39,254 nucleotides of DNA, taken from IMG/VR virus record IMGVR_UViG_3300029911_000083, positions 1 to 39,254 of that record; one strand, given 5' to 3'. Positions within the stretch are counted from its first letter, which is position 1, and each line of letters starts with the position of its first letter. The notes beneath the pieces are model-generated. The model saw only the letters and a list, made by a program, of their open reading frames with translations. It did not search any database and was not told the origin of the DNA. Shown here in pieces: positions 1 to 39,254 of the stretch. A program made the translations under genes and the position numbers. Source of the stretch: a virus.

Positions 1-356
1 GATTGGGAATCGGTTCTACTGGTCAAATCTTGACAGTAGTTTCTGGCGAACCAGCATGGGCTACTCCTGCAGTAACTTCTACCGCTACAGAGACCATTGC
101 TACTCTAGTTTCTGGCGATATCACTAACCAATACTACGATCTTCCACACGTTGCTCAAGGAGCGAGTGCTTCAATCAACAGTATTCAATTAAGTGTAGTT
201 GGCGGACCAGAACAACAAAAAACTGTTGACTATACAGTTTCTTTAACTGGTGGTACTGGTGGTAACACTCGAATCACTTTCGCAGGAGACCTTGCGATAG
301 GCGGAAACGCAGCTCTAGCGGCTGGCGATATCCTCATGATCGGTTACAGTTTCTAA
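1..356 (+). CDS. Tail-fibre-like protein, 3' end (partial)
   Basis: The reading frame is open from the left edge and ends with TAA, so only the last ~117 residues are present and the start lies outside the window. The visible N-terminal part contains GSTGQILTVVSGEPAWA, a motif that recurs almost unchanged in the next gene (464-1075) and is common in phage tail-fibre and receptor-binding proteins. The rest is Thr/Ser/Gly/Ala-rich and beta-strand-like, without Cys. A factor-independent terminator follows directly, so this gene ends a transcription unit. The structural assignment rests on the shared motif and the neighbourhood of other fibre-like genes; the exact function is unknown. Confidence 0.7.
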   Translation, partial: LGIGSTGQILTVVSGEPAWATPAVTSTATETIATLVSGDITNQYYDLPHVAQGASASINSIQLSVVGGPEQQKTVDYTVSLTGGTGGNTRITFAGDLAIGGNAALAAGDILMIGYSF

Positions 357-371
357 TAATTAAATAAAGAC

Positions 372-397
372 GGGGAGAGTAAAATCTCCCTGTTTTT
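372..397 (+). terminator. Rho-independent terminator
   Basis: GGGAGA (373-378) and TCTCCC (385-390) form a perfect 6-bp stem, extended by a G-T pair at its base, with loop GTAAAA. TGTTTTT follows immediately. It sits 16 bases after the stop of the partial fibre gene and separates it from the next gene. Confidence 0.85.
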
Positions 398-463
398 CCA
401 TACCAGGCGAAAGTCTGAAGCTGGCTCGGATGAGCTGTTTCGCAAGAAACAAAAGGAAGAACA
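398..463 (+). promoter_or_regulatory. Structured leader with three tandem tetraloop hairpins
   Basis: Between the terminator and the ATG at 464 the sequence can form three consecutive short hairpins: AGGC-GAAA-GTCT (405-416), GCTC-GGAT-GAGC (424-435) and TGTTTC-GCAA-GAAACA (436-451). Two have GNRA loops and the last two are directly adjacent. The Shine-Dalgarno AAGGAAG (453-459) follows at once. The pairing is visible in the sequence. A role in translation control or mRNA stability, or as a small RNA, is inference; no known riboswitch consensus was recognised. Confidence 0.5.
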
Positions 464-1075
464 ATGTCACAAATCTCAACCAAATTCATAAAGAATAACA
501 ATGTCACTAACGCTAAGTTAGCGCAGATGCCGACTCTTACCATTAAGGGTAATAACACCGGCGGTACGGCAAACGCCTTAGATCTAACAGTAGCTCAAGT
601 TAATACGATGTTAGGTGACTTACTAATATCTAATAACTTGTCAGATGTGGCCTCTAAGTCTACATCATTCAACAATATTAACCCAATGACAACGACGGGA
701 GATATTATTTATGAGGCATCTGCGAGTACGGCTGCTAGGTTACCTATTGGGTCTACTGGTCAAGTTCTCACTGTAGTTAGCGGACTTCCTGCTTGGGCAG
801 CATCGGCTATCCCTACTCTAACTAGTTTAAATATATATGCTGGAAAGACAACTATCAGTAATGCTGGTACCAGCGTCTCTGTAACCTTTAGTACAGCTTT
901 TGCTAGTACGGGTTATGCGGTTACTTGTAACTTTTTAAACACTACAGATACTAACCCTGATTTCCAACCTATTACAATCACAGCGCAAAGTACTACAGGA
1001 TTTACGGCTAAGTGGAACGCCCCAGTACCTACAGCTAACTACGTCCTATCTTGGCACGCCATCATCAATAACTAA
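464..1075 (+). CDS. Tail-fibre-like protein with one lectin-like C-terminal module
   Basis: 203 residues, started at ATG 464 behind AAGGAAG. Residues ~90-112 hold the GSTGQVLTVVSGLPAWA motif shared with the preceding partial gene. The last ~80 residues (a Phe-Gln-Pro strand, TGFTAKWNAP, then NYVLSWHAI) match the module that occurs three times in the next gene. The pattern of a GFT-type strand followed by a W-x-A strand near the end resembles H-type lectin domains; this is a pattern impression, not a search result. Probably a virion-surface receptor-binding or fibre-tip protein. It belongs to the fibre cluster 1-5390. Confidence 0.7.
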   Translation: MSQISTKFIKNNNVTNAKLAQMPTLTIKGNNTGGTANALDLTVAQVNTMLGDLLISNNLSDVASKSTSFNNINPMTTTGDIIYEASASTAARLPIGSTGQVLTVVSGLPAWAASAIPTLTSLNIYAGKTTISNAGTSVSVTFSTAFASTGYAVTCNFLNTTDTNPDFQPITITAQSTTGFTAKWNAPVPTANYVLSWHAIINN

Positions 1076-1085
1076 CCTAGTTTTA

Positions 1086-1094
1086 TGATAATAT
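1086..1094 (+). promoter_or_regulatory. Putative extended -10 promoter
   Basis: TGATAATAT has the extended -10 layout (TG, one base, hexamer TAATAT). It lies between the genes at 464 and 1138, predicting a start near 1101 and a ~37-base leader. No clear -35 box is seen. An imperfect hairpin (ATATC at 1110-1114 pairing with GATAT at 1125-1129) lies in the leader. Confidence 0.4.
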
Positions 1095-1137
1095 AGGGCT
1101 ATATCTTCCTTTAGGGATATGTGAACTTTGGGATATT

Positions 1138-2043
1138 ATGAGCGACAATTTCTTTAGAATAAACAGGGGTGTAACCTTAAACCCCCAATCTGAGTACGGC
1201 AGCGGTGACCCCGTTGGCACCAACGGCGATATCTATTACAACAACGTACTAGGTAAGTTTCGTAAATTTCAAAACGGTTTTTGGACTGACTTAGATGTTT
1301 CAGGTGGCGGAGGCGGTAGCGGCTCTCCATGGGTAGCTCAAGAAGTCCCTCTCACCGTAGCATCTACTAGTGAATCAGTAGGTTTTTCAACTCCACAAGC
1401 AGACACATCGTATGTAGTTTTCGCTATGATGGAAAATCTCGTAGACCCTAATCCTAAATTTCAACAAGTAGAAGTAACACAAAAAAACGTAAATGGATTC
1501 ACCGTTCAGTGGAATGTACCGCTCGATACCGTTAACTATACTCTATCTTTTATAGTTCCACCTAAATGGGTCGCATATGCAGAGAGTAGTGTTATCAGCG
1601 GTGCAACCAGTTCAACAGTTACGTTTCCATTTCCACAAGCGGCATCTAGCTACGGCGTTATAGCACAGTTCCAAAACACGGTGGATGCACTACCTCAGTT
1701 TCAAACCTTAATCGTTAACGCTAAAACAACGGCTAATGCTTCGTTCAAGTGGAATGACCCAACTGATACAGCAAACTATAAAATCCCGTACATGCTTAAT
1801 GCTACATCGCAAGTTGCAGTAGGAAGTGGAGCTACTTCAGCTATTCTTACTCTTCCAGTTGATTACGGCAGTACTGCTTACGGTATCGTAGTTACAGCAC
1901 AAAACACAGTTGACCCTACACCAAAATTTCAGCCTATGCTAGTAACGGCAAAAGGCACTAACAACGTAACCATCAGCTGGAATGATCCAACTGATACAGC
2001 AAACTACGTTTTAACATGTTACGCAATTTCAACCACACCTTAA
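1138..2043 (+). CDS. Putative receptor-binding protein with three tandem beta modules
   Basis: 301 residues. Residues 1-60 contain NGDIYYNNVLGKFRKFQNG, a segment typical of phage fibre proteins, then a Gly/Ser linker (~55-63). The remainder is three tandem modules of ~75-80 residues (about 64-142, 143-221, 222-301). Each has a V-T/L-x-F/L strand, a 'QNTVD-PxFQ' strand and a 'WNDPTDTANY' end. The same module occurs once in the preceding gene. Modules 2 and 3 share nearly identical DNA around TGGAATGA and CCAACTGATACAGC, so duplication is recent. A lectin-like (H-type) fold is possible but unproven. No Shine-Dalgarno stronger than GGGAT is seen before the ATG. Confidence 0.7.
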   Translation: MSDNFFRINRGVTLNPQSEYGSGDPVGTNGDIYYNNVLGKFRKFQNGFWTDLDVSGGGGGSGSPWVAQEVPLTVASTSESVGFSTPQADTSYVVFAMMENLVDPNPKFQQVEVTQKNVNGFTVQWNVPLDTVNYTLSFIVPPKWVAYAESSVISGATSSTVTFPFPQAASSYGVIAQFQNTVDALPQFQTLIVNAKTTANASFKWNDPTDTANYKIPYMLNATSQVAVGSGATSAILTLPVDYGSTAYGIVVTAQNTVDPTPKFQPMLVTAKGTNNVTISWNDPTDTANYVLTCYAISTTP

Positions 2044-2049
2044 GGATAT

Positions 2050-2589
2050 ATGGTAATTTATAAGATAACAAATACAATCAATGATAAGGTCTATGTGGGT
2101 CAAACCACTAGAGATCTGCATGAGCGTATTGCATCACATAAATACTGCGCAGGAAATAGAACTAATAATTTGCCTATCTACAATGCTATGGCCAAATACG
2201 GGTTTGACAATTTTACATTTGAAGAGATTGATAACGCCTCTTCAATAGAAGAACTAAATAAAAAAGAAGAGTTACATATAGAACAGCTAGGTTCATTGTT
2301 TCCTAACGGTTACAATTTAATGTCCGGTGGACAAAATAGACTTGATTCAGAAGAAACAAAGAAAAAGAAATCAAGGTCTAGAAAAATACTTCTTTCTAAC
2401 AAAGAAAATCACCCCAATTGGGGCAAAACTTCTGGTAAAGCAAAAAGAGTGCTTTGCCTAAATAATAACGTTGAATACGTTTCTGCAAGAAAAGCGGCTA
2501 TTGAATTGGATTTAGATCCATCAGCAATACCGAGAGTTTGCAAAAATGAATTCAGCAACACAAAAGGATTTAGGTTTAAATACCTATAA
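2050..2589 (+). CDS. GIY-YIG homing endonuclease (free-standing)
   Basis: 179 residues, ATG preceded by AAGGAT. The GIY-YIG nuclease domain covers residues 1-~95: IYK at 3-5, KVYVGQT at 13-19, the catalytic-type Arg in LHERIASH, and GYNLMSGG closing the domain. Lys-rich DNA-binding repeats follow: a NUMOD3-like HPNWGK motif (~122-127) and a NUMOD1-like helix (residues ~134-179) ending in GFRFKYL. This is the usual layout of phage group I-type and free-standing homing endonucleases. It lies between two adhesin genes with 6- and 9-base gaps, so it is a likely selfish insertion in the fibre operon. Its A/T-rich, Lys/Asn-rich composition differs from its neighbours. Confidence 0.92.
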   Translation: MVIYKITNTINDKVYVGQTTRDLHERIASHKYCAGNRTNNLPIYNAMAKYGFDNFTFEEIDNASSIEELNKKEELHIEQLGSLFPNGYNLMSGGQNRLDSEETKKKKSRSRKILLSNKENHPNWGKTSGKAKRVLCLNNNVEYVSARKAAIELDLDPSAIPRVCKNEFSNTKGFRFKYL

Positions 2590-2598
2590 GGAGATCAC

Positions 2599-5190
2599 AT
2601 GGCTTCGTTTCAGTATGGCGGGTTAGTAGAACAACTAGCAGCAACCGCAACAGCAGCAGGCACAACTACACTAGTTAATACCTCTAAACAATTACAAGTA
2701 TTCACAGGGTCTACAACTCAAACAATCGTGTTGCCAGATGCAACTACGATGTCAGTTGGGCAAAAGTTTGAGTTCTTCAATCAATCAACTGGAGCTCTTA
2801 CTTTACAGTTCAATGGCGCTACGGCATTTACCGATGCTTCAGGTTCAAATTATAGTAACATTGCATCACACGCTTCATTGTTCATAACTCTACAAACGAA
2901 TGGTACTGCAGCAGGTACATGGGCAGTTCTTTCTTCTTCTTCAGGTGGCGCAGGACCTTACGCTCCTACAGTTCAAAAATTCTTATCAGGTTCTGGAACC
3001 TATACAACTCCTGCTAACGTTCTCTTTATTAAAGTAAAGATGATTGGTGGAGGTGGTGGTGGAGCTGGATCGGGAACAACAGGTTCATCTAACGGTAGTG
3101 CGGGTGGTAATACCACTTTCGGTACATCTCTCCTAGTCGCTAACGGCGGAGCATTTGGTCAATTTCAAGCTGCAGGTGGAACTGGTGGTACGGCATCTTT
3201 AGGCTCAGGACCAATCGGTGAAGCAATTCAAGGCGGATTTGGTCAAGGTGGTGGAGTAATAAATGTAGCAAATGGTTTCGCAGCTGGTGGACAAGGTGCT
3301 GCAACCCCATTATCAGGTGGAGGCGGCGGCGGCCCAGGTAACTCTGGCGGTAATGCTGCGGTAGCGAATTCTGGTGCGGGTGGAGGCGGCGCAGGCGCGG
3401 GTGTTACCACTGGAAGTTATTTTGGGCCAGGTGGAGGCGGTGGTGGATACATTGATGCAATCATCAATAGTCCAGCGGCTTCATATTCTTACTCGGTTGG
3501 TACAGCTGGTACTGGTGGTACAGCAGGAACTTCAGGTTTTACCGGCGGAGCCGGTGGTTCTGGTTATATTGAAGTAACTGAATACTACGCACCAACATCA
3601 GCAGCAGCTGGTGCAGTCGGCGGCGGAGCATATACTCCTACAATTCAAAAATTTACAACAGCAGGAACTAGTTCATATACAACTCCAGCTAACGTTTCTT
3701 ACATTCGTGTAAGAATGGTTGGTGCAGGTGGTGGTGGATCTGGATCTGGTACAGTTGGTTCCGGTTATGGAGCAGGTAGTGCCGGTAGTTCTAGCACAAC
3801 ATTCGGCTCTTCTCTATTAACAGCTGGTGCTGGTCAAGGCGGTAACGCCGGTGGCGGTAACGGTGGAGCTGGTGGATCTGCAACGATCAATAGTCCAGCT
3901 TTCGGTACAACAATTATCGGTGAACAAGGCGGTTCATTCCCAAGTGGAGAAACTGGTGGATCTCTAGGATTATCTGGTGGTTACGGCGGTAACGCTCCAT
4001 TCTTCGCTGGAGCAGGACCTACAGGTTATCAAGGTAACGGCGGTAACGGATTAGCAAATACCGGAGGCGGTGGTGCTGGTGCGGGTGGTGGAGCTGTTGC
4101 AAGCGTGATCGGTGGTAACGGCGGTGGATCAGGTGGATATGTTGAAGCATTCATAGTAGCTCCTGCAGCATCATATAGTTACACAATTGGTAATGGTGGT
4201 GGCGGCGGTACAGCTGGTACATCTGGATTTACTGGTGGTACTGGTGGTTCTGGTTATATTGAAGTAACTGAATACTATGCCAACGGTTCTGTTGGTACAG
4301 CGACGCAGATTACCGGTTTAGTTAATCCGGCTAACTTAGCGAACTCTTCTTTCTTACAACCAAATGTTCGACCTTTTACTTCTGGTTCTGGTACTTATGG
4401 TGTTAGTTATTATTTGACTGCTGGTACAACAATTACAGCTACCGCTGGATCTACGTTTACCAACAATGGTCAAACATTTACAGTGGTAAATTCTGTAACT
4501 AGTGCTTCTTCAGTTTTAGTAACTAGTACGGGAGCTCCTACTTCTAGTGGAACAATGACATTCTCTACTGGTAGTGGAACCACGTTCACATACACTACTG
4601 CGCGTGCGCCTCTTTATATCCGCGTCGCAGCAATAGGTGGTGGTGGTGGTGGATCTGGTGGAGCAAATTCTGGTGCGAACACCTTAGCAGGTACCGGTGG
4701 AAATAGTACCTTCGGTTCTGTGTTAAGTGCTAACGGTGGTGGCGGAGCTGGCTATGCTCAAGGTGCCAGCGGCGGTACTGCCTCTGTTAGTTCTCCTGCA
4801 ATCTTAGTATATGCTCTTACTGGTGGCGGTGGTGGTGGTGGTACTCTAGTGGCCAATGCAAACATTTACGGGTGCGCTGGTTGCGGAGGAAACGGATATT
4901 TTGGTGGTGGAGGCCAAGGAGCCAACGCTACAGCAGGATTTGCTGGTTCAGCTAATACTGGTGGTGGTGGATCTGGTGGAGGAAGCTCTACTGGTACTGG
5001 TGGATTTTGTGCTGGTCAAGGCGGTGGATCTGGCGGTTACGCAGAAGCCATAATCGAATCTCCTTCTGCAACATACTCTTACGCCGTAGGTGCCGGTGGT
5101 ACCGCAGGAGCTGCTCAAGGTGGCGGTACAGCGCAAGTTGGTGGTGCCGGTGGATCTGGTGTCGTTGTTGTTACGGAATATTGGCAATAA
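2599..5190 (+). CDS. Large glycine-rich adhesin / fibre protein with three Gly-rich modules
   Basis: 863 residues, ATG behind AAGGAG. Residues 1-~115 form a fibre-type domain (QTIVLPDATTMSVGQ, then FFNQSTGALTL). Three glycine-rich modules follow, about 121-330, 348-560 and 588-863. Each opens with 'F..G..sYTTPANV.YI.V.MIGGGGGG' and closes with 'GSGYIEVTEYY' (the last with GVVVVTEYW). The third module carries an extra ~55-residue Thr/Ser-rich insertion (from ~600) before its TYTTARAPLYI strand. Poly-glycine runs are reminiscent of the polyglycine-II sandwich of T-even adhesin gp38 and of Gly-rich tail-tip domains. The protein is probably exposed on the virion and binds the host. High Gly-codon repetitiveness makes it prone to recombination. 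Confidence 0.8.
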   Translation: MASFQYGGLVEQLAATATAAGTTTLVNTSKQLQVFTGSTTQTIVLPDATTMSVGQKFEFFNQSTGALTLQFNGATAFTDASGSNYSNIASHASLFITLQTNGTAAGTWAVLSSSSGGAGPYAPTVQKFLSGSGTYTTPANVLFIKVKMIGGGGGGAGSGTTGSSNGSAGGNTTFGTSLLVANGGAFGQFQAAGGTGGTASLGSGPIGEAIQGGFGQGGGVINVANGFAAGGQGAATPLSGGGGGGPGNSGGNAAVANSGAGGGGAGAGVTTGSYFGPGGGGGGYIDAIINSPAASYSYSVGTAGTGGTAGTSGFTGGAGGSGYIEVTEYYAPTSAAAGAVGGGAYTPTIQKFTTAGTSSYTTPANVSYIRVRMVGAGGGGSGSGTVGSGYGAGSAGSSSTTFGSSLLTAGAGQGGNAGGGNGGAGGSATINSPAFGTTIIGEQGGSFPSGETGGSLGLSGGYGGNAPFFAGAGPTGYQGNGGNGLANTGGGGAGAGGGAVASVIGGNGGGSGGYVEAFIVAPAASYSYTIGNGGGGGTAGTSGFTGGTGGSGYIEVTEYYANGSVGTATQITGLVNPANLANSSFLQPNVRPFTSGSGTYGVSYYLTAGTTITATAGSTFTNNGQTFTVVNSVTSASSVLVTSTGAPTSSGTMTFSTGSGTTFTYTTARAPLYIRVAAIGGGGGGSGGANSGANTLAGTGGNSTFGSVLSANGGGGAGYAQGASGGTASVSSPAILVYALTGGGGGGGTLVANANIYGCAGCGGNGYFGGGGQGANATAGFAGSANTGGGGSGGGSSTGTGGFCAGQGGGSGGYAEAIIESPSATYSYAVGAGGTAGAAQGGGTAQVGGAGGSGVVVVTEYWQ
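3553..3587 (+). repeat. 35-bp exact direct repeat, copy 1
   Basis: Identical to 4243-4277. It encodes the end of glycine-rich modules 1 and 2 (GGSGYIEVTEY). Identity at the DNA level including third positions suggests recent duplication or gene conversion between modules. Confidence 0.85.
4243..4277 (+). repeat. 35-bp exact direct repeat, copy 2
   Basis: Second copy of the repeat at 3553-3587, 690 bases downstream in the same reading frame. Recombination between the copies would delete exactly one module (690 = 3 x 230) and keep the frame. Confidence 0.85.
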
Positions 5191-5204
5191 TTAAGGAGTA
5201 AAAT

Positions 5205-5390
5205 ATGACGTCTTATACACTTGTAATTACTAGAGCTGACGCATCTGTTTATTGGACGGAGCATTTCAACGACGAAGTGTCCTGTGATGAATGGCTTGCT
5301 GAAGAACAAACTAGACCGTATTGGGACAAAACATGGGTTGCTACAAAAACAGCTGTTATTACCCCTGACGCTCAATTACCATCTAGTTAA
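5205..5390 (+). CDS. Small hypothetical protein (61 aa), end of fibre operon
   Basis: ATG preceded by AAGGAG at good spacing, 14 bases after the adhesin stop, so translation is well supported. The product is acidic and aromatic (WTEHF, CDEWLAEE, PYWDKTW), without membrane segment or recognisable motif. The position directly after a large adhesin is where small fibre-associated or chaperone-like proteins often lie, but no such function can be read from the sequence. Confidence 0.7.
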   Translation: MTSYTLVITRADASVYWTEHFNDEVSCDEWLAEEQTRPYWDKTWVATKTAVITPDAQLPSS

Positions 5391-5428
5391 TCTAGATATA
5401 AATCAAAAGTAAAAATATAACTATGAAC

Positions 5429-5460
5429 ATGATAATCGATATACTCAAGTCGGTTATCAT
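5429..5460. terminator. Bidirectional terminator-like hairpin between convergent operons
   Basis: ATGATAATCG (5429-5438) pairs with CGGTTATCAT (5451-5460), ten pairs including one G-T, with a 12-base loop. It lies between the + strand fibre operon and the - strand replication operon and overlaps the stop codon of the minus gene. On the minus side a T-rich stretch lies only ~15-20 bases further on, so termination strength is uncertain. Confidence 0.5.
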
Positions 5461-5843
5461 GTGAATAGTAAGTTCGCTATATCTACGAAGAGCTCTGGGT
5501 CGCAGTCATTGACTGTCTGATACTCTTTAGACCATTTAATTAATACACCATTAATCCTAGGAAGGTTTTCATCTTCGTTTTTAGGTGCCCAAGATATTTC
5601 TGTTTTGCAATTAGAATCTAGCGTCTTCATACGCTCTTGCAGTGAAGAAACATAGAAAGCTATAAGCGTAGGACCGAGGTCAGAGTTCATAAAGACAGAA
5701 GCTCCCTCGTCGATCTCTTTCATCATCTTTAATACAAACTCTTCCACGTTGTTATTTCTATTAGCGATCTCTTGCTTCCTCGCCTTCATGCGATCAGCCT
5801 TCTTATTGATCTCTTCTAATAGTTTCTTCTTGACATCAGACAT
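5457..5843 (-). CDS. Hypothetical protein (128 aa), last gene of replication operon
   Basis: The start ATG at 5843 overlaps the primase stop by 8 bases, so it is translationally coupled. Residues 1-~50 are Lys/Glu-rich and probably a charged helix or coiled coil; the remainder has a few strands (TLIAFYVSSLQ, ING VLIKW) and ends VDIANLLFT. No Cys cluster, Walker motif or membrane segment is present. Not recognised. The position after helicase and primase suggests a replication accessory role, an inference from context only. Confidence 0.75.
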   Translation of the reverse strand: MSDVKKKLLEEINKKADRMKARKQEIANRNNNVEEFVLKMMKEIDEGASVFMNSDLGPTLIAFYVSSLQERMKTLDSNCKTEISWAPKNEDENLPRINGVLIKWSKEYQTVNDCDPELFVDIANLLFT

Positions 5844-6708
5844 TTATATCTTTTACTGTGGAGATAAAGAACTTAGCAAAGTCTGAGTGACCCATACGTT
5901 TACAGACTTCATTCCAGTCTTCAGTACAACCAGTCAAAGCATAATGTGTAGCGGTGTCAGATTCTTTAAACTTCTTTAACATCTTAGTTCCTGCTTCATC
6001 AGAATCAGGAGCCACAACAATCTTCATTCCTTGTTCTTTAAGTTCTTTGAGCGCCTCTTGATGGAATTTCGTAGCGCCAGACCCACTACAAGAAACAGCC
6101 CTCCAGGGATTACTAGCAATCCCACCGTAAGCCAAGTTGAACGCTTGGTTAATAGAGATCGCATTGAACGACCCTTCGCACACAATGACGCCCTTAACAT
6201 TTCCAATGAATCTCGACTGATTCCAGCCATAAAAAAGTAAACCTAACCTTGTTCCAGGCAAAGTATCCATCTTCTGAACTTCTCCATCGTCGTGTACTTT
6301 TGGTACGATGAATCTTGTCTGAGCGCCACAAAATGTATTGTCGAAGTAGTAAGGGAAGACGATTCCGTTCCTCTCCATATCATAATACATGTCGCCCTCT
6401 AAAAGAAGCCCTCTGGTCTTAATATATTCTACGCCTGCCTCTGCACGAGGATCTGAGAGCGGAACGAAGCGGCTGGGCCACACCTGTGCCGTGACCTCGT
6501 TTGGTTTCGCTTCTTGGATTTCAAAGTCTCCAGATAAGAACTCAGCCAAAGAGAGACCAGCTTGATAGCAGTAGCTGTGGATAGAGTATCCACGGTTGCA
6601 CTTATTACACCAGCACCACATGTCTCCGTTGTCAGGATCCTTATGCCAGTAGAGCGTATTATTCTTACGACCTTCGTTACAGATGAGACATTTCTTAGTA
6701 TTAATCAA
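5836..6708 (-). CDS. DNA primase (zinc-binding plus TOPRIM domains)
   Basis: 290 residues. Residues 7-37 form a zinc-binding domain (C7-x2-C10 and C34-x2-C37, with an extra C32). A TOPRIM domain follows: VIVCEGSFNA at 174-183 with the catalytic-type E178-G179, then APDSDEAG at 233-240 with D235 and D237 for Mg2+. The size and order match the primase half of T7 gp4 and short DnaG-type phage primases, which make RNA primers for lagging-strand synthesis. It overlaps the helicase gene upstream by 8 bases, so primase and helicase are made together as separate chains. There is no helicase domain in this protein itself. Confidence 0.92.
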   Translation of the reverse strand: MINTKKCLICNEGRKNNTLYWHKDPDNGDMWCWCNKCNRGYSIHSYCYQAGLSLAEFLSGDFEIQEAKPNEVTAQVWPSRFVPLSDPRAEAGVEYIKTRGLLLEGDMYYDMERNGIVFPYYFDNTFCGAQTRFIVPKVHDDGEVQKMDTLPGTRLGLLFYGWNQSRFIGNVKGVIVCEGSFNAISINQAFNLAYGGIASNPWRAVSCSGSGATKFHQEALKELKEQGMKIVVAPDSDEAGTKMLKKFKESDTATHYALTGCTEDWNEVCKRMGHSDFAKFFISTVKDINV

Positions 6709-7717
6709 TCAATTCGTCCCCATCTTTAGTGATGTTGTCAAGCTTAACACTCGATTGGTAATCGACTAAAGCTTGCTTATTCTTGAATGCTTCCATGTAC
6801 TTACCATCTTTGAACTGACAGACAATCTTCTTCCCAGTGCGACCAAAGAATCGGTCCTTACATATGGCAAAGTCGGTAGTATTATATTCAAAGTTTGGAA
6901 TAACCTCGATCACTACAGAGGCAGGCTCAATGATGAAGGAGCACTCTTTGATTCGGTTATCGAGTTCAGTACCCTTAGATGGGCGTTTACTTAAGGAATG
7001 AAGTTGAACGAATAGCACCACCGGTGCATTGGAAGACTTAGCATAGGGCCCAAGGTAATCCTTTAATTGAGACAATACATCGTACGGCTTCTGCTTCATA
7101 TCGGCTTCTGAATACTTGATCAACTGAAAGTAATCAATCAATATGCAAGCAAAGTCCTCGTTCTTAGCATTCTCTAAGATGCTCTTGATACCTTCGATCC
7201 TTGCTGTTCTAGGATCTTCGACTGCGTAGATCTGAACATACTTATCCATATCTCGCATTACTGGAATGAGTTGAAGCATGTGCTCCGGGCTCATGTTACC
7301 ATTCATTAGATCCTTAAAATCTGCACCGATCTCTAGGCAGGCTATTCGGTTAAAGATAGCTTCCTCTGTTTCCTCGTTAGAGATAACCAAGATCTTCTTG
7401 CCTTGCTTATACAGGGGATGCGATATGTTTGCAGCTATGGTGCTCTTTCCAGATCCAGAGTATGCACAGAATAGATATAGATTGCCTCTTGTTAATGGAA
7501 TAGCTTTGGTAAGAGAATCGTTAATTAACGTTAAACGTTCCTTCAAGGCTCTCTGGTGACGAGCCATACTGGAGATCATTCTCTTGACTCGATCGTCGCT
7601 ATTACCAAAGTTGCGCATCTCTTCAAGAGATGTCTGCATTGATTTTAATTTATCTGCGTTGCCGATTCCAGCCTTTGCCAACATTGCTTCTTGCTCTGCT
7701 TGCGTTAACTTACTCAT
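6701..7717 (-). CDS. Replicative DNA helicase (DnaB/gp41-like RecA-fold ATPase)
   Basis: 338 residues. The Walker A motif AYSGSGKST is at 85-93, NEE with the likely catalytic Glu at 114-116, Walker B ILIDYFQLI at 192-200, and a sensor-like VVLFVQLHSLSKR follows. These are the motifs of superfamily 4 hexameric helicases. It lacks most of the ~150-residue N-terminal domain of cellular DnaB, having only ~75 residues before the ATPase core. Neighbouring primase (overlap 8 bases) supports a primosome role. A RecA-like ATPase of other function is less likely because a separate UvsX/RecA gene exists at 30207. Confidence 0.88.
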   Translation of the reverse strand: MSKLTQAEQEAMLAKAGIGNADKLKSMQTSLEEMRNFGNSDDRVKRMISSMARHQRALKERLTLINDSLTKAIPLTRGNLYLFCAYSGSGKSTIAANISHPLYKQGKKILVISNEETEEAIFNRIACLEIGADFKDLMNGNMSPEHMLQLIPVMRDMDKYVQIYAVEDPRTARIEGIKSILENAKNEDFACILIDYFQLIKYSEADMKQKPYDVLSQLKDYLGPYAKSSNAPVVLFVQLHSLSKRPSKGTELDNRIKECSFIIEPASVVIEVIPNFEYNTTDFAICKDRFFGRTGKKIVCQFKDGKYMEAFKNKQALVDYQSSVKLDNITKDGDELID

Positions 7718-8232
7718 TTTTTAGTGCCCTCAAAAACCTTCATCATCTCTTCCTCGTCTACAAAATTGTTGCTAGTAGTTAACTCATCGGTATCTATCAT
7801 CTCAAAGGAGTCTGCATGCTGTTGCATCCTGAGATACTCTTTATAAGAGACCTTCCCGTTTCCAAAGATCTTTTTCTCTCCATCGTCATCGCCGTCAGGT
7901 ATAGGAAAGAACAAGAACATACTACATGTAGCTTTGTTGTGAATGTCTTGATTCCAATCATTGACCCATTGAGCTTCTGTTATACCGGTCATCTTTGGAT
8001 CTTTGCGAATAGCGTTCCAAGTGTATTTAATCACGACCTGATTAGGTTGATGAGCCTTAACAGCTTGTGGTAAGATCTCTTGTGCATCCTCTAGGGTTGC
8101 ACCATTAACCTTAAGCTCTTCAAATAACTCATCGAAATTACCATCGACGTCGTCGCGCTTCTTAGATTTTTTAGAGACTGCAGCCTTCCATCGCTGGAAG
8201 ATTAAGTCGAATGTGGGATTACTTGCTTTCAT
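7714..8232 (-). CDS. Hypothetical protein (172 aa), possible helicase partner
   Basis: Overlaps the helicase start by 4 bases (ATGA) and the upstream gene stop by 14. The N-terminal third is charged (KKSKKRDDVDGNFDELFEE), a middle part contains WNAIRKDP and QWVNDWNQ, and the C-terminal part is acidic (PDGDDDGE, ends VDEEEMMKVFEGTKK). No catalytic motif was recognised. Its place directly before the helicase is where loaders are often encoded, but it lacks a Walker motif, so a loader role is only a contextual guess. Confidence 0.8.
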   Translation of the reverse strand: MKASNPTFDLIFQRWKAAVSKKSKKRDDVDGNFDELFEELKVNGATLEDAQEILPQAVKAHQPNQVVIKYTWNAIRKDPKMTGITEAQWVNDWNQDIHNKATCSMFLFFPIPDGDDDGEKKIFGNGKVSYKEYLRMQQHADSFEMIDTDELTTSNNFVDEEEMMKVFEGTKK

Positions 8233-8422
8233 CTTGTATCTCTTCTTGAGTAAGAACTTGACCGGTTTTTATATTGGTGATCTGAATCTTGGCAGAATTA
8301 TTCACTCTATCAAGAAACAGCAGTTCAATCTTATACTCGTCATTGATAATGAAAGGGCGATGGCCTGATAACCACCAGTAAAGTTGTGTCTTAAGTTTGT
8401 TAGCGTACGAAATATCGCTCAT
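8219..8422 (-). CDS. Small hypothetical protein (67 aa), first gene after internal promoter
   Basis: The start was placed at the ATG at 8422 (MSDISYANK) because TTGGAG lies 8 bases before it; an in-frame TTG at 8434 is part of that ribosome-binding site. A short leader joins it to a TATAAT box at 8446-8451. The product is mixed alpha/beta with aromatic residues (LYWWLSGHRPF) and no recognised motif. It is the first gene of the helicase-primase group. Confidence 0.75.
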   Translation of the reverse strand: MSDISYANKLKTQLYWWLSGHRPFIINDEYKIELLFLDRVNNSAKIQITNIKTGQVLTQEEIQDESK

Positions 8423-8445
8423 AAAATTCTCCAAATATTAAATAG

Positions 8446-8451
8446 ATTATA
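8446..8451 (-). promoter_or_regulatory. Putative -10 box for the helicase-primase operon
   Basis: TATAAT on the minus strand, overlapping the stop codon of the upstream HNH gene. A start near 8439 would give a ~17-base leader containing the TTGGAG ribosome-binding site of the gene starting at 8422. No clear -35. Confidence 0.5.
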
Positions 8452-8812
8452 CGATCGGTTTTAAGAACTCGTTCAAATCCTTGTCAGCTTTGCATCCATT
8501 ACATGGCGAGCATGCAATAACTATGTTAGCGGAACTAAACTTTGCTCCACCTTTTGATGTAGGATGGATGTGATCTAGAGTTGCTAATTGCGCTGTTACG
8601 TTAGTTTGTTTCTTAAGAGAGCCTTTGTTGCAGTAGTAGCAACGAAGTTCTTTGTGCTGCTTTAGATGTTGTTTTATGAACCACTTACGATATCTTAACC
8701 AGATCTTGTATCCTATAGGTTTAGGGGCAAGTTTCTTGGTCAGAAGAACTAGAGCGGCTAGACTCTGAGGATGAGGGTCATTGGGCAAAACCAAATGCTG
8801 CGAATATCTCAT
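8447..8812 (-). CDS. HNH endonuclease
   Basis: 121 residues. Cys pair C58-x2-C61, catalytic DHIHPTSKGG with D80-H81 and H83, N96 in the SSANIVIA strand, and a second Cys pair C101-x2-C104 (CSPCNGCK). This is the classical zinc-bound HNH nuclease as in McrA-type and homing endonucleases. The N-terminal ~50 residues are basic. It lies at the head of the replication operon, with TATAAT-like sequence only 6-8 bases before its ATG and no Shine-Dalgarno. It is probably a homing-type nuclease, though a resolving or packaging nuclease cannot be excluded. Confidence 0.88.
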   Translation of the reverse strand: MRYSQHLVLPNDPHPQSLAALVLLTKKLAPKPIGYKIWLRYRKWFIKQHLKQHKELRCYYCNKGSLKKQTNVTAQLATLDHIHPTSKGGAKFSSANIVIACSPCNGCKADKDLNEFLKPIV

Positions 8813-8818
8813 AAAAAT

Positions 8819-8826
8819 ATATTATA
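8819..8826 (-). promoter_or_regulatory. Putative -10 box with near-zero leader (minus strand)
   Basis: The minus strand reads TATAATAT: TATAAT (8826-8821) or TAATAT (8824-8819). The second choice leaves exactly six bases before the ATG at 8812, as at other leaderless-looking starts in this window. Confidence 0.45.
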
Positions 8827-8839
8827 CGAATTAAAATTG

Positions 8840-8972
8840 CTGATGGGCCCGGATTTAGCGCCAGGCTGTTACCAGCGAAGTAATGCGTGCACGCATCGCA
8901 AGGTAACTTAATGTCTGGGACCAGACTGAGCGTCACTCGGGTTTCGAACCCCATCCCTGCACGTCCCTATCC
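8840..8972. other. Palindrome-rich divergent intergenic region
   Basis: No gene fits here. The region lies between divergent transcription units (8812 minus, 9018 plus). It holds GTTACC (8868-8873) pairing with GGTAAC (8902-8907), enclosing GCGA/TCGC and the perfect 14-bp palindrome ATGCGTGCACGCAT (8883-8896). It also holds GTCTGG/CCAGAC (8913-8926) and GGGTT-TCG-AACCC (8939-8951). A tRNA was considered because of TTCGAAC-like sequence and a CCA, but no acceptor stem exists. Candidate structured RNA, origin or operator; function unknown. Confidence 0.5.
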
Positions 8973-9005
8973 GTGCTGCCATCAACTATCTGTTTATACC
9001 AAGAG

Positions 9006-9011
9006 TACAAT
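9006..9011 (+). promoter_or_regulatory. Putative -10 box, leaderless geometry
   Basis: TACAAT ends six bases before the ATG at 9018, so transcription would start at or next to that A. No Shine-Dalgarno precedes the ATG. A second match, TATAAT at 9014-9019, overlaps the ATG itself and is less compatible with this start. Confidence 0.4.
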
Positions 9012-9017
9012 ACTATA

Positions 9018-10412
9018 ATGATATTAAGCCATGTAGCAATCTATAACGAGAGTTTAGTGATAACGAATCCTACACCTCAGCTACGCGCATTCGTTAAAGA
9101 ACATCTCTCTTATACTGATAAATCAAAGCAATATCAATTGAGAAGGATGGCTAAGAACCCTTGGCAGCGTTCTTCTCCTCTATACGCCCAACTTCAAAAG
9201 GAAGCAACTGGGCAATTATATACGGATGAGAATGACAAGATAACTGTTTCCTCTTGCTTTGTTGAACTCCTTAAACCTATGTTCAACTGTCAAAACATCT
9301 TAGACCTTAGAGGCAATACAGGAACTAAGGTAGTAATTCCATGGGTTAAGAAACCTTATGACTTAAGAGATTACCAAGAAGAAGCTGTAGAACTAATGAT
9401 GCACAACTATAGAGGACTTATCAACCTTGCTACAGGGTTGGGTAAAACGCTTCTCGCAACACACTTCGTTCAGAGATATAAGAAGAAGGCCTTGATCGTG
9501 TGTCCATCGGAATCAGTAGCTAAGCAATTCCACGAGCAGTTCATTGCTTGCTTTGGAAAGAATAAGGTAGGGTTTTATGGCGGTGGAAAGAAAAACATTA
9601 GTGACATTACAGTTGGCATCGCTGCTAGCATCTCTAAGAATATTGCGGAGTTCCAAGCCGCTGATATCGGAGTTGTTATTCTCGATGAGACACACCACAC
9701 GCCGGCAACTACTTTCTTCGACATCTCGCAAGGCATGGCAAAATGTGGAAAGATTTTCGGCCTCACAGCCACAGACTATAGGAGTGACGGCAAAGACGTA
9801 ATGATCACTGCTGGTTGCGGACCAGTACTCATCCGTCGCGATATCAAGTGGGGTGTAGCAAACGGATGGCTCGCAGAACCATATTTCATCGTTAGAAAAG
9901 TAAATACAACGGGTAGAGATTTCAAAGACGACAAGTTGAAATCCTATAAGGAGCATGTTCTAAATTGTCAGATCATGAGAGATCAGATTAAAGATGATGC
10001 CCAGAAGATGATGGCTGCAGGTAAAGCCGTACTTATCTTAGTGGATGAAGTTGCTCACGGTCAAGATCTAAGTAAAGAGTTAGGTATTCCATTTGCCACA
10101 GGTCTAGATAAGCAATCTCAAGAATACGTCAATCAGTTGAATGCTGGCAAGATTCCAGGTTTAGTTGGAACTGATGGGAAGATCGGTGAAGGCTCTGATA
10201 CTCAGAATGTAGATGTCTTAGTTCTAGCTAACTTCGTTGCAAGTAAGGGACCAGTTACTCAAGCAGTTGGACGTGGTTTACGTAAGCAGGGTACAAAGAC
10301 CAAGTGCATCATCTTGGACTATATCCCCATGGGATCGACAATGTTAAGTCGACATGGTTTTAATAGAGTTGGATACTATCAAGAGATCACTGATAAGGTT
10401 AAAGTGATATGA
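9018..10412 (+). CDS. SF2 DNA helicase (UvsW/RadD-like DEAH helicase)
   Basis: 464 residues from ATG 9018 (upstream in-frame GTG at 8973 would add 15 residues without support). Motif I ATGLGKT at ~138-144, motif II DETHH at ~223-227, motif III GLTATDYR, and motif VI QAVGRGLRK near residue 432 define a superfamily 2 helicase. The ~110 N-terminal residues before the PYDLRDYQEEA Q-like motif match the layout of T4 UvsW, which unwinds recombination and fork intermediates. No nuclease domain is present. It is probably involved in recombination-dependent replication or fork rescue. It leads its own transcription unit. Confidence 0.88.
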   Translation: MILSHVAIYNESLVITNPTPQLRAFVKEHLSYTDKSKQYQLRRMAKNPWQRSSPLYAQLQKEATGQLYTDENDKITVSSCFVELLKPMFNCQNILDLRGNTGTKVVIPWVKKPYDLRDYQEEAVELMMHNYRGLINLATGLGKTLLATHFVQRYKKKALIVCPSESVAKQFHEQFIACFGKNKVGFYGGGKKNISDITVGIAASISKNIAEFQAADIGVVILDETHHTPATTFFDISQGMAKCGKIFGLTATDYRSDGKDVMITAGCGPVLIRRDIKWGVANGWLAEPYFIVRKVNTTGRDFKDDKLKSYKEHVLNCQIMRDQIKDDAQKMMAAGKAVLILVDEVAHGQDLSKELGIPFATGLDKQSQEYVNQLNAGKIPGLVGTDGKIGEGSDTQNVDVLVLANFVASKGPVTQAVGRGLRKQGTKTKCIILDYIPMGSTMLSRHGFNRVGYYQEITDKVKVI

Positions 10413-10648
10413 ATTTTCGTAGACCAAAGCAAGAAGTTATAAATAATGCTCACAGTGCTGCTATGAGCTGCGGACAAATGTACGTACCAGATTTTCAGTA
10501 TATGACCATAGATCAAGCAAAACGAGAACTTCAAAATAGTATAAATCTTGCTATCGCTAATGCAGTTAGAGCTGGAATCCAAAGTCTAGTAAATGATGTG
10601 TACACAGATGAAGAATTTGAGAATGATATCGGTCTCAACAAACCCTGA
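10409..10648 (+). CDS. Hypothetical protein (79 aa)
   Basis: The start overlaps the helicase stop (ATGA), so it is translationally coupled. Predicted to be mostly helical (DQAKRELQNSINLAIANAVRAG), with an acidic end (YTDEEFEND). No motif recognised. The next gene's -10 box lies over its stop codon. Confidence 0.7.
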   Translation: MNFRRPKQEVINNAHSAAMSCGQMYVPDFQYMTIDQAKRELQNSINLAIANAVRAGIQSLVNDVYTDEEFENDIGLNKP

Positions 10649-10654
10649 TAGAAT
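10646..10654 (+). promoter_or_regulatory. Extended -10 promoter, leaderless geometry (lysozyme gene)
   Basis: TG-A-TAGAAT with exactly six bases (CTATAT) to the ATG at 10661. There is no Shine-Dalgarno site. Confidence 0.55.
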
Positions 10655-10660
10655 CTATAT

Positions 10661-11110
10661 ATGCAAATAAGTAAAAACGGTTTAAATCTAATCATCTCTT
10701 TCGAAGGTCTAAAACTTGACCCATATAAAGATTCAGCTGGTATTCCTACCATTGGTTATGGAACTATCCTTTATCCAGATGGAACTTCCGTTACGATGGA
10801 TGATTCCACTATTACTCAGGATCAAGCTTCGCAGTACTTAGAGTGGGAAGTGAATCAGAAGGCTGCTCACGTTACTAATCTAGTTACAGTACCTGTAAAC
10901 CAGAATCAATTCGATGCCTTAGTATCCTTTGCCTACAATGAAGGCGTTGGAGGTCTTGGCGGATCTACTCTACTTAAGTTACTTAACTCAGGTGACTATG
11001 ATGGTGCTGCTGCTCAATTCCCTAAATGGGACGTAGCTGGCGGACACGTGGTAGACGGGCTAGAACGTAGACGTCTAGCAGAACAAGCTCTTTTTCAACA
11101 ACCAATTTAA
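10661..11110 (+). CDS. Endolysin, T4-type lysozyme (GH24)
   Basis: 149 residues. The GH24 catalytic triad is clear: E15 (SFEG), D24 (KDSAG) and T30 (PTIGYG), with the 9- and 6-residue spacing of T4 lysozyme E11/D20/T26. FDALVSFAYNEGVGG and the RRRLAEQALF end are also typical of the family. It cleaves peptidoglycan glycan strands at lysis. No signal peptide or SAR segment is present, so release from the cytoplasm needs a holin, which was not identified. The gene appears to be expressed from its own promoter, without a Shine-Dalgarno. Confidence 0.95.
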   Translation: MQISKNGLNLIISFEGLKLDPYKDSAGIPTIGYGTILYPDGTSVTMDDSTITQDQASQYLEWEVNQKAAHVTNLVTVPVNQNQFDALVSFAYNEGVGGLGGSTLLKLLNSGDYDGAAAQFPKWDVAGGHVVDGLERRRLAEQALFQQPI

Positions 11111-11116
11111 AAATTG

Positions 11117-11125
11117 TGGTATAAT
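11117..11125 (+). promoter_or_regulatory. Extended -10 promoter for the tRNA-like gene
   Basis: TG-G-TATAAT, a perfect consensus, ending nine bases before the tRNA-like 5' end at 11135. A transcription start around 11132 fits a short tRNA precursor. It overlaps no gene. Confidence 0.65.
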
Positions 11126-11134
11126 CAAATCTAC

Positions 11135-11216
11135 GGCGGGTTAGCTCAGTGAAAGAGCACCTATCGGGAGCAATCTTGATAGGAGGTCGGAGGTTCAATT
11201 CCATCTCCTGCCACCA
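11135..11216 (+). tRNA. tRNA-like gene with atypical hairpin in place of anticodon loop
   Basis: Acceptor GGCGGGT (11135-11141) pairs with TCCTGCC (11206-11212) except at position 7-66. D stem GCTC/GAGC has a shortened AGTGAAA loop lacking GG. Variable AGGTC, T arm GGAGG-TTCAATT-CCATC (one A-A mismatch), discriminator A and encoded CCA are present. The anticodon arm is 24 instead of 17 nt: CCTATCGGGA-GCAA-TCTTGATAGG (11160-11183) folds into a 10-bp stem with a GCAA tetraloop. No 7-nt anticodon loop can be assigned. It could be a degenerate tRNA, a tRNA with a small insertion, or a tRNA-mimicking RNA. Confidence 0.6.
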
Positions 11217-11314
11217 ACTTTAAGAAAGGTTATATGTCATAGATTACTGGTCCTCCCTAAATCCTATTAAGCTTCGCATAGACTTCAATACTATCAACTT
11301 ATAAAGGATTTAAA

Positions 11315-11884
11315 ATGAAAACACAAATATCAAAACTCAAGCAAGACCTCAAGGGTATTGCAAAAACAATCAGACAACAAAAGAAACTTAGAAAGCCATC
11401 TCATCCGCACCACGATAAGTATATCGGTGCCTGGAGTGTAGAGTTACTTTCTATACAATATAGACACAAGCATGTCGCTTATTGCCTTGCACGAGGTCGC
11501 ACTCTAGAGCAATGTGATAGCGGCAATGGCCTTGACATGGACTACGTCAATTGGCTCCTAGAGGTGATGAACCCGGAGTCTAAAGAGAAACTCTATGTCG
11601 TTGTGAATCAAAAGCTAACGGCATCGCAGCAAGCAGTTCAATCTGCTCATGCAGTAGCTGAGTTCATGAAGAAGAACCCTCACACCCTGTGGACAAATGG
11701 TTACCTTATATTACTAAAGGATAATCCATCTTCTCGCGGAGATATGTCTTACTACGGTGTATGCAACAACTATCAGCATCAGCGAGCAGAATTCATAGAG
11801 CCGGATCTTGGTAACAAGATAACCGCATATGCGTTCTTTGGGCCGAATGCTACTCAGCAACTCAAGGATAAGTCTCTTCTTTAA
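11315..11884 (+). CDS. PTH2-like (peptidyl-tRNA hydrolase fold) protein
   Basis: 189 residues, ATG behind AAAGGA. The C-terminal half (from ~92) reads EKLYVVVNQKLTASQQAVQS-AHAVAEF. This matches the first strand and helix of the PTH2 fold, in which the K/N...Q-x-x-H/S-A helix carries catalytic residues. The N-terminal ~90 residues form a basic helical segment followed by HKHVAYCLARGRTLEQCD, an extension seen in some phage relatives of the family. PTH2 enzymes cleave peptidyl-tRNA. The position between two tRNA genes fits a role in tRNA recycling during infection, but the fold also serves other functions, so activity is uncertain. Confidence 0.6.
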   Translation: MKTQISKLKQDLKGIAKTIRQQKKLRKPSHPHHDKYIGAWSVELLSIQYRHKHVAYCLARGRTLEQCDSGNGLDMDYVNWLLEVMNPESKEKLYVVVNQKLTASQQAVQSAHAVAEFMKKNPHTLWTNGYLILLKDNPSSRGDMSYYGVCNNYQHQRAEFIEPDLGNKITAYAFFGPNATQQLKDKSLL

Positions 11885-11888
11885 TTAG

Positions 11889-11970
11889 TATAAATAGATT
11901 GTAGTGCCAACGCGTGACGTGCGCTGGGTAAATGCCGTCCCTACGGGAAAATAAACTCGGCTACATCAAT
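11889..11970 (+). other. Structured leader region with T4-late-like TATAAATA box
   Basis: TATAAATA (11889-11896) equals the T4 late promoter consensus by sequence. It is followed by hairpin CCAACGC/GCGCTGG (11907-11927, one mismatch), CCGT-CCCT-ACGG (935-946 in the 11000s) and flanking TGTAG/CTACA (11900-11904 with 11961-11965), suggesting an enclosed multi-hairpin RNA. It precedes a 44-codon membrane protein gene. No known riboswitch was recognised. Confidence 0.35.
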
Positions 11971-11973
11971 TTT

Positions 11974-12108
11974 ATGACTGAACGAACTGTATACTTAACT
12001 ATAATCCTCGGAATGCTCTTAACCATGTGCTATTATTTCTCTTGGGAAACTCAGCACTATGAATATATTGAGAGTAAGTTCGACATAACATTTTCCCACT
12101 GTAAATGA
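11974..12108 (+). CDS. Small single-pass membrane protein (44 aa)
   Basis: ATG at 11974, TGA at 12106-12108. Residues ~6-24 (VYLTIILGMLLTMCYYFSW) form a hydrophobic segment after a short N-terminus with one Arg, and the C-terminal ~20 residues are polar. The last two bases overlap the 5' end of the CUA tRNA. No good Shine-Dalgarno is seen. A size and topology compatible with a small holin or an exclusion peptide are noted, without further support. Confidence 0.45.
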   Translation: MTERTVYLTIILGMLLTMCYYFSWETQHYEYIESKFDITFSHCK

Positions 12109-12183
12109 TCTCTTAGCTCAATTGGTTAGAGCGGACCCCTCTAAAAGGTACGGTTATCGGTTCGAGCCCGATAGAGATCACCA
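12107..12183 (+). tRNA. tRNA with CUA anticodon (putative amber suppressor)
   Basis: Acceptor GATCTCT/AGAGATC pairs perfectly over 7 bp, as does T arm ATCGG-TTCGAGC-CCGAT over 5 bp. D stem GCTC/GAGC has loop AATTGGTTA with GG, the variable loop is CGGTT, the discriminator is A and CCA is encoded (12181-12183). The 17-nt anticodon arm (12134-12150) has loop CTCTAAA, putting U33 at 12140 and anticodon C-U-A at 12141-12143, which reads UAG. The anticodon stem is weak: pairs 28-42, 29-41 and 30-40 form, while 27-43 (G-A) and 31-39 (C-A) do not. The amino acid cannot be deduced. tRNA identity is secure; the CUA reading depends on canonical spacing. Confidence 0.85.
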
Positions 12184-12188
12184 AGTTT

Positions 12189-12401
12189 ATGCACACGATG
12201 AATCTTAATTCACAAGAAGCAAGCAACGCGTATAGTGACCTAATAAGGCTTCTATGGAAATTAGAAATTATACGCTTAGACCTTCTCGGTCTTCCTAATC
12301 AACCCAGTATTTGGCGTAAGGGTTTGTATTCTTCGGCTGATAGTATATGGATGCAACGTCCTTCATCCCATTTGGATAATCTTTTAGAAGACGATTCATA
12401 A
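12189..12401 (+). CDS. Doubtful small ORF (70 aa) after the tRNA
   Basis: ATG six bases after the tRNA CCA, no Shine-Dalgarno. Residues 1-35 lie in otherwise empty DNA and are helical (EASNAYSDLIRLLWKLEIIRL), but the last half runs antisense through the end of the better-supported minus-strand gene. Either a shorter gene or a chance reading frame. Confidence 0.25.
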   Translation: MHTMNLNSQEASNAYSDLIRLLWKLEIIRLDLLGLPNQPSIWRKGLYSSADSIWMQRPSSHLDNLLEDDS

Positions 12402-13035
12402 AGATCTTGTAACCCAACTTATTCAATAAACTAACCTTACTAACGTTATTTCCTAAGTGCCATGCTAGTCGTCTAGCATCTGTGTTACCTATGTCTGTAC
12501 CGATACAGCTTAATGCTAGGATGATAGCGCTGTATAGGAAGAATGGTAAGAAAGCTAATCTAATCAAGTAGTGTAGAGGATCTTCTAGACTTGGGAAAGC
12601 TGCTGCAGCCATAGCTGCAATAATCTGAGGCTGTCTGGCCATGAAGGAGTTAGCAGTCCAGGTTCCAGGAGAGTTATTGTTCATGCAACCAAAATATCTG
12701 AAGATAGCTCCGAGCATCTTCCTCGGTAACGCGGTATTTCCCATCTCAGCCATGCCGTTAGTAGCCCCGTAGAAATCGTCTGGTTCTTCTTGATCAGTAT
12801 CGTTTGGAGCTCTGTTAAGTAATCCATTAGAGTCTACACAAGAACCCATTCTAGTATCAAAATCCGTTTGATCTTGAGGGGTTAGGTTGCCAGTCTTCTT
12901 GAGCATTATGAAGTACTCGCTGGTATACATCGGTCCATTATCTGATCCCTTACCAACCGGTGGTTGCGGTTGTGGGTTAGGGGTCATCAGTTTATTTCCG
13001 TCTACATATGTCGCGAAGTCATCTTTGATACTCAT
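12295..13035 (-). CDS. Hypothetical protein with one hydrophobic segment (246 aa), TAG-terminated
   Basis: The N-terminal ~110 residues are polar with a Pro/Gln-rich stretch (TPNPQPQPPVGKG) and an acidic part (TDQEEPDDFYG). Residues ~160-181 (LIRLAFLPFFLYSAIILALS) are strongly hydrophobic and may span or dip into the membrane. The C-terminal part is basic/aromatic and ends YAKYWVD. Not recognised. It is one of only three genes here that end in TAG; readthrough would add nine residues before TAA. It stands alone on the minus strand and its promoter shows the leaderless geometry. A hairpin AGACC/GGTCT (12278-12292) follows the stop. Confidence 0.75.
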   Translation of the reverse strand: MSIKDDFATYVDGNKLMTPNPQPQPPVGKGSDNGPMYTSEYFIMLKKTGNLTPQDQTDFDTRMGSCVDSNGLLNRAPNDTDQEEPDDFYGATNGMAEMGNTALPRKMLGAIFRYFGCMNNNSPGTWTANSFMARQPQIIAAMAAAAFPSLEDPLHYLIRLAFLPFFLYSAIILALSCIGTDIGNTDARRLAWHLGNNVSKVSLLNKLGYKIFMNRLLKDYPNGMKDVASIYYQPKNTNPYAKYWVD

Positions 13036-13041
13036 CTAACT

Positions 13042-13050
13042 ATACTATCA
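13042..13050 (-). promoter_or_regulatory. Extended -10 promoter, leaderless geometry (minus strand)
   Basis: The minus strand reads TG-A-TAGTAT, then six bases (AGTTAG), then the ATG at 13035. The ATG has no Shine-Dalgarno. Confidence 0.45.
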
Positions 13051-13110
13051 CAAGGTTTATGGGAGCCCACCTACAACATCCTAAGATTTAAAGCGCCTTA
13101 TAGGGCTATC

Positions 13111-13149
13111 TTCGTTTGCGAAGCAAACGAACACGCGCGCTTGCGCGCG
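13111..13149. other. Two strong adjacent hairpins in divergent intergenic region 13036-13310
   Basis: TTCGTTTGC (13111-13119) and GCAAACGAA (13123-13131) make a perfect 9-bp stem with loop GAA. CGCGCG-CTTG-CGCGCG (13134-13149 region) makes a GC-only stem with a CUUG tetraloop. There is no T-run after them and the flanking genes diverge, so terminator function is not needed. The surrounding 275 bases hold no convincing gene: an open + frame through 13248 lacks a usable start. Candidate origin element, regulatory RNA or operator. Confidence 0.5.
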
Positions 13150-13310
13150 AGACTAACTAAAGCGCAACTAAGGTTTCTAAAAGATAGATTGACTAACAAA
13201 ACCCTTCTCTATGATACCCACGAAGCGTATGTTTTTCACGCGGCTTGAAAAATAATTATTAACCACTATGTACGTATGTCTATCTGTATAAATCCATCAC
13301 GGAGAGATTT

Positions 13311-13829
13311 ATGAGTAATGAATTTAAAGAGGGAACAATTGAACAAGTTAGAAATAGATATTTTAAGATCAAAGTCGAAATACTCAATGGAGGCAAATTG
13401 CCCTATAAAGCAAACCAAACCGACGCGGGGTTTGACCTCTACGCAACTGAGGATATTGCAATCTACCCTGGCCAGCTTGCAAAACACCCTCTCAACATCA
13501 GGCTTCAATTCCCAGCAGGAACGTGGGCGGAGATCACTTCGAAATCTGGTCTTGGTTCACAAGGGCTCTTAGTATTCGCAGGTGTGATCGATCAAGAGTA
13601 TCGCGGCATTCCACACGTCGTCATGTCTAATATTTGGGTAATGGATCGCTTGGATGAGGACGGTTACCCGTTGATGCGCACCAACCCGATCGTTATCAAG
13701 AAGGGTGAGAAGCTTGCACAAATGATCATGAGCCCTTACTCGCCCGAATATTTCATCGAGCAGGTAGAGCAAGTAGATACTAATACTACTCGTGGAGCTG
13801 GCGGATTTGGAAGTACAGGCAAGACATGA
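13311..13829 (+). CDS. dut: dUTPase (deoxyuridine triphosphatase)
   Basis: 172 residues, ATG behind GGAGAG. All five trimeric dUTPase motifs are visible in order: DAGFDLYA (motif 1), TSKSGLGSQGL (2), AGVIDQEYRG (3, with the Tyr that stacks on uracil), KKGEKLAQMIM (4) and RGAGGFGSTG (5, the C-terminal flap). The enzyme hydrolyses dUTP to dUMP and pyrophosphate, keeping uracil out of phage DNA and supplying dTMP precursor. A ~12-residue insertion (WVMDRLDEDGYP) lies between motifs 3 and 4. It leads the long + strand operon and overlaps the next gene by 4 bases. Confidence 0.96.
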   Translation: MSNEFKEGTIEQVRNRYFKIKVEILNGGKLPYKANQTDAGFDLYATEDIAIYPGQLAKHPLNIRLQFPAGTWAEITSKSGLGSQGLLVFAGVIDQEYRGIPHVVMSNIWVMDRLDEDGYPLMRTNPIVIKKGEKLAQMIMSPYSPEYFIEQVEQVDTNTTRGAGGFGSTGKT

Positions 13830-14263
13830 GTAATGTAGATATAATGCTAGAACTTAAACTAGTATTAACAGAAATCTTTGGACCTTGTCTTAGAGATTTT
13901 CACATAGAACAATTTGGAGGCGTACAGTCCGTACCTTCTATGGGTGGTCCAATCATGACACAGATGTCACAACCCACTACTAGACTTCATCTTAGATTAG
14001 CATTATCAGAATCATACATGATGAGAATGAATCCACAAGGTTCACTGGAAAATTGGTTAGACCTTGGTCCTAACGCCTTCTGTACAAATCGCTCTCAAAG
14101 CTTTTCTAGTAAGACTATGCTTCTTCACGAAATAGAAGTCTCTTATGCCCTTGTTGGAACAATAGAAGAATTTATAGATTTTAATAAAAACAAGGCTTGG
14201 AAACGCTTTAATGCGTTGATAGATGAACAGTTAAGTGAGGTGCTAGATGTGGACGATAGGTGA
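13826..14263 (+). CDS. Hypothetical protein (145 aa)
   Basis: Coupled to the dUTPase by an ATGA overlap. N-terminal helix (LELKLVLTEIFGPC), a Met/Gly/Pro loop (SMGGPIMTQMSQ), a strand TRLHLRLAL, and a C-terminal charged helix. No catalytic motif recognised. It and the next gene are similar in size and may act together, judged only from their 17-base overlap. Confidence 0.75.
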   Translation: MSNVDIMLELKLVLTEIFGPCLRDFHIEQFGGVQSVPSMGGPIMTQMSQPTTRLHLRLALSESYMMRMNPQGSLENWLDLGPNAFCTNRSQSFSSKTMLLHEIEVSYALVGTIEEFIDFNKNKAWKRFNALIDEQLSEVLDVDDR

Positions 14264-14666
14264 TGTGATCGATATAATGAATGAAGGCGTACCATTCTTT
14301 GATTTGGGCACTATGGTAGTTCAAGCAGATCCATCTAATGGTGTTAGCTTATCTGTAAGTGGTAGCGTAAGATTACCTCTTGAAAAGGCTAAGCATTTAA
14401 GTTTCTGTGCTGGTACGGATTTAACTAGCAACATATTTCAAATGTTTCATCCAGAACTTACAGGGATGAATGGTCTAAGTCAGAGTAATAACTATATGAT
14501 TATGGGTGCAGGTTACGGTAACAACCATTGGAGAATAGAGAATGGTTTCGTTATACTTCAAGTTATGTTCTCCTTGCATGAACCTAATATAGCGCAAACA
14601 GCTCGTAACATAAGGGACAGTAATTTCTATAGTGTGTTTGAGGCGGCTTTAAATGATAAAGATTGA
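14247..14666 (+). CDS. Hypothetical protein (139 aa)
   Basis: Starts within the end of the preceding gene with GAGG upstream. It is mostly beta-like (TMVVQADPS, VSLSVSGSVRLP, GFVILQVMFSL) and ends in a helix. Not recognised. It overlaps the HAD gene by 14 bases. Confidence 0.75.
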   Translation: MWTIGDVIDIMNEGVPFFDLGTMVVQADPSNGVSLSVSGSVRLPLEKAKHLSFCAGTDLTSNIFQMFHPELTGMNGLSQSNNYMIMGAGYGNNHWRIENGFVILQVMFSLHEPNIAQTARNIRDSNFYSVFEAALNDKD

Positions 14667-15009
14667 AAACAATAATGTAGCATATTTCGATGTAGACGAC
14701 ACCTTGATCCATTGGAAGTGGGAAGCAGATAGGGATCATGAGAAGATCTATATCGGCATTGAGGGAAGTCTTCTTCAAGGCGAAGTAGTTCCACACCATG
14801 TTCATATTGAGCGTCTTAAGCGACATAAGGTTATTGGTAATGCTGTAGTCGTCTGGTCTCGCTCTGGATGGGATTGGGCTAACGCTGTCGTTAAGGCCTT
14901 GAATCTAGAGGACTATGTTGATGCTGTGATGGCTAAACCTTTCTATTACTATGATGACAAGAAATGTTGCGACATTCTTGGTGAGCATAGATATTGCAAT
15001 GACGTCTAA
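14653..15009 (+). CDS. HAD-superfamily phosphatase
   Basis: 118 residues. HAD motif I FDVDDTL at 12-18 with nucleophile D13 and general acid D15, motif II VVVWSRSG with S69, motif III K95 in MAKPF, and motif IV Asp pair D101-D102 (YYYDDKK). All four catalytic motifs are present in a very short, nearly capless core, as in phage polynucleotide 3'-phosphatase-like and deoxynucleotidase-like HAD proteins. The substrate cannot be read from the sequence; nucleotide metabolism is plausible next to dUTPase. Confidence 0.85.
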   Translation: MIKIENNNVAYFDVDDTLIHWKWEADRDHEKIYIGIEGSLLQGEVVPHHVHIERLKRHKVIGNAVVVWSRSGWDWANAVVKALNLEDYVDAVMAKPFYYYDDKKCCDILGEHRYCNDV

Positions 15010-15018
15010 CTAAGTATA

Positions 15019-15810
15019 ATGCTCCCTACGGAGCAATACTTGGACAATCTTTCAAACATCTTTCAAACTAACGTTCGAATTCATAACCAGGACGCTATGA
15101 GTCCAAGTGCCGTTTGGCCTAAGAATACAGAGATATGCATCTCGCGTGTTCCCATTAGGAAGCGAGACGGTTACGATCCTGTTAAGTTCAAGGAGTTTGC
15201 AGCTAAGCTCAAGAACTATATGGTTCCCAATGGAATCGTGTTCCTAATATGCTACGCTCCAATTGAGGCCAAATGGCGTCCATTCGAGATTGCTAAGATG
15301 ATGGCTGATGCTGGCTTTACTCACATCGACAATATAGTGATTCAAAAGACCTGGTATCCAGGCAAGCGCTCTGAAACTAACTTAGTTAACTCACATGAGT
15401 ATGTTCTTCACTTCTGTAACGGCAATGTCTGGAAATTAGATCGACTGCCTATCAGGGAATATATGAAGACTGAAGACGATAAGTCTTGTCCAGGTAATAC
15501 CTGGGAAATTGAAACAGGTTCACTGGACGAGGCATATCCAGTTGACCTAGCAGAACTCCTAATTAGGATGACAGATTGTTTGCCAGGCTCAGTTATATTC
15601 GATCCTTACTGCGGTGGAACAGGTTCACTTAAAGCAGCACTTAAATTAGGTCATAGTTTCTTCGGCTTTGAGAACGACTCTAAGCAGATTAAGAAGTATG
15701 AGAAGGTAGTAAAAGAATATAACAAGGAGATGGACAATGCCGTCAAACAGCGGAAACCCGTTAGCACTAAAAAAGTCAATAAGCCAGGCAGTACTAAACC
15801 TAATAAGTAG
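15019..15810 (+). CDS. DNA methyltransferase-like protein with degenerate catalytic motif
   Basis: Up to 263 residues. The S-adenosylmethionine motif I VIFDPYCGGTGS lies near the C-terminus (193-203), followed by a motif II-like acidic residue in GFENDS, the circular order of beta-class N4-cytosine/N6-adenine methyltransferases. Where the catalytic (D/S/N)PP(Y/F/W) is expected, the sequence reads ISRVPIRK (41-48), so the catalytic tetrad seems lost. The C-terminal tail is Lys-rich. A TATAAT (15015-15020) overlaps ATG 15019; a downstream TTG at 15040 has ACGGAG six bases before it and may be the true start. The gene ends in TAG and overlaps the next by 74 bases. Confidence 0.75.
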   Translation: MLPTEQYLDNLSNIFQTNVRIHNQDAMSPSAVWPKNTEICISRVPIRKRDGYDPVKFKEFAAKLKNYMVPNGIVFLICYAPIEAKWRPFEIAKMMADAGFTHIDNIVIQKTWYPGKRSETNLVNSHEYVLHFCNGNVWKLDRLPIREYMKTEDDKSCPGNTWEIETGSLDEAYPVDLAELLIRMTDCLPGSVIFDPYCGGTGSLKAALKLGHSFFGFENDSKQIKKYEKVVKEYNKEMDNAVKQRKPVSTKKVNKPGSTKPNK

Positions 15811-16324
15811 TGGTACTCCTAGTCAAGTAGGTAATCAAAGTTTCTTGATGGATGATATCTATCCAGCTATGAGATCCTGTTTCTCTGATGAAGCGGGAAA
15901 AGCTCTTCATAATAGAGCTAAGACTACCCTGTATCAATGGGATGAAGTTAAGGGTCACGAAGGACTCGCTAGTTTATTGCATAAACTTCAATTTAAAACT
16001 GGTCACAATGCTTATGCTTGCTATCGACGTGTAGCGCCATGTTTCTATTTTGGTGGTGCATGTGAAGGACAGTATATTGAAAAAGTCGCAATGAAGTTAA
16101 TAGACATGATAAATGACTTAGCATCTAAAAAGTACATATTAGCTACTTTGGCGCCATTAAGTATAATACAGATGGCACTTACAGGTCCATTAGATAAACA
16201 GAAGTATGTAATAGTTTCTTACCTACATCTGGATCAAGTTGGAGAAGCCTATGTCAAAGCAACCTATCCCCATCTTTGTATGGAAGAGGGTGCTTACCCT
16301 AAAGAATTTGGAGACGACGAATGA
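15737..16324 (+). CDS. Hypothetical protein (195 aa)
   Basis: ATG with AAGGAG eight bases upstream, inside the methyltransferase-like gene, so the long (74-base) out-of-frame overlap is real rather than a wrong start. Contains four to five Cys (MRSCFSD, CYRRVAPCFYFGGAC) and two helical stretches. Not recognised. It is coupled to the chaperonin by an ATGA overlap, raising the possibility that it is a client or partner, an inference from position only. Confidence 0.75.
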   Translation: MPSNSGNPLALKKSISQAVLNLISSGTPSQVGNQSFLMDDIYPAMRSCFSDEAGKALHNRAKTTLYQWDEVKGHEGLASLLHKLQFKTGHNAYACYRRVAPCFYFGGACEGQYIEKVAMKLIDMINDLASKKYILATLAPLSIIQMALTGPLDKQKYVIVSYLHLDQVGEAYVKATYPHLCMEEGAYPKEFGDDE

Positions 16325-18054
16325 TATACGAGAAAAGTAAAGCTAAGAGCATTACAGCAGATAGAGCGAAGATTCGCAGGATCGTGAACGACACGATCAG
16401 TGAGATGGCTCAAGTTGTAGGAGCTACTCTAGGACCGGGCGGACGCCCAGTCATCTTAGAGCGCGACGGCTTGTCTCCTCTTGTAACAAAGGACGGAGTT
16501 ACCGTTGCTAAGAGTTTAGGAGTTGCAAATGCAGAAGCTAACCTCATTATCGAGTCTGCAAAGGAAATTTGCCTCCGTACCGCTAAACAGGCAGGAGACG
16601 GTACAACTACAGCTATTGTCCTTGCTAGCGCTATTACGCATCAAGGTTTAGAGTTCTTAGAAAAGAATCCCAAATACAATCCTCAGCGTATGGTTAATGA
16701 ACTCAATAGCTTATACGAAAACACTATCGTGCCGTTCTTGAAGCAGCACGCGAAACCAGTAAAGGAACGTCATGAACTTATCAATGTTGCTACTATTAGC
16801 GCTAATGGAGATGCGGCTATCGCCGTTGCAGCCGTTGACGCAGTTATTGCTGCAGGTGAAGATGGTCAAGTACTCATTGAGGAAGCAGATGACTCAGGAA
16901 TCAGAGTCGAAACGATCGATGGTTGTATAGTAACTAGCGGTCTTAAAGATATCGGTTCTATTGGTTTAGCTTTCATCAACGATCGTGCTGGTCAGCAAGC
17001 TAAGCTTGATAACGGTCTTGTGTTCCTATACGACGGAACGATGAACGATCTTAAGGTTCCAGCTGCTATCCAACAAGCTGTTGGAGCAGAAGATTCACCC
17101 ATGTATGGAAGACCTATCCTTGTGTTTGCGCATGGATTCTCTGACGTAGTTTTAGACAAGATGGCTAAATCAACTAAGGGTGGTTATTCTATTATTCCAG
17201 TTAAGACTCCACTTGGAGGCGTTGCCAACTCTCGCTCTATGTTCTTGTATGACATGGCTGCATATACGGATGCCGACGTTGTTGATGTTGCTAACTTAGA
17301 GTTCTATGCAGCAGAAGATACACTAGACGAAGCATTTGGTTCTTTCATTAATGCTAAGATTAATATGTACGAGACGTTCGTTACATCAGAACAGAATCAT
17401 GAGAAGATTGAAGCTCGTATCGCTGAACTAAAAGCTATTGCGGAAGTTGCTCCAGATGAGCGTCAAAAGATGTTCGCTAAAGCCGCTATCAGTAAATTGA
17501 CCGGTGGCGTTTCTACTATCTGGGTAGGTGGCGGATCTGAATTAGAAGCCAGAGAGAAAAAAGCGCGTGTTGAAGATGCAGTTGAAGCGGTACGTTCTGC
17601 TATCGCCGAAGGTATTATTCCTGGCGGTTGTGGAGTTCATTTAGTGCTTTCGGACATTATTGCTAAGACGGAAAATCGTCCCTTGTCTTGGGACATCATG
17701 ATTCATGCTCTTAGAGCTCCATTTGAAGTTCTATTATCTAACTGCGGTGAAGATTTCACAGATGTGTGGAATGCTTTAGAGAGACACATTGTTGGTCAGA
17801 AGCAACCACCTCAGTATATCTTCGACGCCAATGCGCACAAGATTGTTAATCCTTATCAAGCAGGTATTATTGAACCTGCGAAGGTCTGTAGGGTGAGTTT
17901 AGGTAACGCTCTCTCTGTAGCATCACTGTTGATCACCTTAGGCGGAATTGTTGTTACCCCACGTGACGGAGCTTTCGAGAACCAATTAGGTATCGCTCGC
18001 GACGCATTTAAAACTATGATGGACCCTAATACAGGTATCGTAGGACAGGAGTAA
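16321..18054 (+). CDS. groEL: GroEL-type (group I) chaperonin, phage-encoded
   Basis: 577 residues, full length compared with 548 in E. coli GroEL. Equatorial ATP-site motifs are intact: TLGPGG (36-41), VTKDGVTVAK (55-64), AGDGTTTA (91-98), catalytic Asp D419 in ARVEDAVEAVR, and IIPGGC in place of VAGGG. The apical region (about 185-385) is diverged and the C-terminal GGM tail is missing. The C-terminal region is longer between 470 and 577. No GroES is encoded in the window. Known phage GroELs (phiEL, AR9) fold phage proteins and can act without a co-chaperonin. Ribosome binding uses GGAG in the preceding gene. Confidence 0.95.
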   Translation: MIYEKSKAKSITADRAKIRRIVNDTISEMAQVVGATLGPGGRPVILERDGLSPLVTKDGVTVAKSLGVANAEANLIIESAKEICLRTAKQAGDGTTTAIVLASAITHQGLEFLEKNPKYNPQRMVNELNSLYENTIVPFLKQHAKPVKERHELINVATISANGDAAIAVAAVDAVIAAGEDGQVLIEEADDSGIRVETIDGCIVTSGLKDIGSIGLAFINDRAGQQAKLDNGLVFLYDGTMNDLKVPAAIQQAVGAEDSPMYGRPILVFAHGFSDVVLDKMAKSTKGGYSIIPVKTPLGGVANSRSMFLYDMAAYTDADVVDVANLEFYAAEDTLDEAFGSFINAKINMYETFVTSEQNHEKIEARIAELKAIAEVAPDERQKMFAKAAISKLTGGVSTIWVGGGSELEAREKKARVEDAVEAVRSAIAEGIIPGGCGVHLVLSDIIAKTENRPLSWDIMIHALRAPFEVLLSNCGEDFTDVWNALERHIVGQKQPPQYIFDANAHKIVNPYQAGIIEPAKVCRVSLGNALSVASLLITLGGIVVTPRDGAFENQLGIARDAFKTMMDPNTGIVGQE

Positions 18055-18055
18055 T

Positions 18056-18514
18056 ATGACCACTAAACAGATAGTAATTATAGCATTAATCGCCCTTGTA
18101 GGTGCTTTTGCTGTAGGTAGATACAGTGCTCCAGAGAAAGTTGTAACTAAAACTGTTGAAGTCGAAAAGAAGACTGAGGATAAGCAAGTTGATTCTCAAG
18201 ACAACAAGGTTACTACTATCACTGAAACAGACAAACCTGATGGAACAAAAGTAAAGACGACTGTTATAGCAGATAAGAAAGATGTTCAAGTCGATGATAA
18301 AAAGACTGATGACATTACAAAGACTGAGACTAAGGAAATTGATAGAGGTTCTAGTAAGGTCACTATATCCCTACTTGCTGGTGAAAACGTAACAAGTCCC
18401 GGTATACCTACATATGGACTCTCTATAACCAAACCAATTCTAGGTCCTTTAACTGTTGGCGTATTCGGCTTTCAAAATGGCCTTATAGGCGCAAGCATAG
18501 GTTTGACATTCTAA
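18056..18514 (+). CDS. Membrane-anchored protein (152 aa)
   Basis: AGGAG precedes the ATG, one base after the chaperonin stop. Residues 5-22 (QIVIIALIALVGAFAVGR) form a signal anchor. A long, highly charged Lys/Asp/Thr-rich stalk (25-~110) follows, then a hydrophobic Gly-rich C-terminus (PLTVGVFGFQNGLIGAS). The architecture, one N-terminal anchor with an extended periplasmic or external domain, resembles inner-membrane spanin-type or envelope proteins, but no lysis partner is adjacent. Function unknown. Confidence 0.7.
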   Translation: MTTKQIVIIALIALVGAFAVGRYSAPEKVVTKTVEVEKKTEDKQVDSQDNKVTTITETDKPDGTKVKTTVIADKKDVQVDDKKTDDITKTETKEIDRGSSKVTISLLAGENVTSPGIPTYGLSITKPILGPLTVGVFGFQNGLIGASIGLTF

Positions 18515-18515
18515 T

Positions 18516-18860
18516 ATGCCTAAGTTTCGTTTCTTATGTGAAACCTGCGGGGAAGAGACTACTCAGTATGCTTCTCCAAAACTCGAGCAGATAACCTGCA
18601 AGTGTAGCGGTGTCGCTAAGAAGCAATTCCCAGGCGCTGGATCTCAAGTAACTCGTGAAGTCATAGATCCTTTTACTAATGTTAGAACAGACCCGGACGA
18701 AAAGCAGAATAATCAGGCTCGCAAGACTGAATACTTCTGGGAAGTCGAAGTCCCTAGACTGATCCAGCATTACTCGCTACAGACATGCCTGGAAGAGGGA
18801 TGGCTCGTGTATAACGATAAGCAGGAGCTTGTCATTGGAAAACCGCCAAGTAAAAGATAA
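18516..18860 (+). CDS. FmdB-like zinc-ribbon protein (114 aa)
   Basis: N-terminal zinc ribbon: C8-x2-C11 in FLCETCGEE and C28-x-C30 in ITCKCSG, the pattern of FmdB/regulatory zinc-ribbon proteins. The rest is polar with an amphipathic helix (VEVPRLIQHYSLQTCLEEG). Small zinc ribbons of this kind occur in many phages, often near replication and late-transcription genes; the specific role is unknown. It overlaps the following gene by one base (TAATG). Confidence 0.75.
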   Translation: MPKFRFLCETCGEETTQYASPKLEQITCKCSGVAKKQFPGAGSQVTREVIDPFTNVRTDPDEKQNNQARKTEYFWEVEVPRLIQHYSLQTCLEEGWLVYNDKQELVIGKPPSKR

Positions 18861-19051
18861 TGAATGAAGAGATAGAGCACGACATATCCACTTGGTCTTA
18901 TCACAAGCGGGAAGTAGTTGCAAGATTTATCATGTCTTTTATGTGGAAGATTAAGATTAAACCCTTTAAGGAGTTTTCTTATACACGAAGTCCAGATGGA
19001 ACAGGCGAACATCCAATATCGCACATTAGTTATATTAAGAAGCAACGATGA
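18860..19051 (+). CDS. Small hypothetical protein (63 aa)
   Basis: Coupled at both ends (TAATG start, ATGA end). Basic, with an aromatic/hydrophobic middle (ARFIMSFMWKIKIKPF) too polar for a clear membrane span. No motif recognised. Confidence 0.6.
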   Translation: MNEEIEHDISTWSYHKREVVARFIMSFMWKIKIKPFKEFSYTRSPDGTGEHPISHISYIKKQR

Positions 19052-19227
19052 ACTACCAACCACTTTATCTATTTGCAGAACAAAATCATCAAAAGGTCAA
19101 TAGTGCCTTTATGTTGTTCTATCTATTAATACAGTTAGAGCTAACTAAAGAGTTCGTAGACGTAGTTATTAATAAGAACGATCTCTTTGATGGAGAAGAT
19201 CTAATGCTGATTAGGACGCCTAAATGA
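19048..19227 (+). CDS. Small hypothetical protein (59 aa)
   Basis: ATG at 19048 overlaps the upstream stop (ATGA), and its own TGA at 19225-19227 overlaps the ATG of the SbcC-like gene at 19224 (ATGA). Precise coupling at both ends argues that it is translated. The product starts MNYQPLYLFAEQNHQ, has a hydrophobic helix FMLFYLLIQLEL and ends LIRTPK. Function unknown. Confidence 0.65.
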   Translation: MNYQPLYLFAEQNHQKVNSAFMLFYLLIQLELTKEFVDVVINKNDLFDGEDLMLIRTPK

Positions 19228-20969
19228 AGATACTATCGGTTAAAATTAATAATATTCTAAGCATTGAAGACGCATTTGTAGAGTTTCAAGATACAGGTCT
19301 CATGTTAGTGCAGGGGTGGAATCATGATGTCGGAAGAGCAAATGGTGCAGGCAAGACAGCAATATTTAACGCAATCACATTCGCTCTATTTGATAAGCTT
19401 CCTAGAAAAATTACTGCAACGGAAATTGTTCGAAGGGGATCTAAAGGTGGCTCAGTACAGGTCGTACTGCAAGTGGGCAGCGATCGATTCATGGTTAAGC
19501 GATCGAGGCCTAAGGGCGTTACCTTCTCACGACAGGTGGCTGATGGCACTTTTGAACCTCTAACTGTAACTCAAGAAGGTTGGGAAGCCACATTACGATT
19601 AAACTACAATCAGTTCATTATGTCCATGTATACTGCTCAAGGTGGAACATCTAGATTTCTATCTAGCAACGACTCTGAGAAGAAGACCTTTCTACTTCAA
19701 CTCCTAAACTTAGAGGAGTTCTCTTTGTGTAAGAGTGCTGCAGACGCAAAGGTGAAAGCTTTAGATGAACAATTAGGTGCCGTAAAGACTGCTTTAAGTT
19801 CTATAGAATCTAAGGTATCCGCATACAGCGAATCATTAGTAAATGAAGAGATGGTAAGAGACGAGATCACTGAGGCTGAGCAGGTTGTTGCAAATCTATC
19901 TGCAGAGCTAGCTATTGCTCAATCCGTACAGAGACCTGATCTTAGTAAGTATCAGAAGCTTGAAGACGATATAGCGGCAAAGAAGACTGAATTTACTAAG
20001 GCAAGAACTCAAAGGGAGATGCTTCATGAACTATATAGAAAAACTCAATCAAGAATTAAACCATTTAACGGAAGCGACAAATGCGATGCGTGTGGAAATG
20101 AACTTGATAACTCTGCTGCAGAAGCTGCGCATCGTGCTACGACCGATGCCCTACGGAAAGAACTTTTAGTTACAAAGACCGCCATAGATATGTGTGACGC
20201 CGCTCTTTTAAACGCATCCTCTGTTAATGATCTATCTATAAGATTAGCAGAGAAGAAGCGCGACGAGTCTAGAGATTATGAAGCTGCTAACAATCGTTCA
20301 TCTTCTATTCAATACCAGATCAACAGCAAGCAGAAAGACATCAAACAACTCACTTTAAAACTACAAAATAACTTAGAATTAACTAAGAAGATTAATAGCT
20401 TAGAACAAAGTCGGACTGAGGCCCTAGCAACTAAGGATAGTATATCTCGCAGCATAGAGCTTTACAAAACAGTTTCGACCATGTATTCACCTACTGGGGC
20501 CCAGGCGTATATACTTGATTCTGTTATAGAATCCTTTAACGAGAAGGTTCAATTCTATGTAGATGAACAGTGGAGTAACCTTACCTACAAGCTCAAATCC
20601 TACAAGGAGAACGTTCGCGGGGACACTACCGCCAAGTTCTCTGAGCACCTTGTTATGGACGGTAAGGACATCTCTATAGGCAGTCTTTCTGGTGGAGAAT
20701 TTAGGGCTTTGTCTCTATGTGTAGATTTTGCCCTCATAGATGTCATGGAACGCCAATTCGGTATATCGATGTCCCCGATCATCCTAGACGAGTCTTTCCA
20801 TGATCTAGATGAAACGGGCCGAGAAGTTATCGTTGAGCTCCTAGAGACAATCTCTCGCAATAGACAGGTAGTGGTAATAGATCATTCTAGCGAAGTTAAG
20901 GCTCATTTCTCTAATGTGTTGAATATTGAGAAGCGTAATGGAGTCTCTACGGTTAATCTCCAGAGCTGA
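19224..20969 (+). CDS. SbcC/Rad50-like ATPase (T4 gp46-type recombination nuclease subunit)
   Basis: 581 residues. Walker A GRANGAGKT at 37-45, Q-loop region near 133 (SMYTAQGG), a central coiled coil (~165-420) carrying a CxxC zinc hook at C287-C290 (KCDACGNEL), ABC signature SLSGGEFRAL at 487-496 and Walker B PIILDESF at 518-525. The order and length match phage gp46/SbcC proteins with short coils. With the SbcD/gp47-like nuclease at 32447 it should form the end-resection complex that generates 3' single strands for UvsX. The partner gene lies 11.5 kb away rather than adjacent. Confidence 0.94.
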   Translation: MKILSVKINNILSIEDAFVEFQDTGLMLVQGWNHDVGRANGAGKTAIFNAITFALFDKLPRKITATEIVRRGSKGGSVQVVLQVGSDRFMVKRSRPKGVTFSRQVADGTFEPLTVTQEGWEATLRLNYNQFIMSMYTAQGGTSRFLSSNDSEKKTFLLQLLNLEEFSLCKSAADAKVKALDEQLGAVKTALSSIESKVSAYSESLVNEEMVRDEITEAEQVVANLSAELAIAQSVQRPDLSKYQKLEDDIAAKKTEFTKARTQREMLHELYRKTQSRIKPFNGSDKCDACGNELDNSAAEAAHRATTDALRKELLVTKTAIDMCDAALLNASSVNDLSIRLAEKKRDESRDYEAANNRSSSIQYQINSKQKDIKQLTLKLQNNLELTKKINSLEQSRTEALATKDSISRSIELYKTVSTMYSPTGAQAYILDSVIESFNEKVQFYVDEQWSNLTYKLKSYKENVRGDTTAKFSEHLVMDGKDISIGSLSGGEFRALSLCVDFALIDVMERQFGISMSPIILDESFHDLDETGREVIVELLETISRNRQVVVIDHSSEVKAHFSNVLNIEKRNGVSTVNLQS

Positions 20970-20975
20970 TATAAT
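20967..20975 (+). promoter_or_regulatory. Extended -10 promoter, leaderless geometry
   Basis: TG-A-TATAAT overlapping the stop codon of the SbcC-like gene, with six bases (AAGGTT) to ATG 20982. AAGG lies too close to the ATG to be a normal ribosome-binding site. Confidence 0.55.
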
Positions 20976-20981
20976 AAGGTT

Positions 20982-21527
20982 ATGCAAGACCTTCTCGATA
21001 AGTTAGAAGAACTCAAAAAGGCCCTACTGTCGACCAAGGCTGATGCTAAAAGCTCCCTAGTTCCTGCAGTCAAAACACCTACACTAAAGCCTATCTCTAT
21101 GTCCTCTAAGGCAGCGGCTCCAAAGCCAGTTAAGATGCCAGGTGTATCGCCCTCATCTAATAAGGATCCAGCTAAGGTTGCTCAACAACTCAAGAATCCT
21201 AAGCCAATGAAACCAAAGATCGAAGTTATGAAGACAGATAAGAATGGTCAGTGGAGTCTTGAAGAAGTTGAGAAAGCTGTTCATGAGCCGCATACACCTG
21301 AACAAACACGTGAAGGTGATGCATCTAGCGTAAAACCTAAAAAGTATCAAGGTGGCGATCCTAGACATGCTAACGACGTTATGGGTAGTAATCATTATAG
21401 AGGATCGGGTCCGCAGACAAAATCCGGTCAATTGAGACCTCAAGTTTCTGCTAATCCAAGTCCAAAACTCGCCGGTGTAACGTCTGGTCAATCTATTAAA
21501 AAAGACGGCGAAAACAACGCAGTATAA
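20982..21527 (+). CDS. Pro/Lys-rich probably disordered protein (181 aa)
   Basis: A short N-terminal helix (LLDKLEELKKALL) is followed by low-complexity Pro/Lys/Ser/Ala sequence with repeated KP-type dipeptides (VKTPTLKPIS, KPVKMPGV, PKPMKPKIEV), then a Gly/Asn-rich end. No globular domain is apparent. Such basic disordered proteins may be scaffolding, DNA-binding or virion components; nothing in the sequence decides. Confidence 0.7.
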   Translation: MQDLLDKLEELKKALLSTKADAKSSLVPAVKTPTLKPISMSSKAAAPKPVKMPGVSPSSNKDPAKVAQQLKNPKPMKPKIEVMKTDKNGQWSLEEVEKAVHEPHTPEQTREGDASSVKPKKYQGGDPRHANDVMGSNHYRGSGPQTKSGQLRPQVSANPSPKLAGVTSGQSIKKDGENNAV

Positions 21528-21554
21528 GTTGGGTTAATGTTTAAGGGTGTGATC

Positions 21555-21563
21555 TGTTATAAT
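21555..21563 (+). promoter_or_regulatory. Extended -10 promoter, leaderless geometry
   Basis: TG-T-TATAAT with six bases (CACTCT) to the ATG at 21570. It lies inside any longer reading frame from 21537, supporting 21570 as the start. Confidence 0.55.
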
Positions 21564-21569
21564 CACTCT

Positions 21570-22028
21570 ATGACTACCAAAAAATGCACTTCATGTAAAG
21601 AAGAAAAACCAACTAGCGAATTCTATGTTCGCAAGGATAGAAATACTTTTGTTTCTGCTTGTAAAACTTGTACAATAAAAAACAATTTTACATACAGAGA
21701 CAAAGAACATCAAAAGGCCTACAAGGCCGATTATCATAAGAATAACTTACCTAGAAAATTGCGTAATGACTTAAAGAAATACGGTTTGACGTTTGATCAG
21801 TATAATCAAATGTTAGATAGGCAGAATAAGTGTTGCGCAATGTGCAAGTTACCGCCTAGTGCAAATAAAAGATTATCTATAGATCACTGTCATAGTACGG
21901 GTAAAGTGCGCGGATTACTGTGCAGTAATTGTAATTTTATATTGGGACTTGCTAAAGATTCCCCTGCTGTTTTAAAAAATGGTGCGTATTATTTGGAGAA
22001 ATATGAAAACTACATTGAAGAAACCTAA
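21570..22028 (+). CDS. Endonuclease VII-like nuclease (Holliday-junction resolvase family)
   Basis: 152 residues from ATG 21570, close to the 157 of T4 gp49. An N-terminal zinc ribbon (C6-x2-C9, C31-x2-C34) precedes the endonuclease VII core: YGLTFDQYNQML at 71-82, C89-x2-C92, catalytic SIDHCHSTGKVRG with D105-H106 and H108, C118-x2-C121, and NFILGLAKDSPAVL. The enzyme family cleaves branched DNA during packaging. The N-terminal ribbon is shared with two HNH genes of this window (29494, 36881), so a homing-type role is possible. An ATG at 21537 would add 11 residues, but the -10 box argues against it. Confidence 0.88.
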   Translation: MTTKKCTSCKEEKPTSEFYVRKDRNTFVSACKTCTIKNNFTYRDKEHQKAYKADYHKNNLPRKLRNDLKKYGLTFDQYNQMLDRQNKCCAMCKLPPSANKRLSIDHCHSTGKVRGLLCSNCNFILGLAKDSPAVLKNGAYYLEKYENYIEET

Positions 22029-22566
22029 ATACAATCAAAATTCTGCTATTAGGGGAGCTTTAAGAAGAACCTTCTCTCGAAGTCCTATCGTTAAAGAAGT
22101 CATGATGAAGTCAAGGAGAGAAGTTGCAAAATACAACAAAGATGGATCTAGATCTAAAAAAGATGCTGTTCAATATCTCTGTGGCACTTGTAGCCAATGG
22201 TCTAACAGTACCTCAAGTGCAGTCGACCACATCTCTCCTGTTGTTGCTGTGGAAGATGGATTTGTTGACTGGAATAACTTTATCGCTAGGCTCTTCTGCG
22301 GGCCCGATAACCTCCAAGTCATTTGTGATACGTGCCACAACGAAAAGACAAGTTCTGAAAGAATAGCTCGTCTAACAATACAATACACAGAAGAACTTTA
22401 TGGCTTTGAGATGGCAGTAATGCAAGGCATTATTCCCGCTGACTGGAAAAAAATTCTTGGAAAGTATATCGCTAAAAAGAAGACCAAGGGTTTGGAACAG
22501 ATAGTAGAAAGAGCTAGAGCAATTAAATCTCATATTGAAGGAAGTTTAAAAAATGGCAAGTATTGA
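22003..22566 (+). CDS. HNH endonuclease
   Basis: 187 residues from ATG 22003, which has TTGGAG upstream; an in-frame start at 21979 is less supported. The core shows YLCGTCSQW, AVDHISPVV (catalytic DH), a WNNFIARLFC strand, DNLQVICDTCHNEKT (second Cys pair and HNH His). This pattern is common for phage HNH proteins of ~180 residues that may assist packaging or act as homing enzymes. The C-terminal ~60 residues are basic and helical. It overlaps the endonuclease VII-like gene by 26 bases and the next gene by 14. Confidence 0.88.
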   Translation: MKTTLKKPKYNQNSAIRGALRRTFSRSPIVKEVMMKSRREVAKYNKDGSRSKKDAVQYLCGTCSQWSNSTSSAVDHISPVVAVEDGFVDWNNFIARLFCGPDNLQVICDTCHNEKTSSERIARLTIQYTEELYGFEMAVMQGIIPADWKKILGKYIAKKKTKGLEQIVERARAIKSHIEGSLKNGKY

Positions 22567-22852
22567 ATCGGCAAAAAAAGTTCTTAGTAAGTCTTTCGTA
22601 GAGAACCATGAAAATGTAAATGAAGACGTAGCAGCAGACCTTATTGTTAAGGCTGAGATCAAGATCAAGGACCTTAGAGAAGACCGTGCAGCTAACGAGA
22701 AGTTAGCTCAGGCTAAGCAGATCGTAAAAGACTTAAATGCTGGATACTCTAGCTCAATTAAGTATGAACAAGCTAAAATTAGCTTCCTATTAGAGAAGCT
22801 TGAGGAGATCCAGAGTGGGGACGTAAATCCCAGCTCAGGCGCTAACTCCTGA
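22553..22852 (+). CDS. Helical hypothetical protein (99 aa)
   Basis: AAGGAAG precedes the ATG. Nearly all residues 1-88 are predicted helix with charged heptad-like spacing (IVKAEIKIKDLREDRAANE), ending in a flexible DVNPSSGANS tail. Probably a coiled coil. Function unknown; its stop overlaps the promoter of the next gene. Confidence 0.7.
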   Translation: MASIESAKKVLSKSFVENHENVNEDVAADLIVKAEIKIKDLREDRAANEKLAQAKQIVKDLNAGYSSSIKYEQAKISFLLEKLEEIQSGDVNPSSGANS

Positions 22853-22858
22853 TAGAAT
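22850..22858 (+). promoter_or_regulatory. Extended -10 promoter with normal leader
   Basis: TG-A-TAGAAT. A start near 22865 leaves a ~21-base leader containing AAGGAG before ATG 22886, unlike the leaderless cases. Confidence 0.5.
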
Positions 22859-22885
22859 GGGTCAACCTAGTCTTAAGGAGACCCT

Positions 22886-23728
22886 ATGAGTTTAAGAGAT
22901 TCCTATTTTAATGGCCCGAGTGGTCTTTCCCAACAAATGGATGCAGCTTTTGCTGCCGGAGTTGCCTTCGTAGGCGCTGGTACAGCCGATCAATCTACCC
23001 TAGCATTAGGTGATAGAAACGGTTTGAACCTCAGCACTGGCGTTGGTGTAGCCGGTAAATACTTTAGCTATGCAACCCCAAGCGTGAACTACATTATGTA
23101 CTTCATCGTTAACGGAGAGATTGCTCCTCCAGTATCCGGAACTATGGTTCCAATTACTATCTTAAGCGGCGACGGCACACTTCAAGTGGCTGCTAAAGTT
23201 GCTTTAGCAATGAGTTCTATCTCAGGATCTCCTATCTCTGCTTCTTCAACTGCTGACATCGTTGACATGAACAACAACATAGTTGGACCAGTTATCCTCC
23301 CAGTATCTGCTGGAACTTTAGGTGGTACTTCCGCTGTAAATCAAGTTCAAGCGGGTGTTGCTCCAACTGGTAACTATGCTACCCTTCAAGGTGCATTATC
23401 AGCTGCAGCTGCTGCAGGACAATTACAGTTTAACTTCTTAGTTCAAGGAACTGGAACTGCTAACTCTGTATATCTACGTGGACGCAATGGTGATAATCTC
23501 TACTTAAGAAGCTTCTTCGCTGGTATCCTTCAAGCAATGGCCAATCAACAGATCTATGACTATCAATGTGGATTAGAACTTGACATCAGTACTATCCAAG
23601 GTACTAACGTAATCTTTCACTTTAACTTCGGTTCACAACATCATAATAAGCCTCACGTTCGTTTAGAGCCACTTAACGGTGCATGCTCTCCTTGCAATAC
23701 TCAACAAAGCTTTAGTCGCTTTTACTAA
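22886..23728 (+). CDS. Putative abundant structural protein (280 aa), unrecognised
   Basis: Very strong signals: its own extended -10 promoter, AAGGAG at ideal spacing and a strong terminator directly after it, as for highly expressed virion proteins. The product starts MSLRDSYFNGPSGLSQQMDA, is Ala/Gly/Ser/Thr-rich and beta-like, and ends with an unusual Cys/His/Asn-rich tail (HHNKPHVRLEP, GACSPCNT). No signal peptide or known motif. A capsid, tail or decoration protein is a guess from expression signals and composition. Confidence 0.7.
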   Translation: MSLRDSYFNGPSGLSQQMDAAFAAGVAFVGAGTADQSTLALGDRNGLNLSTGVGVAGKYFSYATPSVNYIMYFIVNGEIAPPVSGTMVPITILSGDGTLQVAAKVALAMSSISGSPISASSTADIVDMNNNIVGPVILPVSAGTLGGTSAVNQVQAGVAPTGNYATLQGALSAAAAAGQLQFNFLVQGTGTANSVYLRGRNGDNLYLRSFFAGILQAMANQQIYDYQCGLELDISTIQGTNVIFHFNFGSQHHNKPHVRLEPLNGACSPCNTQQSFSRFY

Positions 23729-23760
23729 AATTCTACTCGACCCGCATCATTGACGGAGAG

Positions 23761-23793
23761 GGCATAGGGTCAAACCTGTGCCTTTTCTTTTTT
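23761..23793 (+). terminator. Rho-independent terminator
   Basis: GGCATAGG (23761-23768) pairs with CCTGTGCC (23775-23782) over 8 bp including one T-G pair, loop GTCAAA, followed by TTTTCTTTTTT. Termination here separates the gene at 22886 from the polymerase gene. Confidence 0.92.
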
Positions 23794-23794
23794 G

Positions 23795-23800
23795 TATAAT
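23795..23800 (+). promoter_or_regulatory. -10 promoter, leaderless geometry (polymerase gene)
   Basis: Perfect TATAAT directly after the terminator T-run, with six bases (CAGTGC) to ATG 23807 and no Shine-Dalgarno. The terminator just upstream means the polymerase gene needs its own promoter here. Confidence 0.6.
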
Positions 23801-23806
23801 CAGTGC

Positions 23807-26800
23807 ATGGCAAGATTTAAAGAACCAGCACAACTGCATAACCACTCAAAATATTCACTGTTAGATGCAGTCCCATCGCCCGAAGAGTGGGTTGGATGGT
23901 GTTTAGAGACAGGTACTCCAGCTCTGGCTGTAACCGATCACGGTACGGCTATCTCAATGTACGATGCATTGAAGACTAAAGATTTCATTAAGGCATACAA
24001 TAAAGAGCATGGTACAGATCATGCTTTAGACGCTGTAACTCTAATACCAGCAGTAGAGTTGTATGTAAAGCTCAATGCAGAAGATAAGAGTCACTTTCAT
24101 ATTACTGCATGGGCTGCAAGCACTGAAGGTTATCATAATCTCATGAAGCTTTCATCATTGGCTTACAATGATACGGTTTCATTCTACGGCTCTGTGAAGG
24201 CTCGCGTTACATTCGATCAGATTAAGGAACATAAGGCTGGAATTAAGTTCGGTACTGGATGTATTGCTGGTCCTATCGGTAAGGCGTTCTGGGATGGCAA
24301 TAAGGCTAGAGCAGAAGAGCTATACTTGATGTATCAAGATATATTCGGAGATCAATTATATGTCGAGTTCCATTGTAACGATGTCACTCATAACTTTAAT
24401 AAAACAACTGGGAGTTTTGACCCCATCCCAGGAGATGAATGTTCTTGCGATGGTAACAAACAAAAGCACTACAATATATTCTTGGCAGAAATGGTGGACA
24501 AACACGGTGGCAAATGTATTCCTGTTACTGACGCTCACTTTATTAAACCTGAAGATAAGATCATCCAAGATTGCCTTCTTAAAAACGGTAACTCTAACGG
24601 ATGGTACTTCTACGAGTCTTACCACCAACTTAGGGCGGAAGAAATGTTTTCAAAACTTAGAGGTCATCTTGGGGACTGGCTCACCGAAGAGAACTTCCAT
24701 ACATGGATCGAAAATACATACGAAGTTGCTGCTGCAGCTGCTGATATTAAAGTTAAATTCGAATACCACCTCCCCAAGATCGCAATACCAGAGTCTATTA
24801 CAGCTAAGACTTCTGACTATGATACTCAAACTTATTACTACATGATGCAGCTCATCAATGAGCACGGTCGTTGGAGCAATGATCCTATATATGAGGCTCG
24901 CTTCAGACAAGAGCTTGATGTCATCATGAAGAATGCAACCCTCAACTTTATCCCATACTTCCTACTGTATGAAGACATTGGTAGGTTCGCTAGATCTAAG
25001 GGAATCTTACAGAACATCGCCCGTGGTTCTGCTGGCGGATCACTTATCTCTTTCTATCTAAAGATTACACATGTTGATCCTATCGCTGCTAACTTACCGT
25101 TTGAGCGCTTCTTATCTCATGCTCGTATTAGAGCTGGTTCATTCCCAGACATCGACGCCGACATTGGTGATCGTGCTAGGGCCCTAATTATTGATTACCT
25201 TCGCACGAAGTATGGTGTGGGCTTTGCTCAGATCTCTACATTCCAGAAGATGAAGACGAAGAATGCTATCAAAGATTCTATGTTTGCTTTATATGGGCGT
25301 AACAGGAATGACTTTGAAGTTAAGACCATCTGTGATTCTATTCCAGACTCTGGACAAGAGGTCCATGACGAGTACGGATTCTTATATGGTTACACGGATC
25401 AAGAGGGTAACTATAATGCTGGTCAGGTAGAGGTTAATAAGAATCTTGCTAACTTCTTCGCTACATATCCTGATGTAGAGAAGATGGTTAAGAAGCTTAT
25501 CGGTACGATCCGTGGCTGGTCTCGACACGCTTCTGCGTTCGTTATCTCTACACTAGATCTAGCAGCTGATCGTGTTCCTACAATGGTGATGAAGGATAAA
25601 GAGCTTGGCGATATCGTATGTACTCAGTATGATGCGGATATGGTCCAGACGTGTGGTTTAGTGAAGGCCGATATCTTGGGTATTAAAACCCTCACTGCTG
25701 TTTCTGACTGTGTAGCTCTCGTTAAAGAGCAGGTTGATTATCTTGAAGAAGTCAAAGGTATGCCTTATATCTATAGGTTGCCAGAGGATAAGGATATTTA
25801 CACTGACTTCTATAACAAAGAAACAGATTCATCATTTCAGTTCAATACAGACTTGATTAAGGGTATGATTCAAGAGTTTATGCCTGTCCGTCGTAAGGAT
25901 CTAATGGACTTTACAGCCGTGGCTCGTCCAGGAGCGCTAGATGCACCTCTCTACAACACAACGGCAGCACAGTACTACATGGACATTAAGAATGGTGTGA
26001 GGAATCTAGAGTACTTGCACGACGATCTAGAGCCAATCCTAAAGGATAGTTGCGGCGTCTTCGTGTACCAAGAAGAGGTTATGAGATTTCTAGTAGAAAT
26101 CGCAGGTTACTCTTGGGAAGAATCAGACGCCATCCGAAGCGCGATTGCCAAAAAGAAAACAGATGTTATCATGGCTTGCTATGATCGTATCCGTAAGAGT
26201 TGTCGTAACCGTGGATGGGATGAAGATGCTATTGAGACAATTTGTCAACAGATTCAAGCCTTCTCTCGATACTCATTCAACAAGTCGCACTCGTATGCTT
26301 ATAGTGAGTTAGGTTATATCACCATGTACTTAAAGCACCATCATCCTTATGAATGGTGGGCTAGTATTCTTAATGTGTACAAAGATGATGAAGTTAAACT
26401 TAGAAGCTATATGTCTAAGTTGGGCGACATGGTTCGTCCACCTTCACTTAAGTATCCAACAAACAAGTTCGAGGTTCGTGAGATTGAGGGTCAGAAGTAC
26501 ATTGTAACTCCACTCTCTGCTATTAAGGGTGTTGGTCCAGCGGTTGTTAAAGAGCTCTGTTTAAAAGGACCTTTCCCAACGCTAGCTGATTTCGTTGCAC
26601 GTATTGATCATGCTAAGGTTAATTCTGGCGGTATCTCTTATCTCATTAAGGGACGTGGAGCAGATGACATGATGGATATGTCTATTGAAAGCTATCCAGA
26701 ACGTCGTAAGGCATTCATTGAGACATATAAGCAGTTGAGAGGTAAAGAGATCAAGCTTCAACCAGAGGTGTTCTCTTTCGATCCGCTCTCTATCTTCTTG

Positions 26801-27244
26801 ATGGAGAAAGAATTTAACAAAGCTTTTAATAAAAACTTGCTCAGCAATCCTGACATTGTAAACATCATTAAAGGTAAGTGGCCAGCACTTAAAGACACAG
26901 GTCGCTCAGGTATTCCACTTCTAATGGGCGGAACCCCAGTATTGGCTACGATTAAAGTAGCAGAGGGACTATTGAAGAGGGAGTTTGAACAAGAGGTAGG
27001 TATGATCCTCTTATTCGAGTCTTCTACTGCTACCAAGGGTATTTCTAAGAAGAGCGGTAAACCGTGGTCTAAACTTTCGGTTTATCTCTCTGACGGATTT
27101 ACAACACTTGAGTGTACGCAGTGGGATTCTAAAAAAGCTTTAGGTTGGGACAAGAACTGCATAGTGTATGTTCGAGGAAAATTAAAGGCGGGCTGGAAAT
27201 CACCAGTTTGCTTAATAATTGAAGAAATCGAAAGAGTTGAATAA
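23807..27244 (+). CDS. dnaE: DNA polymerase III alpha subunit (DnaE type)
   Basis: 1145 residues from ATG 23807, near the usual ~1160. PHP domain: HNHSKYS at 11-17 and VTDHGT at 42-47. Polymerase core: RGSAGGSLISF, PDIDADIGD with D448 and D450 as two catalytic Asp, and a third, D622, in KADILGIKTL. Fingers FNKSHSYAYSELGYITMYLK are followed by a helix-hairpin-helix (SAIKGVGPAVVKEL) and a C-terminal OB fold (GKPWSKLSVYLSDGFTTLEC). Catalytic residues are intact, so this is the phage replicase. Proofreading exonuclease, clamp and clamp loader were not found in the window. Confidence 0.96.
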   Translation: MARFKEPAQLHNHSKYSLLDAVPSPEEWVGWCLETGTPALAVTDHGTAISMYDALKTKDFIKAYNKEHGTDHALDAVTLIPAVELYVKLNAEDKSHFHITAWAASTEGYHNLMKLSSLAYNDTVSFYGSVKARVTFDQIKEHKAGIKFGTGCIAGPIGKAFWDGNKARAEELYLMYQDIFGDQLYVEFHCNDVTHNFNKTTGSFDPIPGDECSCDGNKQKHYNIFLAEMVDKHGGKCIPVTDAHFIKPEDKIIQDCLLKNGNSNGWYFYESYHQLRAEEMFSKLRGHLGDWLTEENFHTWIENTYEVAAAAADIKVKFEYHLPKIAIPESITAKTSDYDTQTYYYMMQLINEHGRWSNDPIYEARFRQELDVIMKNATLNFIPYFLLYEDIGRFARSKGILQNIARGSAGGSLISFYLKITHVDPIAANLPFERFLSHARIRAGSFPDIDADIGDRARALIIDYLRTKYGVGFAQISTFQKMKTKNAIKDSMFALYGRNRNDFEVKTICDSIPDSGQEVHDEYGFLYGYTDQEGNYNAGQVEVNKNLANFFATYPDVEKMVKKLIGTIRGWSRHASAFVISTLDLAADRVPTMVMKDKELGDIVCTQYDADMVQTCGLVKADILGIKTLTAVSDCVALVKEQVDYLEEVKGMPYIYRLPEDKDIYTDFYNKETDSSFQFNTDLIKGMIQEFMPVRRKDLMDFTAVARPGALDAPLYNTTAAQYYMDIKNGVRNLEYLHDDLEPILKDSCGVFVYQEEVMRFLVEIAGYSWEESDAIRSAIAKKKTDVIMACYDRIRKSCRNRGWDEDAIETICQQIQAFSRYSFNKSHSYAYSELGYITMYLKHHHPYEWWASILNVYKDDEVKLRSYMSKLGDMVRPPSLKYPTNKFEVREIEGQKYIVTPLSAIKGVGPAVVKELCLKGPFPTLADFVARIDHAKVNSGGISYLIKGRGADDMMDMSIESYPERRKAFIETYKQLRGKEIKLQPEVFSFDPLSIFLMEKEFNKAFNKNLLSNPDIVNIIKGKWPALKDTGRSGIPLLMGGTPVLATIKVAEGLLKREFEQEVGMILLFESSTATKGISKKSGKPWSKLSVYLSDGFTTLECTQWDSKKALGWDKNCIVYVRGKLKAGWKSPVCLIIEEIERVE

Positions 27245-27258
27245 CAAGGAGAAATGAA

Positions 27259-27756
27259 ATGGCAAAATTCGTAGTAGTAAATCAGGCACCAGATAGGGAC
27301 TTAGAAAAAGGTGAGATCGTAATCGGTCAACCGGACTTTATGGAGCAAATCTTAGCAAATCAGAAGAAAGCACCAAAACACGGTCAGACAGGTATCAACC
27401 ATCTTCGCGAGGTCTTAGGCTCTATTGCAGAGAAATACGACCACGATATGAATGTGTTCAAAATTAGGTTATTGAACTACGAAGGTCTTCCATGTAAGAC
27501 TAACGCAGATCTCTCTGTAGTTCTAAATAACATTCTCAAGAACGAGTATCCTCAGATCTTTGATAAGTACTTGGAGCATGAACTTAAGAATCGACCTTTA
27601 AATACTAAGTTAATTCACTATGTAGGTAGCTTACAATCTACAACCCCGTTCTATGCAGCTGGTCTAGATCTCATCGATGAGAAGGATGTTGAATCTTATT
27701 TGACTGGTAAACCTAAGAAGACTGTTGGTAAACCTGCGGTCTCGAACGAAGATTAA
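27259..27756 (+). CDS. Hypothetical protein (165 aa)
   Basis: AAGGAG precedes the ATG, 14 bases after the polymerase stop, so they are probably co-transcribed. Mixed alpha/beta; contains FKIRLLNYEGLPCK and HYVGSLQSTTPFYAAG, with a Lys/Pro-rich end (GKPKKTVGKP). No recognised motif. A replication accessory function is only implied by its position between polymerase and SSB genes. Confidence 0.78.
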   Translation: MAKFVVVNQAPDRDLEKGEIVIGQPDFMEQILANQKKAPKHGQTGINHLREVLGSIAEKYDHDMNVFKIRLLNYEGLPCKTNADLSVVLNNILKNEYPQIFDKYLEHELKNRPLNTKLIHYVGSLQSTTPFYAAGLDLIDEKDVESYLTGKPKKTVGKPAVSNED

Positions 27757-27757
27757 A

Positions 27758-27892
27758 ATGAATAAAGTAGTAAAGTTTGATCTATGCGATCAATGTGGCG
27801 TTGCAACCAACGAAACCTGTGCGATATGTGAAGAAAACGTCTGTCAATATTGCACAGAAGATCATGACGAAGACATACACCCTGAAGAGTAA
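27758..27892 (+). CDS. B-box-like mini zinc-binding protein (44 aa)
   Basis: ATG one base after the preceding stop, TAA at 27890-27892. The 44 residues hold C10-x2-C13, C21-x2-C24, C29-x2-C32, then H36 and H41: the spacing C-x2-C-x7-C-x2-C-x4-C-x2-C-x3-H-x4-H matches a B-box zinc finger and could bind two Zn2+. The tail is acidic (EDHDEDIHPEE). B-boxes usually mediate protein contacts. No Shine-Dalgarno is strong, but coupling to the upstream stop is likely. Its place between polymerase and SSB suggests a replication or regulatory adaptor (inference). Confidence 0.65.
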   Translation: MNKVVKFDLCDQCGVATNETCAICEENVCQYCTEDHDEDIHPEE

Positions 27893-27895
27893 ACG

Positions 27896-27904
27896 TGGTA
27901 TAAT
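27896..27904 (+). promoter_or_regulatory. Extended -10 promoter for the SSB gene
   Basis: TG-G-TATAAT, a perfect extended -10. A start near 27911 gives a ~41-base leader with GGAG before ATG 27952, a conventional arrangement for a highly expressed gene. Confidence 0.65.
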
Positions 27905-27951
27905 ATACCTAAGCCAATAACGGCCTTTGAACAAAACCCTTGGAGAAAATA

Positions 27952-29037
27952 ATGAGTAATAACACTAAAATCAAATTGAATATGGATTCCCTCAAATCAA
28001 GAAAAGAGTGGAAACGCCACAAAGTAAAAGACGGACATAATGTCTTCCGCATTTTACCACCATTCGGAGAAGCTTCTAACGGCTATCCGTACCGCAAATG
28101 GCAAATCATCTGGGGATTAACTGACCCAGAATCTGGACGTGCTCGTCCATTCGCATCATCCCTCACATCTGAAAAACGCTGCCCAGTAAATGAATTCGTT
28201 CAATTGCTTAAGCAACGTGCTGAAACCATGACTGGTAAACTTGAAGCGCTTGATACTCCGAAAGAAGAGATCAAGAATCGCATGAAAGGTTTGCAAGAAC
28301 TTATTGGCAATATCATCCCTAAGACTGTCTACGTTTATAACGCAGCAGATCGTTCAGGCGAAGTAGGTCTATTAGAGCTTAAATCTACAGCTCACAAAGA
28401 CATGAAAGAGAAGATGAACAAGTATATCCAAGATTACAATCAGGATCCTACCTCTTTGGGTAGTGCTGATGATGATTCTGGCGTATGGTTCGATATCATT
28501 CGTTCTAATGCTACCGGTCAATTCCGCGATACTAAGTATGATGTAGAGAAAGTACAAACTCGTCTTAAAGAAGCTTCTGGAAAGGTCTCTTTCGTAGATG
28601 ACCGTTCTCCGCTTTCTGATGCTGTTGTAGAGAACTACGATAACTTAGCTTATGATCTTTCAGCTATTTATCAAACTAAAACTTACGATGAATTGAACGA
28701 AGTATTGCAAGCCAATCTTCCTAGCATCATCGAAGCTTATCCAGATGCAGATCTCTCTATCGAACCGAATCTAGCTAATGCATATGCTGCTCCAGTGGCT
28801 ACTGCTGCAACCCCTCGTGCACAAGCTGCGCCTGCTGCTAAACCAACAGGTACATCTCGTGTAACTACTAGATTGGATGATGAAGATGACGACATCGACG
28901 AAACAAAGTTGGCAGCACCAGCTAGTTCTGCTAACGTTCGTGGAACGACTACTAGGAATCTACAAGCTGCCGCTACCGCAAGCTCAGCGATCACGGATGA
29001 CTTCATGGCAGAAGCCGATAGACTCTTAAGATCATAA
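27952..29037 (+). CDS. Single-stranded DNA-binding protein (T4 gp32-like)
   Basis: 361 residues from ATG 27952, seven bases after GGAG; the in-frame TTG at 27940 is part of that site. The N-terminal region has KEWKRHKVKDGHNVFRILPP, then RCPVNEF and a strand VYVYNAADRSGEVGLLEL, the pattern of gp32-type OB-fold proteins in T4-like and related phages. The C-terminal ~90 residues are Ala/Pro-rich and flexible, with an acidic patch (DDEDDDIDE, ~310-318) used in SSBs for protein contacts. It coats single strands in replication and recombination and works with the UvsX/RecA encoded downstream. Confidence 0.85.
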   Translation: MSNNTKIKLNMDSLKSRKEWKRHKVKDGHNVFRILPPFGEASNGYPYRKWQIIWGLTDPESGRARPFASSLTSEKRCPVNEFVQLLKQRAETMTGKLEALDTPKEEIKNRMKGLQELIGNIIPKTVYVYNAADRSGEVGLLELKSTAHKDMKEKMNKYIQDYNQDPTSLGSADDDSGVWFDIIRSNATGQFRDTKYDVEKVQTRLKEASGKVSFVDDRSPLSDAVVENYDNLAYDLSAIYQTKTYDELNEVLQANLPSIIEAYPDADLSIEPNLANAYAAPVATAATPRAQAAPAAKPTGTSRVTTRLDDEDDDIDETKLAAPASSANVRGTTTRNLQAAATASSAITDDFMAEADRLLRS

Positions 29038-29047
29038 GGACAAAACA

Positions 29048-29494
29048 ATGAGTGATATTACCAAAAAGGTAGACATCACTCGTCTAGCCCACTACGTAAA
29101 CAAGATAGAGGAGCTGTCAACTATTAGCAAGTTGATGGCTCCTGTTTATCTTCAGGATTACATTATGGGTCAAGACGTTGCTGCTAATCTACTTGCGAAA
29201 GCAATGCAGTCCGATTCTAAAGCAAAAGCGAAGGTTGAGCAGGCCGAAGCAATTGCATATCTTGAACGCGCCAAAGACTACCTAGAAGCGCGCGGTATCA
29301 AGGACACTAGCGAAGCTCGTAAACAATATGTAAACATCGATCCAGATGTTCTTCAAGCTAAGGATGATAGAGCCATGACGGAGGCTTTAGTATCATTAAT
29401 GAAGAGCAAATTATCTCAATTGAGACAAGCACATGACGATCTAAAGAAGATTGCTTATGGCGATCAAAATATGACAAACTACGAAGGAATGTGA
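29048..29494 (+). CDS. Helical protein (148 aa), possible recombination mediator
   Basis: AAGGA precedes the ATG, 11 bases after the SSB stop. All-helical, charged: AEAIAYLERAKDYLEARGIK, DTSEARKQYV, LMKSKLSQLRQAHDDLKKI. Located between SSB and the RecA/UvsX gene, where T4-like systems would place a loader such as UvsY, and its size is comparable to UvsY (137 residues). No sequence proof; the name UvsY is not assigned. Confidence 0.75.
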   Translation: MSDITKKVDITRLAHYVNKIEELSTISKLMAPVYLQDYIMGQDVAANLLAKAMQSDSKAKAKVEQAEAIAYLERAKDYLEARGIKDTSEARKQYVNIDPDVLQAKDDRAMTEALVSLMKSKLSQLRQAHDDLKKIAYGDQNMTNYEGM

Positions 29495-30024
29495 TGAAGA
29501 TCTGTTCTAAGTGTTTTGATAATAAATCTTACTGTGATTTCTATGTTAGACCATCGTACAAAGACGGTTACAGTTCTTGGTGTATAAATTGTACATTAGA
29601 ATATGGAAAAACATATAAGGTTCAGCATCTTGAAGATAAGAGAATTAAGCAAAGAGAGTGGAGAAAGCAAACTGATTATTGTTCAATATACTTAAGTGAT
29701 ATTAACAATAAATTAGCACATACTTTGAGAAATAGAGTTGGTGACATTATAAGAGGGAAAATTAAAATAGGTTCTGCTGTAGATGACTTAGGTTGTTCTA
29801 TAGAAGAACTAAAGAATTATTTAGAGTCTAGATTTCAACCTGGAATGACCTGGGATAATTGGTCGATTAACGGTTGGCATGTAGATCATGTTAAGCCATT
29901 ATCTTTATTTGATTTGTCTAATTTAGAGCAGTTTAAACAGGCTTGCCATTACACAAACTTACAACCTTTGTGGGCGAAAGATAATTTGGTAAAATACAAT
30001 AAGGAGATAGGGCGTAATGGATAA
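29494..30024 (+). CDS. HNH homing-type endonuclease (paralogue of 36881 gene)
   Basis: 176 residues, ATG in a TGATG overlap with the upstream stop, GAAGGA before it. An N-terminal zinc ribbon (KICSKCFDNK ... WCINC) is followed by a basic helix and the HNH core: DLGCSIEELKNYLESRF, TWDNW, WHVDHVKPLSLFDLS (catalytic DH) and ACHYTNLQPLW. The same core and ribbon occur in the gene at 36881. Lower GC and Lys/Asn-rich composition than neighbours suggest recent arrival. It splits the SSB-RecA gene order. Free-standing homing endonuclease is the best reading. Confidence 0.88.
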   Translation: MKICSKCFDNKSYCDFYVRPSYKDGYSSWCINCTLEYGKTYKVQHLEDKRIKQREWRKQTDYCSIYLSDINNKLAHTLRNRVGDIIRGKIKIGSAVDDLGCSIEELKNYLESRFQPGMTWDNWSINGWHVDHVKPLSLFDLSNLEQFKQACHYTNLQPLWAKDNLVKYNKEIGRNG

Positions 30025-30214
30025 TTTTATTTATCGTCTTAAGGATGAACAAGGGAATATTTTAAAAGAGACACAATATATAGGTGATCAAGAATTGTTA
30101 GATCAATTGTCTGCGTTTCAAACTAAGCACCAAATTGTTTTTGGTGATAGCATGCATGATTTGTTATGTGATCTAAGTAATTATCTTATAAACAAGGGGG
30201 CAATCTATGTCTAA
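30017..30214 (+). CDS. Small hypothetical protein (65 aa)
   Basis: AAGGAG lies before the ATG, which overlaps the HNH stop by 8 bases. Soluble, mixed alpha/beta (IYRLKDEQGNILKETQYIG, LLDQLSAFQTK). Not recognised. It is coupled to the RecA-like gene by an 8-base overlap. Confidence 0.65.
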   Translation: MDNFIYRLKDEQGNILKETQYIGDQELLDQLSAFQTKHQIVFGDSMHDLLCDLSNYLINKGAIYV

Positions 30215-31313
30215 ACAATGGCTAAGTAAACTAACAGAAGAGTTTGGAACCGTAGCGGCTGATCTCAATATAAATGTGCCACCTGTAGTGCCAACTAGAT
30301 CACCGTCCTTAAATTGGGCGACTCAGATTGGTGGCTTTCAACCAGGTAAGATCATTGTTCCATATGGACCAGAGAGCTCAGGTAAGTCCCTACTAGCTAT
30401 GATGGCTATTGCTGATTACCAGAAAAGAGATGCAGATGCGATATTCATTTGGTTCGATGCAGAGTTCTCATTCAACCTCCCGCTATTTATCAAGATCGGC
30501 GGTGACTCGAAGCGCCTCATTGTACGCAAGTCGAATGACCCACTTAAAATCTTTGACTACGTCGGGGGAGAGATGTTGGAGGCTCTTCAAGAAGGAGCGC
30601 CAATCCGCGGTATCGTTATTGATTCTATTAAGGCAATTAGATATCCTAAAGAAACTAACATGAAGCAAACGACTGACCAGAAGATGGGTGGAACTGGTGC
30701 AAGCTATCTTCCATCTGCCCTAAAGTTAGTTATTCCTGTCATCGCTCAATATAACCTAATGACCTTCTTGATTCAACAGGTCACTATGGAGATTGATCCA
30801 ATGAAGGCGCTTCGTAATCCTTTCGTTATCACGGAAGGTAAGGCTTTGAAGCACGCGGCAGATCTAATGCTTGAAATCGTTAAGCTTGATACTAAGAATG
30901 GAATCTTGGAATCGGGTGAGACAATCTCTGGCGCTGCGCAACAGACTGGTCACAAGGTTCGTGTTAAGGTTAAGAAGAATCGTCTCGGCGTTCCAGCTCG
31001 TATGGCACAATTTACGTACCACTACGATAATGGTATCATCGACACCGCTTCGGAAATCTTTGAGCTTGGCAAGTCTTTAGGAATTGTATTCCATCCTGTT
31101 AATCCAGCGTCTGGTAAAGAGAACGTTCAGATGTGGCAGTTTGGCGCCTACGATCCTATTAGGGGTGAAGAGAATATGAAGCAATTTGTTCTAGCATCAC
31201 CTAAGATTCAAAATGAGATTATGTCTGCGTGCTATACTTACAAGGATGAAGCCGTTCAGACAGATGTAGCTGGCGTTGTAATAGACGACTCTGATATACC
31301 ATTGGAGGAATAA
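30207..31313 (+). CDS. RecA/UvsX-like recombinase
   Basis: 368 residues, GGGGG-type ribosome-binding site upstream. Walker A YGPESSGKS at 53-61, Walker B GIVIDSIKAI, a DNA-binding loop region (GGTGASYLPSALKLVIPVI) and LMTFLIQQV fit RecA/UvsX strand-exchange proteins. VRVKVKKNRLGVP resembles the conserved end of the RecA core. It forms filaments on SSB-coated DNA and drives recombination-dependent replication. A TAATG overlap couples it to the next gene. Confidence 0.92.
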   Translation: MSKQWLSKLTEEFGTVAADLNINVPPVVPTRSPSLNWATQIGGFQPGKIIVPYGPESSGKSLLAMMAIADYQKRDADAIFIWFDAEFSFNLPLFIKIGGDSKRLIVRKSNDPLKIFDYVGGEMLEALQEGAPIRGIVIDSIKAIRYPKETNMKQTTDQKMGGTGASYLPSALKLVIPVIAQYNLMTFLIQQVTMEIDPMKALRNPFVITEGKALKHAADLMLEIVKLDTKNGILESGETISGAAQQTGHKVRVKVKKNRLGVPARMAQFTYHYDNGIIDTASEIFELGKSLGIVFHPVNPASGKENVQMWQFGAYDPIRGEENMKQFVLASPKIQNEIMSACYTYKDEAVQTDVAGVVIDDSDIPLEE

Positions 31314-31510
31314 TGAGATATTTGCTGTTATTATTACTTTCTAGTTGCGCTACAGTGAATGTAGCACCTCAAAATGCATCTATAGCTCTTATGGAGAAAG
31401 CCAAGCAATCCTGTAAGGATGACAAGAGATGTGCACTAGAGTTCTTGTATAAAGAATGTCGCACTAAGAACTTAGATCTTAAGATATGCGGATTAATGGA
31501 GAAACTGTGA
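31313..31510 (+). CDS. Small putative lipoprotein (65 aa)
   Basis: MRYLLLLLLSSC gives a very short signal peptide with lipobox LSSC and lipid-acceptor C12. The mature part is small and Cys-rich (four further Cys, 34 to 59) and would be outside the inner membrane. Short lipoproteins in phages include outer-membrane spanins and superinfection-exclusion proteins; no partner gene supports either here. The signal is shorter than usual, so export is not certain. Overlaps the recombinase by one base and the next gene by four. Confidence 0.65.
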   Translation: MRYLLLLLLSSCATVNVAPQNASIALMEKAKQSCKDDKRCALEFLYKECRTKNLDLKICGLMEKL

Positions 31511-32085
31511 TCTACTTTACGTCTGACAATCATTTCTGGCATGCAAATGTAATCAAGTATTGCAATCGTCCATTCAAAGATGTGCAAGAGATGAATGAGA
31601 TGATGATCAAGAACTGGAATGACGTAGTCACTCCAGATGATACTGTTTATTGTCTAGGTGACTTTAGCTTAGCAGCTAGACCTGTTGAAGACTACACTCG
31701 CAGACTTAACGGTACTAAATACCTAGTTCCTGGTAACCATGACTTCTGCCATTCCTATCATAAGAAATCTCGCAGTGAAGAAGGTCGTAAGAGATGGATA
31801 GCCAAGTACGAGGAATGGGGTTGGATTGTTCTTCCAGAGCAAACTACTCTAGATATTCCAGGAGTTGCTACAGTAAACCTCTGTCATCATCCTTATAGAT
31901 TAGTGGATCCAGGCGATGATAAGTATATTAAGTGGCGTCCAAAGGACGATGGTCGTTGGTTGCTATGCGGTCACGTTCATGAGAAGTGGAAGATTGTCGA
32001 TAAGCAAATTAACATTGGTGTAGATCAATGGGATTTTAAACCAGTTTCTATAGAAGAAATAAGCAAGATAATATGTCAACCATAG
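31507..32085 (+). CDS. Metallophosphoesterase
   Basis: 192 residues from GTG 31507, which has GGAG six bases upstream and overlaps the preceding stop (GTGA). Calcineurin-type motifs: TSDNHFWH (D7, H9), CLGDFSL (50-54), PGNHDF (75-80), CHHPYR and CGHVHEK. All metal ligands are present, so it is probably an active phosphodiesterase or phosphatase. The substrate is unknown. It ends in TAG, one of three TAG stops in the window, within the start region of the next gene. Confidence 0.88.
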   Translation: MIYFTSDNHFWHANVIKYCNRPFKDVQEMNEMMIKNWNDVVTPDDTVYCLGDFSLAARPVEDYTRRLNGTKYLVPGNHDFCHSYHKKSRSEEGRKRWIAKYEEWGWIVLPEQTTLDIPGVATVNLCHHPYRLVDPGDDKYIKWRPKDDGRWLLCGHVHEKWKIVDKQINIGVDQWDFKPVSIEEISKIICQP

Positions 32086-32450
32086 ATGGTACAACTGGAT
32101 GGTGTCCAGATCACGCTGTATGCATGGAGTGGATAGAGAGAAGAGCTGCACAGTGTGTTGAAAATTTTCAAGATGTAGACTCTGTATATATGAGTCAAGA
32201 TATCTATACTCAGTTTTTGAAATCAATGGAGAGCAATAGATTGTATACAGCTAATGGACAACCTGCCAGCGTTGGTTTAAATGTTGTAAGTATATATACT
32301 TCTGCTGGTCTTCTTTTAGTAAAACCTATTCCCTTAATGAGTAATTTTTGTCATGTAGGAACTCATACTACATATGATGATCTTGTTAGGATTCAAGTGG
32401 ATCAAATGTTTGAAGAGATAGTTTTAAAAGATTGTGAGTATGTAGATTGA
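32073..32450 (+). CDS. Hypothetical protein (125 aa)
   Basis: The ATG lies 13 bases inside the end of the metallophosphoesterase gene, so translation is coupled. Soluble; contains MEWIERRAAQCVENF and a hydrophobic strand pair (SVGLNVVSIYTSAGLLLV). No motif recognised. Its stop overlaps the TTG start of the SbcD-like gene (TTGA). Confidence 0.7.
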   Translation: MSTIDGTTGWCPDHAVCMEWIERRAAQCVENFQDVDSVYMSQDIYTQFLKSMESNRLYTANGQPASVGLNVVSIYTSAGLLLVKPIPLMSNFCHVGTHTTYDDLVRIQVDQMFEEIVLKDCEYVD

Positions 32451-33478
32451 AAGTTTTATTTATCGGCGATCCGCATCTTAAGATAAATCGTTTTGATCTA
32501 GCTATGCAATTCTTAGCGTGGTTAGATAAAGTTATCTTTGAACAGCGACCAGACCTTGTAGTGAATCTAGGTGACACCTTTGATACACATGCAGTTCTGC
32601 GTTCTGAAGTCACTACTGAATTCATGAGACACGTATATAAGATTATAGGTGAAGGTATTCCATATGTATATCTTCTAGGCAATCATGACATGTATAAGCC
32701 TAACGATGCAAAGTATCACGCTATGCTTCCATTCAAAGATAAGATTAAAGGTCTCTACGTAGTAGATAAGCCTCAAGATCTATTTGGAATGACCTTTGTT
32801 CCTTATCAACCAGATGGATCTACTTTTCCTACTAAGACTCGTAAGATTGTAATAGCGCATCAAACATTTATTGGAGGAGATTATGGTCCTATCAGAGCAA
32901 CAGAGGGCGTCGATCCGAGAAGCCTTAATACTTGCGAACTTGTCATCTCGGGGCATATCCATAAGCGACAACGTCTCGTGGATCACGAGGTCGGACCCGA
33001 AATCGTATATGTCGGCTCTCCATTTAGTCAGTCTGCTTCAGACGTTGATCAATCGAAAGGAATCTCAGTCTTTGATATGGGTACGTATGCAGAGACCTTT
33101 ATACCAACTATATTGCCAACGTGGAGAAGACTTCACGTTGTGGTATCGCAGTCTACGGGGATTGAAATAGTTCATCAACTCGTACAGCAAGATATCTCTG
33201 GCAGTAAAGATCATTGGGTACTTGAATTAGAAGGACCTAAAGCAGAGATAGTTGGATACTTAGGTTCTACTGAGTATATTAAAGCTATTAATGGTGTTGA
33301 TGTAAAAGTGAAAACGAAGTTTAACGATAATGAGAAAAAGAAACTCGCTATCGAAGCTCGGACTATGGAACTTATTGTATCAGAGTATGTAGCTAAAGTG
33401 TATAACGGTTCTATAGATAAAAATGAGCTATTATTAGCGGCAAAAGCTGTTCTTAATGAGTCTAGACTGAGTAAATGA
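32447..33478 (+). CDS. SbcD/Mre11-like nuclease (T4 gp47-type)
   Basis: 343 residues from TTG 32447, coupled to the upstream stop by TTGA. Mre11-type motifs: GDPHLK (D8, H10), NLGDTFD (D43), LLGNHDMY (N79, H80), IAHQTF and SGHIHKR. This is the nuclease partner of the SbcC/gp46-like ATPase at 19224; together they resect double-strand ends. The C-terminal ~100 residues (from ~240) would form the ATPase-binding part. TTG starts are unusual in this window and may lower expression. Confidence 0.93.
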   Translation: MKVLFIGDPHLKINRFDLAMQFLAWLDKVIFEQRPDLVVNLGDTFDTHAVLRSEVTTEFMRHVYKIIGEGIPYVYLLGNHDMYKPNDAKYHAMLPFKDKIKGLYVVDKPQDLFGMTFVPYQPDGSTFPTKTRKIVIAHQTFIGGDYGPIRATEGVDPRSLNTCELVISGHIHKRQRLVDHEVGPEIVYVGSPFSQSASDVDQSKGISVFDMGTYAETFIPTILPTWRRLHVVVSQSTGIEIVHQLVQQDISGSKDHWVLELEGPKAEIVGYLGSTEYIKAINGVDVKVKTKFNDNEKKKLAIEARTMELIVSEYVAKVYNGSIDKNELLLAAKAVLNESRLSK

Positions 33479-33489
33479 AGTTACCCACC

Positions 33490-33498
33490 TGGTATAAT
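33490..33498 (+). promoter_or_regulatory. Extended -10 promoter for the packaging genes
   Basis: TG-G-TATAAT, perfect, 12 bases after the SbcD stop. The ~26-base leader includes AAGGAG before ATG 33530. Confidence 0.65.
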
Positions 33499-33529
33499 GT
33501 TATAAGGTGGATAGCACTAAGGAGCTAAC

Positions 33530-33979
33530 ATGGAGTTCGATAAGTTAAATGAATTTGTAGATCAGCAGAGATGGTTGTTGAACAACGGTCTCGTGCATGA
33601 ATCTACAAAGAATCAATTATTCTTTTTCGGCTCTATCGTTCATCCTAGTGTACAAGCTGTCGAGATGAATCTTCAGACCGACATAAAAACTGTTGATTAT
33701 ATTTTGTATTTTAATAAGAAAGTACTTAATAAGATCGACAAGTACAAAGAGCTCTCCACTGCCACATCGTTATTTGGTATGTGGAAGTTTAAACGCCTTC
33801 TTCAAAAAGAGGGTGACTTAAATCTTCAGGGCATATTAAATTCGTTTGTTAAAGGCTTCTGTGGTCCTGGCTGGACTACTAAAATCACTTTAATGGACTT
33901 CGATGCGTATATAGATAACATTGGAGAACCAAGTGAGCCCGAGCAACCAGGTCAGCAACCTAATAAATTGCCTGACTAA
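33530..33979 (+). CDS. Hypothetical protein (149 aa), start of packaging operon
   Basis: Own promoter and AAGGAG. Helical, with an aromatic stretch (NQLFFFGSIVHPSVQ) and a Pro/Gln/Glu-rich tail (GEPSEPEQPGQQPN). No motif recognised. It overlaps the HTH gene by 47 bases. Confidence 0.75.
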   Translation: MEFDKLNEFVDQQRWLLNNGLVHESTKNQLFFFGSIVHPSVQAVEMNLQTDIKTVDYILYFNKKVLNKIDKYKELSTATSLFGMWKFKRLLQKEGDLNLQGILNSFVKGFCGPGWTTKITLMDFDAYIDNIGEPSEPEQPGQQPNKLPD

Positions 33980-34331
33980 TGATGAAGACCAGCGTCAAAA
34001 CCTATGGATCCACTATTTAAGTGGTAACCCGCCGTCTTCATTCGCATCCTATTTAAGCAAGATAGAACGAGAATTCTCTTTAGATTCTCAAATCCAGCAA
34101 ACGTTATGGGATACCCATTCCAACCCCAAAACGGATAAGTTCCAGGAATTACTAGTAAATTTCAGTGAAATTGAGCAATCAGTACTATGTCTGTTGGCAC
34201 TTGGACTGACGATAAGTGAAATCTCTTCATACAAAGGTATCAGCGAGGTGCGTATTAGGCAGCTGATCTCAGTTGTAAGGTATAATGAATGCTGGGAAGA
34301 GATATATGGCATTAAAGAAAAGACTGACTGA
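33933..34331 (+). CDS. Helix-turn-helix protein (132 aa)
   Basis: Started at GTG 33933 because GGAG lies six bases before it; an in-frame TTG at 33921 sits on that site. The C-terminal part (residues ~80-120) reads FSEIEQSVLCLLALGLTISE then ISSYKGISEVRIRQLI, the layout of sigma-70 region 4/LuxR-type HTH domains (ALGLTISEIS as helix pair, RIRQLIS as recognition helix). It may bind DNA as a late regulator or packaging-site factor. The preceding gene's long overlap and the adjacent terminase favour a role in late functions. Confidence 0.72.
   Translation: MSPSNQVSNLINCLTNDEDQRQNLWIHYLSGNPPSSFASYLSKIEREFSLDSQIQQTLWDTHSNPKTDKFQELLVNFSEIEQSVLCLLALGLTISEISSYKGISEVRIRQLISVVRYNECWEEIYGIKEKTD
34281..34286 (+). 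promoter_or_regulatory. Putative -10 box before terminase
   Basis: TATAAT inside the end of the HTH gene. A start near 34293 leaves a short leader with GGGAAGAG before ATG 34306. No TGn and no clear -35. Confidence 0.35.
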
Positions 34332-34938
34332 CGAAGAGAAGTACGGGCTAAGTGAAGAAGAGATTAAACTAGCTGAAAAGTACTTAAGAAAGCATAAGAC
34401 AGCCGGGGCTCTTAAAGAGCTAGAAGCTGCAAAGTTATTTGAACTGTACCTACTAGGTGAGTCAATCCCAAAGATAGCCCAACAGTTCCCCCAATACAAT
34501 TTAGGTCAAGTTGCCCTTACGGCCTCCCTACGAGGATGGGCCCATGATCGCGACAAGATGATGCACACCCTGCAAGATCGGGTTCGTGCTAAAGTCGTTA
34601 AATCAGTCTTAGAACAAGTCGATTTCCTAACTGCCATGATGTCTGTAGCAAATGCAGAGCACTTAGAGAAGATGATGAAATACTGTCAAGATCCAATTAA
34701 TAATCCAAAGCCTGACATGCGTGTGACCAATATTAAAGAATATAAGGATGTTGCAGAGACTTTATATAAGATTGTCTCCGGTGCTACTCCTGGCTCTGGC
34801 AAGAATAAAGAGCGTTCACCAATGTTTGAAGCCTTGACCCCTCCAACTCCCAAGAAGGAAGTTGAAGTGCAAGAAGATGATGCAAGTACTTTACTTAGTC
34901 ATGCGGTAGGAAATAATGAGCAAGAAGACCAGCACTAA
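34306..34938 (+). CDS. Putative terminase small subunit
   Basis: 210 residues from ATG 34306, behind GGGAAGAG (an ATG at 34285 would add seven residues and lacks a site). Residues ~40-75 (LFELYLLGESIPKIAQQFP, then GQVALTASLRGWAHDR) form an HTH of the kind found in small terminases and phage DNA-recognition proteins. A helical oligomerisation part (~85-150) and an acidic tail follow. It overlaps the large terminase by 23 bases, the usual gene order. It would recognise phage DNA and load TerL. Confidence 0.72.
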   Translation: MALKKRLTDEEKYGLSEEEIKLAEKYLRKHKTAGALKELEAAKLFELYLLGESIPKIAQQFPQYNLGQVALTASLRGWAHDRDKMMHTLQDRVRAKVVKSVLEQVDFLTAMMSVANAEHLEKMMKYCQDPINNPKPDMRVTNIKEYKDVAETLYKIVSGATPGSGKNKERSPMFEALTPPTPKKEVEVQEDDASTLLSHAVGNNEQEDQH

Positions 34939-36856
34939 GCTTACCTTCGAGCAACAGAAGAAAATGCTGCTTACTCCTTGTAAAACAAGGAACGAAGTTA
35001 AAACTTGGATTAAATATCACCTTGGACTTGAGTTACCGGACGTTACTGTCTCTAGGTACTCGGACACTAATCCCTTAGACGTTATCTGGGAAGTGTATCG
35101 TATCTGTGTTCTAGGTATCAACCCAGACAATATTCAGGAATTGCTTTTCGTCGCCGGTCGAGGATCGGGTAAGACTCTCGGTATGGCTATCGCAGAACTC
35201 ATGATTCTTTTTCATGATAAGCGAGATGTGGTTCACGTTGGAGCTATTCAGACTCAAGCTGAGCGATGCTATGCATATCAAAAAGGCTATCTATATAATC
35301 GCAAGCTAAAACCTATTGTGATGCCGCCGGATCTTCCCGAAGATCAAAGAATTGTTGAAAAAGCAAACATGTCGAAGTCTATCTTCAACATTGGACATGA
35401 CAAAGTTACTCTAGAGGTTCTTCCTTGTACGCTAAAAGCTTGTAACGGTCCTCACGTTCCGCTAGTTGTAGTTGATGAGATCGATACTGTATCTGGTGAA
35501 GGTTTGAAAGCCTTCCGAGAGATTTCCGGTATGTTAGACTCAAGAGCTGGCAAGAAGGCTCTACGCGTAGGTATTTCTACACGTAAGTCTCGCTACGGCT
35601 TAATGAATCAGAAGCTTGAAGAGATCGAAGGCAATCCAGATAAGACCCGCGTTGCGCGACGTTGGACTGCATTTGAGTTTACAGAGCGTTGTCCTGATAG
35701 TCGTTCTGGTACTCAGAAGATGGACTTATTTGTCAACCAAGACAAGATGGAAGTCTTGAACCAAGAAGAGTTTGATAAGAAGGATAGAAACAAGCAAAAA
35801 GAGTATCTTCCTTACCAAGGATACACTGGTTGCTATAAGTGCCCGCTATTCTCCGTATGCTTGACAGATGCTAAGAAGCAGAACTCTACTTCTAACATGT
35901 TAAAGAGTTTGGATGAGATGATTCAAAAAGTTAGATCCGAGGGCGCCGATTGGGCCCTTGCTCAGCTCATGAACTTAAAACCTTCAGTTGAAGGTATCGT
36001 GTTTCGAGAGTTCGATGAGAAGATTCACATTCGTACTTGGAATGAGATGTGGATGACTCTAGTAGGTAAAGAGTATCCAGGTGAATGTACTCACGATATG
36101 TTCGTCAAGAAGTGCCACGAGATGAGAGTTCCATGCTATGCTGGAATCGACTGGGGTTTCTCTTCTCCAAATACTGTAGTGTTCTTTTTCGTAGATTCAA
36201 GAGATAATATCTATGTAGTCAAGTGTGACGGTATGACTTATGTTAGCTCTCCTACTTGGATTCACCATATTAAGACTAAGTACCATAACATGTATCGATG
36301 TCAACTTTATGTTCCTGATGCTGCCGATCAAGGTGCGATCATGGAGATGCAGAAGGCTGGTCTACCGGTCGCCAATCAAGCGGATAAGGGTGCCATCAAC
36401 ACAGGTATACAAGTTATCAAAAAGTTTTTAAAGATGCCGGGTACGATCGACGCAAAACTATTCTTAGCAAAAGACCATTGCGTACCTCTTGTGAGAGAGT
36501 TCAATCTATATCACTTTAAGACAGATGCTGCAGGATTGGTTACAGATGACCCAGATACCGAACACGATCACTGGATTGATGCATTGCGTTATCCGATGAC
36601 CCTACTGTTTGGTGCCTCTCAGATCATCCTTGGAAGCGGTTTGACGGATCAAGCTACTAATCTTACGGACAATAACGGTAACTTTAACAGGATGCCGACT
36701 CCGACTGAGTATGCGCTCGCTCAGGGTATTCAGATGGCCCCGCAAGAAGTAGATAGGTCTAAACTTGGAAAGATAGGGAAACCCTCCGAGTTAGAGGACC
36801 AAAATGATGACGATGACTCTAATAGTGGAGCCGGAGGTTTTATCTGGTCAGTTTAA
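34916..36856 (+). CDS. Terminase large subunit with Cys-cluster insertion
   Basis: 646 residues. ATPase: Walker A AGRGSGKT at 80-87, Walker B LVVVDEID at 183-190. RNase H-like nuclease: GIDWGFSSP with D412 and, near the end, DHWIDALRYP with a metal-binding Asp. It translocates and cuts DNA at the portal. Between the two domains is an extra segment with C259, C306, C309 and C315 (GCYKCPLFSVC), which could bind zinc or an iron-sulphur cluster. The C-terminal tail is acidic and Gly/Ser-rich. The HNH gene at 36881 separates it from the portal. Confidence 0.93.
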   Translation: MSKKTSTKLTFEQQKKMLLTPCKTRNEVKTWIKYHLGLELPDVTVSRYSDTNPLDVIWEVYRICVLGINPDNIQELLFVAGRGSGKTLGMAIAELMILFHDKRDVVHVGAIQTQAERCYAYQKGYLYNRKLKPIVMPPDLPEDQRIVEKANMSKSIFNIGHDKVTLEVLPCTLKACNGPHVPLVVVDEIDTVSGEGLKAFREISGMLDSRAGKKALRVGISTRKSRYGLMNQKLEEIEGNPDKTRVARRWTAFEFTERCPDSRSGTQKMDLFVNQDKMEVLNQEEFDKKDRNKQKEYLPYQGYTGCYKCPLFSVCLTDAKKQNSTSNMLKSLDEMIQKVRSEGADWALAQLMNLKPSVEGIVFREFDEKIHIRTWNEMWMTLVGKEYPGECTHDMFVKKCHEMRVPCYAGIDWGFSSPNTVVFFFVDSRDNIYVVKCDGMTYVSSPTWIHHIKTKYHNMYRCQLYVPDAADQGAIMEMQKAGLPVANQADKGAINTGIQVIKKFLKMPGTIDAKLFLAKDHCVPLVREFNLYHFKTDAAGLVTDDPDTEHDHWIDALRYPMTLLFGASQIILGSGLTDQATNLTDNNGNFNRMPTPTEYALAQGIQMAPQEVDRSKLGKIGKPSELEDQNDDDDSNSGAGGFIWSV

Positions 36857-36865
36857 GTGTTTATA

Positions 36866-36874
36866 TGGTACATT
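36866..36874 (+). promoter_or_regulatory. Extended -10-like promoter, leaderless geometry
   Basis: TG-G-TACATT, then six bases (TATAAG) to ATG 36881. The hexamer matches the consensus only at four positions but keeps the critical first, second and last bases. No Shine-Dalgarno. Confidence 0.4.
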
Positions 36875-36880
36875 TATAAG

Positions 36881-37486
36881 ATGAAACGTTGCGGTGGTTG
36901 TTTAAAAGATCAACAATTAAGTGAATACCATAAAAATAATAGGACTTTAGACAGCCTTAATACGTCTTGCAAAACATGTGTAGCCAAAACTTCTGCAAAA
37001 TATAGAGCGAAAAATAAGTCTAAAATAGCTGATGTAAAAAAGAAATGGTACGAAGCTAACAAGGATCAGGCTTTGAACTATGCTAGTGAATACTATAAGA
37101 ATAACAAGAGTGTTGTCATTAAGAAGGTTGTTGAATATAGAAGAAATAGACTAAAGGTTGACCCTATATTCAAATTGCAAAAGAACATGCGTCATAGGCT
37201 TAGTAATTTATTAAAACAGCAATCTTCAAGGGTTGCTATCAATTTCTTGGGTTGTACATTAGATGAATTTAAGATCTATATTGAGTCTAAATTTTATAAC
37301 TATATGACTTGGGACAGCTATGGACAATGGGAAATAGATCATGTTAAGCCATTGGCTTCTTTCGATCTCAGTGATCCTAATCAGTTGAAGGCGGCTTGTC
37401 ATTATAGCAATCTTCAGCCACTATGGAAGCAAGATCATGTTACTAAGACAACTAACGATGTAAGGCAATCGAAGGGTACAATATAA
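36881..37486 (+). CDS. HNH homing-type endonuclease between terL and portal
   Basis: 201 residues from ATG 36881; a longer start at 36857 adds MFIWYIYK without support. N-terminal zinc ribbon (CGGCLKDQ ... SCKTC), a long basic helical middle part (~35-125), then the HNH core: LGCTLDEFKIYIESKF, MTWDSY, WEIDHVKPLASFDLS (catalytic DH) and ACHYSNLQPLW. Clearly paralogous to the gene at 29494. Lys/Asn-rich and lower in GC than terL and portal, suggesting transfer. It has probably invaded the terminase-portal junction, a known target region of free-standing homing endonucleases. Confidence 0.9.
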   Translation: MKRCGGCLKDQQLSEYHKNNRTLDSLNTSCKTCVAKTSAKYRAKNKSKIADVKKKWYEANKDQALNYASEYYKNNKSVVIKKVVEYRRNRLKVDPIFKLQKNMRHRLSNLLKQQSSRVAINFLGCTLDEFKIYIESKFYNYMTWDSYGQWEIDHVKPLASFDLSDPNQLKAACHYSNLQPLWKQDHVTKTTNDVRQSKGTI

Positions 37487-37489
37487 GTT

Positions 37490-39254
37490 ATGGCAATCTG
37501 GGATCAATGGCTTAAAAATAGAATACAGGGACAAATAGACGATCTCATCAAAGCCGACGTGGGCGAAACAGAACCATCGTCTCCTCCAGCCGTTGGCGAC
37601 ATCGCAGATGGCGATACTTTACCAGATGTACCAGAAGCCGACCATGATGCCTCAGGTCAGATCGGACGCAAAGCGTTCGTAGATGATCCTTACTTTGACT
37701 TGATGGGAAGTCAAGTAAATTACAAATTTAAACTTACGCGAATCTCCAATAAGACTTTAAAAGAAGTCTCAGTTCGAGATTGGTTGATATCAGCAATCAT
37801 TCAATGTCGCGTAGATACACTTTTAAGATTCTCCCGCATCGAGCACCGTCGTCATGAGATGGGTTTTCGTATTGTTAAGAAAGACGGAGAAGCGCATTAC
37901 ACAGACGCAGAGAAGGATGAGATTGCGGCAATCGAAGATTTCATCTATCACTGCGGTCGTAAAGAAGGCACTCCAGCAGACGATAAGAGATTGTTCGGCG
38001 AGTTCCTCAAGCTTGTAGGCCGCGACGCATTGACGTTCGGTCACGTAGCTATTGAAAAAGTTAAGACACGTGCCGGTGGATTGCACCGTTTCCGCCCACT
38101 TCCAGGTGAATCAATGTACCTAGTCAACAAGGCTCTCTCTAAAGAGCAGTTGAATTCTAGTGCAATGAAGAACTATCAACTAACTAAACCTAAGAGTAAC
38201 AACGATCCGAAAGCTGATCAAGTTATTAATGAAGCAGAGAATGACTACATCAAATATGTTCAGATCTCTTATGACAACAGACCTCTAGCTACATTCGGCG
38301 ACGAAGACTGTATCTTCAAACTATTTAATCCTCAGAACTTTGCAGACTCTATGGGTTACTGCTACTCTCCGTTAGAGTTGGCGATCATCAACATTACCAA
38401 CCATATGAACGTAGAGAACTACAATGCTAACTTCTTTACTCATGGTTATGCTGCACGAGGCGTTCTTCACTTAAAGGGAACAGTAACTCAACAGAACTTA
38501 GCTAACTTTCGTAGAACTTTCTATAACTCTATTTCAGGAACTCAGAATGCTTGGAGAACTCCAATCGTTGCAGGTCTTGATGAAGTTCAATGGGTACCGA
38601 TGTCTGCAAATGCCCGTGAGATGGAGTATTTGAACTACAACAACCATTTGATGCGTATTCTTTGCGCTCAGTTCCAAATTGATCCAGTGGAATTAGGATT
38701 AGATTACCTTATCTCTGCAACTGGACGCTCTCCGATGCAGCAAGCTAACAATGAGTATAAGATCACCTACTCACGTGAGCGTGGTTTAGTGCCTTTGCTC
38801 ATGTTCATTGAAGATATCATTAACTGCGATGTTCTTACTGCATTAGATAAAGATTTAGCAGCTAAATATAAGTTCGTATTCACCGGCATGACTGACGAGA
38901 CTCCTCAAAACGAGATCGCTCAGATGCAAGCTGAGATGACTGTATGGAAGTCAATGAATGAACTTCTAGTACAGGCTCAAAAGAACAAGATTACAGAAAA
39001 GATTGCCGACGTTCCGATGAACCAAGCTTTCTGGGCGCTCGTTGAGAAGAATTACACCCGTGGAGAGATTCGTGAGAACTTCTTTGGTGACAAGGGTGCA
39101 TCTGAAAGACGCGAACTTCAATATATACCTGGCGATCCATCGTTCTTGAACTGGAATCAATTCCTTTTCACCATGGACGCTCAGAAGAAGCAAGAAGCTC
39201 AGATGAAAGAGCAGCAAGAAGCTCAGCAAGGCGAAGCTCAGATGAAGATGGCCC
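37490..39254 (+). CDS. Portal protein (partial, 3' end beyond window)
   Basis: Open from ATG 37490, three bases after the HNH stop, to the right edge (588 residues visible). The order terS-terL-(HNH)-portal, the size and features such as VRDWLISAIIQCRVDTL, ENYNANFFTHGYAARGVLHL and the CAQFQIDPVELGLDY segment fit phage portal proteins of the SPP1/HK97-like group. These form the dodecameric DNA channel. The acidic N-terminal ~60 residues (AVGDIADGDTLPDVPEADHD) are probably flexible. The visible C-terminal part is Gln/Glu-rich and helical. No Shine-Dalgarno at normal spacing, so expression may depend on coupling. Confidence 0.85.
   Translation, partial: MAIWDQWLKNRIQGQIDDLIKADVGETEPSSPPAVGDIADGDTLPDVPEADHDASGQIGRKAFVDDPYFDLMGSQVNYKFKLTRISNKTLKEVSVRDWLISAIIQCRVDTLLRFSRIEHRRHEMGFRIVKKDGEAHYTDAEKDEIAAIEDFIYHCGRKEGTPADDKRLFGEFLKLVGRDALTFGHVAIEKVKTRAGGLHRFRPLPGESMYLVNKALSKEQLNSSAMKNYQLTKPKSNNDPKADQVINEAENDYIKYVQISYDNRPLATFGDEDCIFKLFNPQNFADSMGYCYSPLELAIINITNHMNVENYNANFFTHGYAARGVLHLKGTVTQQNLANFRRTFYNSISGTQNAWRTPIVAGLDEVQWVPMSANAREMEYLNYNNHLMRILCAQFQIDPVELGLDYLISATGRSPMQQANNEYKITYSRERGLVPLLMFIEDIINCDVLTALDKDLAAKYKFVFTGMTDETPQNEIAQMQAEMTVWKSMNELLVQAQKNKITEKIADVPMNQAFWALVEKNYTRGEIRENFFGDKGASERRELQYIPGDPSFLNWNQFLFTMDAQKKQEAQMKEQQEAQQGEAQMKMA

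Follow-up and report, generated by a model that had tools for sequence, protein, structure and literature searches.

A suppressor tRNA encoded by this phage and a nearby leader peptide interrupted by UAG most likely form a stop-gated translation attenuator. The window analyzed here spans all 39,254 bases of a virus record that is itself part of a larger phage; IMG/VR yielded both identical contigs and relatives. Comparison of these sequences strongly supports a decoding link between the tRNA and the leader: it reveals the leader and its reading frame, an invariant UAG, conserved coding after that UAG, a covarying hairpin, linkage to the cognate tRNA and, in one phage, an opal codon matched by an opal anticodon. 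The arrangement in the window is probably one instance of a widespread form of natural phage regulation, in which stop-interrupted leaders control a helical-domain gene, with or without peptidyl-tRNA hydrolase 2 (PTH2), and can be translated to their end only with a dedicated phage suppressor tRNA whose anticodon matches the stop (UAG/CUA, UGA/UCA and possibly UAA/UUA). The elements of the locus are as follows.

11117..11125, + strand: extended -10 promoter-like sequence, TGGTATAAT, just before the tRNA-like RNA; kept in many relatives
11135..11216, + strand: tRNA-like RNA on the 5' side of the leader, its anticodon arm a 10-bp hairpin with a GCAA loop; Rfam tRNA score 38.2 bits, hairpin kept in relatives
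11225..11229, + strand: Shine-Dalgarno sequence of the leader (AAAGG), from the sequence
11234..11260, + strand: leader mini-ORF, Met-Ser-UAG-Ile-Thr-Gly-Pro-Pro-stop; in 14 of 14 homologs, with fixed length and synonymous variation after UAG
11240..11242, + strand: in-frame UAG that the tRNA is proposed to read; TAG in 14 of 14 protein-defined homologs
11258..11271, + strand: 5' arm of the hairpin, beginning at the leader stop codon; fold and arm-swap test
11298..11312, + strand: 3' arm of the hairpin, containing the Shine-Dalgarno sequence of the controlled gene; fold and arm-swap test
11315..11884, + strand: controlled gene, an N-terminal helical domain fused to a PTH2-fold domain; AlphaFold2, Foldseek and PHROG 3668 ('hydrolase')
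12107..12183, + strand: amber-suppressor tRNA with anticodon CUA at 12141-12143 and an encoded CCA; ARAGORN and Rfam

The suppressor tRNA and the interrupted leader

The original prediction had placed a CUA-anticodon tRNA at 12107-12183, and ARAGORN and Rfam (tRNA score 56.7 bits) both agree. By its fold and anticodon this is an amber-suppressor tRNA, predicted to be charged and to decode UAG; the ARAGORN label 'tRNA-Pyl' is that program's name for a CUA anticodon, and the cloverleaf is canonical. The two anticodon-stem mismatches described earlier (27-43 and 31-39) are present as G27.A43 and C31.A39. Relative L028 has both as well, and elsewhere in the lineage CUA tRNAs show either A.C pairs at 30-40 or a C.A pair at 31-39. 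Because such mismatches recur in relatives they are no mark of a pseudogene, and we ruled out that reading on this recurrence together with the preserved anticodon loop.

The same mismatches might suggest that this tRNA is a relic, or that it decodes some other codon, and that its closeness to the leader reflects chance or shared synteny. We consider this very improbable. The anticodon loop CTCTAAA is near-constant (TTCTAAA or CTCTAAC in a few copies) while the acceptor stems vary, and several relatives carry two CUA tRNAs in tandem that differ in acceptor stem and discriminator base, the latter being A, T or G across copies. A CUA tRNA occurs in the same neighbourhood in all relatives at 44-74% identity of the neighbouring protein, and is conserved in all those that carry the leader. 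No CUA tRNA was found in 73 control loci (629 kb) surrounding further members of the same lysozyme family, and the tRNA-leader association reappears in unrelated cultured phages.

Alignment of the neighbourhood identified a conserved block that separates the lysozyme gene from the gene at 11315-11884, where the original prediction contained neither the mini-ORF at 11234-11260 nor the tRNA-like RNA at 11135-11216. In the window this block reads AAAGG-N4-ATG TCA TAG ATT ACT GGT CCT CCC TAA. We compared 14 distinct loci defined by protein homology to the product of 11315-11884, a definition independent of the leader pattern. In all 14, ATG-NNN-TAG-N9-CCN-CCY-TAA is found 52-59 nt before the start codon of the gene, with TAG at codon 3, Pro-Pro at codons 7 and 8, an invariant length and a CUA tRNA nearby. 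The codons after the UAG do vary: codon 7 is CCT, CCA or CCG, codon 8 is CCC or CCT, and codon 6 is AAA, AAG, AGA or AGG in 12 of the 14. Each of 13 records contains the pattern a single time, and it is absent both from reversed controls and from G003, a relative with no CUA tRNA. Synonymous change after the UAG, combined with a fixed frame and a Shine-Dalgarno sequence, is the expected trace of translation through UAG. A small GGUU/ARCC hairpin overlaps codons 4-7 in approximately nine of the 14 leaders, and could explain part of the conservation of codons 4-6. As far as its sequence goes, the gene is preceded by a short ORF with its own Shine-Dalgarno sequence, as an attenuator would be.

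Could the leader instead be a two-codon minigene (Met-X-UAG, with UAG a true stop), in which peptidyl-tRNA drop-off senses hydrolase activity and the remainder is an RNA element? Minigenes and drop-off are already known, and in the clade of the window a peptidyl-tRNA hydrolase lies downstream. Nevertheless, we judge this explanation improbable in view of the synonymous variation and fixed frame after the UAG, and because UAG is never swapped for UAA or UGA where the CUA tRNA is present. Several observations described below also weigh against it, namely the UGA/UCA match in Agrobacterium phage Atu_ph07, the longer pre-stop parts in BUCT-ZZ01 and OLIVR1, and several carriers without an adjacent PTH2.

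The locus contains further structured RNA. The tRNA-like RNA appears from its sequence to be a tRNA without a usable anticodon, located at the 5' end of the leader transcript, where it is possibly a processing signal, a decoy or a 5' stabiliser. Sister copies (L106, L144-L151, L154, L168) have an encoded CCA and an anticodon-arm hairpin of 6-10 bp, whose loop is a GNRA tetraloop (GCAA, GAAA) in some copies and A-rich in others. The element is missing from L152, L155 and L156, and is therefore not essential. A sigma-70 scan did not detect the promoter-like sequence at 11117-11125. A structured non-coding region of fast-changing sequence (approximately 11887-11975) separates the hydrolase gene from the CUA tRNA; it directly follows a TATAAT-like box and is closed by a GTGCGG...CCGCAC-like stem. 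Larger versions exist in G002, G004, L146, L148-L150 and L154, and Rfam returned no match to it in L025, L028 or L029. Elsewhere in the window, 16321-18054 encodes a phage GroEL-like chaperonin approximately 31% identical to that of Myxococcus phage Mx1.

The hairpin, the downstream gene and a proposed switch

A further line of evidence comes from the hairpin. We computed duplex energies for native pairs of arms and for arms exchanged between species, with p-values obtained by permutation. In the first comparison, native arm pairs average -12.5 kcal/mol vs -7.7 for swapped ones (p about 5e-5). Adding 13 more divergent loci gives -11.3 vs -6.4 (p 2e-5), and those 13 loci alone give -10.0 vs -5.7 kcal/mol (p 2e-5), with weak pairing in two of them (L169 and L205). 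The pairing in the window itself is among the weaker, at -6.1. In other words, arm-swap covariation points to a conserved structure that hides the Shine-Dalgarno sequence of the gene. The UAG lies 18 nt short of the leader stop, and a ribosome positioned at that stop would overlap the 5' arm.

The C-terminal domain encoded by 11315-11884 (AlphaFold2 pLDDT 87) has a PTH2 fold in the predicted model. Its best PDB match in Foldseek is 2zv3 (E 7e-4, probability 1.0), which is M. jannaschii MJ0051, a peptidyl-tRNA hydrolase. A Pfam search for PTH2 gave no match for the window protein, and the L161 homolog matches PF01981 below cut-off (E 0.027). The model of the helical domain (pLDDT 82) had no match in the PDB. 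The two domains are separate ORFs in L156, L161 and L172, and in the cultured phages DLP5, DSS3_MAL1 and BUCT-ZZ01 the leader is followed by a helical-domain gene with no PTH2 beside it. The helical-domain gene is therefore the more constant partner of the leader.

We propose the following mechanism. The phage-made tRNA would decode UAG, which ribosomes beginning on the leader reach at codon 3. With too little charged suppressor tRNA they would terminate there, leaving the hairpin intact and the Shine-Dalgarno sequence of the hydrolase gene inaccessible. With the suppressor tRNA present they would continue to Pro-Pro-UAA, a slow-termination context, and pause; the paused ribosome would cover the 5' arm of the hairpin, freeing the Shine-Dalgarno sequence so that the helical-domain/PTH2 protein could be made. 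Pro-Pro before a stop is reported to be among the strongest termination-stalling pairs in E. coli (Hayes 2002, as cited in PMC7246954), and by analogy a ribosome may well pause at the Pro-Pro-stop of the leader. Decoding in vivo, the pause, the ON direction of control, its timing and its purpose are the parts of this scheme that we infer. A plausible purpose is a leak-proof delay or an AND gate, with the gene made only after suppressor tRNA has built up. More speculatively, in the clade of the window a hydrolase made during stop readthrough would suit the clean-up of stalled products.

Decoding of UAG might be real and the control different: readthrough might bring ribosomes nearer to the gene and raise expression by plain translational coupling, or it might lower expression, with no Pro-Pro pause in either case. 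Sequence cannot tell the direction of control, and GAP32-type leaders have no immediate stop after Pro-Pro. We nonetheless regard this explanation as unlikely. Pro-Pro-stop is preserved in 14 of 14 loci with synonymous change. The 5' arm begins at the leader stop or a few bases from it, and the 3' arm contains the Shine-Dalgarno sequence, a placement to be expected if a paused ribosome releases the hairpin.

Stop-codon usage and occurrence in other phages

A suppressor tRNA together with scarce TAG stops had suggested an early stage of recoding. The stop count behind that suggestion holds (28 TAA, 20 TGA and 3 TAG in 51 genes of the window), but the near absence of TAG was not confirmed as a trait of the lineage. 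Among genes of at least 100 amino acids, TAG is the stop in 7% in the window, in 9.3-16.1% in long sister records with CUA tRNAs (G004, G005, G015, G016 and G017), and in 20.5% in relative G003, without a CUA tRNA. The scarcity in the window is a mild local bias. For example, TAG terminates both the terminase gene and the DNA polymerase III gene of G005. Conserved in-frame extensions were no commoner after TAG than after TGA or TAA, and a check for code-15 recoding did not find many in-frame TAG codons in conserved genes. A frame-blind TAG comparison yielded only noise and was set aside. We rejected genome-wide TAG recoding on stop usage and the lack of conserved TAG extensions.

A lineage moving partially or recently toward TAG as an amino acid, like some crAss-like and Lak phages, would be compatible with the CUA tRNA and the few TAG stops of the window. 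Because TAG is an ordinary stop in the sister genomes, ending 9-16% of their genes, essential ones included, this idea is already contradicted and we give it almost no credence. The genes sampled gave no support to the suggestion that the tRNA helps with amber codons elsewhere. The third option in the original prediction, controlled readthrough in a few genes, was correct as to the kind of control, but the UAG concerned is codon 3 of a nine-codon leader outside the annotated genes.

To measure how far the arrangement extends, viral contigs were scanned for the leader pattern with a Shine-Dalgarno start, and CUA tRNAs within 3 kb were counted. The UAG pattern was found in 46 stretches, 27 of them with a CUA tRNA at that distance. 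A further seven have a helical-domain or PTH2 gene and 12 have neither, although for two of the 12, both short loci, the leader adjoins a CUA tRNA in other contigs. None of the stretches matching the control patterns (8 for TGA, 15 for TAA) had a suppressor tRNA or a homologous gene. The search itself fixes codons 3, 7, 8 and 9; among 29 distinct leaders, 27 have Ile, Val or Met at codon 4, which it leaves free, and 22 have Lys or Arg at codon 6. The possibility that the leader is a chance motif was tested against UGA, UAA and reversed patterns and rejected. A scan of genome contigs gave two candidate matches.

Cultured phages carry the same pair. One IMG/VR match (L222) is Stenotrophomonas phage DLP5, in which the leader MK*VYKPP* (asterisks denote stop codons) is followed by gp070 and then by an annotated tRNA-Sup-CTA. 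Its leader is shared with DLP3 and Summit, in both cases beside annotated suppressor tRNAs, and Summit has a synonymous CCG. Three further phages were reached by helical-domain homology, with the pattern not used. DSS3_MAL1 has the leader MKS*IRPPP* and a CUA tRNA; Synechococcus phage BUCT-ZZ01 has MGGDAS*INLKPP* and a CUA tRNA; and Agrobacterium phage OLIVR1 (L273) has a GTG start and the leader IEPL*IKKPP*, also ending in TAG. The OLIVR1 leader adjoins a tRNA annotated as tRNA-Val, with an eight-base anticodon loop holding CCTA, which might read UAGG or UAG.

Atu_ph07 is annotated with an opal suppressor, UCA (PMC6102473), which our analysis confirmed. Because this suppressor reads UGA, we searched the 490-kb genome for a TGA version of the leader, a prediction set beforehand. 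There was a single match, ATG AAG TGA ATC GTT TTT AAA CCT CCA TAG; here too, a hairpin covers the Shine-Dalgarno sequence that follows. The loose search pattern is expected to match approximately once per such genome by chance; by our own estimate, the exact frame together with Ile (codon 4), Lys (codon 6) and Pro-Pro-stop would arise by chance with a probability of 1e-5 to 1e-4. No helical-domain homolog was recognised in the gene downstream.

Other phages depart from the arrangement. GAP32, CBB, BF and XbC2 (L231, L244-L246) have ML*NPSTGPP-like leaders with no immediate stop. In GAP32, CBB and XbC2 the readthrough is in frame with the next gene, and the outcome would be a protein with an N-terminal extension, not an attenuator. 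Elsewhere in its genome, GAP32 encodes a PTH2 and a CUA suppressor tRNA. In Prevotella phages Lak-B7, A2 and C1 (L232, L240, L241), a suppressor tRNA with a UUA anticodon adjoins a helical/PTH2 operon, and an in-frame UAA interrupts the short leader of that operon (MKLQ[HF]W-UAA-VT...); this is a lead to what may be an ochre form of the switch, in phages that recode TAG as well. NCTB has a helical-domain homolog and no clear leader. The 634-kb phage LR745206 (L242) has a leader-like MM*INTYYNFVVVPP* before a PTH2 gene with a TAG near its own start, despite which no suppressor tRNA was present among the tRNAs examined. XacN1 has CUA tRNAs and one weak match to the pattern with no gene close downstream, which we did not accept as a leader.

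Relation to known systems

Attenuation that responds to ordinary tRNAs or to drugs has been described before. Attenuators of the ermC kind combine a short upstream ORF, a stalled ribosome and a hairpin hiding a Shine-Dalgarno sequence, and TnaC has a proline before its stop. The phage system resembles them in its short upstream ORF, its Shine-Dalgarno-hiding hairpin (ermC) and its proline before the stop (TnaC). It differs in its input, which appears to be the decoding of a stop codon, whereas they sense a drug or tryptophan. Our literature search, which covered few subscription journals, turned up no description of a natural leader whose control depends on a suppressor tRNA.

The tRNA-leader pair looks like a genetic switch, and suggests a purpose for the orphan suppressor tRNAs of cultured phages. 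If our reading is right, many such tRNAs would be regulatory molecules, not relics of recoding, and the leader would be a concrete candidate target in DLP5, DLP3, Summit, DSS3_MAL1 and BUCT-ZZ01, and by way of UGA in Atu_ph07. It may also bear on the origin of stop-codon recoding in phages.

The pair would be a natural counterpart to engineered suppressor-tRNA switches. The 'Uaa transcriptional switch' has a TAG in a leader peptide that is read by a suppressor tRNA (review PMC6412442), and likewise ties downstream expression to suppression of a UAG-interrupted leader; it is synthetic, acts through transcription termination and uses an unnatural amino acid, while the phage system is natural, apparently translational and served by a phage tRNA. 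The engineered feed-forward loop known as a 'leak dampener' (PMC7969014) shares the AND-gate or delay logic in which expression awaits a suppressor tRNA, but is synthetic, with stops inside the regulated gene and no leader or hairpin. Recoding phages with Sup-CTA tRNAs (PMC11210395) also encode a CUA tRNA that reads UAG; they have in-frame TAG in many genes, whereas in the phages described here TAG still serves as an ordinary stop and the tRNA probably acts on a single leader codon. The orphan suppressors of Summit and XacN1 are likewise CUA tRNAs without recoding, for which the authors found no target (PMC9022506, PMC5852040): no convincing leader was found in XacN1, whereas Summit carries the leader described here.
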